The notes beneath the pieces were generated by a model. That model saw only the letters and a program-made list of their open reading frames with translations. It was not told the origin of the DNA and made no database searches. 64,000 nt of DNA from Cloacibacterium rupense. GTDB taxonomy: Bacteria > Bacteroidota > Bacteroidia > Flavobacteriales > Weeksellaceae. Both the position numbers and the translations under genes were made by a program. The stretch spans positions 62,001 through 126,000 of the forward strand of contig NZ_BMLV01000005.1 in assembly GCF_014645495.1 (NCBI RefSeq), in the 5' to 3' direction. Positions 1 through 64,000 of the stretch are shown one piece after another. Position 1 is the stretch's first letter; each line of letters opens with the position of its first letter.

Positions 1-66
1 AATTAATTTTTTATTTATGCAATACTTTTGTTATAAAAATTCACAATATTTCATGAAATTAAGCAT

Positions 67-94
67 AAAAAATGTTTTCAAAATTTTTGAAAAC
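67..94 (-). terminator. Likely terminator after the aminotransferase gene
   Basis: Read on the minus strand, a GTTTTCAAA/TTTGAAAAC stem is followed by a run of T. It lies about 30 bases past the stop codon of the class III aminotransferase gene. The stem is AT-rich, so confidence is moderate. Confidence 0.5.
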
Positions 95-125
95 ACTTTG
101 CTATTGATTTTACATTTTAACTTTA

Positions 126-1304
126 CTATTCTACTTCATCTAAAGCAGCCAAAATAATCTGGCAACCTTTTCGTATTTCATCTTTGGTCAAAGTAAGAGG
201 TGGCGAGATTCTCATGAACTCATTTCGATACAATTGCCAAAAAACAATCAAGCCTTTTTCCATACATCTTTTTGCTACTCTAAGTGTATAGTCTGGTGAT
301 TCTAATTCAACTGCCAACATCAGACCTCTTCCGTTTACTTTTTTAATTTTTGGATGAACCAATAATTCTCTGAAAAGAGTTTCTTTTTCGTAAACTTCTT
401 CCATCAATCCACTTTCTAAAACTTCTTTCAGAGTTGCATAACTAGAAGCAGCAATTAAAGGATTCCCCCCAAAAGTAGTGATATGTCCCAATTTAGGAGA
501 ATGCTGAAGCGATTGCATGGTTTCAGCAGAACTCATAAAAGCGCCTACCGGAACTCCGCCACCCATTCCTTTTCCCATGACCAAAATGTCGGGTACTATA
601 TTATAATGTTCAAAAGAAAAAAGTTTACCCGTTCTACCAAATCCTGGTTGAATTTCATCCAAAATCAATAAAGCACCAACTTCTTCGCATCTTTTTTTCA
701 AGTTTTTAAAATAATCTTGAGAAGGCGTGAGAAAACCTGCGGCACCTTGTATAGTTTCTGCGATTACACAGGCTGTTTTTTTGGTAATTTTTGAAAATTC
801 TTCTTCATTATTAAACTCTATAAAACTAATCATTGGCAATAATGGTCTGAACTCTCTCTTATGAAACTCATTCCCAGAAACCGAAAGTGCACCATGAGTA
901 TTGCCGTGATAAGAATTTTTCATGGAGATAATTTCTTCTCTGCCTGTATATCTTTTGGCCAATTTAAGAGCGCCATCAATTGCTTCTGCACCAGAATTAA
1001 CCAAATAAGTAACTTCTAATGGTTCTGGTGTAGCTTCTGCTAATAATTGACAAAGTGCCACAGGTTTTTCCTGAGCATATTCACCATAAACCATTACGTG
1101 AAGATACTTTTCTGTTTGTTCTTTTATGGCATTTACAACTTTAGGATGAGAATGCCCCAAAGTATTGGCAGAAACACCCGCTACAAAATCTAGATAAGCC
1201 TTGCCATCTTTACCATAAATGTAACTTCCTGCGGCTTTTTCTACCTCGAAACCTGCTGCAAAAGGTGTAGTCTGTGCTTGATATTTGAAAAATTCTTGCT
1301 TCAT
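126..1304 (-). CDS. Class III PLP-dependent aminotransferase (acetylornithine/ornithine-type)
   Basis: A 392-residue cytoplasmic enzyme of fold type I, aminotransferase class III. It carries the PLP-binding aspartate in LILDEIQPGFGRTG (D216) and the Schiff-base lysine in LVMGKGMGGG (K245). The N-terminal YLDFVAGVSANTLGH stretch is typical of acetylornithine/ornithine/4-aminobutyrate aminotransferases. Such enzymes move an amino group from an omega-amino or alpha-amino donor to 2-oxoglutarate. Substrate cannot be fixed from sequence, and the neighbours (fur, lptA-like) do not point to a pathway. The start ATG sits four bases behind a TATCTTTG box, so the mRNA is probably leaderless. Length is normal for the family. 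Confidence 0.85.
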   Translation of the reverse strand: MKQEFFKYQAQTTPFAAGFEVEKAAGSYIYGKDGKAYLDFVAGVSANTLGHSHPKVVNAIKEQTEKYLHVMVYGEYAQEKPVALCQLLAEATPEPLEVTYLVNSGAEAIDGALKLAKRYTGREEIISMKNSYHGNTHGALSVSGNEFHKREFRPLLPMISFIEFNNEEEFSKITKKTACVIAETIQGAAGFLTPSQDYFKNLKKRCEEVGALLILDEIQPGFGRTGKLFSFEHYNIVPDILVMGKGMGGGVPVGAFMSSAETMQSLQHSPKLGHITTFGGNPLIAASSYATLKEVLESGLMEEVYEKETLFRELLVHPKIKKVNGRGLMLAVELESPDYTLRVAKRCMEKGLIVFWQLYRNEFMRISPPLTLTKDEIRKGCQIILAALDEVE

Positions 1305-1308
1305 AGTG

Positions 1309-1316
1309 CAAAGATA
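1309..1316 (-). promoter_or_regulatory. Bacteroidota -7 promoter box of the aminotransferase gene
   Basis: TATCTTTG on the minus strand fits the Bacteroidota -7 consensus TAnnTTTG. Only four bases separate it from the ATG at 1304, which puts the expected transcription start at or beside the start codon. Confidence 0.6.
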
Positions 1317-1360
1317 AGGAAGATGGAAATTGAAAATTGGAAGATTTTGAGAAATTTAAA

Positions 1361-1390
1361 AGAAAAAGTCGGAAAACATGTCCCGACTTT
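1361..1390 (-). terminator. Terminator after the lptA-like gene
   Basis: The minus strand forms AAAGTCGG/CCGACTTT with a ten-base loop followed by a T-rich tract. It lies just past the stop of the OstA-like gene at 1395. Confidence 0.65.
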
Positions 1391-1394
1391 TAAT

Positions 1395-3146
1395 TTATAG
1401 TTTCCTATCTCTTTTGATGGTTTTAGGTTTTCTCTTTTCTTCTTCTTTCAGACGAATTTCTTCTGCTTTTTTAAAGAGTTCATCGTCTGCTTCGTATACT
1501 TTTTCTTCATTATTTGGCGAATCTACCAAGATGTCTTCCCATTTTAGAGGGCGATCTTTGGTATTCCAGTAATAATCAGCAAATTTTCGTTTTTCTGGAG
1601 CTATTTTACTCATTGGGTAAATATCATTTTGCGCGCCGATATTACAAGCTAGAATTTGAATTTTTCTATCTTCGAAAAGTGCTTCTATTTCACCACAATT
1701 AGAAATTGAAACCCCTATTCTATCTAATTTTTTTGTCTTTTGATTTTCAGAATCTACATAAGTTATAGATTGAGCATTCCCTATCACTTTTGCTAGTTTC
1801 ATTTCATTATTTTGATAGAAAACGGTCATCAATTTACCTTTCACTTGATGAAATTCATCTTTCATGGTCAATGAATCTACCTTACTAATGGCAAAAGCAT
1901 TGCCCACCACTTTCAGAGAATCTATATTTTCGTTTTCGGTATTGAAGTATGCTTCTATTTTGTGACCTGTAATTTGTTTTTCGCCACTCCAAAAAATAGG
2001 TTTTGTGAAAAAATGCAAAACACCATCAGTTTCATTAAAGCTCAAAGAATCTGATCTACCTTGCGCCTTGGTCATATACATTCTTACTTTTTTGAAAGCT
2101 CTCAGATAGTTTTTTTTCTTAGTCTTATCAGCAGAATCAGGTTTTTGATAGGTTAAGAATTTTTCAGCTGCAATGTATGCGGTATCATTCTTGAGTTCTT
2201 TTACTGCATAAGGTTTTTGGGTAATCATGGCAGAATCTTTTTTCTCAAAAATTTCTCCATAACCACCTTTTATGTATCGTTTTTCTTTTGGGTCATCTAA
2301 GCGTACATTACCTTCGCCTTTCCCGAAACCAGTCAACTGATTGTAGTACATTTTATCACCCGTAAGGATTTTCCCATTGTAGTGAATTCTAGAATTTTTA
2401 TTGAGATAGACTTCTTTTTGGGACATCAGATACTTTCCGTTTTCTGTATAAACATAGTTAGACGGTTTCTCTTTATTGGTAATGGTAGTTGGCCCGAAAA
2501 AATCTGCAGTATTGGTACTTTGATATTGTTTTATATTTTTACCTTCTACTCTGTATTGGTCATTATCTATGGTATAGTTGCCCGTAAATTCATTCATTTT
2601 AGAATCTATAAAATACGTAGCAGTCTGCGTCCACATGGTAGTTTTACCATCAAAAATAGTTCCACCAGAGTTGAAATAGGCGGTATTTTTGATTCTGTCA
2701 TAATACAAAACATCTGTAGAAATGGTTTGTTTTGGGTCTGTAAGCACCACATTTTTTCTGGCAATACCCCGTTGGGTTTCACCGTCATACTCCATTTCTT
2801 CGGCGGTAATTTTATTTCCGTCTGAGGTCACTAAAACTACGTTCCCTATGGCTTTTACAAAATTATCTTTTTCATAGTAAACTACTCTATTGGCAGTAAG
2901 AACAGCTCCATTATGTTGAAACTCTACATTACCATCAAAAAAAGTATTTCCTCCGTACATATCAGGCTTTCTATTGACAGAGTCAGAATGTATGTGCTTT
3001 ACTTTTTGAGTTGGCTTTGCGCCCATTGTATTTTCTTTTTTGAAGAAAACATCTTTGGTAGGCGGAGTTTTCGGGTTGATTTTATCTATTTGCGCCAATG
3101 AAAATTGAGCAAAAAATATTAAAATTAGGAAAAGAAATTTCTTCAT
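1395..3146 (-). CDS. OstA/LptA-like lipopolysaccharide-transport protein
   Basis: A 583-residue exported protein (signal peptide MKKFLFLILIFFAQFSLAQ). It is built largely from short beta-strand repeats of the OstA/LptA/LptD-N type, for example GGNTFFDGNVEFQHNGAVL and GKTTMWTQTATYFIDSKM. In proteobacteria this jelly-roll fold forms the periplasmic bridge that carries LPS to the outer membrane; bacteroidotal versions are much longer than E. coli LptA (about 185 aa) and may contain several jelly-roll units. The C-terminus is charged and rich in Lys/Glu. Its start codon overlaps the fur stop by one base (TAATG), so the two genes are translationally coupled. The family is clear; the exact role in Lpt transport is inferred. 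Confidence 0.75.
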   Translation of the reverse strand: MKKFLFLILIFFAQFSLAQIDKINPKTPPTKDVFFKKENTMGAKPTQKVKHIHSDSVNRKPDMYGGNTFFDGNVEFQHNGAVLTANRVVYYEKDNFVKAIGNVVLVTSDGNKITAEEMEYDGETQRGIARKNVVLTDPKQTISTDVLYYDRIKNTAYFNSGGTIFDGKTTMWTQTATYFIDSKMNEFTGNYTIDNDQYRVEGKNIKQYQSTNTADFFGPTTITNKEKPSNYVYTENGKYLMSQKEVYLNKNSRIHYNGKILTGDKMYYNQLTGFGKGEGNVRLDDPKEKRYIKGGYGEIFEKKDSAMITQKPYAVKELKNDTAYIAAEKFLTYQKPDSADKTKKKNYLRAFKKVRMYMTKAQGRSDSLSFNETDGVLHFFTKPIFWSGEKQITGHKIEAYFNTENENIDSLKVVGNAFAISKVDSLTMKDEFHQVKGKLMTVFYQNNEMKLAKVIGNAQSITYVDSENQKTKKLDRIGVSISNCGEIEALFEDRKIQILACNIGAQNDIYPMSKIAPEKRKFADYYWNTKDRPLKWEDILVDSPNNEEKVYEADDELFKKAEEIRLKEEEKRKPKTIKRDRKL

Positions 3147-3619
3147 TACTTTTTTTTATGGCCGTAAAAATATAAAGAGTGCGTATCAATCTTTACCCCA
3201 AAAGCTTCTTCAATAGATTGTTTAATCCCTTGAATTCTAGGGTCACAAAATTCAATAATCTCTTCTATTTCTTTATCAGAACCTTCTTTATATATCACTA
3301 AGTGGTCATGTTGTTTATCAAAGTATGATTTTTCGTAAGATGAAGAAGACATGGTTTTTTCACCAAACTGATGCTTTCTTATAAGGCCTGCGTCTAGAAA
3401 AATCTCTATGGTATTGTAAATGGTAGCTTTGCTTACATGATATTTTTTATTAATCATGATAAAGTACAAATCATCCACATTAAAATGATGATCCATATTG
3501 TAAATTTCCTCCAAAATAGCGTATCGCTCTGGGGTATTTCTATAGGATTTTTCTTGAAGATATTGTTTTAAAACATCTTTTATAATTTTGATGTTTTTTT
3601 CTTTTTGTGTTGCTTCCAT
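3146..3619 (-). CDS. fur: Fur-family transcriptional regulator
   Basis: A 157-residue Fur-superfamily repressor. The N-terminal winged helix includes RNTPERYAILEEIY and the recognition helix VSKATIYNT (62-70). The dimerisation domain retains metal-ligand candidates H44/H45, H104, H106 and H147. The CxxC pair that holds structural zinc in E. coli Fur is absent: the usual HHDHLICxxCG reads KQHDHLVIYKEGSD here, and only C125 is present. It could be a Fur, Zur or PerR functional type; sequence alone does not decide. It is cotranscribed with the lptA-like gene, an arrangement I would not expect from iron control alone. A TAAATTTG box lies 16 bases before the start codon. Confidence 0.85.
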   Translation of the reverse strand: MEATQKEKNIKIIKDVLKQYLQEKSYRNTPERYAILEEIYNMDHHFNVDDLYFIMINKKYHVSKATIYNTIEIFLDAGLIRKHQFGEKTMSSSSYEKSYFDKQHDHLVIYKEGSDKEIEEIIEFCDPRIQGIKQSIEEAFGVKIDTHSLYFYGHKKK

Positions 3620-3635
3620 CTTATTGTTTGATAGA

Positions 3636-3643
3636 CAAATTTA
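3636..3643 (-). promoter_or_regulatory. -7 promoter box of fur
   Basis: TAAATTTG on the minus strand matches TAnnTTTG, 16 bases before the fur ATG. It would drive fur and the overlapping lptA-like gene. Confidence 0.45.
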
Positions 3644-3680
3644 TTAATAATTTTTAAATTCTGACAGATGAATATCATCA

Positions 3681-3706
3681 AAAAAGCCTCAAAAAAACTG
3701 AGGCTT
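3681..3706 (-). terminator. Terminator of kup
   Basis: AAGCCTCA/TGAGGCTT stem followed on the minus strand by TTTTTT, ten bases past the kup stop codon. Confidence 0.8.
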
Positions 3707-3716
3707 ATACTTTGAA

Positions 3717-5717
3717 TTATGAATCGTACCTTCTAAATTCATCTAAGACAATTTTTTCTTCTCTGATTGGATTGTACATAAGCGGAACAGATTCTACCAA
3801 AACATTGTGCGGTGCCAATCCGTATGCTTTGAAATCACTACTTCCGATATATTTCACAAAATTATAGATGCTTAAAGTAATTTTTTCTTTTACGCTTAAT
3901 AAAAAATCATTGATATAAACATTGTCTATAATTACATATTTAAGATCTGGTGGTACATTATGACTTCTAAGTGAAGGATGGCTACTTCTATCTGGTATGG
4001 TGCCATCTTGCATCATATCTGCTAGAACTTGATTAAAATAGTCATTAATTTTTCTATCTTTTTTAAATCCTAGAAGAAAATTTATTTTATAAATCGTTCC
4101 TGGCATCACCTCATCTATAGAATATTTGAAAGTAAAAGGATCTTCTTGGTTGATGATATTTAAGATAAAATAATGGTCAGCTCTTTTGGGCTGTGAACGC
4201 ATGATAGAGTAGATGATTTTAGATTCTACTTCATCATCACGTTTTGCTCTACTTAAAAATGCCAAATTGGTGGCATATTTTGGGATAGATTCGTCTAATT
4301 TTATGTCTTTGATGGTAGAAACATAATCTTTCAGTTTTACAAATTTTATAAAGTTCTGTTTAATCATTCTACCATTATACCAAGCGTACATACAAACTGC
4401 TACAAAACCTGCTAAAACAACTGTAATCCAACCTCCTTCAAAGAATTTTATAATATTAGCACTGAAAAACCCAAGTTCAATGGCAAAATAAACCATTGCA
4501 AATATTACAATAAATATTTTATTTACTCTGTTTCGCCAGAGCCAAAAAACGATTAAAATAGACGTCATTAGCATTGTAACCGTAATAGAAAGTCCATAAG
4601 CCGCCTCCATATGTACAGATTCTTTGAAATAGAAAACCACCACTAAGCACATAATAAGTAGCCCCCAATTGATTCTTGGGATATACATTTGACCTTTAAG
4701 ACCAGAAGGATATTCAATCTGCTGGAATGGCCAAAAATTAAGAGACATAGCTTCTGAAAATATGGTAAATGAACCAGTAATCAAAGCTTGAGATGCAATA
4801 ATAGCAGCAGCAGTAGCTAATATAACTGCAGGAATAATTAAAAACTGAGGAAGCATTCCAAAAAAAGGATTAGTCCCCGTAAAAACCATTTCGTAGTTTT
4901 TCAACAACCAAGAACCTTGACCTAAATAATTGAGAATAAGCATTGTTTTTACAAAAAACCAACTTACTCTAATATTTTTAGCACCACAATGTCCTAAATC
5001 TGAATACAAAGCCTCCGCTCCTGTAGTACAAAGAAAAACCGCTCCTAAAATCCAAAGTGCATCTGGAGAATTCACAATGAGTTTATAAGCATAGTAAGGA
5101 TTAAATGATTTTAGAATTTCCGGATGATACTGAAGATTGATAAGCCCCATAATTCCCAAAAATAAAAACCAAATCACCATGACAGGTCCAAAAAATTTAC
5201 CAATAAAACTTGTCCCAAATTGTTGAACAACAAAAATAACGACTAATATAATGGCAGTAATTGCTAATATTGGCTTAATCCCTAATTCTATCCCTTTAAT
5301 TTGCTTTAGCCCTTCAATAGACGCCATTACCGTAAGTGATGGGGTAATAACCCCGTCTGCAACTAGTGCAGACGCCCCTACAATTGCAATCAAATAAAGC
5401 CATCTTCTTCGCATTTTTTTGACAAGAGAAAATAAAGCAAGTATTCCTCCTTCACCTTTGTTATCAGCTCTTAAAGAAATTAAAACATATTTTATGGTTG
5501 TCTGTAGTGTAAGCGTCCAAATGACACAAGAAAGTGCTCCCTCGATATATTCTTCGGAAATCATTTGCGTTTCTTTACCTGCTTTTATGATTGCACTCAT
5601 TACATAGAGTGGAGAAGTACCGATATCTCCAAAAACAATTCCTAAAGAAACCAACACTCCAATAATGCTTAATTTTTTGGTATCAAAATGATGACCACCT
5701 GCTAAAACGTCTGACAT
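3717..5717 (-). CDS. kup: KUP-family potassium uptake transporter
   Basis: A 666-residue inner-membrane protein of the KUP/HAK/KT family, which takes up K+ with protons. The family signature GDIGTSPLY is at residues 30-38. About twelve hydrophobic segments fill the first 450 residues, followed by a hydrophilic cytoplasmic tail of about 200 residues. Length matches the family (620-700 aa). It is transcribed alone: a TAAATTTG box lies before it and a terminator just after it. No K+ riboswitch or cyclic-di-AMP motif is visible in the short leader. Confidence 0.92.
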   Translation of the reverse strand: MSDVLAGGHHFDTKKLSIIGVLVSLGIVFGDIGTSPLYVMSAIIKAGKETQMISEEYIEGALSCVIWTLTLQTTIKYVLISLRADNKGEGGILALFSLVKKMRRRWLYLIAIVGASALVADGVITPSLTVMASIEGLKQIKGIELGIKPILAITAIILVVIFVVQQFGTSFIGKFFGPVMVIWFLFLGIMGLINLQYHPEILKSFNPYYAYKLIVNSPDALWILGAVFLCTTGAEALYSDLGHCGAKNIRVSWFFVKTMLILNYLGQGSWLLKNYEMVFTGTNPFFGMLPQFLIIPAVILATAAAIIASQALITGSFTIFSEAMSLNFWPFQQIEYPSGLKGQMYIPRINWGLLIMCLVVVFYFKESVHMEAAYGLSITVTMLMTSILIVFWLWRNRVNKIFIVIFAMVYFAIELGFFSANIIKFFEGGWITVVLAGFVAVCMYAWYNGRMIKQNFIKFVKLKDYVSTIKDIKLDESIPKYATNLAFLSRAKRDDEVESKIIYSIMRSQPKRADHYFILNIINQEDPFTFKYSIDEVMPGTIYKINFLLGFKKDRKINDYFNQVLADMMQDGTIPDRSSHPSLRSHNVPPDLKYVIIDNVYINDFLLSVKEKITLSIYNFVKYIGSSDFKAYGLAPHNVLVESVPLMYNPIREEKIVLDEFRRYDS

Positions 5718-5739
5718 TTTAATTTAAAAGTTTAATGTG

Positions 5740-5747
5740 CAAATTTA
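5740..5747 (-). promoter_or_regulatory. -7 promoter box of kup
   Basis: TAAATTTG on the minus strand, 22 bases before the kup ATG, fits the Bacteroidota -7 consensus. Confidence 0.55.
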
Positions 5748-5804
5748 ATTTAATTTCGAGATGAAATAAATTTTTATTAAAAAAAAGATAAGATTACCTA
5801 AAAA

Positions 5805-5833
5805 GAAAAAAGACGCAATAGAAATTGCGCCTT
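5805..5833 (-). terminator. Terminator of pdhB
   Basis: A ten-base-pair stem with one mismatch (AAGACGCAAT/ATTGCGCCTT on the plus strand) runs into a T-rich tract on the minus strand, about 20 bases past the pdhB stop. Confidence 0.7.
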
Positions 5834-5853
5834 TGTTTATTATATTTTGAAAA

Positions 5854-6837
5854 TTAAGATTTCACGTACAATACGTTTTTAATCTCTTCTTTTACTTTTT
5901 CTAATTTAGGGAACCACTCAGAGAATAAAGCTGCAGAATAAGGAGCTGGAGCATCTGGTGTTGTAATTCTCTTGATAGGAGCATCTAGATAATCAAATGC
6001 TTTTTGCTGAACCATATAAGTAATTTCTGAAGCTACAGAACCAAATGGCCAAGCTTCTTCTAATACCACTAGTCTATTCGTTTTCTTCACAGAGTTTAAT
6101 ACGGTATCATAATCTAATGGACGAACCGTTCTAAGGTCAATAACTTCTACAGAAATCCCTTCTTTTTCTAAATCAGCTGCCGCTTGCATTGCTAATTTTA
6201 AGATTTTTCCGAATGAAACTAAGGTAACGTCTTTCCCTTCTTTTTTAATATCAGCTTTACCTATTGGGATGTAATATTCCTCTTCTGGAATCTCCATTTT
6301 ATCACCATACATTTGCTCTGATTCCATAAAAATTACAGGATCATTATCTCTAATTGCAGATTTCAACAATCCTTTAGCATCATATGGATTAGACGGTACG
6401 ATTACCTTAAGACCTGGGCAGTTGGCATACCAACTTTCGAAAGCCTGAGAGTGCGTAGCACCTAATTGACCTGCAGAAGCAGTAGGGCCACGGAAAACGA
6501 TAGGAATATTCCACTGTCCTCCACTCATTTGATACATTTTAGCTGCGTTAGACAAAATTTGATCTATAGCCACCATAGAGAAATTGAAGGTCATAAATTC
6601 TACAATCGGGCGGTTACCGTTCATAGCAGCACCTACAGATATCCCAGCAAAGCCTAGTTCTGCAATAGGAGCATCAATTACTCTTTTAGCACCAAATTCA
6701 GCTAACATACCTTTTGAAGCTTTATAAGCTCCGTTATATTCAGCTACCTCTTCACCGATTAGGTAAATAGACTCGTCTTTACGCATTTCTTCGCTCATCG
6801 CTTCACAGATAGCTTCGCGAAATTGTACTTCTTTCAT
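5854..6837 (-). CDS. pdhB: Pyruvate dehydrogenase E1 component, beta subunit
   Basis: A 327-residue transketolase-like protein, the beta half of a heterotetrameric 2-oxoacid dehydrogenase E1. With an alpha subunit it decarboxylates pyruvate using thiamine diphosphate and acetylates the E2 lipoyl arm. Motifs include FREAICEAMSEEM, the FGAKRVIDAPIAELGFAGI segment, PIVFRGPTASAG with THSQAFESW, and the C-terminal VIDLRTVRPLDYDTV and VVLEEAWPFGSV. Length equals typical PdhB (about 325 aa). The alpha subunit and E2 are not next to it, so the complex is encoded at split loci, as is common in flavobacteria. Branched-chain E1 beta is the alternative; the close match to flavobacterial PdhB favours pyruvate. 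Confidence 0.9.
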   Translation of the reverse strand: MKEVQFREAICEAMSEEMRKDESIYLIGEEVAEYNGAYKASKGMLAEFGAKRVIDAPIAELGFAGISVGAAMNGNRPIVEFMTFNFSMVAIDQILSNAAKMYQMSGGQWNIPIVFRGPTASAGQLGATHSQAFESWYANCPGLKVIVPSNPYDAKGLLKSAIRDNDPVIFMESEQMYGDKMEIPEEEYYIPIGKADIKKEGKDVTLVSFGKILKLAMQAAADLEKEGISVEVIDLRTVRPLDYDTVLNSVKKTNRLVVLEEAWPFGSVASEITYMVQQKAFDYLDAPIKRITTPDAPAPYSAALFSEWFPKLEKVKEEIKNVLYVKS

Positions 6838-6859
6838 CCTGTTACAATTATTTGAGGTG

Positions 6860-6867
6860 CAAAGTTA
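6860..6867 (-). promoter_or_regulatory. -7 promoter box of pdhB
   Basis: TAACTTTG on the minus strand, followed by C, 22 bases before the pdhB ATG. Confidence 0.6.
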
Positions 6868-6896
6868 ATGATTTTTATATTATTTATCACATAAAA

Positions 6897-6920
6897 AACG
6901 CTTCAATTAATTGAAGCGTT
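6897..6920 (-). terminator. Terminator of the DUF2147 gene
   Basis: A perfect 24-base palindrome, AACGCTTCAATT/AATTGAAGCGTT, is followed by TTTTTT on the minus strand, 14 bases past the DUF2147 stop codon. Confidence 0.8.
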
Positions 6921-6933
6921 CTATTTTTATAAA

Positions 6934-7356
6934 TTATTTTACCTTATGCCAAGTTTGGCTTCTTCCGATAAGAGAAAAACCAATGTAACCTCTTACATCT
7001 AACTTATCTGAACCGTCCGTTTTCACTGTACACTTATAAGTTTTACCGTTTTTAGGGTCGGTAATATGACCTCCAGAAAACTCATTTCCGTCTTTTTTAA
7101 GACCTCTAATGATTTCTAGACCAATTAATGGTTTGTTTTTTCTGTCGTCTGTACATTTTACACAATTTTCATTTTCTGGCTTGGCTAGTAATTGTACAAT
7201 TTTCCCGTAATACTTACCATCAGATTTTTTGAAGATTTCTACAATAGATTTTGGTTTCCCAGTTTCATCATCTATTGTTTTCCACTTACCTTCGATTTGC
7301 GCATACGAAACAGCACTAAAAAAAAGCATTAATGATGCGAATAATAATTTTTTCAT
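6934..7356 (-). CDS. DUF2147 exported protein
   Basis: A 140-residue protein with a signal peptide (MKKLLFASLMLFFSAVSYA) and one DUF2147 domain. Family hallmarks are IEGKWKTIDDETGKPKSIVEI near the start, the YGKIVQLL strand, a CVKC pair, a GLEIIRGLKKDG segment and GYIGFSLIGRSQTW at the end. The fold is a lipocalin-like beta barrel; molecular function is unknown. It stands alone, with a palindromic terminator after it. Length is typical (140-150 aa). Periplasmic location is inferred from the signal peptide. Confidence 0.85.
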   Translation of the reverse strand: MKKLLFASLMLFFSAVSYAQIEGKWKTIDDETGKPKSIVEIFKKSDGKYYGKIVQLLAKPENENCVKCTDDRKNKPLIGLEIIRGLKKDGNEFSGGHITDPKNGKTYKCTVKTDGSDKLDVRGYIGFSLIGRSQTWHKVK

Positions 7357-7482
7357 TTCTTTAATTTTAATTTTGCGATAAATGTAAATAAATTTTATTA
7401 AACAACAAATTTATTGTTATTCACATCATACTATTAACAAAGCAAATGCCAAAATTTTAAAAATTAAACAATGGTTTAAATT

Positions 7483-9417
7483 TTAATGCAACTTTCTATT
7501 TATTACTCTATCCATATAATCCTGATACCAAGCTTTTGCCAACATGATACTTTTTTGCATTTCAGAATTTTGAGATTGAGAAATCAAATTATTTTCTAGT
7601 CCTAAATCTTCTTTGGTGTAAATCCCAAGAAGTTTCATATCAGAATCAAACGTATAAATATAATTATCTATGGTAAATTGATTAACTGAGCCAGTGGAAT
7701 TAACAATAATATTGGTTTCTTTTTTACCAGAAATCAAACTTCTTCCCCAGCTTCTAACTGGTTTATTATACCCTATCAATTCTGCCAATGTAGGATAAAT
7801 ATCCATTTGCTGTACATTTTCATAATCCTCACCTTGTAACTTATATTCTGGATTCGGTGAAAAAAATAAAATAGGAACCGCAAATCTATTCATTGGTTTA
7901 TTATATTCTTCGTAATAGGTCTGATTGGTATGATCTGCCACAAAAACAAAAATTGTATTGTTATACCAAGGCATTTTTTTTGCAGTTTCAAAGAATTTTT
8001 TAATAGAATAATCGGTGTATTCTACCGGTTCGTGAATATCTATTTTTCCTTTTTTAAATTTCCCATTATATTTTTCAGGAATTTTAAACGGATGATGAGA
8101 CGAAACACTAAACATGGTTGCCATAAAAGGTGATTTCTTTTGATTTAAAGTTTTAGCAAAATATTGAAAAAAAGGCTCATCCCAAATCCCCCAAATCCCA
8201 TCGAAATCTACATCATTATTATATTCTGTCTTGCCATAGTAATGCTTAAATCCTAAAATATTTCCGAAACCTAAAAAGCCCATACTTCCATTGGGCGCAC
8301 CATGAAAAAACGAAGTATCATAGCCCATTTCATCACAAACAGAAACGATAGATTGTATCTTCTGATTAGAATATGGCGAACTGGTAAAAGCGTCTGCTAA
8401 ACTTGGGATTCCTGCCAAAACAGAACTCATCCCGTGTATTGATTGTCTTCCGTTTGCAAAAGCATTTGGGAAAATCAAACTTTTTGTGGCCAAACTATCA
8501 AAAAACGGAGTATAACTCTCAAAATTTTTGATTTTTTTATGTTTATTAAATGCTCCAGAATATTCTCTACCAAAACTTTCGAGGATAAAAATCACCACAT
8601 TGGGTTTAGACTTTGTTCCGCTTTTGTAAAATTTATAAGGTTTTATATTATCGTCAATAAATTTCTGATTCACAAAATGTACTTCTCTGAAATTATTGGT
8701 ATTCATCGTTCTAAAAAACGAAAAAACACTATTCAAAACTACATTAGCTTGTGTAGGATTTTTGACATATCTATTGGCATCTACCAAATTAATTGGCCTG
8801 GTAGAATGTTTGAAATCCCCTCTTATTCCGCCAATTGCAATAGTAACTATTACCAAAAGTGTAAGGATAGAAGTAACAAAATAAGGAAGCAATTTCTGAG
8901 GTTTTCTCTCTGGAACTTGCACTTTTTTGTACAAAAAAATCCAAAATATCATTAAAACTATAAACCAAATAATCACAAAAGGATGTTCTATTACCGATTG
9001 CAAGAAAACTTTACCTATGTTGTTTTCGTGTTGTGCTACGTGAAGTGCAGCGGTTGTTAATCTCGCATTACTGAATTTGTAATATATAAAATCCCCGAAA
9101 TTCATACCAAACGTAATTCCGTTGGTTATGAAATAGAGATAAAAAAGAAACTTCTGATAGCCAGCCTTTGAATTAATAACTATAGGAATTATACTGAGCA
9201 AAACAAACAAACCATTGACATACAAAATAGCAGTAGTATCAAAAGCTAAACCATGATAAGCTAAGCTAAAATAGTCTGAAATACTATCTATTTTGATGAC
9301 ATCTTTATTGAAAAACCAAAACAAAAATCTAGCAACTTGATAAAAAAAGTACGCCAAAAAAATACGGTAAAGAAGTGCTATAACTTCTTGTTTTCTAAAT
9401 TCTGAGAAAATTTTCAT
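7483..9417 (-). CDS. LTA-synthase-like membrane sulfatase/phosphotransferase
   Basis: A 644-residue protein with about five membrane segments in residues 14-200 and an extracytoplasmic alkaline-phosphatase/sulfatase-type domain from about 270. This is the architecture of lipoteichoic acid synthase and phosphoglycerol or phosphoethanolamine transferases. Metal-site candidates are E280 in FILESFGREYSG and the late FVADHTNQ. The nucleophile position in NGRQSIHGM is Ser (S326), where LtaS uses Thr. Gram-negative bacteria lack LTA, so a likely role is decorating an envelope lipid or glycan with a head group. The divergent neighbour is pssA, a phospholipid synthase, which fits a lipid-derived donor. 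The start ATG is five bases from a TAATTTTG box. Confidence 0.8.
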   Translation of the reverse strand: MKIFSEFRKQEVIALLYRIFLAYFFYQVARFLFWFFNKDVIKIDSISDYFSLAYHGLAFDTTAILYVNGLFVLLSIIPIVINSKAGYQKFLFYLYFITNGITFGMNFGDFIYYKFSNARLTTAALHVAQHENNIGKVFLQSVIEHPFVIIWFIVLMIFWIFLYKKVQVPERKPQKLLPYFVTSILTLLVIVTIAIGGIRGDFKHSTRPINLVDANRYVKNPTQANVVLNSVFSFFRTMNTNNFREVHFVNQKFIDDNIKPYKFYKSGTKSKPNVVIFILESFGREYSGAFNKHKKIKNFESYTPFFDSLATKSLIFPNAFANGRQSIHGMSSVLAGIPSLADAFTSSPYSNQKIQSIVSVCDEMGYDTSFFHGAPNGSMGFLGFGNILGFKHYYGKTEYNNDVDFDGIWGIWDEPFFQYFAKTLNQKKSPFMATMFSVSSHHPFKIPEKYNGKFKKGKIDIHEPVEYTDYSIKKFFETAKKMPWYNNTIFVFVADHTNQTYYEEYNKPMNRFAVPILFFSPNPEYKLQGEDYENVQQMDIYPTLAELIGYNKPVRSWGRSLISGKKETNIIVNSTGSVNQFTIDNYIYTFDSDMKLLGIYTKEDLGLENNLISQSQNSEMQKSIMLAKAWYQDYMDRVINRKLH

Positions 9418-9422
9418 AGCGG

Positions 9423-9430
9423 CAAAATTA
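9423..9430 (-). promoter_or_regulatory. -7 promoter box of the LTA-synthase-like gene
   Basis: TAATTTTG on the minus strand, only five bases before the ATG at 9417, implying a very short or absent leader. Confidence 0.5.
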
Positions 9431-9543
9431 CAAATTTTTATAAGAGCAAATTAAAAACATGATGTTTTTGGTTCTGACAACAATTAATTTAAGATTTACC
9501 AAAAACTTCCTTCTTCTGGCTTCCATCTTCCCATCAATTTTTC

Positions 9544-9551
9544 TATTTTTG
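9544..9551 (+). promoter_or_regulatory. -7 promoter box of pssA
   Basis: TATTTTTG followed by TAAA and then the pssA ATG at 9556. The four-base gap again implies a leaderless transcript. Confidence 0.5.
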
Positions 9552-9555
9552 TAAA

Positions 9556-10281
9556 ATGAATTTTATTAAAAACAATTTGGCCAATGCACTTACTCTCGGG
9601 AATTTATTCTGCGGAAGCATTGCAGTGATTCAGATTCTTAATCACAATTATGCCATTGCAGCATTATGCCTGGCGCTTTCGTTGGTTTTAGATTTTTTTG
9701 ATGGTTTTGTAGCCAGAGCTTTGAAATCTAATTCTAATTTGGGGGCACAACTAGATTCTTTGGCAGATATGGTAAGTTTTGGGCTGGTTCCAGGCTTAGT
9801 AATGTTCAATGCTTTTGCCAATAACGCAAATGAATTATTCGGGATTACACTTCCTTTTGAACTTAAATATTTCGGACTTTTTATCACGCTTTTTTCTTGT
9901 CTTAGATTGGCGATTTTCAATTTAGATGAAGAACAAACCTACTATTTCAAAGGTCTAAATACACCAAGTAATACGATTTTAATTTTTGGAGTTCTTTATT
10001 TTTTAGGAGAATCTAGCAATCAATTTGCAAGTGCATTTACCTTAAGTTTTTCCAACGAAATTCTATTTATTTTCACCATTTTAAGTTCTTGGCTTTTGAT
10101 TTCTCCAATTAAAATGATTGCAATGAAATTCAAATCCAAAAAATTAGAAGACAACTATCCTAAAGTATTTTTGGTGATTGGTTCGTTCCTCATTATGTCG
10201 ATTTTCAGATTGGCAGGAATTCCTTTGGTAATCATTTATTACATTTTAATTTCAATAGTGTTTCAAAAACAACTTAAATAA
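9556..10281 (+). CDS. pssA: CDP-diacylglycerol-serine O-phosphatidyltransferase
   Basis: A 241-residue integral membrane enzyme of the CDP-alcohol phosphatidyltransferase family. It contains the full signature D-G-x2-A-R-x8-G-x3-D-x3-D at residues 49-71. The product would be phosphatidylserine, precursor of phosphatidylethanolamine, made at the cytoplasmic membrane. Six or more hydrophobic segments span the protein, and the length agrees with Bacillus-type PssA (class II). A phosphatidylglycerophosphate synthase shares the motif, but the start (NALTLGNLFCGSIAV) is typical of PssA. It is divergent from the LTA-synthase-like gene with 138 bases between the starts. Confidence 0.88.
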   Translation: MNFIKNNLANALTLGNLFCGSIAVIQILNHNYAIAALCLALSLVLDFFDGFVARALKSNSNLGAQLDSLADMVSFGLVPGLVMFNAFANNANELFGITLPFELKYFGLFITLFSCLRLAIFNLDEEQTYYFKGLNTPSNTILIFGVLYFLGESSNQFASAFTLSFSNEILFIFTILSSWLLISPIKMIAMKFKSKKLEDNYPKVFLVIGSFLIMSIFRLAGIPLVIIYYILISIVFQKQLK

Positions 10282-10289
10282 AATCAGGT

Positions 10290-10355
10290 ATGAGATGGGA
10301 GTTACGAGTTAAAACTCACAACTCCACCTCGTAAGCCGTAACTCATAACTCAAGT
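10290..10355 (+). repeat. Short palindromic intergenic repeat
   Basis: The space between pssA and the exonuclease gene is filled with alternating GAGTT and AACTC units, including an 8-base inverted repeat GAGTTACG (10299-10306) / CGTAACTC (10337-10344). It resembles the small repetitive intergenic elements common in flavobacterial genomes. It could fold in RNA; it has no clear T-run and so is not called a terminator. Confidence 0.5.
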
Positions 10356-11120
10356 ATGAATCTAAAACTTCACAAACCGCTTTGTATTTTCGATTTAGAA
10401 ACTACAGGAACAAATATCTCAAAAGACAGAATTGTAGAAATTTGTATTCTAAAAGTATTCCCAGATGCTTCTAGAGAGAGCAAAACATGGTATGTAAATC
10501 CAGAAATGCCAATCCCTGCAGAATCTACCGCAGTGCACGGAATTTCCGATGAAGATGTAAAAGACTCGCCTACTTTCAAAGAACTCGCTCCGAAAATTAT
10601 AGAAATGATTAAAGATTCGGATTTAGGAGGCTTTAATTCTAATCGATTTGACATTCCACTATTGGCGGAAGAATTATTGAGAGCAGGTTATGATTTTGAT
10701 TTGTCTAAACACAGACCTATTGACGCACAAACGATTTTTCATAAAATGGAACCGAGAAATCTAAGTGCTGCCTATAATTTCTACTGCGGAAAATCACTAG
10801 AAAACGCCCATTCTGCGGAAGCTGATACTTTGGCAACTTTCGAAGTTCTGGATGCTCAAGTAGAAAAATACACAGATTTGCCTAATGACATTGCAGCTTT
10901 AAGTGAATTTTCTTTTCATAATAAATTTGCAGATTTAGCAGGATTTATCGCTTTTGATGATAAAGACGAGGAAATTTTTACTTTTGGGAAATACAAAGGT
11001 CAAAAAGTAAAAGATGTTTTCACGAAAGATGTAGGCTATTTCGGTTGGATTCAAAACGCTGATTTCCCGCTTTACACCAAAAAGGTTTTGACTAAAATTC
11101 AGTTGAGAAGTAAGTTTTAA
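10356..11120 (+). CDS. DnaQ-like 3'-5' exonuclease with DUF3820-type C-terminus
   Basis: A 254-residue DEDD exonuclease. Exo I is IFDLETTGT (D13, E15), Exo II is GFNSNRFDIPLLAEEL, and Exo III is the HSAEADT segment giving the DEDDh histidine and aspartate. This is the proofreading fold of DNA polymerase III epsilon. After about residue 200 it has a FGKYKGQKVKDV segment like that of DUF3820/exodeoxyribonuclease X C-termini, often involved in nucleic-acid contact. Flavobacteria carry several such proteins; this one is probably a repair or RNA-trimming nuclease rather than the replicative subunit. It follows pssA after a repeat-filled gap of 74 bases. Confidence 0.85.
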   Translation: MNLKLHKPLCIFDLETTGTNISKDRIVEICILKVFPDASRESKTWYVNPEMPIPAESTAVHGISDEDVKDSPTFKELAPKIIEMIKDSDLGGFNSNRFDIPLLAEELLRAGYDFDLSKHRPIDAQTIFHKMEPRNLSAAYNFYCGKSLENAHSAEADTLATFEVLDAQVEKYTDLPNDIAALSEFSFHNKFADLAGFIAFDDKDEEIFTFGKYKGQKVKDVFTKDVGYFGWIQNADFPLYTKKVLTKIQLRSKF

Positions 11121-11204
11121 ATGGCTTTTGGCTTATTGCATTTGGCTTTTAAAATGTATTTTTTGTTTTAAATTTGACAAAATAAAACATCAAACAAAAA
11201 AAAA

Positions 11205-11624
11205 GTGAACCTCATTCGCATAAAATATTACGAAAGTCCTATTGAAGCCAATAGAGACAAACAAATTTTGGCGGAAAAGGGCATTGAAAGTTATATTGCC
11301 AATGAACAAACCATACAATCAGATTGGTTGCTTTCTAATGCAATTGGTGGTTTGCAGCTGCAAGTTTTTGAAGAAAATGTAGAAAGAGCGAAAGAAATTT
11401 TACAAAAATTTGTAGAAAACGAAGAATTAGCGCTTGAAGTAGAACACACCATAGAAAATCCTGAGTATAGTTTTACTTGCCCAAAATGTGGCTCTAACCA
11501 TATCTATCAACACGAAAAACCAGACGGAATTTTCGGGATAAGCTGGTTGCTAATAGGTATTCCTATAAAAGTTCCGAGTAGTAAATACACCTGTTACTAC
11601 TGTGGAAATGAATTTAAACATTAA
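11205..11624 (+). CDS. DUF2007 protein with C-terminal zinc ribbon
   Basis: A 139-residue protein. The N-terminal 75 residues match DUF2007 (putative signal-transducing, ferredoxin-like): ESPIEANRDKQILAEKGIE and NAIGGLQLQVFEENVERA. The C-terminus has two CxxC knuckles, CPKCGS and CYYCGN, which form a likely zinc ribbon. The reading frame opens with a GTG after a run of A; no ATG fits the conserved start, so GTG is chosen. Function is unknown. Confidence 0.75.
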   Translation: MNLIRIKYYESPIEANRDKQILAEKGIESYIANEQTIQSDWLLSNAIGGLQLQVFEENVERAKEILQKFVENEELALEVEHTIENPEYSFTCPKCGSNHIYQHEKPDGIFGISWLLIGIPIKVPSSKYTCYYCGNEFKH

Positions 11625-11650
11625 AATATATCTCCCAACATTTATCAATT

Positions 11651-12259
11651 ATGAAAATCATTTGCATCGGAAGAAATTACGCAGAACACGCCAAAGAATT
11701 AGGAAACGAAATCCCTGAAAACCCTGTAATTTTCATGAAACCAGATACTGCCGTTCTGAAAAAAGGGAGTGATTTTTACATTCCTGAATTTTCTAATGAT
11801 GTACATTATGAAGTAGAAGTAGTGATTAAAATTTCAAAAGGAGGAAAATACATCTTAGAAGAAAATGCTAATAAACATTATGAAGAAATAGCCCTAGGAA
11901 TAGACTTTACGGCGAGGGATTTACAATCTCAACTCAAAGGAAAAGGCCTACCTTGGGAATTGGCAAAAGGTTTTGACGGAAGTGCCGTGGTTTCTGATTT
12001 CTATTCTAAAGAAAAATTTGACCTTAAAAATTTAAAATTTCAGCTTAAAAAAAATAAAGAAACTGTACAAGATGGTAATACCAATCTCATGCTATTTTCG
12101 CCAGAGCAAATCATCAGTTTTGTATCACAATACTTTACTTTGAGAGTGGGAGATTTAATCTTTACAGGAACACCAAAAGGTGTAGGAAAAGTAGAAGAAA
12201 ATGATGAGCTAGAAATGCTTTTAGAAGGAGAAAAAATTTATACTCTTCGCATACAATAA
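11651..12259 (+). CDS. Fumarylacetoacetate hydrolase-family protein
   Basis: A 202-residue FAH-family enzyme. The N-terminus KIICIGRNYAEHAKELG and PVIFMKPDTAV is the conserved substrate pocket. Acidic metal ligands lie in HYEVEVVIKI and in the GIDFTARDLQ segment. The later GDLIFTGTPKGVG motif is diagnostic. Family members include acylpyruvate hydrolases and oxaloacetate decarboxylases (FAHD1), the best guess for a small stand-alone copy. It lies 26 bases after the DUF2007 gene, so they may share a transcript. Confidence 0.87.
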   Translation: MKIICIGRNYAEHAKELGNEIPENPVIFMKPDTAVLKKGSDFYIPEFSNDVHYEVEVVIKISKGGKYILEENANKHYEEIALGIDFTARDLQSQLKGKGLPWELAKGFDGSAVVSDFYSKEKFDLKNLKFQLKKNKETVQDGNTNLMLFSPEQIISFVSQYFTLRVGDLIFTGTPKGVGKVEENDELEMLLEGEKIYTLRIQ

Positions 12260-12327
12260 ATCATATCAAAATAATTGTGAAGGCTTATTTTTTGTTGTAA
12301 CTTAGTTGTATCAAAAAATCACATATC

Positions 12328-12765
12328 ATGAAAAACATTGTATTGCCAGTTGATTTTTCCGATACCACAGATGTCTTGATAGACGGAGCGGTAGATTTTG
12401 CTAAAGAAGTAATGGGAAAAATATGCTTGATACACGTAGCTCCAGCAGACATTGGGTTTGCAATAGGAGATATGGGATTTCAATACTTTCCAGAAATAGA
12501 GAAAACTGAAATCGCAGAAGAATTGTCTGAGTTGAATGAAATTCAGAAAAGAATAATATCTAAAGGCGTGGCTTGTGAGCACATCTTAAAACAAGGAATA
12601 TCTGCAGAAATCATTTTAAATTATGCCAAAGAAAAAAACGCTAGTTATATTGTAATGGGTAGCCACGGGCGAAGTGGAATTTATGATGTTTTTGTAGGAA
12701 GCCTTACCAAAGATATTACCAAAAAATCTGAAATACCTGTGGTTATTATTCCTTGTCATCAGTAG
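12328..12765 (+). CDS. Universal stress protein (UspA family)
   Basis: A 145-residue single-domain Usp. The start MKNIVLPVDFSDT and the C-terminal ATP-binding loop, GSHGRSGIYDVFVGSLTKDI followed by PVVIIP, match the G-2x-G-9x-G(S/T) pattern. This suggests an ATP-binding Usp. Bacteroidota more often have two-domain proteins; this is the single-domain form. It is monocistronic, ending in a strong bidirectional terminator. Confidence 0.9.
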   Translation: MKNIVLPVDFSDTTDVLIDGAVDFAKEVMGKICLIHVAPADIGFAIGDMGFQYFPEIEKTEIAEELSELNEIQKRIISKGVACEHILKQGISAEIILNYAKEKNASYIVMGSHGRSGIYDVFVGSLTKDITKKSEIPVVIIPCHQ

Positions 12766-12785
12766 AATCTTTCTATTAAAAATAA

Positions 12786-12814
12786 AAAATCCCGATTTTA
12801 ATATCGGGATTTTT
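12786..12814. terminator. Bidirectional terminator between usp and the DUF6341-like gene
   Basis: AAATCCCGAT/ATCGGGATTT stem flanked by A-rich and T-rich tracts on opposite sides, so it can stop both converging transcripts. Confidence 0.85.
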
Positions 12815-12843
12815 ATGTTGATTAAAATTTTATTTGGATAAAA

Positions 12844-13080
12844 TTATTCTACTTCTTTGGTATGAATTTCAGGATTGTAATAGTGAAATTTACCTTCTGT
12901 AGGTGAGTGATAATCTTTGTCTTTGTTATTACCTAAAACGGCAACCAATACATAGCACCAATAGGTAAAAATACCAGAAGCTACTAAAAACAAAATCCAG
13001 TTGAGTACGTTTCCTGCTAAGTCATAAAACCCGAAAGAAAACTTGAATACATCGCTTAAGAATAACCAAAAAGACGTCAT
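12844..13080 (-). CDS. Small membrane protein (DUF6341-like)
   Basis: A 78-residue protein with one or two hydrophobic segments (about residues 22-48, around NWILFLVASGIFTYWCYVLV) and a polar tail ending NPEIHTKEVE. It resembles the flavobacterial family DUF6341, which is often found near DUF6427 genes as here; that assignment is from memory. No catalytic motif is visible. It is divergent from the DUF6427-like gene, 42 bases between starts. Confidence 0.6.
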   Translation of the reverse strand: MTSFWLFLSDVFKFSFGFYDLAGNVLNWILFLVASGIFTYWCYVLVAVLGNNKDKDYHSPTEGKFHYYNPEIHTKEVE

Positions 13081-13098
13081 TTTTTTATTATTTTAAAT

Positions 13099-13106
13099 TA
13101 ACTTTG
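13099..13106 (+). promoter_or_regulatory. -7 promoter box of the DUF6427-like gene
   Basis: TAACTTTG followed by CAC, 16 bases before the ATG at 13123. Confidence 0.55.
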
Positions 13107-13122
13107 CACAAAAATATAAAAA

Positions 13123-14019
13123 ATGTTTAGATTACTCTCAAAAGAAACCAATATTTTTTCGATACCTGTCTATATTTTTTTACTTTTCTTATTAATTGTT
13201 TACTTTAACGTATTAGATTTCAGGAAATTAGAGCTCATTACAGATATTTTAACTTTTTGTGGATTTGCTTTGGGATATTTTCTTTTTAGTGCTATTGGGC
13301 TTAATTACAACACCCATCTTCCGCTAGTTTTATATAGCATTTCTTTGTTTTCATTATATCCTGGTAATCTAGATATAGGAATAGGCATGTCAGTTTTTAC
13401 CAATTCTTTTGTTATTTTTCTTTTGGCAAGTGATAATGACCATGTAAGAAAAAATTCTTATTTGATCATTGGAAGTATTTTAACCATCAATTTTATATTT
13501 CTACCCACTACATGGCCTATGTTTATTTTTGTATTTATACACTTGATATCAACCGCAGATAGAATTTTACTGAATATTTTTAGATATTTTTATGGAATTC
13601 TGATGGTGCTTGGAACATATTTTGGAATCATGTACTTATTAGGAAACACAGAGTTTGATGAGCGATATCTTCCTTTGGTATTAGACAAATTCAGTACAGA
13701 TTTTTACCCATTATATCTTTTAGCTCCTATTGCATTATTTGTACTATATGCAATTTCAGACCATTTTGCCAATTTTAACAAAAAAAGCCCAAGAAGTAAA
13801 TACCAATATAGTTTTCTGCTATTTTTCTTCATAGCACAACTTACAACGGTTTTTCTGTATATGGGAAATTCTTATGAGTATCTACTGCTTTTGGTATTGC
13901 CTAATGTAATAATAATTGCCAGAGGACTGAGATTTCTAAGAAAATATTGGATGAAAGAACTAGGATTTTGGGTAATTATTTTCAGCCTTTTAGCTTATAA
14001 AGCTGCAACATTTTTTTAA
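13123..14019 (+). CDS. Polytopic membrane protein (DUF6427-like)
   Basis: A 298-residue protein with about nine hydrophobic segments and very short loops. It resembles the DUF6427 family of flavobacteria; no function is known. A charged stretch, FANFNKKSPRSKYQY, breaks the hydrophobic pattern near residue 225. It is followed after 12 bases by the DUF3109 gene, so the two are probably cotranscribed. Confidence 0.65.
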   Translation: MFRLLSKETNIFSIPVYIFLLFLLIVYFNVLDFRKLELITDILTFCGFALGYFLFSAIGLNYNTHLPLVLYSISLFSLYPGNLDIGIGMSVFTNSFVIFLLASDNDHVRKNSYLIIGSILTINFIFLPTTWPMFIFVFIHLISTADRILLNIFRYFYGILMVLGTYFGIMYLLGNTEFDERYLPLVLDKFSTDFYPLYLLAPIALFVLYAISDHFANFNKKSPRSKYQYSFLLFFFIAQLTTVFLYMGNSYEYLLLLVLPNVIIIARGLRFLRKYWMKELGFWVIIFSLLAYKAATFF

Positions 14020-14031
14020 ATAAATTAGATT

Positions 14032-14613
14032 ATGATTCAAATAGATGATAAATTAATTTCTGAGGATATTTTTTCTGAAGAATTTGTATGTAACCTTTCT
14101 AAATGTAAGGGAATTTGCTGTGTAGAAGGAGATGCTGGCGCACCATTAGACACCAATGAAACTGAAATTTTGAAAAGAATTTTCCCTAAAATCAAAAGTT
14201 ATTTAAGACCCGAAGGTGTAGCTGCTATAGAAGAACAAGGCACGCATGTAATAGATATAGACGGAGATCTAGTGACACCATTGGTCAATGGCGGAGAATG
14301 CGCCTATGTAATTTTTGATGAAAAAGGTATTACTAAATGTGGCATAGAAAAAGCATATGAAGATGGTGTGGTAGATTGGCAAAAACCCATCTCTTGTCAC
14401 TTATACCCTATCAGAATTACAGAATACAGAAATTTTTCGGCGGTTAACTACCACGAGTGGAGCGTTTGCAGTGATGCTTGCACCTTGGGTAAAGAATTAC
14501 AAGTTCCTGTCTACAAATTTTTGAAAACACCTCTTATTAGAAAATACGGAGAAGAGTTTTATAAAACTCTCTGCGAAGCAGCAGAAGAGTGGGAAAGAGA
14601 ATTTAATTCCTAA
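14032..14613 (+). CDS. DUF3109 cysteine-rich protein
   Basis: A 193-residue cytoplasmic protein of DUF3109. It has many conserved Cys: CNLSKCKGICCVEGDAGAPL near the start, then CAYVIF, KCGIEKAYEDG, CHLYPIRI and SVCSDACTLG. The pattern is reminiscent of the YkgJ-type CxxxCxxxCC zinc/iron-sulfur family, so metal binding is likely. Reaction unknown. The 3' end overlaps the converging gene at 14603 by 11 bases. Confidence 0.85.
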   Translation: MIQIDDKLISEDIFSEEFVCNLSKCKGICCVEGDAGAPLDTNETEILKRIFPKIKSYLRPEGVAAIEEQGTHVIDIDGDLVTPLVNGGECAYVIFDEKGITKCGIEKAYEDGVVDWQKPISCHLYPIRITEYRNFSAVNYHEWSVCSDACTLGKELQVPVYKFLKTPLIRKYGEEFYKTLCEAAEEWEREFNS

Positions 14614-15397
14614 AATCAGAATAGGTATTTTGTATCATAATAATGGTGTCTCCATTGTCTCTGTTATTCATTTTGAAGATTTTAGTTGGATTGCCATTTT
14701 CATCAAACTTATAACTGTAAACGTTTATTTCATCATTATTTATAATTTCCTTTACCAATCTTCGGTTGGTAGAATATATTAATTTTCTGGTAGATTTAAG
14801 ATTATACATTTCACTTTCTTCTAGACTTACCAGACCATTTACATAATATTCTACTATCCTTTGCAGGATTTTATTTTCTTTATAATCCACTGAAGATTTA
14901 GTATAGGTATTATCATTCACGTAATTGCTATAATTAACTTCCAAAACCAATTCGTTTTTAAGTGATTTTTCAGTTTCATTAACTAATCTTCCGTTTTTAT
15001 CATAGGTAAAAATGGTTTTGGTAATTAGCTTGTCATTCATATAGAATTCTTTGGAAGATAGCTTCCCGTTTTGATAGTAAAATTTCACGGCTTCTGTCTG
15101 ATCAGAATTATGGTGTAGAGTTTCTATCCTTATCAATTGATTATCAATATTATAAAAATATTTATCTTCTGTAATATAATCTCCGTCTTGATTTTTTTTG
15201 CTCTGTAAATAGGTATTATAAAAAGTAAGCGTTTCTATGTATACACCCTTGTTATAATTTGCATTAGCCCAAGTTTGTTTAGAAACCACAGTCTCGGTTT
15301 TAGGATTAAGCCCAAAATCTTGAGTGGTTATTTTTTCTTGCGAAAAACCAAATATAGAAGACATTAATACAAATAAAACCAGTTTTTTCATCATCAA
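14603..15397 (-). CDS. Exported YD/Rhs-like repeat protein, paralogue 1
   Basis: A 264-residue protein with a signal peptide (KLVLFVLMSSIFGFSQ). The body consists of short strand-turn-strand repeats of the type aromatic-x-aromatic-[DN]-x-x-G-[KR]: FYYQNGKLSSKEF, FTYDKNGRLVNETE, YKFDENGNPTKIFK. These resemble Rhs/YD and MORN-like (YwqK) repeats that form extended beta sheets. It is the last gene of a five-gene minus-strand operon, seven bases after its paralogue at 15405. Three ATG codons lie within the first three residues (MMMKK is not the case; it is MMMK-like in register), so the exact start may shift by one or two codons. Function unknown. Confidence 0.7.
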   Translation of the reverse strand: MMMKKLVLFVLMSSIFGFSQEKITTQDFGLNPKTETVVSKQTWANANYNKGVYIETLTFYNTYLQSKKNQDGDYITEDKYFYNIDNQLIRIETLHHNSDQTEAVKFYYQNGKLSSKEFYMNDKLITKTIFTYDKNGRLVNETEKSLKNELVLEVNYSNYVNDNTYTKSSVDYKENKILQRIVEYYVNGLVSLEESEMYNLKSTRKLIYSTNRRLVKEIINNDEINVYSYKFDENGNPTKIFKMNNRDNGDTIIMIQNTYSDFRN

Positions 15398-15404
15398 TAA
15401 TTAG

Positions 15405-16622
15405 TTACAAAGCTAAAATAGATAGCGGATAAAATTTTAAAAATGTTAATTTGTCAAAGTTAGGAATAAAATATTTAGGAATATTATTCTCTGAAACAAC
15501 AAGGTTATTTATATCCTGAGAAATTTTCATATTAGAGGTATCAACTTGTTTGCCATTCTCAAAAATTATGAATTTATAATCGGTATTAATCACTATATAC
15601 ATTTTAGAAGGACAATTATACGGTTTCATTTCTACAAAATTCTCAGAAGGAGTTGCATTTTCAATCAGTGCTGCCTCACCATTATTTGGGTCTAGAAATA
15701 AAAAATCTGTTCTGTTGGGTGATATAAAACTTTTGCTGTAATCAGAAATTGCGTTTCCCTTCTCGTCTATCACACTGAATTTCCCTTCGGTATTGAGTCT
15801 AGTCTTGTATCTATTTTTGGGGTTAATATTTTCGGGTGTTTTTTCTACAGTTGCATTAATTCCTTCAGAAAAATAGGGATTATACTCTGTGCTTCCAGTA
15901 ATTTCTCCGTTGTTATACGTCAGTTTTCTAGAATAGTAATATTTACCAAAAACCGCATTGTTTTCTCGAATTCTAATTACATTTCCGAATTGGTCTTTGC
16001 CTTCAACCCAAGCATCTTTGCGCATTGGTCTTTGTCCGTTTACGCGGCTTTCCTTCAGTTCAAAAACCTTTTTGCCATCATTAGTTGAATAATTTTCGTT
16101 GATATAAGTATAGTTTTTTTCATCATTATAAGAAGTGATGATATTTTTATTAGAAAGCTTACCTTCATCAAAAATCTCAATTACAGAAGGTGTTCCGTCA
16201 GATTTATATTGATATTTATATTGCCAATGAAATCTTGGATTAGAAGGTTTTATTTCAGAAAGTTTTCCGTTTTTGTTGTAGATAAATGTAGAAATATTTT
16301 CACTCGCCTTGTCTGTTCCAGTAGTGATATAAGTATACCTCACTGGTTTTCCTTGCGTATTATATTCAAAAGTTTCTATTACTTTATCTTTAGAATATTG
16401 AGTTTCTAAAGAAATTAATTTTCCGTTTTTGAAGGTATAAATTTTAGTTTCTTTTGGCTCAAATTTACCAGAAGTCATTCCTGGCGAATATTTCACTTCT
16501 TCAATTTTTGCAACATCTTTATTTACGCCCCAATTTTCGGATAAATATTTCTCTATATTATCTTTTTGGGCAAAAGAAAATTGTACCAGAAACACTGAAA
16601 TTAGTAAAAGAAAATTTTTCAT
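15405..16622 (-). CDS. Exported YD/Rhs-like repeat protein, paralogue 2
   Basis: A 405-residue protein with a signal peptide (MKNFLLLISVFLVQFSFAQ). Repeats in the first half include YTFKNGKLISLETQ, FEYNTQGKPVRYTY, FIYNKNGKLSEIKP and YQYKSDGTPSVIEI. The last 130 residues lack repeats and include an NRTDFLFLDPNNGEAALIEN segment, possibly a separate domain. No transmembrane helix or T9SS tail is visible, so it should be periplasmic or surface-attached. It sits 34 bases after the 300-residue paralogue. Confidence 0.7.
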   Translation of the reverse strand: MKNFLLLISVFLVQFSFAQKDNIEKYLSENWGVNKDVAKIEEVKYSPGMTSGKFEPKETKIYTFKNGKLISLETQYSKDKVIETFEYNTQGKPVRYTYITTGTDKASENISTFIYNKNGKLSEIKPSNPRFHWQYKYQYKSDGTPSVIEIFDEGKLSNKNIITSYNDEKNYTYINENYSTNDGKKVFELKESRVNGQRPMRKDAWVEGKDQFGNVIRIRENNAVFGKYYYSRKLTYNNGEITGSTEYNPYFSEGINATVEKTPENINPKNRYKTRLNTEGKFSVIDEKGNAISDYSKSFISPNRTDFLFLDPNNGEAALIENATPSENFVEMKPYNCPSKMYIVINTDYKFIIFENGKQVDTSNMKISQDINNLVVSENNIPKYFIPNFDKLTFLKFYPLSILAL

Positions 16623-16656
16623 ATCAAATAGTTTATGAGAAATAAAGTTAAAAAAA

Positions 16657-17559
16657 TTATTTTAAATCATCTATAAAATCGTAAGACAAAACACTCATTT
16701 TGAAAGATTTAGCAAATTCTTTATCAAAAACCTTACTCCCTTCTTTAGAACCATCTTCGTAGGTAATTTCTGAGAATTCAAAATAATTAACGATATCATA
16801 TTCATAATCGTCATATTCTGTTTTTTTAGATTTCAGAATCGCTCCCGTTTTTCCGTAAACGTAATGACTATCAAAATTGTTTACCAAATCGCTTTTCATC
16901 ACCTCATTTCCGTTTTTGTCATATTTAAATGTATAAGAAATTTTAGCAGCAAGATCGTCTATTTTTTCAGAAATTATCAAATTATTTTCAAAAACTGCAT
17001 CTATAATTCTTTTAGAATTATCATTAATAAAAACCACTTTCTTGGTTGTATAATTTTTATCAGAAGTATAACTATAATCTACTGTTGAAAAAACCAATTT
17101 GTCATCTTGATATTTCTTTTCTTTAATAATCCTTCCTTTGGCATCATAATTAAAATCGGTAAAAATTCTTTTATCTCCCAAAACTTCAGATTGTTTTACC
17201 AACTTGCCATTTTCATAGTAAAAATCTTGGTAAGGATAAAGAGCGCCATCAAAACTCTCGGCTTCCTTTATAGAAACCAATTGATTTTGAGCATTATATT
17301 CATATTTTTTGAGTTGAGAAAATCTATCTAAATAATTGTCTAAAACATAATCATATTTTAGCAATCCTTTTTCAAAAATTCTGATGTGTTTTTCAATCAC
17401 TTTGTATTTCCCTAACTCTACATCGTAAACATAAACAAATGTATTGTAGGATTTTACATTATTTGGTATTGAATAATCTGAGGCTTTGTATTTTTCAGTT
17501 TGAGCATTTATTATTGCAAAAAGAAAACCGAAAATTGTTATTAATAGATTTTTCATCAT
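16657..17559 (-). CDS. Exported YD/Rhs-like repeat protein, paralogue 3
   Basis: A 300-residue protein with a signal peptide (KNLLITIFGFLFAIINAQ) and at least five strand repeats: YEYNAQNQLVSIKE, FYYENGKLVKQSE, FNYDAKGRIIKEK, FKYDKNGNEVMKSD and YVYGKTGAILKSKK. It is clearly related in design to the two downstream genes. It starts nine bases after the stop of the 177-residue gene. Function unknown. Confidence 0.7.
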   Translation of the reverse strand: MMKNLLITIFGFLFAIINAQTEKYKASDYSIPNNVKSYNTFVYVYDVELGKYKVIEKHIRIFEKGLLKYDYVLDNYLDRFSQLKKYEYNAQNQLVSIKEAESFDGALYPYQDFYYENGKLVKQSEVLGDKRIFTDFNYDAKGRIIKEKKYQDDKLVFSTVDYSYTSDKNYTTKKVVFINDNSKRIIDAVFENNLIISEKIDDLAAKISYTFKYDKNGNEVMKSDLVNNFDSHYVYGKTGAILKSKKTEYDDYEYDIVNYFEFSEITYEDGSKEGSKVFDKEFAKSFKMSVLSYDFIDDLK

Positions 17560-17568
17560 TTGTGTTTT

Positions 17569-18102
17569 TTAATATTTTTGTTTCCAAGGATTATAGGTTA
17601 AGTCTGTGGTGTAATATATTCTGCTCCCGGACTTTACATTGTTATTAGCATCTAAAGAAACTCCTTTTAGAAGAAAAAAACCTGCATGATCTTGGTCTTT
17701 ATAAGCTGTAACTTTAAATTTTCCTAATTCCCAATTCATCCCGTCTGGTAAACTGTCATAAGAAGCAAAACTATCATCATTTACATAAAGTGTTTTATCT
17801 TTTATATTAAAAGTTCCACTTACATTTACCAGCGCAAAATACGTTTTAGTCCCAAATTGATCGGTGTAAATAAATTCAATTTGATTGGTTCCATAAAAAG
17901 GATATTCAGTTTTACTGCCATCAATCTTCTCATTAAAAACTAGTTTCATGTAAACACCTGTATTTACTTCGCCCATGTTTGGAACTTGTTCACTAGAAAA
18001 ACCTCTCCAAGGCCCCGCCAAAATTTCGTTCAACGTTTTTTCTTGAGCAAAATTTAGAAAAGATAGTAGGCAAAATAGTAAGGAAAAAACGATTTTTTTC
18101 AT
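17569..18102 (-). CDS. Exported protein of unknown function
   Basis: A 177-residue protein with a signal peptide (KIVFSLLFCLLSFLNFAQ). Beta-rich, with segments such as LNEILAGPWRGFSSEQVPN and YFALVNVSGTFNIKDKTLYV. The pattern of a WRG motif early and beta strands later recalls lipocalin-like folds, but I do not recognise a family. Second gene of the operon, nine bases after the outer-membrane barrel gene. Confidence 0.65.
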   Translation of the reverse strand: MKKIVFSLLFCLLSFLNFAQEKTLNEILAGPWRGFSSEQVPNMGEVNTGVYMKLVFNEKIDGSKTEYPFYGTNQIEFIYTDQFGTKTYFALVNVSGTFNIKDKTLYVNDDSFASYDSLPDGMNWELGKFKVTAYKDQDHAGFFLLKGVSLDANNNVKSGSRIYYTTDLTYNPWKQKY

Positions 18103-18111
18103 TTTAATTTT

Positions 18112-18816
18112 TTAAAAGTTATACTGAAAACCAAAACCTAAAGAACTGGCTTTGATGGAAGATGTGTTTCCATTTCCGTTTGTCCATTTATATTTACCAA
18201 AATCAAAAAACGCGTTTGCGTTCCATTTTCCGCTTTCAGAAGTATAAATTTGCGGCTGAAATCCCCACCCGAAATACCTCATATTTCTATTGACGGTTTC
18301 TTCTGCAAAATTTGGGTCGTCTATATTAGAACTTTCTACAATTTTCCCAAAGCCAACACCATAATCTACGTGAAAACTATTTACAAAACTGTAAATTAAT
18401 AATCCCATTCCTAAATCTCCAAGAAAATTATTGCTAGATTTTGCATTATCCAAAGCCTTTTCTACAGAACCGTTGTAAGAAATAGGATACACTCTACCTT
18501 TTACACTTGTAATGGTGGTTTTAAGAACTGTGGTAGCATCATTTGATAAAAAATTAGCGTAATCCAAACCTCCTACAGCAGCCACTCTTATCCCATAATT
18601 AGACGAACCGTAGTTAATTAACCTTCCTGCTTCTACGCTAATTGTAGGTTGCATAGATTTTCCTTTTTTGGCAACAGTTCCTAATTCGTCATCAGGTTTA
18701 GAAAAAGAAGTTCCGAAATTAAATTTGAGTGAAGTTTTTCTTTGAGCAAAAGAAAAAGTAGAAAATCCTGAAAATACAATTAACAGAATTACAGACAGAT
18801 AAAAGTTTCTTTTCAT
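18112..18816 (-). CDS. Predicted outer-membrane beta-barrel protein
   Basis: A 234-residue protein with a signal peptide ending FSFAQ, alternating amphipathic strands and a C-terminal phenylalanine (LGFGFQYNF), the usual signature for outer-membrane insertion. Size suits an eight- to ten-stranded barrel. It is the first gene of the five-gene operon that continues with the 177-residue protein and the YD-like paralogues, so these may form one envelope assembly. Confidence 0.7.
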   Translation of the reverse strand: MKRNFYLSVILLIVFSGFSTFSFAQRKTSLKFNFGTSFSKPDDELGTVAKKGKSMQPTISVEAGRLINYGSSNYGIRVAAVGGLDYANFLSNDATTVLKTTITSVKGRVYPISYNGSVEKALDNAKSSNNFLGDLGMGLLIYSFVNSFHVDYGVGFGKIVESSNIDDPNFAEETVNRNMRYFGWGFQPQIYTSESGKWNANAFFDFGKYKWTNGNGNTSSIKASSLGFGFQYNF

Positions 18817-18893
18817 AGTTTTTAGGTATTATAATAATGTAAAAGTATGAGTTAGAAACAAGTAAGTAAATACGGAAAAAATCGTATATTATG

Positions 18894-19202
18894 TTAATTC
18901 TTCTTTTTGAAAATTCTTACAAGAAATTTGAAAATCCCTCCCAATACAATGATTGAGAAAAATACAGTAACAATAGGGTTTTTACGATATATTTCTTTTA
19001 CAGTATAAACTGCAATATCATAATTAGAATCTAATCTTGGCTGTTCTATTTTTTCACCAATTTTTATAGAATCTAGATTTACTTTGTTGATGGATTTTGC
19101 TTCAATTGGTTTCCCGTTCACTTTAAGCACAGAATCACTTTTATTTTGAGCTGAAATAGAAATTAAAATCAACAAAGAAAATAGAAATAATAGTTTCTTC
19201 AT
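18894..19202 (-). CDS. Small membrane protein downstream of the two-component system
   Basis: A 102-residue protein with an N-terminal signal peptide (KKLLFLFSLLILISISAQ), a short extracytoplasmic stretch, and a membrane helix near the C-terminus (NPIVTVFFSIIVLGGIFKFL) followed by basic RIFKKKN. The predicted topology is a periplasmic domain with a cytoplasmic Lys-rich tail. It starts 10 bases after the response-regulator stop, so it belongs to that operon. No family recognised; it could modulate the kinase. Confidence 0.65.
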   Translation of the reverse strand: MKKLLFLFSLLILISISAQNKSDSVLKVNGKPIEAKSINKVNLDSIKIGEKIEQPRLDSNYDIAVYTVKEIYRKNPIVTVFFSIIVLGGIFKFLVRIFKKKN

Positions 19203-19212
19203 GGCTGAATTT

Positions 19213-19866
19213 TTAAATTAAATTATTTTTTTTCGCAATATGAATTGCCTCTAACTTATTATGAACCTGTAATTTAGCGTAAATATTTTCTACGTGCTTT
19301 CTAATCGTTCCTTTAGAAAGAATAAGGTTTTCTGCAATTACATCATATTTCAGACCTTTGCTTAATTGTTCCAAAACCTGAATTTCTCTAGAAGTAAGTT
19401 TTATCTGTTCTTTTTCTTCCTCCGTTTCGAAAATCTGAGGTTCGCGAAGTAATTTTAGCGTTTTTAGCGCAATAGAAGGCGTCATAGCAGCACCACCAGA
19501 AAGTGTTTCTATGATGGCATTGTACAATTCCTGAGGATTAATTTCTTTTAGCAAATAACCATCTGCACCAGCTTTTATGGATTTAAAAATATTCTCGTCA
19601 TTATCAAAAACGGTTAGCATAATGATTTTGATGTGTGGATATCTTTTTTTTACCTCGGCGGTGGTTTCTACACCATTCATTTCCGGCATTTCTATATCCA
19701 TCAAAACCAAATCTAAGTTTGAATTTTTCTCTAATTTCTGTAATAATTCTTTACCATTCAGAGATTTAGATTTTATAGAAATATCTTCAAAAAAAGAGAG
19801 TTTTTCTTGGATGGTTTTTTGTAAAAAAAGGTTATCATCTACTATAGCAATTTTAATCATTTTCAT
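19213..19866 (-). CDS. LuxR/NarL-family response regulator
   Basis: A 217-residue regulator. Receiver domain: acidic pair in IVDDN, phospho-acceptor D57 in LVLMDIEMPEMNG, and the switch lysine in GADGYLLKE. The C-terminal LuxR-type helix-turn-helix is LTSREIQVLEQLSKG through KGTIRKHVENIYAKLQV. It starts by a 4-base ATGA overlap with the upstream kinase, so the two form a cognate pair. Targets unknown; the adjacent exported-protein operon at 14.6-18.8 kb is the obvious candidate by position. Confidence 0.9.
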   Translation of the reverse strand: MKMIKIAIVDDNLFLQKTIQEKLSFFEDISIKSKSLNGKELLQKLEKNSNLDLVLMDIEMPEMNGVETTAEVKKRYPHIKIIMLTVFDNDENIFKSIKAGADGYLLKEINPQELYNAIIETLSGGAAMTPSIALKTLKLLREPQIFETEEEKEQIKLTSREIQVLEQLSKGLKYDVIAENLILSKGTIRKHVENIYAKLQVHNKLEAIHIAKKNNLI

Positions 19867-21620
19867 AAATTTTGAAGTTCTACATTTACAAGAGTTCCTT
19901 TTCCTATGTCAGAAATTATAGCTAAGACGCCTCCTATTTCTTCTATTCTTTTTTTCATATTTAGCAGTCCGTTTCCTAAGTCTGTATTTTCTTTATCAAA
20001 ACCTTTTCCATCATCCTTGATTTCGATTTTTAAACCTTCTGAAAATTTTTCTGCATTAATGATTATATGATTGGCTTCGGCGTGTTTCATCGCATTATTT
20101 ACTGCTTCTTGTATGGTTCTGTAAAGATTAACACCTACCACAGACGAAAATTCTTTGAGTTTAAGTTCTTCATCAATACTGAAATTAAATTTAATATTTT
20201 GATTAGCAGATTGTGCTTGCTCTACAAAATTGAAAATTCTAGAGCTAAGGTCTTCCATCGTAAAATCTTCTTTGTTCATCGCCCAAATGGTATCCCGAAG
20301 TTCTACGATGGTATTTCTGGTAAAATCGCTTATTTTTTCGAGGCGTTTTTCTACTGCCGTATCTAAATTAGGAATCCCAAATTTGGTATTTTCTAAAGAC
20401 GAAATAATAAAGGTGAGTTGCGCACCTATATTATCGTGCAAATCTCTAGAAATAGACAGTCTTTGTTCTTGTAATTTATTCTGACTTTCTATTTGCGCCA
20501 TGGCAGATTTCAGTTCGAATTGCTGATTTTGTTGTTTGTTTTTAAGTCTTTGTTGACGATAAAAAAGAAAGCCAATAATAGAAGTCAAAATTGCAAAAAC
20601 AATAGCTACTGTTACTTTAATTCTAGAAGTTTCTATTTCTGATTCTTGTTGTAGAAGCTGTTTTTCTTTCTCGTTAGTATCAAATTTTACTTCTAGCTCT
20701 GCTATTTTAGAATTGGTTTCGTGGTTCAGAATACTATCATTAAGTGCTGCGTGTTTTTTATAAGTAGCTAATGCATTTTTATAATCATTCAAAGATTCAT
20801 AGCATTCTGATATTTTTTTGTAAGAATCTTGTGATAAGCCCACATATTTATATTTATCTGTAATCTCTAGAGAATTTTTGTAAAAATCTATAGCTTTTTT
20901 ACAATCATCTTTAGACAAATATAAATCTCCGAGATAAGAATAATTCTCTGCGATGCCTACCGTATCATTTATTTTTTTTCTTATTTCCAGAGCTTTTTTG
21001 TAATGATCTTCGGCTTGGTCATATTGTTTTCTGAGGACAAAAACACCTGCAATATTATTTAAACTATACGGAATGCCTACTTGGTCTTTAATCCTTTGCT
21101 TCAAAGCCAAGCCTTTGTTGTAAAAGAAAAGAGCGCTGTCATATTCTTTTTTCATTTCCTTTAACACTCCGTAATTATTGTAAATACTGAGCAGAGGTTT
21201 TCTAAGATTATTTTTTTCGGCGATATATTTCGCTTTTTGCATATAGAATATTGCCTTTTCTAGGTTTCTTTTTTTCATTCTGTAGCCTAGTTCACCCCAT
21301 TCTAAAGAAAGGTTTTCTAAATCATTTATTTTTTCGAAAATACGAATTGCCTTTAGAGAATATGATAAATCTTTTTCATATTTACCTTGATAATAATATA
21401 CCAAACTCAAATTGCTGTAAGATTTTGCCTCTCCCAAATCATAATTGATTTTTGCCGCATTTTCTGCGTTTTTTAGATAAACTTTATCTAAAATGGAGGC
21501 ATCTTTTAGCCTTACCTCAAACGGAAGATTGTTAATAGAATCTATTTTTTTTATCTCTGGCTTTTGGGCAAAACATAAAAAGGAAATTAAAAAAAACATT
21601 AAAGTATAGCTTCGTTTCAT
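19863..21620 (-). CDS. TPR-containing sensor histidine kinase (HisKA_3)
   Basis: A 585-residue kinase. Signal peptide 1-18; about six TPR repeats from 65 to 300 (for example KEYDSALFFYNKGLALKQ and KQYDQAEDHYKKALEIRKK); coiled coil 303-333; membrane helix 334-354. The HisKA_3 box SISRDLHDNIGAQL has phospho-acceptor H395. HATPase motifs follow: N box EAVNNAMKHAEA, G1 DDGKGFD and G2 GNGLLNMKKRI. The architecture (periplasmic TPR sensor, NarX-like kinase core) is very common in Bacteroidota; the ligand is unknown. Confidence 0.9.
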   Translation of the reverse strand: MKRSYTLMFFLISFLCFAQKPEIKKIDSINNLPFEVRLKDASILDKVYLKNAENAAKINYDLGEAKSYSNLSLVYYYQGKYEKDLSYSLKAIRIFEKINDLENLSLEWGELGYRMKKRNLEKAIFYMQKAKYIAEKNNLRKPLLSIYNNYGVLKEMKKEYDSALFFYNKGLALKQRIKDQVGIPYSLNNIAGVFVLRKQYDQAEDHYKKALEIRKKINDTVGIAENYSYLGDLYLSKDDCKKAIDFYKNSLEITDKYKYVGLSQDSYKKISECYESLNDYKNALATYKKHAALNDSILNHETNSKIAELEVKFDTNEKEKQLLQQESEIETSRIKVTVAIVFAILTSIIGFLFYRQQRLKNKQQNQQFELKSAMAQIESQNKLQEQRLSISRDLHDNIGAQLTFIISSLENTKFGIPNLDTAVEKRLEKISDFTRNTIVELRDTIWAMNKEDFTMEDLSSRIFNFVEQAQSANQNIKFNFSIDEELKLKEFSSVVGVNLYRTIQEAVNNAMKHAEANHIIINAEKFSEGLKIEIKDDGKGFDKENTDLGNGLLNMKKRIEEIGGVLAIISDIGKGTLVNVELQNL

Positions 21621-21734
21621 TCTAAAAGTTTTTCATAGTCTAATTTATAAAAAATGTAGACATGACACAGAAGCAAATTTCTACATTGAAATCTGAAATA
21701 GTAATACGAACAAGGTCGTATTTTTCCATAAAAA

Positions 21735-21762
21735 AACTCCCGAATCATATGAATCGGGAGTT
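21735..21762 (-). terminator. Terminator of tig
   Basis: A 14-base stem with one mismatch (AACTCCCGAATCAT/ATGAATCGGGAGTT on the plus strand) runs into TTTTTTT on the minus strand, about 20 bases past the tig stop. Confidence 0.85.
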
Positions 21763-21783
21763 GTATTTATAATTTCTAAAGAA

Positions 21784-23118
21784 TTACTTTTTAAGTTCTT
21801 CTAAAAATTTATCATGAGAAATTTTAGTTTCTTTCTTTTTAGATTTCTCTAAAATCACTTCTTTTAGCTTGTTCATTGCTACTTCTTGAGAAATTTGTCT
21901 TACTTGCTCTTCTTGTTTTAGCATTTCTACAGCATATTTTTGTACTTCTTCTTGCGGAAGATTGTGAATACCGTACATTGCTAATTGATTATTTACCAAT
22001 ACTTCTGCCTGAGCTAAAACATCTGTATAATCTATTTTAACCTCATTATCATTTAGCAATTTACCTTCGATAATTTGGTTTTTAATGATTGATTTTTCAG
22101 CTTCTAAGATTTCTTGAGCCTGAGCTTCAGAAGTAATATTTTGATTAGAGAACATTAACCATTTAACCAAGAAAGCCTCAGGAAGTTGTACTTCTTCTTT
22201 TTCACTGATTTTTTCTAAGATTTTATTCACGAAATGTACATCAGCATTTTGTTGGAAATATTCATCTAATTCTGTTTTCACTCTATTTCTAAGTTCTTCT
22301 TCAGAAGTAATATTACCTTCGCCATATACTTTATCAAATAATTCTTGATTAAGTTCTGCAAGGTTTAATTTGAAAATTTCAACTACAGTAGCTTCTAAAT
22401 TTTCGTGGTGAATGTGACCCAATTCGTGAGCATCATAACTAAGAGACTTTGCTAAGTCTTCATTTTCAGTCAACTGAGTTTTAGTCAATTTGATTACATC
22501 ACCTACTTTGCTACCTTTTACAAGAGCAAAACCTTCTTTTTGTTCAGCAGAAACGGTCACTTGTTTTGGTGGGTGATTGTGCTCTACTTCGGCATCTGCT
22601 TCTACAACCTGAGCAATAGAAAGAGCTACATAAGAATCTTTGGTTATTTTTTCTTGAGCATCTTTTTCTGCAAATCTTTTTTGCATGTTTTCGATGCTTG
22701 TATTGATTTCTTTTTCAGAAGCTTCTACTTTATAGTGAGGTGCTTCGTAAGAGGATAAGTCAATAGAAAATTCTGGTTCATACCCGATTTCAAAACCTAC
22801 AGAAAGTTCATCAGCATTATAATCTAATTCATTCATTGGTACAGGAACTGGCTGACCAACTAGTTTTAGATTATTTTCGTTTACATAGTTGTTAAGAGCC
22901 TCAGAAACTTGTTTATTGATTTCTTCGAAAGCGATACCAGCTTCGTATTGTTTTTTCACCATGCTCAATGGCACTTTTCCTTTTCTAAAACCAGGAACGG
23001 TAGCATTTTTAGCATAGTTAATCAAAGTTTTTTCTACTTTGTCTTTGTAATCAGATTTATTTAAAGTTACTGTAAGTAAAGCACTTACTTCATCATGATT
23101 GGTTCTTGTAACATTCAT
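21784..23118 (-). CDS. tig: Trigger factor
   Basis: A 444-residue ribosome-associated chaperone. The ribosome-docking motif is VPGFRKGKVPLSMV near residue 45; a degenerate PPIase region follows (about 150-240, ending near a His-rich GHIHHENL), then a helical chaperone domain. The frame extends eight codons further to a TTG, but that TTG lies inside the TACTTTTG promoter box, so the ATG at 23118 (MNVTRTNHDE) is chosen. It ends in a clear terminator and is transcribed alone. The canonical clpP/clpX neighbours of proteobacteria are absent. Confidence 0.9.
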   Translation of the reverse strand: MNVTRTNHDEVSALLTVTLNKSDYKDKVEKTLINYAKNATVPGFRKGKVPLSMVKKQYEAGIAFEEINKQVSEALNNYVNENNLKLVGQPVPVPMNELDYNADELSVGFEIGYEPEFSIDLSSYEAPHYKVEASEKEINTSIENMQKRFAEKDAQEKITKDSYVALSIAQVVEADAEVEHNHPPKQVTVSAEQKEGFALVKGSKVGDVIKLTKTQLTENEDLAKSLSYDAHELGHIHHENLEATVVEIFKLNLAELNQELFDKVYGEGNITSEEELRNRVKTELDEYFQQNADVHFVNKILEKISEKEEVQLPEAFLVKWLMFSNQNITSEAQAQEILEAEKSIIKNQIIEGKLLNDNEVKIDYTDVLAQAEVLVNNQLAMYGIHNLPQEEVQKYAVEMLKQEEQVRQISQEVAMNKLKEVILEKSKKKETKISHDKFLEELKK

Positions 23119-23139
23119 CTTGTTAAAAATTTTGAGTTG

Positions 23140-23147
23140 CAAAAGTA
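23140..23147 (-). promoter_or_regulatory. -7 promoter box of tig
   Basis: TACTTTTG on the minus strand, followed by C, 21 bases before the ATG at 23118. It rules out an upstream TTG start, which falls inside it. Confidence 0.65.
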
Positions 23148-23199
23148 ATGATTTTTTACGGATTTACAACAACTTAAGCATCATTTTTATCATAAAAAA

Positions 23200-23219
23200 G
23201 ACCGCCAAAACTGACGGTC
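23200..23219 (-). terminator. Terminator of the TonB-receptor operon
   Basis: GACCGCCA/TGACGGTC stem with one mismatch, followed by TTTTTT on the minus strand, after the lipoprotein gene. Confidence 0.8.
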
Positions 23220-23246
23220 AATTACTAAAGATTAAATTTGCTATGA

Positions 23247-23813
23247 TTAATTGCTTAATCCGAAAGTTGCTTCAGCATCTGTTTCTCCTCCAGTTTGACT
23301 TCCCCAAACTGTACCATTAAGAGATTCACTTACAGTAGCTGACTCATGATAAAGAGACACTTTAACCACTGGCGAAGAAGAATTCACCACTTTGGTTACA
23401 TCCCATTTTGTTTTTAACCCTACTTTTTTACCATCTGTTCTGGTAGAGCTAGCATCATCTATTCTATTTAATGTAACAGAAGATTTTGGAAAATCAAATG
23501 TTAAAAAATGTTCATCTTTGGCATCTTTAATTTCCTGAGTTACATCTTCATTACCGTTTTTGAATACCATTTCCACTTCATAAGATTTACCATCTGCTAA
23601 CTTGATGGCAGGCGCAGCTCCTGAGCCTACACTATAATTGTAAGTACTAACCATATTGGTAGATAAATCTTTCACATTAAGTAAAATATTAGTCAGTTCT
23701 TCTTGTGGTAGGTCATCTTCTTCTTCATCTCTTTGACAAGAAACCACTGTTAATGCTAGAAATAAAACAGCTAAAACGCTTGCTAGTTTTTTTAAATTAA
23801 ATTTGTTTTTCAT
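23247..23813 (-). CDS. Lipoprotein linked to a TonB-dependent receptor
   Basis: A 188-residue lipoprotein. The signal LAVLFLALTVVSC gives a lipobox cysteine at about residue 26, followed by an acidic stretch (QRDEEEDDLPQEE) fitting surface-export of bacteroidotal lipoproteins. The rest is a single beta-rich domain with no recognised family. It starts 31 bases after the TonB receptor and probably works with it in ligand capture. The acidic stretch could bind divalent metal; this is inference. Confidence 0.75.
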   Translation of the reverse strand: MKNKFNLKKLASVLAVLFLALTVVSCQRDEEEDDLPQEELTNILLNVKDLSTNMVSTYNYSVGSGAAPAIKLADGKSYEVEMVFKNGNEDVTQEIKDAKDEHFLTFDFPKSSVTLNRIDDASSTRTDGKKVGLKTKWDVTKVVNSSSPVVKVSLYHESATVSESLNGTVWGSQTGGETDAEATFGLSN

Positions 23814-23844
23814 TTTTTTGATTTGTTTATTTTTTTAATATTAT

Positions 23845-26226
23845 TTAAAATTTATATCTGAAGTTGAGGATAAAATTTCTACCTAAATCTGCGGCAAAAA
23901 ACCTCATTCTATTGAGGTAATCTCTATAATTTTCATTCAATGCGTTATTTACAATAAGCCCAGTAGAAAGATTTTTTGTGATATTAAATCCTATTTGAAC
24001 GTTCCATAATGAGTAAGCTTTCGGAGGTGTGCTTAAGTCTACAGTTTTCGTAACGTCTTGTCCGTTTTCATACAAAGTAATTTCTGCATTGTGTATCGGA
24101 AATCTATTTTGATAAGAAAAAATTTGATTTTCTAGATTAAAATAGAACCCATTCCACTTTTCTTTGGTAAAATGTAAGGCATTAGAAAAATTAGACGGCA
24201 TCATCAATATCAATGGTTCATTATTGGTATTATCTTGTCCGTAAACATAACTTGCTCTTCCTTTGTAAGAAAATTCTGGAGAGAAATGTAAGATTACATC
24301 TAAATCTGCACCGTACATCAGTGCATCTATCTGTTGATAAGTCCACACTGGGAAAACACCTCTTATGGTATTTTGCACCCCTGTAGGAATTTGATTGATA
24401 AAATTCTTATTAAATGATACATAAGGATTAAAAGAAAGTTGCAGACCTTCTAAGAAATGAATTTTAGAATCTATAACTAAGTTAAATTGATGACTGACCT
24501 CATTCTTCATCGAAAGATTTCCTACCTCTATAATTGCCGCAGAATGATGCAATCCGTCTGAAAACAACTCTGCAATATTGGGTGTTCTAGAAGCTTTAGC
24601 ATAATTCATTTTTACAATAAAGTCTCTGGAAGTAGAGATATATTCTACACCAGCATTCAGCGATAGGTTTTGATAATCTAATTTAGGCCTTGTAAGCACT
24701 CTATTTGCATTGGTTCTTACATAGAACTGAGGATAAAGATTGGCATATAGTTTTTCCCAATCACTCTTGTCATACCATTTGGTTACATCATAATAGTTAT
24801 AGTCAAACCTTGCACCAGCTTCTGCATTCCAATGATGATTCAATTTATATTTAAAGACAGAAAAAATTCCGCCAGAATATTTATCATAATTAGGAATTAA
24901 TCTTCTTGCTTTGGTAGCAGGGTCTGAATAGTTATTTTGAAAACTTCCTGCAACTCCCGATTCTAAAGTCCAATGAGCTCTTTCTATTAAATTTTCTACA
25001 TTTAATTGATGAGTAAGTAATTCTAAGTCAAGTGATGGTAGTGCCTTTAGCTCTCCTCTCCTAATGTCATATTCTTTTCTATGATTGAATTGAAAGCTAT
25101 AAGTTGCAGAAATTTTTCCCAATTTTTCATATCTTTTGTAGGTCGATATTTTCATAATATGATGCTCTATCTCTTGTCTCGGATTGTCTATCTGATAAGA
25201 AAAATCACCAGTATAGATAGGCACCTGAGAATTAATAGCATTATAAAAATCTTCTAAATTCCCAATATGAGAACCTCTGTAAATGCCAATATTTTGATTG
25301 GTTAAGAAATAATCAAAAGAAATTCCTTTTTTAAATTCATTTTTTTGTAGTGTAAAATTAAAAGATGAAAAATCCATCCCAGTATTCATTAGATTATAAT
25401 CTGGAGTATTTTGGTCTCCAAGCTTCTCAATTTTACCACCTGTTTTTACTGCCCAGCCATTTTTCCAACTTTTAACTATGTTTAAATCTACACCAAGTCC
25501 TTTACCATTAGATATTCCATAAATATTTGCATTTCCTTTTATGGTGTCTTTTTTGGGTAAAATTTCTGGTTTTAAATCTACCACACCACCTACAGCATCG
25601 CCACTATATTTAAGCGCTGAAGCCCCTTTTATCACATCAATATGCTCAAAATTGCTAACATCTACATTAGGCGCATGCTCTACTCCCCACTCTTGTTCTG
25701 CTAGTTTTACCCCATTATTTATTATGGCTATTCTACTTCCGTACAAGCCGTGGATGATAGGTTTTGCAATATTATTTCCTGTTTTGAGGGCAGAAACTCC
25801 AGAAATACTAGATAATAAATTGCCTAAATTACTGGTAGAGTTTTTCTCAATCTCTACTTTTTCTAGAGTTTTAACTACCATAGAACCACTGCTTTTATGA
25901 TTAGCGTGTAAGCTAACCGTTTCTATTTCTTTAGAATGCAGCTCTAGGTTAATGGATAGAAATAGGTCTTTATCTACTGAGACAGACTCAGTAAACTCAT
26001 CAAAATCAGATTTAGAAACTTTTAAAACGTAAGTTCCTTTTGGAATTTGGTTGAACACAAATTCTCCTTTATCATTGGTTCTTGTGGTGTTTTTCCCTAA
26101 TAAAACTTCTGCATTGGGTATGGAAATTTTATTATGAAAATCGGATATTTTACCTTTCACGGTATAGTTCTGAGCAAACAAAAAGATACTGTAAAATAGG
26201 ATAATCCATGAAAAATATTTTTTCAT
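23845..26226 (-). CDS. TonB-dependent outer-membrane receptor (ZnuD-like)
   Basis: A 793-residue receptor with a signal peptide, a carboxypeptidase-regulatory-like domain (residues about 21-100), a plug (about 115-230, with GLYGSRIAIINNGVKL and GASALKYSGDAVGGVVDLKP) and a 22-strand barrel ending in NFRYKF. The plug segment EQEWGVEHAPNVD is like that of ZnuD-type zinc receptors, so zinc or a related metal is the suggested ligand. Operon order is small His-containing protein, receptor, lipoprotein. A 7-1-7 inverted repeat like a Fur/Zur box precedes the operon and supports metal control. A heme or peptide ligand cannot be excluded. Confidence 0.85.
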   Translation of the reverse strand: MKKYFSWIILFYSIFLFAQNYTVKGKISDFHNKISIPNAEVLLGKNTTRTNDKGEFVFNQIPKGTYVLKVSKSDFDEFTESVSVDKDLFLSINLELHSKEIETVSLHANHKSSGSMVVKTLEKVEIEKNSTSNLGNLLSSISGVSALKTGNNIAKPIIHGLYGSRIAIINNGVKLAEQEWGVEHAPNVDVSNFEHIDVIKGASALKYSGDAVGGVVDLKPEILPKKDTIKGNANIYGISNGKGLGVDLNIVKSWKNGWAVKTGGKIEKLGDQNTPDYNLMNTGMDFSSFNFTLQKNEFKKGISFDYFLTNQNIGIYRGSHIGNLEDFYNAINSQVPIYTGDFSYQIDNPRQEIEHHIMKISTYKRYEKLGKISATYSFQFNHRKEYDIRRGELKALPSLDLELLTHQLNVENLIERAHWTLESGVAGSFQNNYSDPATKARRLIPNYDKYSGGIFSVFKYKLNHHWNAEAGARFDYNYYDVTKWYDKSDWEKLYANLYPQFYVRTNANRVLTRPKLDYQNLSLNAGVEYISTSRDFIVKMNYAKASRTPNIAELFSDGLHHSAAIIEVGNLSMKNEVSHQFNLVIDSKIHFLEGLQLSFNPYVSFNKNFINQIPTGVQNTIRGVFPVWTYQQIDALMYGADLDVILHFSPEFSYKGRASYVYGQDNTNNEPLILMMPSNFSNALHFTKEKWNGFYFNLENQIFSYQNRFPIHNAEITLYENGQDVTKTVDLSTPPKAYSLWNVQIGFNITKNLSTGLIVNNALNENYRDYLNRMRFFAADLGRNFILNFRYKF

Positions 26227-26268
26227 TGATTCAAAAAAATTTAGTTGAAATTTAAAAATTGTGCTATA

Positions 26269-26619
26269 TTATCCTACAGTAGGAGGCGCACGAAGAGAAA
26301 AGAAAACAATATTTTCCTTAGAATAAGAAAAATTATAGTAAGAATGAGATTCTCTTATAACTAGATTTTCGTGAATTTCATAGTTATCAAAAGAAATAAC
26401 ATCTCCAATTAAAATCTGAGAATTGTGAAGATTAAAGCAACTTTCTGTAGAATTCTCATTAGCAGATACAATTTTTTTGGTAGAGGTTTTTAAGTCAGGA
26501 AAACTACCCTTAAAGACAGAATGCTCATGAAAATAGCCAGCTAATAAAACAGCAAAAGTATATACCCCAACCAATAGCAAGGATACTAATTTTCGTTGTT
26601 TTATTATAAAAGTTTTCAT
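26269..26619 (-). CDS. Small membrane-anchored protein of the TonB-receptor operon
   Basis: A 116-residue protein: a basic N-terminus, one hydrophobic helix (KLVSLLLVGVYTFAVLLAGY), then a periplasmic part with HEHS, a CFNLHN segment and an ending SLRAPPTVG. Small proteins with His/Cys and a C-terminal R-x-P-P often precede metal-related TonB receptors, so a metal role is plausible. The frame opens upstream with a TTG, but that codon is part of the TAAGTTTG promoter box; the ATG at 26619 is chosen. It is 42 bases ahead of the receptor gene. Confidence 0.6.
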   Translation of the reverse strand: MKTFIIKQRKLVSLLLVGVYTFAVLLAGYFHEHSVFKGSFPDLKTSTKKIVSANENSTESCFNLHNSQILIGDVISFDNYEIHENLVIRESHSYYNFSYSKENIVFFSLRAPPTVG

Positions 26620-26625
26620 CTTTTG

Positions 26626-26633
26626 CAAACTTA
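26626..26633 (-). promoter_or_regulatory. -7 promoter box of the TonB-receptor operon
   Basis: TAAGTTTG on the minus strand, six bases before the ATG at 26619, giving a nearly leaderless transcript. Confidence 0.55.
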
Positions 26634-26647
26634 AGAAAATTTTCTTA

Positions 26648-26662
26648 TTAATGTTACATTAA
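26648..26662. promoter_or_regulatory. Putative Fur-family operator (7-1-7 inverted repeat)
   Basis: TTAATGT-T-ACATTAA is a perfect seven-base inverted repeat around one base, the layout of Fur, Zur and PerR boxes. It lies 14 bases upstream of the TAAGTTTG box of the TonB operon, where a repressor would cover the -33 region. Confidence 0.5.
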
Positions 26663-26701
26663 ATATGACCAAAAACATAATTTACTTGTCTTAATATTTT
26701 G

Positions 26702-26709
26702 TAAATTTG
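26702..26709 (+). promoter_or_regulatory. -7 promoter box of pfkA
   Basis: TAAATTTG followed by C, 19 bases before the pfkA ATG. Confidence 0.55.
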
Positions 26710-26728
26710 CGTGTCAAATTAAAAAGCT

Positions 26729-27715
26729 ATGGGTAACACAACGTTGAAAAAAATCGGAGTTCTCACTTCGGGTGGAGACGCTCCGGGAATGAATGCGGCA
26801 ATAAGAGCAGTGGTAAGAACCGCTCACTATTATAAAATAGAATGCGTGGGAATAAGAGGAGGCTATACTGGTCTTATAGAAGGGAATTTCACAAAAATGG
26901 GACCTCGTTCTGTAAGCAACATCATTAATCTAGGAGGAACAATTTTGCGTTCTGCTCGTTCTGCAGAATTTAGAACTCCAGAAGGAAGAAAAAAAGCTTA
27001 TGAACAATGTGTAGCTCATAATATAGATGCTTTGGTATGCATTGGTGGAGATGGTACTTTTACCGGAGCTCTTAAATTCAGTGAAGAATTCGGAATTAAA
27101 GTATTAGGAGTACCTGGTACTATTGATAATGATATTTTCGGTACAGACTTTACCATAGGTTATGATACAGCTCTTAACACAGCAATTGATGCAATTGATA
27201 AAATTAGAGATACCGCCACTTCGCATAGCAGAGTTTTCTTTGTAGAAGTTATGGGAAGAGACGCAGGTTTTATTGCATTAAATAGTGGTATTGCAACAGG
27301 TGCACTAGACATTTTAATCCCTGAACAAAAAGATAGCCTAGAACAAATGTTCGAAACTTTTGAAAAAGCACAAAAAAGAGGAAAAACTTCAAGTATTGTA
27401 ATTGTGGCCGAAGGAGAACAACTAGCCTCAACTTATGATTTAGCCAAGAAAACCAAAGAAAAATTCCCTGATTATGACATCAGAGTATCTATATTAGGAC
27501 ATATCCAGAGAGGTGGTGCTCCTAGTTGCGCTGATAGAGTTTTAGCTAGTAGATTAGGTTTTGGTGCAGTAATAGGACTTATGAAAGGACTTACCAATGT
27601 AATGGCTGGCATCAGATCTAATGACTTGGTCTTCACTCCTATAGAAGATGCTATCACAAAACACAATGAAATAAATCAAGACTTACTGCAGATTTCTGAA
27701 GTCCTTGCAATGTAA
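26729..27715 (+). CDS. pfkA: ATP-dependent 6-phosphofructokinase
   Basis: A 328-residue PfkA. The sequence has the ATP loop LTSGGDAPGMNAAIRA, the GGDGTFTGA motif, the catalytic PGTIDNDIFGTDFTIG with the active-site Asp, MGRDAGFIA for fructose-6-phosphate, and the late HIQRGG. The glycine and Asp in GGDGTF favour ATP over PPi as donor. It commits hexose to glycolysis and lies 44 bases before gapA, so the pair is a glycolytic operon. Length is normal (320-330 aa). Confidence 0.95.
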   Translation: MGNTTLKKIGVLTSGGDAPGMNAAIRAVVRTAHYYKIECVGIRGGYTGLIEGNFTKMGPRSVSNIINLGGTILRSARSAEFRTPEGRKKAYEQCVAHNIDALVCIGGDGTFTGALKFSEEFGIKVLGVPGTIDNDIFGTDFTIGYDTALNTAIDAIDKIRDTATSHSRVFFVEVMGRDAGFIALNSGIATGALDILIPEQKDSLEQMFETFEKAQKRGKTSSIVIVAEGEQLASTYDLAKKTKEKFPDYDIRVSILGHIQRGGAPSCADRVLASRLGFGAVIGLMKGLTNVMAGIRSNDLVFTPIEDAITKHNEINQDLLQISEVLAM

Positions 27716-27756
27716 GTCAATAAAATAATTAATTAACAAAATTTTAAAAAATTTAG

Positions 27757-28764
<1,008 letters not shown>

Positions 28765-28789
28765 TATTTACGAAACTTATAGATGATAG

Positions 28790-28818
28790 AACTCCTGATT
28801 TTTTCAGGAGTTTTTTTT
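28790..28818 (+). terminator. Terminator of pfkA-gapA
   Basis: AACTCCTGA/TCAGGAGTT stem followed by TTTTTTT, 25 bases past the gapA stop. Confidence 0.9.
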
Positions 28819-28954
28819 ATAAATAAAATTAAAAAATGATTTTAATTTTTATAATTTTGAAAATATAGATAAAAGTATAAATAACACAACCTATCCTTAA
28901 TAAAAACATATTTTAATATTGAATATTTTTAATTCACCAAAAAAACAACTTCTT

Positions 28955-29575
28955 ATGAAAAAATTGATTTTACTTTTCACCCTATTTGCAAGCCATATCA
29001 CATTAATTGCTCAAAATGTGAACTTAAATGAAATTAAAAAAAATTTAGAAAAAAAATCTTCAGACTATAATCAAGAAAAATTATTAGTTAAATTTAAAGG
29101 ATTACCTATTCAACTAGACAGTATAGAATCTAGACATCTTTATTATGGAAATAAAGTTTCAGTAGATTATAAAAAAGCTGATGAGTTAAGAAAAACATTC
29201 AAAGAAGAGAACTATCAAAAATCTATAGAACTGGCTGAGGAAATTCTAAAAAACACCCCTACAGACCTAGAAACTATAAGCATTATTATGGAAGCTTACT
29301 ACAAAATCCAAGGCAACAGCACCAAATTAAATCACTATTCAGCGCAATTCACAAAAATGATAGACGCAATACTCTCTTCTGGCGATGGCAAAACCGAAAA
29401 AACTGCATTTCTAACCAATTCAGTAACTGATGAATATATCTTATTAGCTATTCTTAAAAAAAATGCAAGCCTAATGAAAAGAATCTCTAAACCTTCAAAA
29501 GATGGAATGTATGATATCTGGGATGAGAACGGAAAAAAAATTTACATCAATGTAATATATGATACGAAATTCTAA
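28955..29575 (+). CDS. Exported DUF4919-like protein
   Basis: A 206-residue protein with a signal peptide (KKLILLFTLFASHITLIAQ). It has LYYGNKVSVDYKKADELRK followed by an alpha-helical TPR-like region (NYQKSIELAEEILKNTPTD) and the tail EYILLAILKKNASL. These fit DUF4919, a bacteroidotal family without known function. The reading frame is open a dozen codons further upstream from a TTG, but the signal peptide and ATG at 28955 decide the start. Stand-alone gene between two terminators. Confidence 0.7.
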   Translation: MKKLILLFTLFASHITLIAQNVNLNEIKKNLEKKSSDYNQEKLLVKFKGLPIQLDSIESRHLYYGNKVSVDYKKADELRKTFKEENYQKSIELAEEILKNTPTDLETISIIMEAYYKIQGNSTKLNHYSAQFTKMIDAILSSGDGKTEKTAFLTNSVTDEYILLAILKKNASLMKRISKPSKDGMYDIWDENGKKIYINVIYDTKF

Positions 29576-29577
29576 AA

Positions 29578-29610
29578 AAAGCCTTCCAAAAAAATTGGAA
29601 GGCTTTTTTA
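29578..29610. terminator. Bidirectional terminator, DUF4919 gene and amylase operon
   Basis: GCCTTCCAA/TTGGAAGGC stem with poly-A before and poly-T after, so it serves both converging units. Confidence 0.88.
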
Positions 29611-29627
29611 TTATAATTAGATTAACA

Positions 29628-31808
29628 TTATTTAATCATCATCTTCACTGTAGAAGTTCCTTGATCTGATTTTAATTGTAAAATATATAAACCCGATTTA
29701 AGACCAGATACAGAAATTTTTTCATCACCGCTAACTTTGGATAATTTCTGAGTTTTAAGAAGTTTGCCTGAAACATCTAAAATCGTTACAATACCATTTT
29801 TAGCGTTGCTAAATCTAATTTCTGCCAATCCATTTTCTACAGGATTCTGCAAAAGTACTAGCGAAGCATTATTTACTTTAACCTCATTGGTAGCTAATGT
29901 AGAATTAATTTTCACATAAGTAGATGAGGTAGGATCCCATTCATACGCAGTACTTTGAGTAACATTAGTAATATCTGCCGTCTTAGTTACACCTAGTGTC
30001 CCCGTACTATTGCCATCTCTGAATAAGAAACTTATCTGAGTAACATTTGGGAATGTGTACATAAACCATCCCGAATTCACTGGGTCTGCTGTCATATCAA
30101 TAGGAGTAGCCCATACTGCTGTAGGCACAGATGCCACAGGTTGTTCAGCCCAATAATGTATTTTAGGTAATGGCCAATTAGGAGTACTAGTAGGTGGTTT
30201 AAATCTGATAACAATACCTGATTGATATTGATAAACTCTTTCTACAGTTCCTGAAGACAAACCTTGAGCGTCAAAAGCAGCCGCTTTTACAGTAATTGCT
30301 TGTGTAGTACTAGAATTTATATTGAACGGTGCTGTATAAATAGTAGATGATGAAGTAGGTTCTGAGCCATCAGTGGTGTATCTAATTGTAGGTGCGTTAC
30401 CGCTATCATCTGAAGCTGCTATAGTAATCGTCTGCGAAGTTCCAAGTGACATACTTCTACTAGAAGGAGAAATAGCTACAACAGGCGGAGCATTTACCTC
30501 TGCTTTAGACCAAACTGCATAATCAGTTCCAGAAGTTACTAAATTCCATCCAGCTCCTGTTGGACTCCAAGAATTATTTCCTATTTTAACAGCTACCACT
30601 GGGCTACTATCAGAATATCTTCTCTTAATGTAAGCTGCATATAAACCAGAACCTGCTTGATCTACCACTGCATAACTATAAGCATCTATTTGATTGGCTT
30701 TTCTTACTGCCATTAACTTATTAATAGCGTGCACATTGTCTGAGTAGACTCTAGTAACACCATCTTTAGTATAAGAGCCTCCATAGTAATGTGGTGCAAA
30801 AACACACGGAATACCTGGATGAGTAAGAATATAAGCATATCCTTTCATTAAATTAGCTCCCAAAATGGCTTCTGGCTTTACAAATGTATCATGATTATCA
30901 ATAAAAGTTACTGCTTTTTCACTAAAACCATATTGCCCTGCAAGTCCAGCCATGCTATTACCAGAAGAATTCAGACTTGAAAAATTATTTCCAGAAAGCG
31001 CTCCAGACAAAGTATAATAAAGAGAAAAATCAAAAACTCCAGAAACGGTCGTGCTAGCATTTATACCGCCTCCATAAGTTCCGTTGATCCAGTTTTTAAG
31101 ATTATTCATATTACCATCCCAAAATTCACCTACTGAATAATATGGCTGGCTGTCTTGAATATAATTCCCAAAATAATAAGGTGAAAATCCTTTAGCAACA
31201 TCCCATCTCCATCCTTTATATCCAAGAGCTTTAAGCCTCGATAAAAATTCTTTTACCCCATTTTGAACGGTAACATTAGTATGGTCTAAGTCTCTAGAAC
31301 CATCAAATCTTTCACCAGTATCTGGTGCACCAGAAGGTCTACATCCTACATAAGAGCCGCTCGAAGCTTCATCATCACTACAAATGGTTTCGCAACCCCA
31401 AGTTGGGTTGGTAAAATCTGTCCAGCTTGTAGTTCCGCTTCTGTGATTGACTACTACATCTGCAATAGGATATATTCCCTTTGCGTTCATGTTAGTAAGC
31501 ATTTTTTTCAATTGAGTTTCTGAGCCCCAAGAAGTTTGAGAAAAATTAAAAAGCTGGGTTGGGAAATATCCCACACCACCTGTAGAAGCACTTGCAGGAG
31601 GAAGCCATACCATATCAAAGCCTACAGCCTTTAGGTTACCAGCTCTAGAGCCTAAAAATTCATAAAAACTTCCATCGGTAGTAATTCTAGGCTGTTGAAA
31701 TTCATCCCAACCGAACGATTGAAGCATTACATCATCAATGTAATCTTGAGCTTTGTATTCTGCACTGAACATAAATACAAAGCCAATTAAAGTTAAAATT
31801 TTCTTCAT
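29628..31808 (-). CDS. Secreted alpha-amylase, GH13 with CBM26 and T9SS tail
   Basis: A 726-residue secreted enzyme that hydrolyses alpha-1,4 bonds in starch. Signal peptide 1-20. GH13 motifs: region I DVVVNH (117-122), region II GWRWDVAKG with nucleophile D203, region III VGEFW with acid/base E228, region IV FIDNHD with D307. Next come a CHB_HEX-type Ig-like domain (about 445-530, YTTDGSEPTSSSTIYTAPF), a CBM26-like starch-binding module (about 545-635) and a T9SS type A sorting domain (about 648-726). All catalytic residues are present. Third gene of the starch operon, 21 bases after the lipoprotein gene. Confidence 0.92.
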   Translation of the reverse strand: MKKILTLIGFVFMFSAEYKAQDYIDDVMLQSFGWDEFQQPRITTDGSFYEFLGSRAGNLKAVGFDMVWLPPASASTGGVGYFPTQLFNFSQTSWGSETQLKKMLTNMNAKGIYPIADVVVNHRSGTTSWTDFTNPTWGCETICSDDEASSGSYVGCRPSGAPDTGERFDGSRDLDHTNVTVQNGVKEFLSRLKALGYKGWRWDVAKGFSPYYFGNYIQDSQPYYSVGEFWDGNMNNLKNWINGTYGGGINASTTVSGVFDFSLYYTLSGALSGNNFSSLNSSGNSMAGLAGQYGFSEKAVTFIDNHDTFVKPEAILGANLMKGYAYILTHPGIPCVFAPHYYGGSYTKDGVTRVYSDNVHAINKLMAVRKANQIDAYSYAVVDQAGSGLYAAYIKRRYSDSSPVVAVKIGNNSWSPTGAGWNLVTSGTDYAVWSKAEVNAPPVVAISPSSRSMSLGTSQTITIAASDDSGNAPTIRYTTDGSEPTSSSTIYTAPFNINSSTTQAITVKAAAFDAQGLSSGTVERVYQYQSGIVIRFKPPTSTPNWPLPKIHYWAEQPVASVPTAVWATPIDMTADPVNSGWFMYTFPNVTQISFLFRDGNSTGTLGVTKTADITNVTQSTAYEWDPTSSTYVKINSTLATNEVKVNNASLVLLQNPVENGLAEIRFSNAKNGIVTILDVSGKLLKTQKLSKVSGDEKISVSGLKSGLYILQLKSDQGTSTVKMMIK

Positions 31809-31829
31809 AAGTCAATTTATAATATACAG

Positions 31830-32525
31830 TTAATTTGTTTTAAAACTCCAAGTTTGGCCGATGGTTTCACCGCCTTTATTATCTTTTACGATTACTTTCC
31901 AATAATAAGTAGTAGCAGATTGTAATCCTGATAACTGAGTTGTTTTAGTAGAAAGATTGGTCTTAGATGTGCTTAAATTATTTTTATCTGTTCCCCAAAA
32001 AACATCATAACTTAAAACATCTGAAGCATCAACATCAGAGGCATTCCATTCTAGGTCTACTGTTGTTGCTACACTGGCATCATAATTTGGTCTTACCAAT
32101 TCTGGCATAAATGGTAAATGATTGGTAGTAGCTGTAGCTTCGGTATATAAGCTAAAGGTTGAAGAATAATCACTACTTGCATTTTTAGAATCGGTAGCTT
32201 TTACTCGCCAATAGTAGGCTTTTCCTTTATCTAGAGTTATGCTGTAGACATTATCTGAAACATTTGCCGTATTTACAATTTGCGTAAATTGATTATCTGT
32301 AGCAACTTGTATTTGATAGGTAATGGCATCATTTTGTGAATCGGTAGATTTGTTCCAAGTAAAACTTAATAGATTACTGATACACAAACTTTTATCAGTA
32401 GGCCCCACCAATGTAGGAACTGAAGGAGGTGTATTAGGTACCGGAGCAGGATCATCTCCACCGCTGCCACCGCAAGCAACCATAATTAAACCAGCTGAAA
32501 TAAGAGATAATATATTCGTTTTCAT
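31830..32525 (-). CDS. Fibronectin-type lipoprotein of the starch operon
   Basis: A 231-residue lipoprotein: signal with lipobox GLIMVAC (Cys at about residue 18), then two fibronectin type III-like domains, each ending in the YYWRVKATDS or YYWKVIVKDN strand. It starts one base after the stop of the 1268-residue amylase, so it is certainly cotranscribed. No carbohydrate-binding module is recognised; SusE/SusF-like starch binding is possible but the sequence does not show it. Confidence 0.75.
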   Translation of the reverse strand: MKTNILSLISAGLIMVACGGSGGDDPAPVPNTPPSVPTLVGPTDKSLCISNLLSFTWNKSTDSQNDAITYQIQVATDNQFTQIVNTANVSDNVYSITLDKGKAYYWRVKATDSKNASSDYSSTFSLYTEATATTNHLPFMPELVRPNYDASVATTVDLEWNASDVDASDVLSYDVFWGTDKNNLSTSKTNLSTKTTQLSGLQSATTYYWKVIVKDNKGGETIGQTWSFKTN

Positions 32526-32526
32526 T

Positions 32527-35500
32527 TTATTCTTTGATAATTTTAATGATAATAGGTTGATTTAATAATACTTTTGCTATATAAATTCCATTTGGAAATC
32601 TGGTCAAATCTGCTTTAATTAGCCCATTAGATATATAGTACTTTTGTTTAGAAACTAATTTACCTTCAGTGTTATAAATTTCTAATTCTACTTGTTTTTG
32701 ATCACTGTTGACTGAAACATTAAACTCTCCTTTGGTAGGATTCGGGAATGCTGAACTTCCTTTTGATAAGCCTGTAATTCTATGAGAAACACTGCCCTCA
32801 CAAGAAACCGCAGTTTTAAGTTCTACTAAATCTCCTTGATTAGCACTTACATTAATCAAAGTATCATTGGTTTCAAATTTTTGAATCCCATTAATCAAGA
32901 CTTTATAAGGTGCCGTACCTTTCTCCACAATAATATCTATACTATTAGATGAAGTATTGGCAGAGATTCTCGCTGAGGCAGTTACCCCTTTCGAAATGGT
33001 GACATTAAAACATTGCTTAAAATTAATGGCAGCTACTTCTACACATACTTCATAAGTCCCTGGAACAAGACTTGTAACATTCAATTTATTATTGGTGAAA
33101 TTTAGCGTTTGATTATAATTAGTGCCTGTAATTTTAGCAACATAACTATAAGAAAGATTTGCAGAAATCTCAATTTCACCATTATTCTTACCAGAACAAG
33201 TTTCAGATTTTGTAGTGATGCTAAAATTATTATAATCAATAACAGCCTTCACTGCCAATCTATTTTTACTTTCGCAACCATTAATGGTTTGTGATGCATA
33301 ATAAGTTTGGTTATTTACTAAAATAGTGGTAGTAGGCAAGCTGTTTCCTCCAGATGCTGCAGCATACCATTTAATGGCAGAACCTGTAACATTTAATTGA
33401 GCCAGCGTAGCATTTGGCAATAACGTTTGTGAGGCGTTTCCTGTAGGAGCTGCTATTTCATCTTTACTTACTGTAATGGCTGTACATTTTTCGTCATTAT
33501 TCCCTACGGTAGAAACACAAACATTATAAGCTCCTGCAGCTAAATTGCTTACCGTAGTTGTCGTATTAAAAGTGATAGTTTGATTATAGTTTGTTCCCGT
33601 AATTTTTGCTTGATAATCTGCAGTTTTATTAACTGTTAGAATGATTTGTCCATCATCTGCTCCACAAGAAGCATTTTTAGAACTGATAGAATAGCCTTGT
33701 CCTCCAGTTGCCATTTGGTTACCAAAAACTCTATATTCACCAGGTTGCAAATTAATGGTTTGATTAGCGTCTGTAACATTATAAGCTGTATTATCCATTA
33801 GATTATACCAAGTTCCGGTATAAGGGAAACCTGTAGCTATATCTTTGGCAACTACATCAAAATTTGAAATAATCAGCACATCTTTTAGTTGCGAAGGACT
33901 CAATGTAGAGTTTGTTACTTTTATGTTTGGAGTATTGGTATTGGCAGAAGAAATAGTAGCTGACCCATCAAAAACAGCTTCTGTTTTTTTAAGATTGATC
34001 ATCTTACTCCAATCATCATATATTTTTTTTCTTTTTGCATCTGCTAACCAATTGTTAGTCCATTGAGGCTGTGGTTTAGTACTTAGTTTACAATCGCCAG
34101 TAGTAGCATCTGAAGATGTATTTACCGTACCGTCTGTACAAGTAAAAATAGAGTTTTCCATTCCTAATTCCCCAAAATGCCATAGCATTTTAGGACCAGG
34201 TACCAAAATAGAAACCGCCCCAAGAGCAGGCATTCTAGATAGAGCAACATCTAAATTTTTAACATTATGGCTTGCATTAGAAGAATTTCCGAATTGTAAA
34301 TTTTTATACATTAATCTTTCTTCGTCATGACTTTCAGGATAAGCGATTAATCTATTTTTGGCAAAACCTCTGCTTGTGCTTGTAGTTCTAGAAAGGTTTT
34401 TATTAGACCAACCCATTGTTAATTCATTATACTCATCTGTCATTTTACCCCAAAGCATTACTCCTTTTCCTTCGTTGACTTTAAAATTTGCCCACTCTTT
34501 TTCTTCGGCATCCGTTCCTAAATGTTCAAAAATCACATAATGATTAGAGTCTACACTCCAAGAAAAATCTGCATATTCTTTTAAAATATCTACTCTATCC
34601 TGTTGATATTGATTGGTACAACTCTCATCAGAGGCAGTACAATTTTGAGTAAATCCTTTGGTCAAATCCCATCTAAAACCATCTATTTTATATTCATTGA
34701 TCCAATGTTTCACCACCTGTTTTACATAATTTTTAGTATAACTAGAACTATGATTGAAATCCTCACCTACACTATAAGAATGTTTAGCAATTGTATTAAA
34801 ATAAGGATTTTCAGTACTTGGGCTGCCCCATCCATCTCCATCAGGGTCATTCATCCACATTCTCACCAATGAATTTCTTCCAAAAGCATGATTAAGTGCT
34901 ACATCTAATATTACTGCAATCCCGTTTTGGTGACATATATCTACCAATTCTTTTAACTTATCTTTTGTTCCGTAAAACTTATCCAATGCCATATGGAAAG
35001 AGGTATTATACCCCCAACTTTCATTGCCTTCATATTCCATAATTGGCATCAATTGAATGGCATTTATTCCTAAATTTTTAAAATAATCTATTCTATTGAT
35101 GATATCCTGAAAATTTCTTTTGGCATCAAAATCTCTCACTAACAATTCATAGATAACTAATTTTTCTTTTTCTGGTTTTGTGAAATTACTCACTTTCCAT
35201 GGGTATGCAGCTTCGCCTGTTTTCAAAACAGTTACTTCTCTTTCTTGACCAGTAGGATAAGCCGGTAAACTAGGATAAGTAGTAGCAGGAATACCTGGAT
35301 CATCAAAAGGAGACAACACCAAAGTAGAAAATGGGTCAGCAGCTTTCACCAAGCTTGGTGACCCTGCCAATGGCGTTTGGTCTACTACCCAATACTGATA
35401 TGTATAATTGGTACCAGATGTTAATCCTGTTAATTCTAACCAAAATTTAGTAGATCCAGAAGTAGCATCTTTTTTCATAGCATAAGCAGCTGTAGGTTGC

Positions 35501-36333
35501 CAATTGTTAAAACTTCCTGCTACATAAACAAAATCTTTACCAGGCGCATCTAAAACCAGAGTTGCTTTAGTTGCATCACTTTGATTATAGTTGATACCAT
35601 TAACCAAACCAGCTGGAATAGCCTCAGAAACCACATTTGGACTTACCACTGCTGAAAACTTCTTAACAATAGTAGTCGTTCCTTGTATAACTTCTAATTC
35701 ATAGTTTTGATTACCTGTAATATTGGTATGGTTAAAAGAATAAGTCGATGTTGCATTAGCAGTATTGATAGAAACCCCGTTAGATTTCAAATTATAATTT
35801 GCTACACCATTAGAATTTGTAGCTGTAATGTTCAAATTACCTCCAGAAGCTAAAATTGTGGTACTATTTTCTGATGGGGCAGTTAGAGTAACTTGAAAAG
35901 CCCCAACTTCAGCCAAAATATCTTGAGATTTTTTATCCCCAGTACCATCTTTTGCTTTAATTAAAAAACCAATTCTCCCAATTCCTGTTGTGTTATAATA
36001 AGTAGTTGGAGTAATGGTTTTGGTATAGGTATCATTTCCTGCATTATATGTAAACTTAGCTGCTTCATCAGAGCTATTCCAAGTTCCATTTAATGGAGTT
36101 CCTTTTTGGGTGGTGTCATTGGTATCAAAAGCCCAAGCCCACATATACAAAGTGTTATTTGTAACTCCCCAAGCAGACTCATTAATACTATTTCCATTGA
36201 TGGTAATCGTTATAGACGTATTTTCTTCAAAAACTGAAGGAGCAATACTATAAGTTACCTGCTGTTGTTGTGAAAAAACAATAATATTTACTAAAAATGA
36301 TAGTAAAAATGTATAAAAGTTTTTCATGTTCAT
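32527..36333 (-). CDS. Large secreted GH13 amylase/pullulanase-like protein with T9SS tail
   Basis: A 1268-residue multidomain protein. Signal peptide 1-21; two N-terminal Ig-like units (about 25-230); a CBM48-like segment VYVAGSFNNWQP (269-280); a GH13 domain (about 385-830). Catalytic motifs: DVALNH (477-482), DGFRWD with D556, IFEHLG with E603, AYPESHD with D670. Behind it lie two similar repeats, each containing KITGTNYNQT, separated by an Ig-like domain, and a T9SS sorting domain at the end. The CBM48 suggests action at or near branch points; exact bond specificity is not decided. ATG codons at 36333 and 36327 are both possible. First gene of a three-gene operon. Confidence 0.9.
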   Translation of the reverse strand: MNMKNFYTFLLSFLVNIIVFSQQQQVTYSIAPSVFEENTSITITINGNSINESAWGVTNNTLYMWAWAFDTNDTTQKGTPLNGTWNSSDEAAKFTYNAGNDTYTKTITPTTYYNTTGIGRIGFLIKAKDGTGDKKSQDILAEVGAFQVTLTAPSENSTTILASGGNLNITATNSNGVANYNLKSNGVSINTANATSTYSFNHTNITGNQNYELEVIQGTTTIVKKFSAVVSPNVVSEAIPAGLVNGINYNQSDATKATLVLDAPGKDFVYVAGSFNNWQPTAAYAMKKDATSGSTKFWLELTGLTSGTNYTYQYWVVDQTPLAGSPSLVKAADPFSTLVLSPFDDPGIPATTYPSLPAYPTGQEREVTVLKTGEAAYPWKVSNFTKPEKEKLVIYELLVRDFDAKRNFQDIINRIDYFKNLGINAIQLMPIMEYEGNESWGYNTSFHMALDKFYGTKDKLKELVDICHQNGIAVILDVALNHAFGRNSLVRMWMNDPDGDGWGSPSTENPYFNTIAKHSYSVGEDFNHSSSYTKNYVKQVVKHWINEYKIDGFRWDLTKGFTQNCTASDESCTNQYQQDRVDILKEYADFSWSVDSNHYVIFEHLGTDAEEKEWANFKVNEGKGVMLWGKMTDEYNELTMGWSNKNLSRTTSTSRGFAKNRLIAYPESHDEERLMYKNLQFGNSSNASHNVKNLDVALSRMPALGAVSILVPGPKMLWHFGELGMENSIFTCTDGTVNTSSDATTGDCKLSTKPQPQWTNNWLADAKRKKIYDDWSKMINLKKTEAVFDGSATISSANTNTPNIKVTNSTLSPSQLKDVLIISNFDVVAKDIATGFPYTGTWYNLMDNTAYNVTDANQTINLQPGEYRVFGNQMATGGQGYSISSKNASCGADDGQIILTVNKTADYQAKITGTNYNQTITFNTTTTVSNLAAGAYNVCVSTVGNNDEKCTAITVSKDEIAAPTGNASQTLLPNATLAQLNVTGSAIKWYAAASGGNSLPTTTILVNNQTYYASQTINGCESKNRLAVKAVIDYNNFSITTKSETCSGKNNGEIEISANLSYSYVAKITGTNYNQTLNFTNNKLNVTSLVPGTYEVCVEVAAINFKQCFNVTISKGVTASARISANTSSNSIDIIVEKGTAPYKVLINGIQKFETNDTLINVSANQGDLVELKTAVSCEGSVSHRITGLSKGSSAFPNPTKGEFNVSVNSDQKQVELEIYNTEGKLVSKQKYYISNGLIKADLTRFPNGIYIAKVLLNQPIIIKIIKE

Positions 36334-36476
36334 ATGATTTTTATAGAATATATTTTAATTATTAATTGTGTTTTGCGGCTGGTAAAATTACTAAATAAAT
36401 ATATCACTTGTATCTATTAATAATATGATTTTTTACAAATTTCTTAAAATATATTAGTTAATGTTGTTTTTTTTTA

Positions 36477-36484
36477 TAAATTTG
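36477..36484 (+). promoter_or_regulatory. Distal TAAATTTG box upstream of aqpZ
   Basis: TAAATTTG followed by ATAA, a second copy of the box found 82 bases nearer to aqpZ. It may be an alternative promoter. Confidence 0.35.
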
Positions 36485-36558
36485 ATAATGTCTTACCATG
36501 ATAAAATAGAAATTTAAAATAGTCATTTATTCATTTCGATTTTTATTTTTCTTTTTAC

Positions 36559-36566
36559 TAAATTTG
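36559..36566 (+). promoter_or_regulatory. -7 promoter box of aqpZ
   Basis: TAAATTTG followed by ATAA, 29 bases before the aqpZ ATG. Confidence 0.5.
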
Positions 36567-36595
36567 ATAACACTTAATTTTAAAAAATATAAACT

Positions 36596-37309
36596 ATGAA
36601 AAAACTTTTCGCTGAATTTTTCGGCACTTTTTGGTTAGTATTTGGCGGTTGTGGCTCTGCTATTTTTGCTTCGCAAATCGCTGCCGCAGAAAACGGACAA
36701 TTAGGAATCCTATTACTAGGAGTTTCTCTTGCCTTTGGTCTTACCGTTCTTACCATGGCTTACGCTGTTGGTCACATTTCTGGCGGGCATTTTAATCCTG
36801 CTGTTTCCTTCGGACTTTTGGCTGGAGGCAGATTCTCTTCTAAAGATTTAGTGCCATACATTATTGCTCAATGCTTTGGTGCTATAGCTGCTGCTGCTGC
36901 ACTTTACACAATTAATGGCGGAGCTGGCGATGGTTCAGCTGGTTCTTTTGCCACTAATTTCTATGATTCTGCAGTTTATTTTGGCAAAAGTTACAGCATG
37001 ATGGCTGCTTTTCTTACCGAATTTTTATTAACCATGTTCTTCCTCATCATTATTATGGGAGCAACAGATAAATTCGCAAACGGAAAATTTGCAGGAATTG
37101 CTATTGGTCTTGGTTTAACTTTAATTCACCTAATTTCTATACCAATTACCAACACTTCTGTGAATCCTGCAAGAAGTTTATCTCAAGCTGTTTTCGTTGG
37201 CGGACAAGCTCTTTCTCAACTTTGGTTGTTTTGGGTAGCACCAATTTTAGGCGCGGTAGTTGGCGGATTGATTTATAAATTTTTATTACAATCTCCTCAA
37301 GAAGAATAA
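36596..37309 (+). CDS. aqpZ: Aquaporin Z-type water channel
   Basis: A 237-residue inner-membrane channel with six hydrophobic helices. Both pore motifs are intact: [11 protein letters not shown] and [11 protein letters not shown]. The start [21 protein letters not shown] is characteristic of AqpZ, as is the Arg after the second NPA for the selectivity filter. Water flux in osmotic response is the expected role; glycerol facilitators have different residues around the second NPA. Monocistronic, with a terminator after it. Confidence 0.95.
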
Positions 37310-37330
37310 ATTTTAAAATAATACATAATT

Positions 37331-37364
37331 ATCCCGCAAATTCTCCATTTGCGGGATTTTTATT
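37331..37364 (+). terminator. Terminator of aqpZ
   Basis: A perfect ATCCCGCAAAT/ATTTGCGGGAT stem with a five-base loop and T-rich tail, 21 bases past the aqpZ stop. Confidence 0.9.
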
Positions 37365-37387
37365 TTCGTCAATTGACTGTGATTCTA

Positions 37388-38377
37388 TTAAGAAACCAAC
37401 AAACTACAACCCCTAATATCAGAATGATCTATCCTCCCTAAAACCTGAAAATTTTCGCCAATTATTTTACCTAAATCTTGCGTAGCAATAAATGAACAAG
37501 AATGTTTATTTGCCAAGTCTATAATGTTAATAGCACCCGTTTTTCCGTTTTCAACATAGGACAATGGATCTTCGGTATTCCTGATGAGAATTCGCATCCA
37601 ATTTGGGCAAGAGTATTCATTATTCCCTAAAGAATAGGCTTGAGAAAGCAATTCCGTCATCGAATATTCAGAGAAAATTTTATCCGTTCCGAAACCTTTT
37701 TGTAGAATTTTCAAAAGTTCATCTTTCGTCATTTCTTCTTTTCTGCCTTTCATTCCGCCAGTTTCGATTATTGTGAGTGATTGAGTTGAGGAATAATTGA
37801 GTGATTGAGTTTGTATAAAGTCTAAAAAATCTAAAAGAGCAAACGAAACCCCAAAGAGAATTACCTTTTTGTTTTCTGTTCCTAGTTTTTGTAAAAGTTC
37901 AAAAAGTTCGGCGTGATTATAAAGAAAATAACCGTTTTCAGGTTTTCCAGATTTTTTCATCAAATAATCAACCATATAAATCAACGATGAGTGCGAATTT
38001 TCGGAATAGTTAGGAAGCAACCCAAAAAAAATAAAATCTTCTGGTTTCCCTATAAATTTTTCAAAACTTTGGTATATGCTTTCTTCGTAAAGATTAAAAT
38101 CTGCAACATAATGTTTAGAACGATTCAGCATTTGTGTAGTTCCCGAACTTTGAAAATAGTCTTCAGTTTTAAAATTTTTATCTAAAACTTGATGGTTTTT
38201 AAACATTTCAATCGGTAAAAATGGAATGTCTTTTACTTCCTTAATCTCTGAAATATTTTTGCCTAAAAAATCTACAAATTTTCTATAAACTTCCACATTT
38301 TCATACTGATAAAGAAAAGTTTCCAAACATTTTGTTTGGAACTCTGCTTCAGTTTTTATGTTGAAAATATTAAGCAT
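37388..38377 (-). CDS. LuxE-family acyl-protein synthetase-like protein
   Basis: A 329-residue adenylate-forming-like protein of the LuxE/PaaK group. It has the phosphate-binding SSGTTQMLNRSKHY loop and the late SEYSMTELLSQAYS motif. LuxE activates fatty acids with ATP and passes them to a protein thiol; in non-luminous Bacteroidota the partner is unknown. The middle contains a TQSL-NYSS-TQSL stretch encoded by two GAGTGATTGAG repeats, which looks like an inserted intergenic repeat. It is followed 84 bases upstream by the lpxH-like gene on the same strand. Confidence 0.78.
   Translation of the reverse strand: MLNIFNIKTEAEFQTKCLETFLYQYENVEVYRKFVDFLGKNISEIKEVKDIPFLPIEMFKNHQVLDKNFKTEDYFQSSGTTQMLNRSKHYVADFNLYEESIYQSFEKFIGKPEDFIFFGLLPNYSENSHSSLIYMVDYLMKKSGKPENGYFLYNHAELFELLQKLGTENKKVILFGVSFALLDFLDFIQTQSLNYSSTQSLTIIETGGMKGRKEEMTKDELLKILQKGFGTDKIFSEYSMTELLSQAYSLGNNEYSCPNWMRILIRNTEDPLSYVENGKTGAINIIDLANKHSCSFIATQDLGKIIGENFQVLGRIDHSDIRGCSLLVS
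37775..37809. repeat. Paired GAGTGATTGAG repeat inside the LuxE-like gene
   Basis: Two identical 11-base copies (37775-37785 and 37799-37809) 24 bases apart, in the same frame, encode two TQSL motifs. Repeats of this form are usually intergenic in flavobacteria. Confidence 0.6.
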
Positions 38378-38383
38378 AATTTT

Positions 38384-38462
38384 TTAACACAGAGAGCACA
38401 AAACTTTTCACAAAGGGCACAAAGCTTTGACTCTTTGTGATTTTCTTCGTGAACTTTGTGGT
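38384..38462. repeat. CACAAAG/CTTTGTG intergenic repeat
   Basis: The gap between the LuxE-like and lpxH genes has several CACAAAG and CTTTGTG units in both orientations, e.g. CACAAAGGGCACAAAG then CTCTTTGTG. It can form hairpins and resembles common flavobacterial intergenic repeats. Confidence 0.55.
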
Positions 38463-39319
38463 TATTTTTTAGTTTTAATTGAGAAATCCACTCCATCAAA
38501 AACACCATAAGTAAAATAAGAAATCCAATCTCCTAAATTCACATATTTCGCTTCGTTTTCATCTATTTTTAAATCTAAAATCATCGGAAGATGACGGTGC
38601 CCGTAAACAAAATAATCTATCTTTTCAGATTTCAATTTTTCTTTAGAATAGAGAATCAAAAACTCCTTTTCTTCGCCCAAAAACTTCATGTCTTCTACTC
38701 CACTTATCATTTTATTTTTGGTAGAAAAATAGATAGCAACTTTCATTGCTATATCCGGATGCAGCCACTTAAAAAACCATTGTGCAACAGGATTCGTGAA
38801 GAGTTTTTTCATTCTTTTGTAGCCTTTATCGCCTGGCCCTAGGCCATCTCCGTGAGCCAAAAGAAAGTTTTTTCCTGAAATTTCATTTGCTGATAAATTT
38901 GTTTTTAAAGGACAAATGTTATCGCCTATATTATTTGATGTATCTTTTTGAACATTGGTCATGGCGATTTCATAATATTGTTTTTCAAAAAAAACTGGAA
39001 TCCCAATTTCCTCTTCTAAGTAATCTTTCATCCATAAATCGTGGTTTCCTACGAAGAAATAAATATCAATTCCGTTGTCTTTCAATTCGGCTAATTTTCC
39101 TAAAATCCTTACATAACCTTTCGGAACTACATATTTCCACTCATGCCAAAAATCAAACAAATCTCCCATTAAAAACAAAACTTGTGCGTCGAGTTTTATT
39201 TCATCAAGCCACGCCAAAAATTTAGCTTCTCTTGGTTTACTCAACTCTGGAGTTGGCGCACCAAAATGTTGGTCAGAAGCAAAGTAGATTTTTTTATTAG
39301 GCTGTAATTCGATTTTCAT
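38462..39319 (-). CDS. lpxH: UDP-2,3-diacylglucosamine diphosphatase (LpxH-like)
   Basis: A 285-residue calcineurin-like metallophosphoesterase. Motifs in order: FASDQHFG (D-x-H), GDLFDFW, GNHD, LAHGD and the final YGHRH. The match to LpxH, which cleaves UDP-2,3-diacylglucosamine to lipid X in lipid A synthesis, is clear; E. coli LpxH is about 240 aa, this one has a longer middle. It would act at the inner face of the cytoplasmic membrane. Possibly cotranscribed with the LuxE-like gene downstream. Confidence 0.82.
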   Translation of the reverse strand: MKIELQPNKKIYFASDQHFGAPTPELSKPREAKFLAWLDEIKLDAQVLFLMGDLFDFWHEWKYVVPKGYVRILGKLAELKDNGIDIYFFVGNHDLWMKDYLEEEIGIPVFFEKQYYEIAMTNVQKDTSNNIGDNICPLKTNLSANEISGKNFLLAHGDGLGPGDKGYKRMKKLFTNPVAQWFFKWLHPDIAMKVAIYFSTKNKMISGVEDMKFLGEEKEFLILYSKEKLKSEKIDYFVYGHRHLPMILDLKIDENEAKYVNLGDWISYFTYGVFDGVDFSIKTKK

Positions 39320-39382
39320 TTGTTGAATATAGTAATCTCAATTTTCTTATTTCTTGGCTCTCGATTCTTGGTTCTTTACTAT

Positions 39383-39829
39383 TTAAGAATTCTCTTCCGC
39401 AAACCATTCTCCGTAAGAATTTTCGGTTTCGTGAAGTTTTAGATAAGCTAATTGAACGTGAGAAGGTAATTTATTTTTAATCTTTTCGGCAATGTTGTAG
39501 AGCATATTTTCGCAAGTTGGTTGGTAATTACAGTAAATTACTTTGTGTCCTTTTTGCTCTAGATCCTCGCCCAATTCTTTATGCGGTGTCAATGCATTCA
39601 ATAAAACTGCATGATCCCAAACATCTACAATTTCTTCTTTCACAATTTTTTTGATGTCTCCAAAATCCACCACCATTCCGTTTTTTACGTTACTGATGTC
39701 ATTAATGGGATTTCCTTTTACGGTAACAAAAAGTTTGTAAGAATGTCCGTGCATATTTTTGCATTTGCCATCGTAGTTATACAAAACGTGGGCTGTCTCG
39801 AACGTGAAAATTTTGGTAATGCGAATCAT
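39383..39829 (-). CDS. queD: 6-carboxytetrahydropterin synthase
   Basis: A 148-residue QueD/PTPS-family protein for queuosine precursor synthesis. Zinc ligands H14 (ETAHVLYNYDGKC) and H27/H29 (NMHGH), and Cys23 in the C-x3-HGH motif that marks QueD. The start at 39829 is chosen over a longer frame because the ATG is four bases behind a TATCTTTG box and the conserved MIRITKIFTFETAH begins there. queC/queE are not adjacent. Confidence 0.9.
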   Translation of the reverse strand: MIRITKIFTFETAHVLYNYDGKCKNMHGHSYKLFVTVKGNPINDISNVKNGMVVDFGDIKKIVKEEIVDVWDHAVLLNALTPHKELGEDLEQKGHKVIYCNYQPTCENMLYNIAEKIKNKLPSHVQLAYLKLHETENSYGEWFAEENS

Positions 39830-39833
39830 GGTG

Positions 39834-39841
39834 CAAAGATA
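39834..39841 (-). promoter_or_regulatory. -7 promoter box of queD
   Basis: TATCTTTG on the minus strand, four bases (CACC) before the queD ATG; this is the same spacing and near-identical sequence as at the aminotransferase gene. Confidence 0.6.
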
Positions 39842-40006
39842 GAGAATTTTTGAATTTGAAATTACAATATAATCCATCGCCGATTAAGCAGACAATTAGA
39901 ATTTAAAATCTATTTAATCTGTATGAAATAAATTCAAGATAAATTTCATAAAATTTTCAATCTCAATTTCCTTACCTTTACATTACAAATTTTAACGTTT
40001 TAAAAG

Positions 40007-42418
40007 ATGAAAAACCTTTTCAGATTTTTGTTGCTTTTCTTGGCAACCAATCTATTTGCACAAAACAGTCAAAGATTTTTTCAAAAAATTGAATTTAAAA
40101 ATAATACCACTGAAATTTCTGTAAACGATGGATCATATCAAGTAAAATTCTACACTCCAGAAATTGTAGAAACGGCTTTCATTCCAAAAAACCAAACACT
40201 TACAGAAGATTCTCACGCGGTAATTCTTTCGCCCGAAAGTGTAAAACAAAACCTTGCTAATAATGGAAATTTCATCACCATCGAAACTTCTGGAATTACG
40301 GTAAAAATTCAAAAAACACCTTTCCAAATTTCATATTATAAAGGTGATGAACTCTTGATTTCTGAAAAAAACGGTTACGGAACTTATAAAAACGGCGAAA
40401 TAAACAATCATGCTCAAGACTTTGAAACTTTAAATTTTAACCTCACCACAGATGAAGTTTTGTACGGTGCTGGAGCTAGAGCACTCGGGATGAACCGCAG
40501 AGGAAACAGACTAATGCTTTATAATCGAGCTCATTTCGGGTTCGAAACTCAATCAGCATTATTAAATTATACCATGCCCATCGTAGTTTCTAGTAAAAAA
40601 TACATGATTCATTTTGATAATGCGCCCATCGGTTACCTAGATTTAGACAGTAAAAAAGATAATTCTCTTACCTACGAAACCATTTCTGGAAGAAAAGTAT
40701 ATCAAGTAATTTCAGGAAATTCTTGGGAAGATTTGGTTAAAAATTATACCGATTTAACAGGAAAACAACCCATGCTTCCACGCTGGAGTTTAGGAAATTT
40801 TTCGAGCAGATTTGGTTATCATACACAACAAGAAACTTTGGAAACCATTCAGAAGTTTAGAAATGAAAAAATTCCAGTAGATGCTATCATACTAGATTTA
40901 TATTGGTTTGGCAAAACCGTTCAAGGAACGCTCGGAAATTTTGCTTGGGACAAAGATAATTTCTCGAAACCTCAACAAATGATTGACGATTTACGAAAAA
41001 ATAATGTAGAAACCATTCTCATCACCGAACCTTTTGTAATCGACACTTCTTCAAGATTTCAAGAAGCCATAGACAGAGATATTTTGGCAAAAAATGACGA
41101 AGGAAAACCATTTTTGTACGATTTTTATTTCGGGCACACTGGTTTAATTGATATTTACAGCCAAAAAGGCAATTCTTGGTTTAAAAATATTTATAAAGAT
41201 ATTATCAATCAAGGCGTTACAGGAATTTGGGGAGATTTAGGAGAACCTGAAGTTCATCCTTCAAAAATCATTCACGGAAATGGTAAAAATGGCGACCAAG
41301 TTCACAATATTTACGGAATGGATTGGGCCAAATTGGTGAAAGAAAGTTTTGCAGAAAATTCTCCAAATTCTCGTCCATTTATTTTGATGAGAGCAGGTTA
41401 TTCTGGTGCACAAAGAAATGGACTCGTTCCTTGGAGTGGCGATGTTTCTAGAAGTTGGGGCGGTTTACAAAGTCAGCCCGATATTTCTCTACAAATGGGA
41501 TTGCAAGGAATTGCATTTATGCATAGTGATTTAGGAGGTTTTGCAGGAAAAAATGAAGACGATGAGTTGTATGCTCGTTGGTTGCAATACGGCGTTTTCA
41601 ACCCAATTTATAGACCACACGCAGACAGTAGTGTACCAAGCGAACCCGTTTATAGAAGCGAAAAAGCGAAAAAGCTAGCCAAAAAAGCCATTGAATTGCG
41701 ATACGCTTTGCTTCCTTATAATTACAATTTGGTTTTTGAAAATCATAAAAACGGAACTCAGCTAATGCGACCATTATTTTTTGAAGAACCTGAAAATCAA
41801 GAACTTTACACTTACAACACCGCTTATTTTTGGGGAAAAGATTTCTTAATTTCTCCGATTTTAAATAAAGGACAAAAAGAACAAAGCATCTATTTTCCTA
41901 AAAATTCTGATTGGATAAACTTCTACACTGATGAAAAAATTTCTGGTGGAAGTACTCAAACTTTTACAACAGAAGAAGACAAGATTCCAACTTTTGTAAG
42001 AGCAGGAAGCATTATTCCGATGGCGAAACCAATGCAATCTACCAAAGAATATGATGGAAATTCTTTGATTTTACATTATTATCTTGACGAAAATGTAAAA
42101 GAAACTGAATTAGAATTATACAATGACAATGGTTTACAAAACGAAGCCTACGAAAAAGGACAATTTGAAATCATGGAATTTGAAGCTAAAATCAAAGGGA
42201 AAACCATTACTTTTGAATTAGAAAACGAAGTTGGCGCAAATTTTTCTGCAAAATCTAAAAATATAGAGCTCACTATTCACCATGTTTCTAAAGCTCCAAA
42301 TTCTGTAAAAGCCGGTTGTAAAAAACTAGAAAACACTTATGATTCTGAAAAGAAAACGTTAAAAGTAAATTTGGTTTGGAATTCTTTGAAAGAGAGTAAA
42401 GTGAAAATAAAATTATAA
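40007..42418 (+). CDS. GH31 alpha-glucosidase (exported)
   Basis: An 803-residue enzyme with a signal peptide (MKNLFRFLLLFLATNLFAQ), so it acts in the periplasm or on the surface. GH31 motifs: nucleophile D410 in GIWGDLGEPEVH, acid/base D479 in VPWSGDVSRSWGGL, and HSDLGGF plus RPHAD downstream. Together with an upstream N-terminal galactose-mutarotase-like domain and C-terminal beta domains this is a standard alpha-glucosidase/xylosidase. Alpha-glucosidase is favoured by the starch context (amylases at 29.6-36.3 kb, malQ at 60 kb). No T9SS tail is present. Confidence 0.9.
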   Translation: MKNLFRFLLLFLATNLFAQNSQRFFQKIEFKNNTTEISVNDGSYQVKFYTPEIVETAFIPKNQTLTEDSHAVILSPESVKQNLANNGNFITIETSGITVKIQKTPFQISYYKGDELLISEKNGYGTYKNGEINNHAQDFETLNFNLTTDEVLYGAGARALGMNRRGNRLMLYNRAHFGFETQSALLNYTMPIVVSSKKYMIHFDNAPIGYLDLDSKKDNSLTYETISGRKVYQVISGNSWEDLVKNYTDLTGKQPMLPRWSLGNFSSRFGYHTQQETLETIQKFRNEKIPVDAIILDLYWFGKTVQGTLGNFAWDKDNFSKPQQMIDDLRKNNVETILITEPFVIDTSSRFQEAIDRDILAKNDEGKPFLYDFYFGHTGLIDIYSQKGNSWFKNIYKDIINQGVTGIWGDLGEPEVHPSKIIHGNGKNGDQVHNIYGMDWAKLVKESFAENSPNSRPFILMRAGYSGAQRNGLVPWSGDVSRSWGGLQSQPDISLQMGLQGIAFMHSDLGGFAGKNEDDELYARWLQYGVFNPIYRPHADSSVPSEPVYRSEKAKKLAKKAIELRYALLPYNYNLVFENHKNGTQLMRPLFFEEPENQELYTYNTAYFWGKDFLISPILNKGQKEQSIYFPKNSDWINFYTDEKISGGSTQTFTTEEDKIPTFVRAGSIIPMAKPMQSTKEYDGNSLILHYYLDENVKETELELYNDNGLQNEAYEKGQFEIMEFEAKIKGKTITFELENEVGANFSAKSKNIELTIHHVSKAPNSVKAGCKKLENTYDSEKKTLKVNLVWNSLKESKVKIKL

Positions 42419-42421
42419 TAC

Positions 42422-42455
42422 AAAATCGCCCCGCAAAATTGCGAGGCGATTTTTT
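42422..42455 (+). terminator. Terminator of the GH31 gene
   Basis: AAAATCGCC/GGCGATTTT stem with an inner CGC/GCG pair and a T-run, just past the GH31 stop. Confidence 0.85.
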
Positions 42456-42474
42456 CAACAAATTAAAAACTTTG

Positions 42475-42492
42475 GCTCTTTATGTAAAGAGC
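42475..42492 (-). terminator. Possible terminator after aceA
   Basis: A perfect GCTCTTTA/TAAAGAGC hairpin, 55 bases past the aceA stop on the minus strand. The following T-run begins a few bases later. Confidence 0.45.
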
Positions 42493-42546
42493 GAATAATG
42501 GAAATGAATTTTATAACAATTTAAAATTTTAATTTTTCCCTTTTTA

Positions 42547-43824
42547 TTAATGAAACTGCTCCGCTTCAGTAGAACCAGCTAAAGCTGTGGTAGAAGAATT
42601 TCCTGCGGTAACAGTAGTTTGTACCGCATCAAAATAGCCAGTCCCAACGAAACTTTGGTGTTTCACCGCTCTGAAACCTTTGGCTTGTAATGCAAATTCT
42701 CTTTCTTGAAGTTCAGAATAACCAGCCATTCCTCTTTCTTTGTAAGCCAATGCCAATTCGAACATTGCTGTATTCAAAGCGTGGAAGCCAGCCAAAGTGA
42801 TAAATTGGAATTTATAACCCATTTTTGCTAATTCTTCACGGAATGTTTCCATTTCCGGAACAGATAATTTTGCAGCCCAATTGAAAGATGGAGAACAGTT
42901 GTAAGCCAACATTTTTCCAGGGAATTTAGCATGAATTCCTTCTGCGAATCTTCTAGCATACTCTAAATCTGGATTAGAAGTTTCCATCCAAATTAAATCT
43001 GCATAAGGAGCGTAAGAAAGACCTCTATCAATACCTTGTTCTACTCCACATTTCACTTGGAAAAAACCCTCAGAAGTTCTTTCACCAGTTACAAATTTTT
43101 TATCTCTATCATCAATATCAGAAGTCAATAAATCGGCAGCATCAGCATCTGTTCTTGCTACCAAAACCGTAGGAACTCCGCAAACATCAGCTGCCAATCT
43201 CGCTGCAATCAATTTATTAATCGCTTCTTGCGTAGGAACAAGCACTTTTCCGCCAAGATGTCCGCATTTTTTAGCAGAAGACAATTGATCTTCAAAATGA
43301 ACACCAGCAGCACCAGATTCTATCATTTGTTTCATTAATTCAAAAGCGTTCAAATTTCCTCCGAAACCAGCTTCAGCATCGGCCACAATTGGCACTAAAT
43401 AATTTTTATCTCCACCTCCATTTACAGACTGTATTTGGTCAGCTCTCAATAGCGCATTATTAATTTTTTTCACCACAGCCGGAACAGAATTGGCAGGATA
43501 AAGCGATTGGTCTGGATACATTTCACCGGATAAATTAGCATCTGCAGCAACTTGCCAACCTGAAAGGTAAATCGCCTCTAAACCTGCGTCCACTTCTTGA
43601 ACCGCCTGATTTCCTGTTAAAGCTCCTAATCCTGCTACAAAATCTTGATTATTGAGTTTATGCCAAAGTGTTTTAGACATTTCGGTAGCAATGGTATAAT
43701 CAATTCTGTAATTTCCTCGAAGTTTCAAAACTTCTTCAGCTGAATACGGACGTTCAATTCCTTCCCATCTTGGGTTTTCTCTCCACTCTTGTTCTAGAGC
43801 TTGAATTTGTGATTGTGTGTTCAT
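42547..43824 (-). CDS. aceA: Isocitrate lyase
   Basis: A 425-residue enzyme that splits isocitrate into glyoxylate and succinate, the first glyoxylate-shunt step. The catalytic K-K-C-G-H motif is at 185-189, within [19 protein letters not shown]. Also seen: [12 protein letters not shown] (Mg2+ site) and FNWAAKL near the substrate pocket. Length fits the short form (about 425-435 aa). It lies 69 bases after aceB on the same strand and no promoter box separates them, so aceB-aceA form an operon. Confidence 0.96.
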
Positions 43825-43893
43825 AATATTTTGGATTTTTTTGGTTGTTTAAATTTTAATTAGTGATATAAGTTGTGATTTTTTTTCTTGAAA

Positions 43894-45465
43894 CTAAATA
43901 AATGGATATGCTTTTAAGGTTAAAAATTCTTCAAAATTTTCATCAAAAATCAATTCATTAAAGAGTTTTGTAGCCAAATCGAACTTTCCATTTTCGAAGC
44001 AATTTTCGCCTACGTATTTTTTAATTTTTTCGAGCTCTTCTTTTTCCCACATCAAAATCATGTTTGAAGTCAATATTCTCTCATCATCTAATTTGGCTTT
44101 ATTTTTGAGCCATTGCCAAATTTGAGTTCTAGAAATTTCGGCAGTTGCAGCGTCTTCCATTAGATTGTAAAGCGCTGCAGCTCCCGTTCCCATCAACCAA
44201 GATTCTATGTACAGAATTCCTACATTGATGTTTTTTCGTACGCCTTTTTCGGTGATTTCACCTTTCGGAACTTCTAATAAATCAGCTTCAGAAATGTGAT
44301 AATCTTCGTACTTTTTATCTATTTGATTAGGTGTTGGCATATATTCATCGAAAATCGCTTTCGCTACAGGCACCAAACCAGGATGTGCTACCCAAGTGCC
44401 ATCGTGACCGTTTTTCACTTCTCTTTCTTTATCGGCGCGCACTTTCGCATAGGCTATTTCGTTTTCTTCTTCATTATTTTTCACCGGAATTTGCGCTGCC
44501 ATACCTCCCATTGCATGAACTCGGCGTTTATGACACACCTGAATTACACGTTTAGAATAGGCGCTCATAAAGGGCGAAGTCATTGTAACTTGGTCTCTAT
44601 CAGGAACTAAAAACTCAGGATGATTTCTAAATTTTTTGATGTAGGAAAAAATATAATCCCATCTTCCACAGTTGAGACCAGAACTATGCTCTTTCAGCTC
44701 ATATAAAATTTCGTCTAATTGAAAAGAAGCGGTGATGGTTTCTATGAGGACTGTTGCCTTGATTGTCCCTTGATTAATTCCTAAATAATTTTGTGAAAAA
44801 TTAAAGACCTCATTCCACCATCTTGCCTCTTTATAATGTTCTAATTTGGGTAAATAAAAGTAAGGTCCACTTCCGTTTGCAATTAGAGTTTTAGCATTTC
44901 TGAAGAAATAAATTCCAAAATCTATCAAAGAACCTGAAGCTTTCTCTCCATTAATTTCTATATTTTTTTCTTCTAAATGCAGTCCTCTTGGCCTTACGAT
45001 AAGCGTGGCTAAATTCTCATTAAGTTGATAAGACTTACCTTCTTCGTTTACAAAATCTATTTTTCTATTAATCGCATCAGTGAGGTTGATTTGACCATCC
45101 ATACAATTTCGCCAAGTTGGTGCATTAGAATCCTCAAAATCTGCCATAAAAGTAGAAGATCCAGAATTCAAAGCATTAACAATCATTTTTCTATCCACTG
45201 GCCCTGTAATTTCTACCCTTCTATCTTGCAAATCATGAGGCAACTTACTACATGTCCAATAATCTTCTCTTATTCCACGGGTCTCTTTCGGGAAGGCTGG
45301 CATTATTCCTTGATTAATTAATTCTTGAACTTTTTTTCGTTGCTCTAGAAGATCAATTCTTTTATCGTTGAAGTTTTTGTGAAGATGAATCAAAAATTTT
45401 TCAAGACCTTCCGAAAAAACAATTGGGTATTTTTCGTCAGTTAATATTTTAAATTCTTTTTCCAT
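43894..45465 (-). CDS. aceB: Malate synthase A
   Basis: A 523-residue enzyme condensing glyoxylate with acetyl-CoA to malate. The active site arginine is in LIVRPRGLHLEE; family motifs GLNCGRWDYIFSYIKKF and MTSPFMSAYSKRVIQVCHKR follow, and WVAHPGLVPVA near 375. Length corresponds to isoform A (about 530 aa), not the larger G form. The promoter region holds a 14-base perfect palindrome at 45577-45590, probably an operator. Confidence 0.96.
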   Translation of the reverse strand: MEKEFKILTDEKYPIVFSEGLEKFLIHLHKNFNDKRIDLLEQRKKVQELINQGIMPAFPKETRGIREDYWTCSKLPHDLQDRRVEITGPVDRKMIVNALNSGSSTFMADFEDSNAPTWRNCMDGQINLTDAINRKIDFVNEEGKSYQLNENLATLIVRPRGLHLEEKNIEINGEKASGSLIDFGIYFFRNAKTLIANGSGPYFYLPKLEHYKEARWWNEVFNFSQNYLGINQGTIKATVLIETITASFQLDEILYELKEHSSGLNCGRWDYIFSYIKKFRNHPEFLVPDRDQVTMTSPFMSAYSKRVIQVCHKRRVHAMGGMAAQIPVKNNEEENEIAYAKVRADKEREVKNGHDGTWVAHPGLVPVAKAIFDEYMPTPNQIDKKYEDYHISEADLLEVPKGEITEKGVRKNINVGILYIESWLMGTGAAALYNLMEDAATAEISRTQIWQWLKNKAKLDDERILTSNMILMWEKEELEKIKKYVGENCFENGKFDLATKLFNELIFDENFEEFLTLKAYPFI

Positions 45466-45550
45466 AATATTTTGATTTAATAGTGATTACAAATAATAGC
45501 TTTTTTAAAACCTAAAAAAAACAATGCGTTTTTCTCATTTCGTTTCGGTA

Positions 45551-45558
45551 CAAATATA
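45551..45558 (-). promoter_or_regulatory. -7 promoter box of aceB-aceA
   Basis: TATATTTG on the minus strand, about 85 bases before the aceB ATG and 18 bases downstream of the palindrome at 45577-45590. Confidence 0.5.
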
Positions 45559-45576
45559 TAAAATATTTTCACTTAC

Positions 45577-45590
45577 AGCGAACGTTCGCT
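45577..45590. promoter_or_regulatory. Putative operator of the glyoxylate-shunt operon
   Basis: AGCGAACGTTCGCT is a perfect 14-base palindrome, GC-rich in an AT-rich spacer. It lies where the -33 element of the aceB promoter would be. The nearby ScfR/RamB-type regulator (46530-48005) is the likely binder. Confidence 0.5.
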
Positions 45591-45712
45591 AATTTTTTTT
45601 ATATTATTTTTATGCCTTAACTAATAAATCTCTTTTAAAATGAACAAAACCCGTAATTAACTTCATTTGATATCTTTTTTTTAAGTAATTTTACTAATCA
45701 AAAAACATTATT

Positions 45713-46333
45713 ATGAAAAAATTCACATTTGCATTATTCCTTTCTTTATGGAGTTATTTTTCTTACGCTCAAGTAACCATTTACAGTGAATGCAACTACA
45801 GAGGAAAATACAGAACACTTAGTACTAAAACTTACGCCAACCATTATCAGTTTGGACTTCAAGACAATAGCATTAGTTCAATTAAAATAGCCCAAGGCTA
45901 TTCTGTAGATTTATATCAAAATTCGAATATGACGGGTAGAAAAATTACACTCACAAGCAGCGACAACTGCCTACCAAGCATTATCAACAATAGTGTAAGT
46001 TCTATAGTTGTAAAAAAAATCTACGATGACAACGCTAACAGTGGAAATATTTCAATTTACAGAAATTGCGGCTATAGAGGCTCTGTGACCAATTTCCCGA
46101 CAGCTAATTACCCAGACCTAAGAGCTAAGCTAAACGGAGGAACTCCAGAATCTTTGCAAATACCAAACGGAATGGTAGCAGAATTCTATAGCGGAACTTA
46201 CTACAGCGGAAGACTTCTAGGAAGATATACAAGCAATCAAAATTGCCTAACTTCAGAAGTAAGAGACTTCGCCAAATCTTTAAAAGTATATAAAAACACC
46301 AGCGAAAACGAGGTAAAACCTCAACCCAAATAA
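45713..46333 (+). CDS. Exported beta/gamma-crystallin protein
   Basis: A 206-residue protein with a signal peptide (1-20). It comprises four Greek-key motifs in two domains. Domain 1 (21-103) has two intact calcium motifs of the N/D-N/D-x-x-S/T-S form: DNSISS (51-56) and NNSVSS (92-97). In domain 2 (111-195) the matching positions are degenerate (GTPESL and RDFAKSL). So one domain should bind two Ca2+ and the other none. Four Cys could form disulfides. Function unknown; it separates aceB from the regulator gene, with no obvious link. Confidence 0.82.
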   Translation: MKKFTFALFLSLWSYFSYAQVTIYSECNYRGKYRTLSTKTYANHYQFGLQDNSISSIKIAQGYSVDLYQNSNMTGRKITLTSSDNCLPSIINNSVSSIVVKKIYDDNANSGNISIYRNCGYRGSVTNFPTANYPDLRAKLNGGTPESLQIPNGMVAEFYSGTYYSGRLLGRYTSNQNCLTSEVRDFAKSLKVYKNTSENEVKPQPK

Positions 46334-46362
46334 TTCACTTAAAAAAACAAACATTTTCACCA

Positions 46363-46411
46363 TAACCTGTATATATCAAAAGTTATTTCGCTCAAAAATA
46401 TATACAGGTTA
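46363..46411. repeat. 14-base inverted repeat between the crystallin and regulator genes
   Basis: TAACCTGTATATAT (46363-46376) and ATATATACAGGTTA (46398-46411) are exact reverse complements separated by 21 bases. It may terminate the crystallin transcript (though no T-run follows) or be an operator for the regulator gene 119 bases downstream. Confidence 0.65.
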
Positions 46412-46529
46412 AATTTTGATAGCTTTGCAATATCTTTATTCACAGACTTTACAACCTTTCTAAATTCTTAAAATCCATTTTTTTTAATCTAAGTCGCATA
46501 TTTATTTTTATAAGTTCTATATTTGAATA

Positions 46530-48005
46530 ATGAAAGCAGAAAGTGATTTTATAAAAACAGTTTTCGGATTAAAACTAAGACAACAAAGACAAAAAAAAGA
46601 CTGGTCTTTGCAGGATTTAGCAGATAAAACCAAACTTTCTAAATCTTACCTCAACGAAATAGAAAATGGCAAAAAATACCCTAAACACGACAAAATCCTA
46701 CAATTAGCAGAGGTTCTCAATTGCAAATTTGATGATTTGGTTTCCACGAAATTAGACAAAAATCTTGCTCCTTTTGGTGAACTTTTACAAAGCGATTTTT
46801 TTAAAGAAATTCCGTTAGAACTTTTCGGGATTAATAAAAACACCCTCATCAACATCATCAGTGAAGCTCCAAAACAAATCACCGCTTTCATTAATACTTT
46901 GATAGAAATTTCGCAGAATTATAACCTTGGAAAAGAACGCTTTTATTTTGCCGTACTTAGAAGTTTCCAAGAATTACATGATAATTATTTTCCAGAAATA
47001 GAAGAAGTAGCTCAAAACTTCGCTACCGAAAACAATTTAAAACTGGGAAAAAATATAGACATTGAACATTTAGAAAAAATTCTCATCGAAAATTTCGGCT
47101 ACGAAATAAAATCTGAAAATTTTGAAACCTATGGAACACTCAACAACCTCCGTTCACTCTACATTCCAGAGAAAAAACTCCTTCTTCTGAACCAACTTTT
47201 AGACAAAAATCAAAGAACTTTTATCTTCGCAAAGGAAATAGGTTTCAATGTTCTAAAACTAGACCCTAGACCCAACACCTATTCTTGGTTAGATTTTACA
47301 AGCTTTGACGAATTACTCAACAATTATTACGCTGCATATTTCGCAGGCTGTGTCTTGATTCCGAAAGACGAATTGGTAGAAAAATTAGAAGATTTTTTTG
47401 ATGAACCAAAGTGGAATTCTCAGAAATTCTCAGAATTAATTTCTCATTTCACCAATTCACCAGAAACTTTTTATTATCGATTAACCAATATTCTCTCTTC
47501 TGAATTTGGCATCAAAGATTTATTTTACCTTTGCTTTGTAAAGAAAAAAGACACTGATAAAATACAGATATTAAAAGAGTTACACCTTAATCAACAGCAA
47601 GCTCCGCACGCCAATTCTATGAACGAGCATTATTGCCGAAAATGGATTGCCATCAAAAATCTGAAAGAATTAAAAGAAAACGAAACCCTTACTTCTGCTC
47701 AAATTTCGCATTATAAAGATTCTGGATTGAGTTATTTGGTGCTTTCTACTTCTCATAAAAACCCCTTTTCTGATGGTGCTAATCGCAGTTATTGCATCGG
47801 GATTTTATTAAATTCTAATTCTTTGAAAAAAATAAAATTTGCGAAAAGCTCTTCTGTAAAATCCGAAAATGTAGGCGTAACCTGCGAAACGTGCAACATC
47901 TTAGATTGCGATGTAAGAAAAACAGCGCCAACACGCTTAGACAAAGAGAATTTCAATGAAAGCATGAAAAAATCTATTGCAAAAATCAGAAAAGAAATGT
48001 TATAA
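46530..48005 (+). CDS. XRE-type regulator with ImmA/IrrE-like and ScfR zinc domains
   Basis: A 491-residue protein. N-terminal helix-turn-helix at 12-68 (LRQQRQKKDWSLQDLADKTKLSKSYL, given in two parts: LRQQRQKKDWSLQ and DLADKTKLSKSYL). The middle (about 150-330) resembles the IrrE/DUF955 region. The C-terminus holds a cluster GVTCETCNILDCDVRKTAP, as in short-chain fatty-acyl regulators (ScfR; RamB, PrpR, MccR). RamB in Corynebacterium controls aceA and aceB; acyl-CoA-type ligands are bound by relatives. The location beside aceB-aceA suggests the same role. Transcription is divergent to the operon with the crystallin gene in between. Confidence 0.85.
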   Translation: MKAESDFIKTVFGLKLRQQRQKKDWSLQDLADKTKLSKSYLNEIENGKKYPKHDKILQLAEVLNCKFDDLVSTKLDKNLAPFGELLQSDFFKEIPLELFGINKNTLINIISEAPKQITAFINTLIEISQNYNLGKERFYFAVLRSFQELHDNYFPEIEEVAQNFATENNLKLGKNIDIEHLEKILIENFGYEIKSENFETYGTLNNLRSLYIPEKKLLLLNQLLDKNQRTFIFAKEIGFNVLKLDPRPNTYSWLDFTSFDELLNNYYAAYFAGCVLIPKDELVEKLEDFFDEPKWNSQKFSELISHFTNSPETFYYRLTNILSSEFGIKDLFYLCFVKKKDTDKIQILKELHLNQQQAPHANSMNEHYCRKWIAIKNLKELKENETLTSAQISHYKDSGLSYLVLSTSHKNPFSDGANRSYCIGILLNSNSLKKIKFAKSSSVKSENVGVTCETCNILDCDVRKTAPTRLDKENFNESMKKSIAKIRKEML

Positions 48006-48150
48006 TTTGCGATTTGTGATTTGTGATTTACGACTTTATTAAGATTTAATTTAACTATTACAATTAATTATTTTTAACATTTTTTGCGGATAACTTTAGA
48101 CAAAATCTATTGAAATTTTAATTTCTTGCTCCTATATTTGACAAGAGATT

Positions 48151-49410
48151 ATGATGAATTTTGATAGAATAAAAGAAAAATTAGAAATCCTTGCTGATGC
48201 CGCTAAATACGACGTTTCTTGCTCTTCGAGTGGTGGAAATCGTAAAAATAAAGGCGGACTTGGTAACAGTCACGTTTCTGGAATTTGCCATTCTTACACG
48301 GAAGATGGCAGATGTATTTCTTTGCTCAAAATTCTACTTACAAATCATTGCATTTACGATTGTGCGTACTGCGTTTCCAGAAAATCAAACGACATAAAAC
48401 GTGCTGCTTTTACGGTAGATGAAGTGGTAGATTTAACGATTAATTTTTACCGAAGAAATTACATTGAAGGATTATTTTTGAGTTCTGGGATTTTCAAAGA
48501 TGCCGATTTTACCATGGAACGTTTGGTAAGAATTGCCAAAAAACTACGACAAGAACACAATTTCCACGGATATATTCATTTGAAAACCATTCCAGGTACA
48601 AGTGATGAGCTGATGAAAGAAGCCGGACTTTACGCCGATAGACTTTCCATTAATCTAGAAATTCCTACAGAAAGTGGTTTAAAATTACTCGCTCCTGAAA
48701 AATCTCACGAACAAATGACCAAACCAATGACCTTCATAAAAAATGAATTGGTTTTATATAAAGAAGAGAAGAAAATTTTCAGAAAAGTCCCAAAATTCGC
48801 TCCCGCTGGACAATCTACACAAATGATTGTAGGCGCCACCGACGAAACCGACCTGAAAATTATAAAAGTTGCCGACCATTTTTACCAAAATTACAATATG
48901 AAACGGGTTTATTATTCTGGTTATGTTCCCATGATTGAGGATTCTAGGTTGCCTTCGGTTTTTTCGCAAGTTCCGATGCAACGAGAAAACCGATTGTATC
49001 AAGCAGATTGGTTGATGCGTTTTTATGGATTTGATGCCAATGAAATTCTGGACCAAAAAAATCCGTTTTTGGATTTGGAAGTTGACCCAAAATTAGCTTG
49101 GGCTTTACGAAATCGAGAAAAATTTCCTGTAAACATTAACACAGCACCGAAAGAAATGTTGCTGAGGATTCCTGGAGTTGGTGTAACTTCGGTTTTAAAG
49201 ATTTTACAAGCGAGAAAATTTCAGAAATTGAATTTAGGACATCTCAAAAAAATGGGAGTCGCCACCAACCGAGCCAAATATTTTATAGAATTTGAAAGCG
49301 AAAATATTTTCAATAGATTGATTGATGAACAGAATTTCCGTCAAATTGTGTTGAACGGAATGAAATCGAAATGGCAAAATCCGTTTTCGGAGCAGTTGAG
49401 TTTGTTTTAG
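48151..49410 (+). CDS. Radical-SAM putative DNA modification/repair protein
   Basis: A 419-residue protein with the radical-SAM cluster C67-x3-C71-x2-C74 in LTNHCIYDCAYCVSRKS and, near residue 330-350, a helix-hairpin-helix-like INTAPKEMLLRIPGVG that normally contacts DNA. This combination is the family annotated as radical SAM protein linked to uracil-DNA glycosylase (rSAM_link_UDG). Reaction unknown. The partner DUF4130 gene starts 43 bases later. Two consecutive ATG codons open the gene, so the start may be one codon later. Confidence 0.87.
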   Translation: MMNFDRIKEKLEILADAAKYDVSCSSSGGNRKNKGGLGNSHVSGICHSYTEDGRCISLLKILLTNHCIYDCAYCVSRKSNDIKRAAFTVDEVVDLTINFYRRNYIEGLFLSSGIFKDADFTMERLVRIAKKLRQEHNFHGYIHLKTIPGTSDELMKEAGLYADRLSINLEIPTESGLKLLAPEKSHEQMTKPMTFIKNELVLYKEEKKIFRKVPKFAPAGQSTQMIVGATDETDLKIIKVADHFYQNYNMKRVYYSGYVPMIEDSRLPSVFSQVPMQRENRLYQADWLMRFYGFDANEILDQKNPFLDLEVDPKLAWALRNREKFPVNINTAPKEMLLRIPGVGVTSVLKILQARKFQKLNLGHLKKMGVATNRAKYFIEFESENIFNRLIDEQNFRQIVLNGMKSKWQNPFSEQLSLF

Positions 49411-49453
49411 TTGCCACTAATGCACGTATCATTCATCTATTATCAATCAAAAA

Positions 49454-50218
49454 ATGACCACACTTCTCTACGATTCTAGTTTTGAAGGATTACTAACCGC
49501 TGTATTTGAAGTTTTCGAGTACAAGTATGATGTTGTGGAAATTATTTCCAAAGAAAATTACACGCAAGAAAATTTCTTTGCAGAAACTCACGAAGTGATT
49601 ACCAATTTTGAAAAATCTGATAGAGTTCTCAAAAAATTAGAAGAAAATCTTGGCAAAGAAGGGATTTCTCAATTGATGTTGGTGTATTTTTCAGAAAGAA
49701 AAGATTTAGAACGATTGATTTTGAGCGCAGTTCGGCATTCTATTAATCATCCAAAACAAAACATTTTAAAAGATTTCGGAAATGATGATATTTTGGAAAT
49801 TTCTAAAATTTGCAGAAGTGTAGGAAGAGAACGACACAGAATGCTCGCTTTTGTGCGTTTTGAACTATTGCAAGACGAAGTCTATTTCGCGAAAATAGAA
49901 CCTGATTTTAATGTTTTGCCTCTAATTCAGAAACATTTTAAAGACAGATATGCTGACCAAAAATGGATGATTTTTGATTTGAAACGCCATTACGGAATTT
50001 TCTATGATTTGAAAAGTGTAGAATTTTTCTTCCCTGATGAATCTCAATTACAAAATTTTAGAAATTCTGAACAGTTTCACCACGAGGAAGAAAAAAAATA
50101 TCAAACACTTTGGCAACGGTATTTCATAAAAACAGGAATTCCGGAACGTAAAAATATGAAACTCCACATTCAATGGATGCCGAAAAGATATTGGAAGTAT
50201 TTGACGGAGAAGTATTAA
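49454..50218 (+). CDS. DUF4130 putative DNA-repair protein (partner of the radical-SAM enzyme)
   Basis: A 254-residue protein of the family that accompanies the radical-SAM gene in many genomes (TIGR03915/DUF4130). Seen: LLYDSSFEGLLTAVFE at the start, RSVGRERHRMLAFVRFE in the middle and the tail HIQWMPKRYWKYLTEK. In other bacteria this domain is fused to a C-terminal uracil-DNA glycosylase domain; that part is missing here, so this is the short version. Catalytic role unknown. Likely cotranscribed with the radical-SAM gene. Confidence 0.85.
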   Translation: MTTLLYDSSFEGLLTAVFEVFEYKYDVVEIISKENYTQENFFAETHEVITNFEKSDRVLKKLEENLGKEGISQLMLVYFSERKDLERLILSAVRHSINHPKQNILKDFGNDDILEISKICRSVGRERHRMLAFVRFELLQDEVYFAKIEPDFNVLPLIQKHFKDRYADQKWMIFDLKRHYGIFYDLKSVEFFFPDESQLQNFRNSEQFHHEEEKKYQTLWQRYFIKTGIPERKNMKLHIQWMPKRYWKYLTEKY

Positions 50219-50292
50219 TGAATTGAAAATGGAAAGTTGAAAATTGAAAACCTTAATTACCATAAATCAATGACAACGCCTCTTGAATAGTG

Positions 50293-50300
50293 TAATTTTG
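50293..50300 (+). promoter_or_regulatory. -7 promoter box of the DODA-type dioxygenase gene
   Basis: TAATTTTG followed by C, 14 bases before the ATG at 50315. Confidence 0.5.
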
Positions 50301-50314
50301 CATAAAGTTTTGAG

Positions 50315-51142
50315 ATGAATTTAAACGATTTACAACATATTTCTGATGCTTTCTCAAGAACGGAAAAAATGCCGGTTTTGTTTCTAGGACACGGTTCGCC
50401 GATGAATGCGATAGAGGAAAACCAGTTTGTGAGAGGTTTTAGGGAAATTTCTAATAAAATTCCAACGCCGAATGCAATTCTCTGTGTTTCTGCGCATTGG
50501 TACACGAAAGGGACTTTTGTGACTTCGGGGAAAATTCAAAAAACGATTCACGATTTTTATGGATTTCCGCCAGAACTTTTTGCGGTGGAATATCCTGCCA
50601 AAGGAAATCCTGAATTAGCGAAGGAAACTTCGGAACTTCTTGCACCAACTTCTGTGATAGAAACTGAAAGTTGGGGACTAGATCACGGAGCTTGGAGTGT
50701 GATAAAACATTTGTATCCAGAAGCACAAATTCCTGTAATACAGATGAGTATAGATTATACGCAACCTGCACAATATCATTTTGATTTGGCGAAAAAATTA
50801 CAAAAATTAAGAGAAAAAGGCATCTTAATTATCGGAAGTGGAAACGTGGTTCACAATCTTCGATTGATTGATTGGAAGAATATTAATACAGTTGGCGCAG
50901 GTTGGGATTGGGCAATAGAAGCTAGAGCGAAAACAAATGAATGGATTTTGGACGGAAATTTTCAGAATTTAATCCATTTTGAAAAGCAAGGAAAGTCGCT
51001 GCAAAATGCGATTCCTACTCCTGATCATTTTTTACCTCTGATTTACACGCTTGGTTTGAAGGAAAAATCTGAAGAAATTTCGCTTTTTAATGATGAATTG
51101 ATTGGTGGAAGTTTGAGTATGACGAGTGTGAAGATAGGTTGA
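50315..51142 (+). CDS. ygiD: 4,5-DOPA-extradiol-dioxygenase-like protein (YgiD family)
   Basis: A 275-residue LigB-superfamily extradiol dioxygenase. Metal ligands are expected in LGHGSPMNAI, SAHWYTKG, the GLDHGAWSVIKHLYPEA motif and SGNVVHNL. YgiD-like enzymes open catechols such as L-DOPA in vitro; the natural substrate in flavobacteria is unknown. Length is normal (about 260-275 aa). Monocistronic, converging on the 126-residue membrane protein. Confidence 0.88.
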   Translation: MNLNDLQHISDAFSRTEKMPVLFLGHGSPMNAIEENQFVRGFREISNKIPTPNAILCVSAHWYTKGTFVTSGKIQKTIHDFYGFPPELFAVEYPAKGNPELAKETSELLAPTSVIETESWGLDHGAWSVIKHLYPEAQIPVIQMSIDYTQPAQYHFDLAKKLQKLREKGILIIGSGNVVHNLRLIDWKNINTVGAGWDWAIEARAKTNEWILDGNFQNLIHFEKQGKSLQNAIPTPDHFLPLIYTLGLKEKSEEISLFNDELIGGSLSMTSVKIG

Positions 51143-51168
51143 GGTTGATGAGTTTGATGATAATACTA

Positions 51169-51549
51169 TTAATACTTTGTAACTAAAATTCCTGAAATAA
51201 TAACAGGCAAAAACAATAGTAAAATTGTAAAAATAGCATCACCAAAATGCAATTTTCTATATTCTCCTTGTTCCCAACTAGATTGTAAATAACCACTTAA
51301 AATAGGCTCATTTCCGAAAAAAAGTTTAAACCAAAGCCTCAACAATTGATATAAGACCAAAAAAATGAATGGAATTAGTAAATAGTAAGATTCTAGTAAA
51401 TTTTGATAGGTTCTGAGATATATTCCTATAAATGCAATTATAAAAGAAATTAATAAAAATATAAAATATAGTTTTGGGGGAATCATAAGTTTAAAAGTCA
51501 TAACTCCTATGAAAATTAATTCAATAGCGATTCCAATTAAGTAAATCAT
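51169..51549 (-). CDS. Four-helix membrane protein
   Basis: A 126-residue protein with about four hydrophobic helices (LIGIAIELIFIGVMTFKLM; LYFIFLLISFIIAFIGIY; SYYLLIPFIFLVLYQLL; GDAIFTILLLFLPVIISG). No family recognised. It starts four bases after the hutH stop, so it is coupled to hutH; a permease-like role is not supported by any motif. Confidence 0.65.
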   Translation of the reverse strand: MIYLIGIAIELIFIGVMTFKLMIPPKLYFIFLLISFIIAFIGIYLRTYQNLLESYYLLIPFIFLVLYQLLRLWFKLFFGNEPILSGYLQSSWEQGEYRKLHFGDAIFTILLLFLPVIISGILVTKY

Positions 51550-51553
51550 TCTT

Positions 51554-53047
51554 CTAAATTTCCACTTTAAATTCCCTATTTCTTACCATATCTGCAATGG
51601 TGAGGATATCTTCGCCGATTAATCTATCGTCTTCTAATTTTTTGACTTTAGCACGAAGAATTTGATAATTTTCTTCAATAATTCTGGTTGATTTCAGTGG
51701 TCTGCGAAATTCTAAACCTTGCGCGGCAAACATGAGTTCTATTGCCAAAATATTTTCGAGATTTCCTAAAACTTGATTGAATTTTCTCCCCGAAATACTT
51801 CCCATAGAAACATGGTCTTCTTGCCCAAGACTAGTCGGCACAGAATCTGCTGAAGCTGGGAAACAAAGCGTTTTGTTTTCGGTGACCAAAGCTGCAGTAG
51901 TATATTGCGGAATCATAAATCCAGAATTGAGACCTGAACTTTCAATTAGTAATTTTGGTAAACCATATTTCCCTTCTAACAAAAGATAACTTCTTCTGTC
52001 TGAAATATTTCCTAATTCTGCAACTGCTAAAGTGGCATAATCTAGAGGCATTGCCATCAATTGCCCATGGAAATTACCACCAGAAATAGCTTCTTCGTCC
52101 GAAATTACTATAGGATTATCTGTTACAGAATTAAGCTCTGTTTCTGCCATTTCCTTTAAATGTTCAAAAGCATTTCTGCTAGCACCGTGTACTTGAGGTA
52201 CGCAACGCATAGAATACGGGTCTTGTACTCTTCCGCAATTCTCGTGATATTCTAGATTTTCAGAATTTTTTAAGAATTTCAACATTCTTTTCGCCACCAA
52301 TTTACTGCCTTTGTAAGGACGAATTTCGTGTAGTTCTTTCTTGAAAGGACTTGCAGAACCTTGATAAGCTTCTATAGAAAATGCAGCAGCTAAGTCAGCT
52401 AAATTTAATAAATATTCAAATTTTTCTAAGCCTTTAATAGCGTGAGCTAAAATAAACTGAGTTCCATTAATTAAAGCTAAACCTTCTTTCGCCTGAAGTT
52501 GAAGAGGTTCTAAATGATGCTTTTGAAGTGCTGTAGAAGTTTCGACAATCGCATCACCATCCCAAACTTTTCCAAGACCTAGAAGTGGTAAAACCATGTG
52601 AGCTAATGGTGCTAAATCTCCACTTGCGCCTACAGAACCTTGCTCTGGAACTACAGGAATAATATCTTTCTCTACCATCAAGATTAATCTTTCTACCACT
52701 TGCAATGAAATCCCCGAAAATCCTTTAGAAAGTGCATGAATTTTAGACACCATCATTATTTTTGAAATTTCTTTGGCAATCGGTTTTCCAACGCCTACAG
52801 AATGCGAAATAATGAGATTTTCTTGCAATTTTGCGGTTTCTTCTTCAGAAATTTTGGTTTCACAAAGTGGTCCAAAACCTGTATTGATTCCGTAAACTGT
52901 TTTATCAGATTTTACAATTCTCTGAACGTTTTGGTAAGAATTGATGATTTGTTGTTTAGATTTTTTATCTAATTTAGCTTTTTTGGGATGTTTAATTATT
53001 TCTAAAACATCTTGAAAAGTAAAATGGTCTACTCCGTAAATTAACAT
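51554..53047 (-). CDS. hutH: Histidine ammonia-lyase
   Basis: A 497-residue MIO-cofactor lyase converting L-histidine to urocanate and ammonia. The cofactor tripeptide Ala-Ser-Gly is at 141-143 in GSVGASGDLAPLAHM. The selectivity pair S81-H82 in SHSVGVG indicates histidine; tyrosine lyases have His-Leu and phenylalanine lyases Phe-Leu there. QEDHVSMGS near 410 is also HAL-like. The rest of the hut pathway is not adjacent, so a stand-alone role is possible. Confidence 0.9.
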   Translation of the reverse strand: MLIYGVDHFTFQDVLEIIKHPKKAKLDKKSKQQIINSYQNVQRIVKSDKTVYGINTGFGPLCETKISEEETAKLQENLIISHSVGVGKPIAKEISKIMMVSKIHALSKGFSGISLQVVERLILMVEKDIIPVVPEQGSVGASGDLAPLAHMVLPLLGLGKVWDGDAIVETSTALQKHHLEPLQLQAKEGLALINGTQFILAHAIKGLEKFEYLLNLADLAAAFSIEAYQGSASPFKKELHEIRPYKGSKLVAKRMLKFLKNSENLEYHENCGRVQDPYSMRCVPQVHGASRNAFEHLKEMAETELNSVTDNPIVISDEEAISGGNFHGQLMAMPLDYATLAVAELGNISDRRSYLLLEGKYGLPKLLIESSGLNSGFMIPQYTTAALVTENKTLCFPASADSVPTSLGQEDHVSMGSISGRKFNQVLGNLENILAIELMFAAQGLEFRRPLKSTRIIEENYQILRAKVKKLEDDRLIGEDILTIADMVRNREFKVEI

Positions 53048-53082
53048 TGTTTTATGAGATTTATTTGGCGCTAAATTTAAGC

Positions 53083-53109
53083 AAAAAAAAGCGAGAAAAA
53101 TCTCGCTTT
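53083..53109 (-). terminator. Terminator of the DUF3857 pair
   Basis: AAAGCGAGA/TCTCGCTTT stem followed on the minus strand by TTTTTTTT, four bases past the 646-residue gene. Confidence 0.88.
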
Positions 53110-53112
53110 TAA

Positions 53113-55053
53113 TTATTTCTTAACTACGGTGACTAACTGACCTTCGTATTTGGTAATGGCATCAAAAATCTGCTTAAAGGCAGGGTAATATTCTTTTGGA
53201 AAGAAAGAATCATCTACCAAAATATTACTTTCTACAGTAATTTTATTCCCTTCTTGGTTTACCAAGTAACTATATTTAATAGCATCATCTTCTGTTTTAA
53301 ATTTTTTAGAATCTGGCAAGGTTTCGAACTTATACCCTTCCGGAATCGTGATAGTCACTTTTTTGTTTTTATTATAAGCCGAAATAAATTCTATAGGATT
53401 TCTTCTTTCTTCGGTTTGATTAAAATCATGATTTTTAGAATATAAAAACAATAATGGATTAAAAATAAATTTACCTCCAACACCATCTACAAAAGAATCT
53501 GAAGTAAAATCAAAACTGGTTTCAAATTCATTGTCATTTAAGGCACCTGATTTAAGGTTAGACAAAGGAAATTTATATCGTTCTTTGTAATTTTCTTTTT
53601 GGTAACCATCTTTATCTTCTTCGTATTGCTCATTGTTTAACATCGCATATACTTTGGTATCTTTATCGGTGAAATGACCAGCAAAAGTGGCGTCTTTCTC
53701 TAATTGAGCCGTTACTTCTAGATAAGTATTGCTTTTTTCTGGGTTTACAATGTTAATTTGTTCTGCTTTTTTGTCTGTAAACAAAAATCCATTGTAATTT
53801 ACTGCTCTAGGTGGAATTACATTAATAGAAGAAAGTTTAGAAGTAGCATCTAAAGTATACAATTGTTTATTAGATTCTACACAAGCTATCACATAATTAA
53901 GACTTGTAATAGATGGTAAATAATTGGTAACCATACCCATATTGACTGTTGAAAGCACCACAGGATTGGCATTAATTCCTGCATTTCTCAATAATAAAAC
54001 AAGAAGAATATTAATTTCTGCAGAATTTCCTACTTTGGTATTAATTAAATTTTTAATTCCTTCTTCTGTAAAAACTCTATTCTTATGGTCCCAAGTGTAA
54101 TTTTTTTGAACAAATTTCAGAATAGCTTCTGTCTTTTTAAGTTCATTTGGAATTTGTTTTATCTCTGCCGGAAGTAAATCTTTTACTAGATGGTCTTTCC
54201 TAAGTGCCCCACCAAATCCTTCTTCTTCCATCATTTCTTTTCTAACATCATCCCAAGAAAGGGTGTATGATTTTAAAACATTTCCTGTGTACGAAGAGTT
54301 AAGCTCTGCTCTAATAGAGGTCTTATAATTATCTATGTTCTTAACATAATTTTCGTCTAAGAAAGCTTTCAAATTCTCATAACCAAATCTGTATGTTCTA
54401 TAATCTGCACCATACAACATTCTTTCTTCTGAAATTCTATATTTAGGCATAACAGAACCTTTGTAATTGATACTATACCCTAATTCTTTTGGAGTATCAA
54501 GAACATATTCTGTGTAGATTATAGGAACTTCTTCCTCAATCATAATTTTTGGCATTTCTCTAATAAACGGACTGAATACGGTATATGAGTATTCTACTAC
54601 AGAGCCATCTTTAACATTAGGAAAAGCAAATTTTACAATATTGTATCTTTTATTTTCAGTAGATTTAAATTTAGAATCTTTTTCAACTTTGTTGGTAACA
54701 ATTTTATCATTTTCTAAATTGTACGTGTAAGCTTTTAAATTAGATAATTTTTCTTCATTACCAGACTGCGCCTCATAAAGTGCAATTTCTTTATTTAAAA
54801 AATCCTCTGCTTTGTCTTTATTATAAATTTTTACTCTATCAACTATCTTAATTTCCATCTCATAATCTTTTCTGATGTAATAGTGTATAGATCTGTACAA
54901 AACTTCTGCTGGAGCGTCTTCCTTTAAAGTAGATTTTGTTTTTTTAAGGTCTTCAATAGTAAGTTTTGGGGTATCTAAAAATTTATGTTCTTTTTGAGCT
55001 AAGTAGAAGCTAAAAGAAAAAATTGTAAATAGGACAAGAAGTTTTGTTTTCAT
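53113..55053 (-). CDS. DUF3857/transglutaminase-like exported protein with degenerate active site
   Basis: A 646-residue protein with a signal peptide (LFTIFSFSFYLAQ), a DUF3857 N-terminal domain (about 50-230), a transglutaminase-like domain (about 300-410) and a beta-rich C-terminus. In the active site the cysteine position is S344 (VGNSAEINI), the histidine position is Y387 (SLNYVIA) and only D402 (LDATSK) remains. The active copy upstream has Cys-His-Glu. So this paralogue is probably not a protease or acyltransferase but a binding partner. It starts seven bases after the active copy, in one operon. Confidence 0.82.
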   Translation of the reverse strand: MKTKLLVLFTIFSFSFYLAQKEHKFLDTPKLTIEDLKKTKSTLKEDAPAEVLYRSIHYYIRKDYEMEIKIVDRVKIYNKDKAEDFLNKEIALYEAQSGNEEKLSNLKAYTYNLENDKIVTNKVEKDSKFKSTENKRYNIVKFAFPNVKDGSVVEYSYTVFSPFIREMPKIMIEEEVPIIYTEYVLDTPKELGYSINYKGSVMPKYRISEERMLYGADYRTYRFGYENLKAFLDENYVKNIDNYKTSIRAELNSSYTGNVLKSYTLSWDDVRKEMMEEEGFGGALRKDHLVKDLLPAEIKQIPNELKKTEAILKFVQKNYTWDHKNRVFTEEGIKNLINTKVGNSAEINILLVLLLRNAGINANPVVLSTVNMGMVTNYLPSITSLNYVIACVESNKQLYTLDATSKLSSINVIPPRAVNYNGFLFTDKKAEQINIVNPEKSNTYLEVTAQLEKDATFAGHFTDKDTKVYAMLNNEQYEEDKDGYQKENYKERYKFPLSNLKSGALNDNEFETSFDFTSDSFVDGVGGKFIFNPLLFLYSKNHDFNQTEERRNPIEFISAYNKNKKVTITIPEGYKFETLPDSKKFKTEDDAIKYSYLVNQEGNKITVESNILVDDSFFPKEYYPAFKQIFDAITKYEGQLVTVVKK

Positions 55054-55060
55054 TGTTTAG

Positions 55061-56947
55061 TTATTGTTTTGAAATTAAAATTTTGGTATGGTCTAAACTG
55101 GTCGTTTTTTTTCTAAAATCAGCATAAGCTTTAAATTTTTCTTTAGGATAATTACCCTTTGAAATGGTAATTTTCCTATTCACAAGAAGTTTATTTCCGT
55201 CTAATTTGAAATCTAAATTATATGAGCCAAACTCTGAATTTAAGGCAATTGGCAAAGGCTTTTCTGCTAATTTATATCCTGCTGGTATGGTGAATTCTGT
55301 TTCGTAAATATCTTGATAAGAAAATGGTAATGAGAGTGGCAATTTTCTTTCTTCATCTGCACTAATATTAGATGTCTCTAGAAGAGGTAAAACCCTAAAG
55401 AAAATGTCATTTCCTAGTTTTTTAGAATAGTCATTTACTTTAAATTTTGCTTGATAAGTAATTTCTGCTTTTTCTTTATCATTATTAATATTATTTACCT
55501 CTAAATTTTCGATTTTTATATGGTCATATCTGCCTTTCACTGCATCTTTTACATCTTCTTTTGAAAGACCAAGCATGTACATATTAAAATCATATTGAGC
55601 TTTAGAATAGTAAAAGTCAGAATTTAGATTAATGCTATTATCTTCATTTAAAACTACTTTAGTTTTGATAATCTCTTGATTTTCTTCTGGTTGATAAACT
55701 GGTGTATCAATAATTTCGATTCCGTTTTCTTTAACTGCTAAAACATTTCTATCTGTCGTGTTGTATGATAAATGATTGAAAGCCATTAGCTGCGATGTAT
55801 TTTCTAACCAAATAGGCTCTTTTTCTGTAGGAATCATTAGAATTACGTGATTTCCGCCCATTTTAGGAAAATCTGGGTCAAAGGATTGCGGTGTTTCGTC
55901 ACTGGTAATTACAGAATAATAAGATTTAATACCTGCTGCATCTAGAAGTGTTTTCATGTAGTTGGTAAGTGCTTTGCAATCACCATAGCCTTTTTTTCTT
56001 ACTTCATCAGGAATTATAGGTTGCCAACCACCAATACCGATAGATACATTTACGTATCTTGTTTTGTTTTGCATGTATTGGTATATTTTCTTCACTTTTT
56101 CAGAAGTTGTCCCAGTAAGATTAAGCGCTGCTACTTCTGCTTTTATCTCTGGGGTAACTACTGATACTGGCGTAAGCAAGTCTTTGTACATCCAATTTCC
56201 AAAGGTTGTCCAGTTGGTCATATCTCCTTGTTTGCCTTCTAGAGTAAATTTTTCAAGAGAAAATTGCACTCTTGGCAATATGGTTTTTAAGCTCGGGGAA
56301 TATGTTTCTTTTTCTATCGCAGGGAAATTTTGATATGAATAAGTCATATTATTAGCATCTCCACTAGAAGTAACTTTCGCAAAACTAGATTCTACTATTT
56401 TAGTTCTTAGTTTAATACCAGACTTATTTACAATAGTAATTTTAGTATTCTCTAAGGAAGTATTGTAATCTAACAATGGATAAAAATCAGGCAAAAAGAT
56501 GGTGTTAGGCGTTTTTACATTGTAAGAATAGGAAATGGTATAAGGATAACTTACTGGAATGTAATTTAAAAACAAAACTCTATCATCTTGATAAAGAGAA
56601 CCTGCAGAGACACTACTAACGTCTGTAAAGTCACTTTTAGAATATTTATTAATTACTTTGCCATTAGCATCTAATATTTGTACTTTTATGTCACTTACTC
56701 TAGTACTTTTATTATAATGAATGGCTACTGTAGCATCTTCATCACCAGCTTTATTGAGTACAGTAAATACATTCTGATGATTAATTTCCATATCATCTAT
56801 AGAATTAATCACATAGGTAGAAACATCATTTCTTATGACAATATTCGCTTTAGATTTTAATTCTTCTGGTATAGAAGAGACTGCATAATTTTGAGAAAAA
56901 TAAAAGTTGGAGAAAACTAAAATAATTAGCTTTAGGAAATTATTCAT
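55061..56947 (-). CDS. DUF3857/transglutaminase-like exported protein, intact triad
   Basis: A 628-residue protein: signal peptide (KLIILVFSNFYFSQ), DUF3857 (about 50-230) and transglutaminase-like domain with C324 (GYGDCKALTNY), H367 (GGNHVIL) and E382 (WLENTSQ, where many relatives have Asp), then a C-terminal DUF3858-like beta domain. Transglutaminase-like enzymes in bacteria usually hydrolyse peptide or amide bonds in envelope proteins or peptidoglycan. Periplasmic or surface location is inferred. First gene of the pair. Confidence 0.82.
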   Translation of the reverse strand: MNNFLKLIILVFSNFYFSQNYAVSSIPEELKSKANIVIRNDVSTYVINSIDDMEINHQNVFTVLNKAGDEDATVAIHYNKSTRVSDIKVQILDANGKVINKYSKSDFTDVSSVSAGSLYQDDRVLFLNYIPVSYPYTISYSYNVKTPNTIFLPDFYPLLDYNTSLENTKITIVNKSGIKLRTKIVESSFAKVTSSGDANNMTYSYQNFPAIEKETYSPSLKTILPRVQFSLEKFTLEGKQGDMTNWTTFGNWMYKDLLTPVSVVTPEIKAEVAALNLTGTTSEKVKKIYQYMQNKTRYVNVSIGIGGWQPIIPDEVRKKGYGDCKALTNYMKTLLDAAGIKSYYSVITSDETPQSFDPDFPKMGGNHVILMIPTEKEPIWLENTSQLMAFNHLSYNTTDRNVLAVKENGIEIIDTPVYQPEENQEIIKTKVVLNEDNSINLNSDFYYSKAQYDFNMYMLGLSKEDVKDAVKGRYDHIKIENLEVNNINNDKEKAEITYQAKFKVNDYSKKLGNDIFFRVLPLLETSNISADEERKLPLSLPFSYQDIYETEFTIPAGYKLAEKPLPIALNSEFGSYNLDFKLDGNKLLVNRKITISKGNYPKEKFKAYADFRKKTTSLDHTKILISKQ

Positions 56948-57030
56948 GATTATTTTTATTGTTTTTTTGAAAGTCTAAATTTAAAAAAAATACTTAAATT
57001 TAACAAAATTTTAACGTTGATTTTTATCAC

Positions 57031-57058
57031 AAAAAAAAGCAGGAGAAATATCCTGCTT
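57031..57058 (-). terminator. Terminator of the Spy-like gene
   Basis: AAGCAGGA/TCCTGCTT stem followed by TTTTTTTT on the minus strand, 26 bases past the stop. Confidence 0.88.
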
Positions 57059-57083
57059 ATTATCAATAACTTAAAACGCTAAA

Positions 57084-57545
57084 TTAATCAACCATAGGAG
57101 CTACCTCTGGATTTTTCATCATTTTTCTCTTCCCCATTTTCCCTTTTTTGTCTTTCATCATCTCTTTACGCTTTTCCATTTTATCTTTTTTATCAGCTTC
57201 CCATTTTTTATATTGGTCTTCTGATAAGATTTTTTTCATTTCTGCAGCGTGTGCATCTTGTTTTTTCTTCATTTCTTGCATTCTAGCATTTCTTTCCTCT
57301 TTATTTTTTTGCATATTTTTTTGCAAGTCTGCCATTTGCTTATCTTGTAGCTCTTTTATTTTTTTTACTTGGTCTTGAGATAAATTGAGGTCTTTAGACA
57401 TTTTATCTAAATGCTCTTGTTGTCTTTTTTGCATTTCAGCTTTTCTTTGCTCAGGATCCATTTTACCAGGTCTATCCATTCCTTTTTGTTGCGCGAAAGC
57501 AATTGTTGCAAAACCTAATACTAAGGTCAAAAATATTTTTTTCAT
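57084..57545 (-). CDS. Spy/CpxP-like Met/Lys-rich periplasmic protein
   Basis: A 153-residue protein with a signal peptide (KKIFLTLVLGFATIAFAQ). It is highly helical with LTxxQ-like motifs, LNLSQDQVKKI and ILSEDQYKKW, characteristic of the Spy/CpxP family. Met makes up more than a tenth of the residues and Lys is very frequent, especially in the tail KKGKMGKRKMMKN. Spy is a chaperone induced by envelope stress; related proteins bind Cu or Zn, and the Met-rich composition would fit copper. Stand-alone, with its own terminator. Confidence 0.78.
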   Translation of the reverse strand: MKKIFLTLVLGFATIAFAQQKGMDRPGKMDPEQRKAEMQKRQQEHLDKMSKDLNLSQDQVKKIKELQDKQMADLQKNMQKNKEERNARMQEMKKKQDAHAAEMKKILSEDQYKKWEADKKDKMEKRKEMMKDKKGKMGKRKMMKNPEVAPMVD

Positions 57546-57638
57546 TTTTAATAATATTTAAATTGTTAATCTGTTTCTTTGATGCTGTAAACAGAATAAG
57601 GTTAAATCATAAAATGATAAAGTTTTGTTAAAAAATAA

Positions 57639-58619
57639 TTATATAAAATTCTCTATTAGATACTTGATGATTTTTTCCGTTTCGTCTGGGAAATCCACTT
57701 TTATATTGTTACCGTTTTCAATCCAGAATTTTAATTTAGAATCAAATTCTTTTTCATCCCAAATCACGGTTGCTCCCATATCTTCTGCTGCCAAAGCATT
57801 ACACTGCTGTTCATACTGATGAAACATAGGCACGCACAATACTTTTTTACCCAAAAACATTGCTTCTGCTGGCCCTTCGAAACCACCACCAGTCAACAAA
57901 CCTTCACTATTGGCAAGAGATTGATTGAATTTTTCGTTATTGATTCTATAAACTACAATATGACTTTTCAAGTAATCTTCTTTGGTATGTTTAGAGAATA
58001 CCTGAAATTTTCGGTCTGGAAATTTTTCTAATTTTTTCAAAATAAATTCATCACTATATGCAGGTAAATAAACAGTGTAATGACCCAAATTTTCAGGAGA
58101 TAAATTTCTAATTTCCGACCTTATCACTGGTGTTTTTATAAAATCATCATACTTTTTAAAATGAAAACCTATTCTGTAAGTTGCTGGCGCATAATTTCTA
58201 AGTATAATTCTACCTAAATGAAATCCAGAAATCACAGGTGTTTTAGGTGATAAAAATGCTGATTGATGACTAAGTGCTACAGACTTTATTTTTCTGAGCT
58301 TACAAGCCCAAGCGGTAACTGGCTCAAAATCATTTATTATTAAATCATAATCTTTTACGGGTAGACTTCTAATATCCTTTATCAATTGCCTAAAGTCGGC
58401 CTTTATGAAACTGCTTTTATAATTGATTCCGCCATTGGTACCAAAATCAAAACCGAAACCCTTAAATTTGTATTTTATTTCTTCATCTAGATTTACATCT
58501 GCCTGAGTTCCGCTAATAAGAATATCTAGCGTTCCGTATTTTTTTAAAATAGGAATAATTTCTCTAGCTCTAGAGACATGCCCATTACCAGTGCCTTGAA
58601 TTGCGTAAAGAATTTTCAT
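57639..58619 (-). CDS. MurG-like glycosyltransferase family protein
   Basis: A 326-residue protein beginning MKILYAIQGTGNGHVSRA, the start of the GT-B MJ1255/VC2487-type family; the C-terminal half has LLTGGGFEGPAEAMFLGKKV, the donor-nucleotide loop, and EQQCNALAAEDMGATVI. The longer frame upstream (19 further codons) lacks homology, so the ATG at 58619 is used. Sugar donor and acceptor unknown; a surface-glycan role is plausible. Follows a candidate small-RNA locus. Confidence 0.82.
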   Translation of the reverse strand: MKILYAIQGTGNGHVSRAREIIPILKKYGTLDILISGTQADVNLDEEIKYKFKGFGFDFGTNGGINYKSSFIKADFRQLIKDIRSLPVKDYDLIINDFEPVTAWACKLRKIKSVALSHQSAFLSPKTPVISGFHLGRIILRNYAPATYRIGFHFKKYDDFIKTPVIRSEIRNLSPENLGHYTVYLPAYSDEFILKKLEKFPDRKFQVFSKHTKEDYLKSHIVVYRINNEKFNQSLANSEGLLTGGGFEGPAEAMFLGKKVLCVPMFHQYEQQCNALAAEDMGATVIWDEKEFDSKLKFWIENGNNIKVDFPDETEKIIKYLIENFI

Positions 58620-58676
58620 AAAAACGAAGTTATCATTATTTCTTTTTGCAAAATCATTATTAAAAAAAATTAACAC

Positions 58677-58707
58677 AAAAAAAAGCGGAAAACTAACTTT
58701 CCGCTTT
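58677..58707 (-). terminator. Terminator of the candidate small RNA
   Basis: AAAGCGGAAA/TTTCCGCTTT stem (loop six bases) followed by TTTTTTTT on the minus strand. No annotated gene ends just upstream of it: the nearest gene already has its own terminator at 58774-58801. Confidence 0.85.
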
Positions 58708-58756
58708 ACTGAATGTAAAAATTAAATTTGATATGAAGAATGTATTATAATTTTTA
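58677..58756 (-). ncRNA. Candidate small RNA between two terminators
   Basis: The stretch between the terminator of the Tyr/Asn/Arg-rich gene and a second terminator at 58677-58707 has no gene. On the minus strand it starts with a TGGCACG-N4-TTTG sigma-54-like element (58756-58770), then an 11-base inverted repeat TGTAAAAATTA (58714-58724 in plus coordinates) / TAATTTTTACA (58748-58758), and ends in the terminator. An RNA of roughly 60-70 bases is predicted. It has no reading frame longer than a few codons. Inference only; a processed 3' UTR is the alternative. Confidence 0.35.
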
Positions 58757-58771
58757 CAAAGAACGTGCCAC
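58756..58771 (-). promoter_or_regulatory. Sigma-54-like promoter element in front of the candidate small RNA
   Basis: GTGGCACGTTCTTTGT on the minus strand resembles the -24/-12 consensus TGGCACG-N4-TTGC; the -24 GG and the CACG are exact, but the -12 GC reads GT. It directly follows the T-run of the preceding terminator. Confidence 0.4.
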
Positions 58772-58773
58772 AA

Positions 58774-58801
58774 TAAAAAAAGGCAGAAAAAAATCTGCCT
58801 T
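58774..58801 (-). terminator. Terminator of the Tyr/Asn/Arg-rich gene
   Basis: AAGGCAGA/TCTGCCTT stem with an A6 loop and a T-run on the minus strand, 36 bases past the stop. Confidence 0.85.
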
Positions 58802-58837
58802 ATCATACTAACTAATTAATTAAAATTAACTAAACCC

Positions 58838-59761
58838 TTATCTGAAGCCTCTTCCACCGCTGTTATGATTTTTATCACTTCCGGCAGAACGGTTATGGTC
58901 ACCACCTCGGAAACCTCCGTTATTTTTAGATTCATTATTCCCTCTGTTTACGTCTTCTGTTCTTTTAGGCGCGTCATTTCTAAAACCATTATTTCTTGGT
59001 TGTTCTGGTTTGTTATTACCAAAATCCCTAGGAGAATCTGTTTCGTTTCGGAAACCTCCATTGTTTTGCGGTCTATCATTATCTTTTCTAAAACCACTAA
59101 CGTTATTTTGTGATTGATTATCTCTTCTGAAGCTGTTATTCCCTTTTACAACATTATTATTACCATTAAAACCATCTCTGAAGCTTCCTTTTCTGAAATC
59201 ATCATTTCTAAAAGTTCTTACATCTACATTTCTATATCTAGGGGTAACATAAACTATAGGTCGATAATGCTTAACTCGATAACTTCTATAATAAACAATT
59301 GGATTGTAATTATGGTAATATCTATTGTAAAAACTTACATAAATTCTTGGACCTAGAATTCTTTCAATCGCAATAAATCTATCATAGTACCAACGATCTG
59401 GATTGTATCTATAGTAATTGAACCAAAAATTATAATTAGAAAATCTATTATTCAAAAGCCTTATCTCTCTAATTTGCCAAGGAGAAAGTCTGAATTCTAC
59501 AAAAAGCCTATCCCAATTAATACTTACAATAGCATTTCTATAGTCATTATAATATCCTCTGTAAAAATCACGGGTATAATAATCCTCAGGATATTCGTAG
59601 TAATAATCTTCTGGATAATTATAATCATCATAGTAATATTCATAAGGGTTATTAGAATATTGATTATTACCATAATTGTCATTTGGATAATATTGTGCGT
59701 AAGCCATTCCTGCCAAAGATAAAATAGAAGCAAGAACCATTTTTTTAAATATCGGTTTCAT
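58838..59761 (-). CDS. Tyr/Asn/Arg-rich exported protein with GFR repeats
   Basis: A 307-residue protein with a signal peptide ending MAYAQ. Three parts: a Tyr/Asp/Asn-rich segment (about 23-75), a folded core (about 80-180) including an LTxxQ-like FRLSPWQIREIRLL and later RWYYDRFIAIERILGPRIY, and a disordered Asn/Gly/Arg-rich tail. The tail repeats the GFR unit: SGFRKDN, GGFRNET, NGFRNDA, GGFRGGD and RGFR at the C-terminus. The core suggests a distant Spy-like fold; the rest has no recognised homologue. A sigma-54-like TTGGCACG element lies upstream. Function unknown. Confidence 0.7.
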   Translation of the reverse strand: MKPIFKKMVLASILSLAGMAYAQYYPNDNYGNNQYSNNPYEYYYDDYNYPEDYYYEYPEDYYTRDFYRGYYNDYRNAIVSINWDRLFVEFRLSPWQIREIRLLNNRFSNYNFWFNYYRYNPDRWYYDRFIAIERILGPRIYVSFYNRYYHNYNPIVYYRSYRVKHYRPIVYVTPRYRNVDVRTFRNDDFRKGSFRDGFNGNNNVVKGNNSFRRDNQSQNNVSGFRKDNDRPQNNGGFRNETDSPRDFGNNKPEQPRNNGFRNDAPKRTEDVNRGNNESKNNGGFRGGDHNRSAGSDKNHNSGGRGFR

Positions 59762-59794
59762 ATTATTTTTATTTAATGATTTGTTAAAGAATAT

Positions 59795-59811
59795 TAAAAA
59801 TACGTGCCAAA
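59795..59811 (-). promoter_or_regulatory. Sigma-54-like element upstream of the Tyr/Asn/Arg-rich gene
   Basis: TTTGGCACGTATTTTTA on the minus strand: the -24 half TTGGCACG is exact, the -12 half (TTTA) is weak. It lies 33 bases before the ATG at 59761. Confidence 0.35.
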
Positions 59812-59898
59812 CTTTCTAAGTTTTTAAAAAATATTTTAAAATTACTTAAAAAACTCTTCAAGCTTTTTTTTAATATAATTAGTTTTGATTTTTTAAAA

Positions 59899-59936
59899 CA
59901 AAAAAAGTTAAAACCAATAGATGATTTTAACTTTTT
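59899..59936 (-). terminator. Terminator of malQ
   Basis: AAAAAGTTAAAA/TTTTAACTTTTT stem followed by a T-run on the minus strand, just past the malQ stop. Confidence 0.75.
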
Positions 59937-59959
59937 ATAATTCATTAAAGAACTGATTA

Positions 59960-62611
59960 TTAACGCCTTCCGCTTTCAGCTATGAAACTAGAAATTTTAT
60001 GATTAAAATGTTCTTTTTCTAACAATTCTTCTAGAGAAATATGCATTCTGTATCTCCAATAATGAGGGAAAACCGCAGGATTATTAATTCTTTCATCATC
60101 TGCATACGGGTTTACAATTTCATAATCCGTCGCAAAATATTCTTGAATTGGGAAAATCGCCAACATCGCTTCAGAGTGAAGATGCTGTTTCATAATAATT
60201 TCTGCCAACTCAGGTACCAATTCTGATGGCGCAGTACCAAATTGTTTCAGTTGGTTATTAAAATAATGCTGCGTAAGTTCTCTATTCTCTTTCCACCATT
60301 GTCTTAGGGTAGAACTATCGTGTGACGAAGCTGTAACCACATTCATATAACTAGCAGATTGTGGGTTGTAATATGGTACGTTTTCTTTAGGTGAACGCTG
60401 TACTTTTAGTGCTGTTATCCCTAGTTTATCCATCACACCTGGCACACAATCTGGAACCAAACCAAGATCCTCACCACAAATCAACATATCTGTAGCAGCC
60501 AGCAACATTGGTAGTTTTTCCATTGCTTTTTGATACCACAAACCATCTTGACGTCTAAAGAAATAATCTACATAAAGGTCAGAAAGTTGCTTCTTCTCCC
60601 AATCTGATAGATATTTATACGAATCTGTTTTCTGAATATTAAATCTTGGATGATATACATATTCACTACCATTAAATTCTTGTAAGAAAAGAACGTTTGC
60701 TGCTAAACTAATCAATTTCTCTTCTACTCCATCTCTTGGGTTTTCTTTGAAATATTCAGTTAATTTTCTTTGAGTATCAAATTCAGGTTTAAAGTAATAA
60801 ACTCCATTTTCAGGATACATAAAATGCTCTGCGATAACCTCTTTCTCATACCCAAACCAATCCCAAAGTATTTGGTCATTAATAAAAGGTCTGCAGTATC
60901 TATCATAGTTGAATGGAATATGTCTAGACGCAAATTCCTGATGAGTAACTGGTACTGCTGGATAAAAATACCCCAATAAACCTTGCGTAGCAGACATTGG
61001 CATTCTCCAAATTCTAAAAAACCCTAGAATATGGTCTATTCTCATTGCATCAAAATAACGAGCAATCACATTAAAACGCTTCTTCCACCAATCATAATCA
61101 TTGGCTTGCATTACTTCCCAATTGTAGGTAGGGAACTCCCAGTTTTGTCCTAAATCCGAAAACTCATCTGGCGGTGCTCCCGCTTGGAAATCCATCCCGA
61201 AGAGCTCTGGCTCAGTCCACGCTTCTACAGAATATCTGTAAATACCAATTGGCAAATCTCCTTTCAAAGAAATTCCCAAACCGTGGGTATAATCTACGGC
61301 TTCCTTCAATTGTAAATGCAACTGATATTGCACCCAAGCGTGTAGCATAACTGCTTCAAAATCTGCGTGCTTCGCTTCAAATAACTGAGCAATTTTACCC
61401 GCAACATATTTTTTATGGGTTTTCCAATCATTAAAATTTGGAGTATTGTTTTTATCTCTCAATACACAAAAAGCGGCATAAGGTTTCAGCCAATCTGCAT
61501 TCTCTTTTAAGAATTTTGAAAAATCTTTATCTTTTATAATTTCAGTTTTATTTTCCTCAAAAACTGCTTTTATAAACTTCCACTTCTCAGAAATCACTTG
61601 TTCATAATCTACTAAAGAAAGTGCATTGAGCTCATCTCTCTTTATTTTAAACTCTAACTGAAGTGCTTCTGGAATTCCAAATTGAATTTTAGCTAAACTC
61701 AAATACTGAGGATGAAGTGCATAAACAGAAATAGCAGCATATGGATAAGAATCCGTCCAAGAATAATTGGCCGTAGTATCATTTATAGGTAAAATCTGAA
61801 TCACAGAAAGATTAGTTTTATGAGCCCAATCTGCTAGTTTTTTGATGTCTGCAAATTCTCCTACCCCAAATCCATCACTAGTTCTTAAACTGAAAACAGG
61901 CACAGCTACACCAGCTGCTTTATACAATTGCTCTGCACTGAATCTAAAGAAGTGATCTGCATGTACTTGCAGTACTTCTTGGTCTTGATTAGGAAAAGCT
62001 AATCTATTATCTCCATATTCGATTGCTATAATCTTCCCAATTTTTTCATCTAAAATGGCAAATTTATATTGTACAAATTCTTTTTGCTTTCTAAGGTCTA
62101 CCGCAAGTTCCCAAACCCCTACAGAAGTTTGAAACATTTTAACGGCTTTCTCATAATCCCAATTTCCAAGTGACTCATTATTCCCTAAGATTACCAATCG
62201 CCAATCAGATGAATATAAAGGTGCTTCTATCCTAAAATGATGGGTATGCTTTTTAAGAATCGAAACTTTTTCTGGCTTGAAGTCTCCTAATTTGTTTTGA
62301 AGAATTTTATTGTTGAGATAATTTTCTGGGAAATTTTTATTGTTCCAAACATCGTAAATATTGTATTCAGAAAAATTATTAACAAAATTGAGATGGTGCG
62401 TACAGATTTCTTCATCTACGATTTGATTATTTTCATCAATCACCAAATATTTATATTCAATGGATTTAGAAAAAAAATCAATCTCAGTTTTCCAATTTCT
62501 GTTGTCTGAGAAATGCAGGTCATAAGTTTGTACATTTTTACCATCTAGAACTTTTAGCATTAGCTTCTTGCCAAACTCTGTTCCGTAGTTAATCGTGAAA
62601 TATAATTTCAT
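59960..62611 (-). CDS. malQ: 4-alpha-glucanotransferase with two N-terminal CBM20 modules
   Basis: An 883-residue GH77 enzyme that transfers glucan units between malto-oligosaccharides, cytoplasmic since it has no signal peptide. Two CBM20-like starch-binding modules (about 1-95 and 120-215, with SSDWRLVILGNNESLGNWD) precede the barrel. Catalytic residues: nucleophile D526 (MRIDHILGFFR), acid/base E714 (ICGEDLGLVP) and D765 (SSHDSSTLR). This arrangement is that of plant DPE2 and bacteroidotal MalQ. It complements the exported amylases and the GH31 enzyme in this window. Confidence 0.94.
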   Translation of the reverse strand: MKLYFTINYGTEFGKKLMLKVLDGKNVQTYDLHFSDNRNWKTEIDFFSKSIEYKYLVIDENNQIVDEEICTHHLNFVNNFSEYNIYDVWNNKNFPENYLNNKILQNKLGDFKPEKVSILKKHTHHFRIEAPLYSSDWRLVILGNNESLGNWDYEKAVKMFQTSVGVWELAVDLRKQKEFVQYKFAILDEKIGKIIAIEYGDNRLAFPNQDQEVLQVHADHFFRFSAEQLYKAAGVAVPVFSLRTSDGFGVGEFADIKKLADWAHKTNLSVIQILPINDTTANYSWTDSYPYAAISVYALHPQYLSLAKIQFGIPEALQLEFKIKRDELNALSLVDYEQVISEKWKFIKAVFEENKTEIIKDKDFSKFLKENADWLKPYAAFCVLRDKNNTPNFNDWKTHKKYVAGKIAQLFEAKHADFEAVMLHAWVQYQLHLQLKEAVDYTHGLGISLKGDLPIGIYRYSVEAWTEPELFGMDFQAGAPPDEFSDLGQNWEFPTYNWEVMQANDYDWWKKRFNVIARYFDAMRIDHILGFFRIWRMPMSATQGLLGYFYPAVPVTHQEFASRHIPFNYDRYCRPFINDQILWDWFGYEKEVIAEHFMYPENGVYYFKPEFDTQRKLTEYFKENPRDGVEEKLISLAANVLFLQEFNGSEYVYHPRFNIQKTDSYKYLSDWEKKQLSDLYVDYFFRRQDGLWYQKAMEKLPMLLAATDMLICGEDLGLVPDCVPGVMDKLGITALKVQRSPKENVPYYNPQSASYMNVVTASSHDSSTLRQWWKENRELTQHYFNNQLKQFGTAPSELVPELAEIIMKQHLHSEAMLAIFPIQEYFATDYEIVNPYADDERINNPAVFPHYWRYRMHISLEELLEKEHFNHKISSFIAESGRR

Positions 62612-62700
62612 GTAAAGTCGTTTTTCAGTTCACGAATTTACAAAAATATATATGCTTTAGAAAAAATTAATTATATGATTTTTAATTTGTTTCTTACAAT

Positions 62701-62811
62701 TTATGTCTTAAAAAAAAAGGATTTATTATCTCTATATGACATAATAACGACTAGTAAAGCTTCTGAAAAAATTAAGGTAGTTAAAAAAATATTCTGTTGT
62801 AAATTTTTCAT
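62701..62811 (-). CDS. Possible 36-residue hydrophobic small protein
   Basis: An ATG-initiated frame encodes 36 residues: MKNLQQNIF, a hydrophobic middle (LTTLIFSEALLVVIMSY) and a basic tail ending FFFKT. It would make a single membrane helix. It sits between the cysS terminator and malQ. No ribosome binding site or homologue is visible, so it may be chance. Confidence 0.2.
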   Translation of the reverse strand: MKNLQQNIFLTTLIFSEALLVVIMSYRDNKSFFFKT

Positions 62812-62864
62812 TATTTAAAAAATGGAGTCTAAATTTTCTAACATGAGTTTTTTTTAACAAAAAA

Positions 62865-62893
62865 CCCTTTCCGAGTTTTGAACTCGAAAAGGG
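62865..62893 (-). terminator. Terminator of cysS
   Basis: A 13-base stem with one mismatch (CCCTTTCCGAGTT/AACTCGAAAAGGG on the plus strand), with TTTTTT following on the minus strand, 25 bases past the cysS stop. Confidence 0.9.
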
Positions 62894-62917
62894 CGTTTAT
62901 ATAAATTAATGTTATTT

Positions 62918-64000
62918 TTAATTCAAAACATAAGAAGTGCCATCTCTTCCGTCTTTTAGTTCTATTCCTTCAGCTAGAAGTTTGTCTCTGATTTGGTCTG
63001 AAAGTTCAAAATTTTTGGCTTTTCTGGCTTGATTTCTTAGTTCAATTAAAACTTGCAATGTTTGATCAAGTTTTGCATTGTTGTTTTCTTCAATATTTTG
63101 AAGCCCGAGAACATCAAAAACAAAAGAATTCATCAAAGTTTTTAATTCTTCTAAATCTTGTGAAGAAATAGATTCTTTGCCGTCTTTTAATTTGAAAACA
63201 AAACTTACCGCTTCAAATAAGTGCGAAATCAAAATCGGCGAATTGAAATCATCATTCAGAGCATCATAACATTTTTCTTTCCAAGATTTTAAGTTAAAAT
63301 CGCTTTCTGCTTTCTGCTTTCCGCTTTCCGCCGATTGCTGATTGCTGATTGCTGAAAGCGTTTTCAAAGCCTCCATCAAACGTTGGAATCCTTTTTCTGA
63401 AGCCAACATTGCTTCATTAGAAATATCCAAAACGCTTCTATAGTGCGCTTGTAAAAAATTAAAACGGACAACACTCGGATGGAATGCTTTTTCAAAAAAA
63501 CTATTTTCTCCAGAAATTAATTCTTGAGGCAGTATATAATTTCCTGTAGATTTACTCATTCTTGCACCGTTCATCGTGAGCATATTGGCGTGCATCCAAT
63601 ATTTCACTGGCGAAACGCCATTACAACCTTTTCCTTGTGCAATTTCGCATTCGTGGTGCGGGAATTTAAGATCCATTCCTCCTCCATGAATATCAAATTG
63701 TTCGCCTAAATATTTGGTGCTCATTGCTGTACACTCTAAATGCCAACCTGGGAAGCCTTCTCCCCAAGGTGAAATCCATTTCATGATGTGTTCTGGTGAT
63801 GCTTTTTTCCAAAGGGCAAAATCTTGTGGATTTCTTTTCTCATTTTGCCCGTCTAAATCACGGGTATTGGCAAAAAGTTCGTCTATATTTCTTTTGGAAA
63901 GTTCGCCATAATTACCACCTTTTTCGTTGTATGTTCTTACATCAAAATACACAGAGCCGTTGCTTTCGTACGCCAAACCTTTTTCTATTAAATCTTTGGT
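62918..64000 (-). CDS. cysS: Cysteinyl-tRNA synthetase, C-terminal part (runs off the window)
   Basis: The last 360 residues of class I CysRS, which charges tRNA-Cys. The frame stays open to the window edge ([17 protein letters not shown]), so the N-terminus with the HIGH motif is outside. Seen are the zinc-site residues in WHLECTAMS and [10 protein letters not shown], the KMSKS-equivalent ARMSKSTGN, and the C-terminal anticodon-binding domain. Between residues of the linker after TLSAISN there is a Gln/Ser/Ala-rich insert coded by heptanucleotide repeats (63302-63353). Confidence 0.94.
63302..63353. repeat. Tandem heptanucleotide repeats inside cysS
   Basis: GCTTTCT twice, GCTTTCC twice, GCC, then GATTGCT three times in tandem. 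On the coding strand they give an [17 protein letters not shown]-type linker. A heptamer unit is not a multiple of three, so gain or loss of one unit shifts the frame. Confidence 0.85.

Follow-up and report, generated by a model that had tools for sequence, protein, structure and literature searches.

The question raised by this locus is whether two terminators in tandem, with a promoter-like box between them, mark an independent small RNA and, if so, what such an RNA would regulate. The window, i.e., the whole 64,000-nucleotide stretch of DNA that was analyzed, is from Cloacibacterium rupense; its genome is designated G000, the six other genomes of the genus are G001 to G006, and L-numbers denote individual loci. 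Our reading, to which we give a probability of about 0.72, is that the gap encodes a sigma-54-dependent, trans-acting small RNA of ca. 68 nt that blocks the translation of SusC.

Arrangement of the gap

The initial annotation had described two minus-strand terminators around a sigma-54-type box, and this arrangement was confirmed (Table 1). The stem of the first terminator extends from 58801 to 58780, with the end of its T-run near 58774, and is followed by GTGGCACGTTCTTTGT at 58771 to 58756. An AU-rich stretch separates the box from the second terminator, the hairpin of which was the sole structure predicted by folding of the 68-nt RNA of G000. The predicted start at 58744 was counted from the box, the −13 position of which is at 58757.

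Table 1. Features of the gap and of the neighboring genes in the window
Feature	Position	Strand	Basis
Sigma-54-type promoter box TGGCACGTTCTTTG, −26 to −13	58757..58770	−	Motif scan; GGCA-N5-TTTG in 7/7 genus genomes
Predicted small RNA, 68 nt	58677..58744	−	Start by distance from the box, end by the T-run; transcription presumed
Seed TTCTTCATATCAAATTTAATTTTT, 24 nt, complementary to the start region of susC except at one position	58717..58740	−	Complementarity; TCTTCATATCAAATT invariant in 7/7
Stem-loop that would terminate the small RNA, with a T-run reaching 58677	58682..58707	−	Terminator scan and structure prediction
Terminator that ends the upstream 307-aa gene and sets it apart from the small RNA	58774..58801	−	Terminator scan
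Upstream gene for a secreted-looking 307-aa protein, ending at 58838	58838..59761	−	Open reading frame
Downstream glycosyltransferase gene (PF13528), syntenic	57639..58619	−	Profile match and open frames of relatives
Another sigma-54-like box, TGGCACGTATTTTT, ahead of the 307-aa gene	59796..59809	−	Motif scan
11-nt inverted repeat TGTAAAAATTA/TAATTTTTACA, arms 58748–58758 and 58714–58724	58714..58758	−	Not conserved, probably irrelevant

The 307-aa protein had no Pfam or NCBIfam match in a profile search. The 307-aa gene has a sigma-54-like box of its own, and the same motif, TTTGGCACGTATTTTTA, was found upstream of its homologue in the three relatives inspected; co-regulation of this gene with the small RNA is possible. 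Membership of a known RNA family was rejected, since Rfam gave no match at the gathering score in the window and only matches far below that score in 58640 to 58800.

Between 57,000 and 60,500, three terminator-like sites were counted versus 1.5 ± 1.3 in shuffled sequences, and TGGCACGNNNNTTG with at most one mismatch had two sites in the window versus 1.55 expected. Because these counts are close to the shuffle or expected values, neither the terminators nor the box beats chance alone, and the case therefore rests on conservation. The pattern TDGGCACGNNNTTTG, which misses the window's own box, had one site in the genome, while TGGCACGNNNNTT had 15 sites compared with six reversed-control matches; seven of the 15 were judged by reading to stand immediately ahead of a gene start or of the small RNA. 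When one mismatch was allowed, TTCTTCATATCAAAT gave 65 matches in the seven genus genomes versus nine in the control.

Conservation in the genus

A search of 320 family genomes with GGCANNNNNTTTGN{8,30}TTCATATCAA, which combines the box and the seed, gave matches in 10 genomes and none with the reversed control. These comprised all seven genus genomes, at the syntenic place, and three isolated matches among the other 313 genomes. The box, seed, and terminator were located in the same gap in all seven genus genomes, and the terminator hairpin was predicted in each of them. In a blastn search of 40 relatives, all six other genus genomes were matched; the similarity began at 58741 to 58739, adjoining the predicted start, in five of them, and further upstream, at 58780, in G004.

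The gap was flanked by the 307-aa homologue and the glycosyltransferase gene in G001, G004, G005, and G006, whose open frames were listed, and the flanking sequence was alike in G002 and G003. A terminator of different sequence preceded the box in G001, G002, G003, G005, and G006. In G004, an extra 124-aa gene lies ahead of the box, a GC-rich hairpin is not evident there, and the box (GGCATATTGTTTG) has a weak −24 half. In the alignment of the genus genomes, in which the G004 row stops short of the promoter, TCTTCATATCAAATT and TTTTTACATTCA were the longest invariant runs, and the spacer and the hairpin were variable. The strongest conservation falls inside the predicted transcript.

The 11-base inverted repeat that the initial annotation had placed after the box is present in G000, but it was not supported as a part of the RNA, because its left arm precedes the predicted start and the repeat is confined to G000. 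Over the corresponding stretch in G001 to G006, the longest repeats were 9, 7, 7, and 7 nt in four genomes, and the other two had none of at least 7 nt.

Sigma-54, activators, and candidate RNA chaperones

The presence of rpoN and of an enhancer-binding protein had been proposed as a check, and the genome was found to carry both rpoN (one match to PF04552) and four strong activator domains. Eight matches to the activator profile PF00158 were above the cut-off, including these four; they were judged by score only, because the same profile matched all 14 control genomes. The sequence TGGCACGTTCTTTGT at 58770 to 58756 fits the TGGCAC-N5-TTGC type, with a base other than the consensus C after TTTG. 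No primary-sigma −7 box of the form TAnnTTTG was found on the minus strand between 57535 and 59714. The Hfq profile PF17209, which matches five of the 14 control genomes, had no match in G000. A single gene for an RRM_1 protein (L154, a 115-aa open frame) was observed in this genome without an Hfq match, and its product is a candidate RNA chaperone.

Sigma-54-like boxes were also observed 49 to 110 nt upstream of five other genes in G000 (L177, L185, L186, L187, and L188, about position 1500). By reading, these encode a DtxR/MntR-like regulator (229 aa), an acyl-carrier-protein, a 169-aa lipoprotein-like protein, a 243-aa exported-looking protein, and a 204-aa outer-membrane-barrel-like protein. 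A stress regulon is compatible with this set but not established by it.

Complementarity of the seed to the susC start region

The seed is complementary, with one mismatch in 24, to positions −16 to +8 of a gene start region at G000:C5:255307-255330. This gene was identified as SusC/RagA by TIGR04056 (E 2e-139, above the cut-off), and the gene following it is SusD-like (PF12771, E 1.5e-93). The exact 15-nt core was found at the susC start in all seven genus genomes. Since the front of the RNA is complementary to the susC start, it probably switches the transporter off.

When start regions were ranked by duplex energy, susC was first of 411 in a 458-kb sample, which held regions picked for seed matches and in which many open frames are possibly not genes. 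None of 1000 shuffled RNAs equaled the duplex on susC, and two of 100 paired as well with at least one of the 411 starts. The duplex energies of the whole RNA with susC ranged from −29.8 to −40.2 kcal/mol in the seven genus genomes, in five of which a weak 4-bp hairpin was predicted over the beginning of the seed. Weaker candidate targets by duplex energy were a small lipoprotein-like gene (L160) and the starts of two further genes (L169 and L167). The lipoprotein-like gene (MKK..CNTT; about 16671 on the plus strand of L160) is a candidate second target, and its homologues in G002, G003, and G006 (L049, L054, and L055, about 1500) have the 15-nt core, without mismatch, at their start codons.

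A scan of 84,980 species, one genome per species, with the pattern TTCTTCATATCAAATT[N]AATTTTT yielded 60 stretches, in cases several from one and the same genome. Fifty-seven were the starts of MKKLT/MKKIT SusC-like genes (one, L115, was clipped at the locus end), the profile having been run on one SusC and the remaining matches having been judged by their N-termini. The other three were seed-plus-terminator elements (L104, L113, and L120). The titles of the matches named Chryseobacterium, Kaistella, Cloacibacterium (including Cloacibacterium normanense), Elizabethkingia, Halpernia, Planobacterium, and metagenome-assembled genomes called Flavobacteriales or Flavobacteriia; the four names that were checked belong to Weeksellaceae.

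Copies of the seed beside other terminators

Within the genus, the seed was also found between the stop codon and the terminator of a 146-aa gene (4/7 genomes), of a 92-aa gene (5/7), and, with one mismatch, of a GLPGLI gene (2/7). In the family, the pattern TCTTCATATCAAN{9,39}GCYTTTT, in which a shortened seed is followed by a GCYTTTT run, was matched in 47 of 320 genomes, compared with three for the reversed control. This pattern misses the window's own RNA because the terminator is too far from the seed, and G000 and G004 scored 0 with it. By the hairpin criterion, a hairpin was present in 36 of the 47 matches, under five genus labels, and was lacking in 11. Thirty of the 47 were read as loci, together with four of the other 17, and L143 was read too. 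The seed with its hairpin was mostly located 1 to 16 nt past the stop codon of the preceding gene (71 nt in L206), and an open frame runs antisense to one of the counted hairpins (G067, L192). Among the preceding genes are one for a 443-aa astacin-type secreted protease and others for lipoprotein-like proteins of about 405 and 389 aa that had no Pfam match. For the element in L150, the duplex energy with the target in G000 was −35.2.

A sigma-54 box was sought 59 to 300 nt upstream of the genes with a 3′-UTR seed at 20 loci, and none was convincing, one weak match being found in L035. In L034 and L060, a primary-sigma-like TATATTTG is present upstream. Among 12 genomes from 12 other genera, TTCTTCATATCAAA was present in eight, at 12 sites, compared with one for the control; six of the sites were SusC-like starts, one was another gene start, two were before terminators, and three were elsewhere. 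In Chryseobacterium-like genomes, a seed-plus-terminator element was observed after the gene for the ca. 405-aa lipoprotein-like protein (L190, L193 to L195, L197, L201, L204, L205, L209, and L212, about position 1500), and in several of them (e.g., L190 and L195) the frame ahead of this gene ends in ..GYTF or similar, as in outer-membrane barrels.

It is an even chance, in our estimate, that many unrelated loci of Weeksellaceae carry one antisense seed of ca. 14 to 24 nt beside a terminator and aimed at the SusC start codon, comprising, in the Cloacibacterium group, one stand-alone sigma-54 small RNA gene and, in several genera, 3′ UTRs that often belong to secreted-protein genes. They would form an envelope-control network without a recognizable Hfq, in which sigma-54 would take the enterobacterial role of sigma-E.

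Alternative explanations

The RNA could be real and directed at susC and nevertheless originate from a primary-sigma promoter, or from read-through and processing of the 307-aa transcript, with the box being incidental. The near-chance frequency of the box and the seed copies in 3′ UTRs of genes that lack an upstream sigma-54 box agree with such an origin. On the other hand, the box is at the right distance in all seven genomes, an independent terminator lies ahead of it in six, and TAnnTTTG is absent nearby on the minus strand, and we consider this origin unlikely. It is quite improbable that the glycosyltransferase gene downstream is transcribed from the sigma-54 promoter, with the second hairpin as an attenuator in its leader. 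That gene is on the same strand and starts at 58619, ca. 125 nt past the predicted start, but a leader leaves unexplained both the susC-complementary seed and its copies beside the terminators of unrelated genes.

Because the seed holds one orientation relative to transcription, antisense at gene starts and sense just before terminators, there is little likelihood that it is a DNA-level element (an operator or promoter part) common to susC and the seed loci. Some susC variants do carry TAAATTTG, by eye a possible −7 box, whereas the commoner ones have TTAATTTG. The initial annotation had itself raised the alternative that the second hairpin is a mere back-up terminator of the 307-aa gene and that no small RNA exists. 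The two terminators in tandem speak for this alternative; however, it fails to explain a seed complementary to the susC start, the box and the seed are conserved, and the invariant part is the unstructured seed rather than the hairpin. We find this alternative scarcely credible. An independent RNA of ca. 65 to 70 nt from a sigma-54-type promoter, as initially proposed, is the best reading in view of the architecture common to the seven genomes, the conservation inside the transcript, the presence of rpoN and activators, and the lack of TAnnTTTG nearby. The seed, its target, and the related elements at other loci had escaped the initial annotation.

Discussion

In the mechanism that we infer for this small RNA, RNA polymerase with sigma-54, turned on by an enhancer-binding activator, would start near 58744 and stop at the hairpin whose T-run reaches 58677. 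The 5′ part, which is mostly unstructured and contains the 24-nt seed, would pair in the cell with the susC mRNA from −16 to +8 and block ribosome loading on susC, the first gene of the susC-susD pair. The trigger may be envelope or protein stress, to judge from the genes under sigma-54-type promoters in Flavobacterium psychrophilum. Based on this analogy and that with FopS of Bacteroides, the likeliest function appears to be the repression of SusC synthesis upon sigma-54 activation, perhaps by envelope or protein stress.

In enterobacteria, the stress sigma factor sigma-E makes RybB and MicA, small RNAs that repress outer-membrane protein synthesis near the start codon and use Hfq. The RNA predicted here likewise has an outer-membrane protein mRNA as its predicted target, that of a SusC by TIGR04056, but it has a sigma-54-type box, and its genome has no Hfq match. 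GlmY, Qrr, and CrcZ are small RNAs driven by sigma-54 promoters, and their targets, structures, and cofactors are different. The mode of action would resemble that of FopS and perhaps also that of RybB and MicA.

According to the account of FopS, a family of paralogous small RNAs of Bacteroides thetaiotaomicron, these RNAs are ca. 65 to 70 nt long and pair through a 5′ seed near the start codons of susC homologues, with a translation block shown in vitro (PMC11697453). The same text describes several loci with a common seed, one of them 3′-UTR-derived, and primary-sigma (sigma-ABfr) promoters and a response to bile salts (PMC11697453). Compared by these descriptions, FopS and the RNA of the window are alike in length, in a 5′ seed at the susC start (in silico here), and in a seed common to several loci, and they differ in the primary-sigma promoters of FopS versus the sigma-54-type box. 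FopS is bound by RbpB, an RRM protein, and G000 has one gene for an RRM_1 protein.

In the portion of the F. psychrophilum study available, the selected sigma-54-type (SM4) promoters drive genes for chaperones, for proteases, and for envelope and gliding functions, as well as one putative small RNA, Rfp36 (PMC9723704). Rfp36 resembles the RNA described here as a putative regulatory RNA listed under such a promoter in a flavobacterium. Rfp18, a small RNA conserved in flavobacteria and predicted to pair with mRNAs, differs in pairing via its third stem-loop and affecting metalloprotease mRNAs, and it is not among the selected SM4 promoters given there (PMC9723704). A literature search, with preprints and most subscription papers outside its scope, found no published account of the present RNA or of a SusC-directed small RNA in Weeksellaceae.

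The control of SusC porins by small RNAs is already known in Bacteroides from FopS. The present results suggest an equivalent in a different class of the phylum, linked to sigma-54 and recurring in the 3′ UTRs of other genes, and its one leading predicted target is open to direct testing. If this is true, sigma-54 in flavobacteria would gain a repressive arm on the outer membrane.
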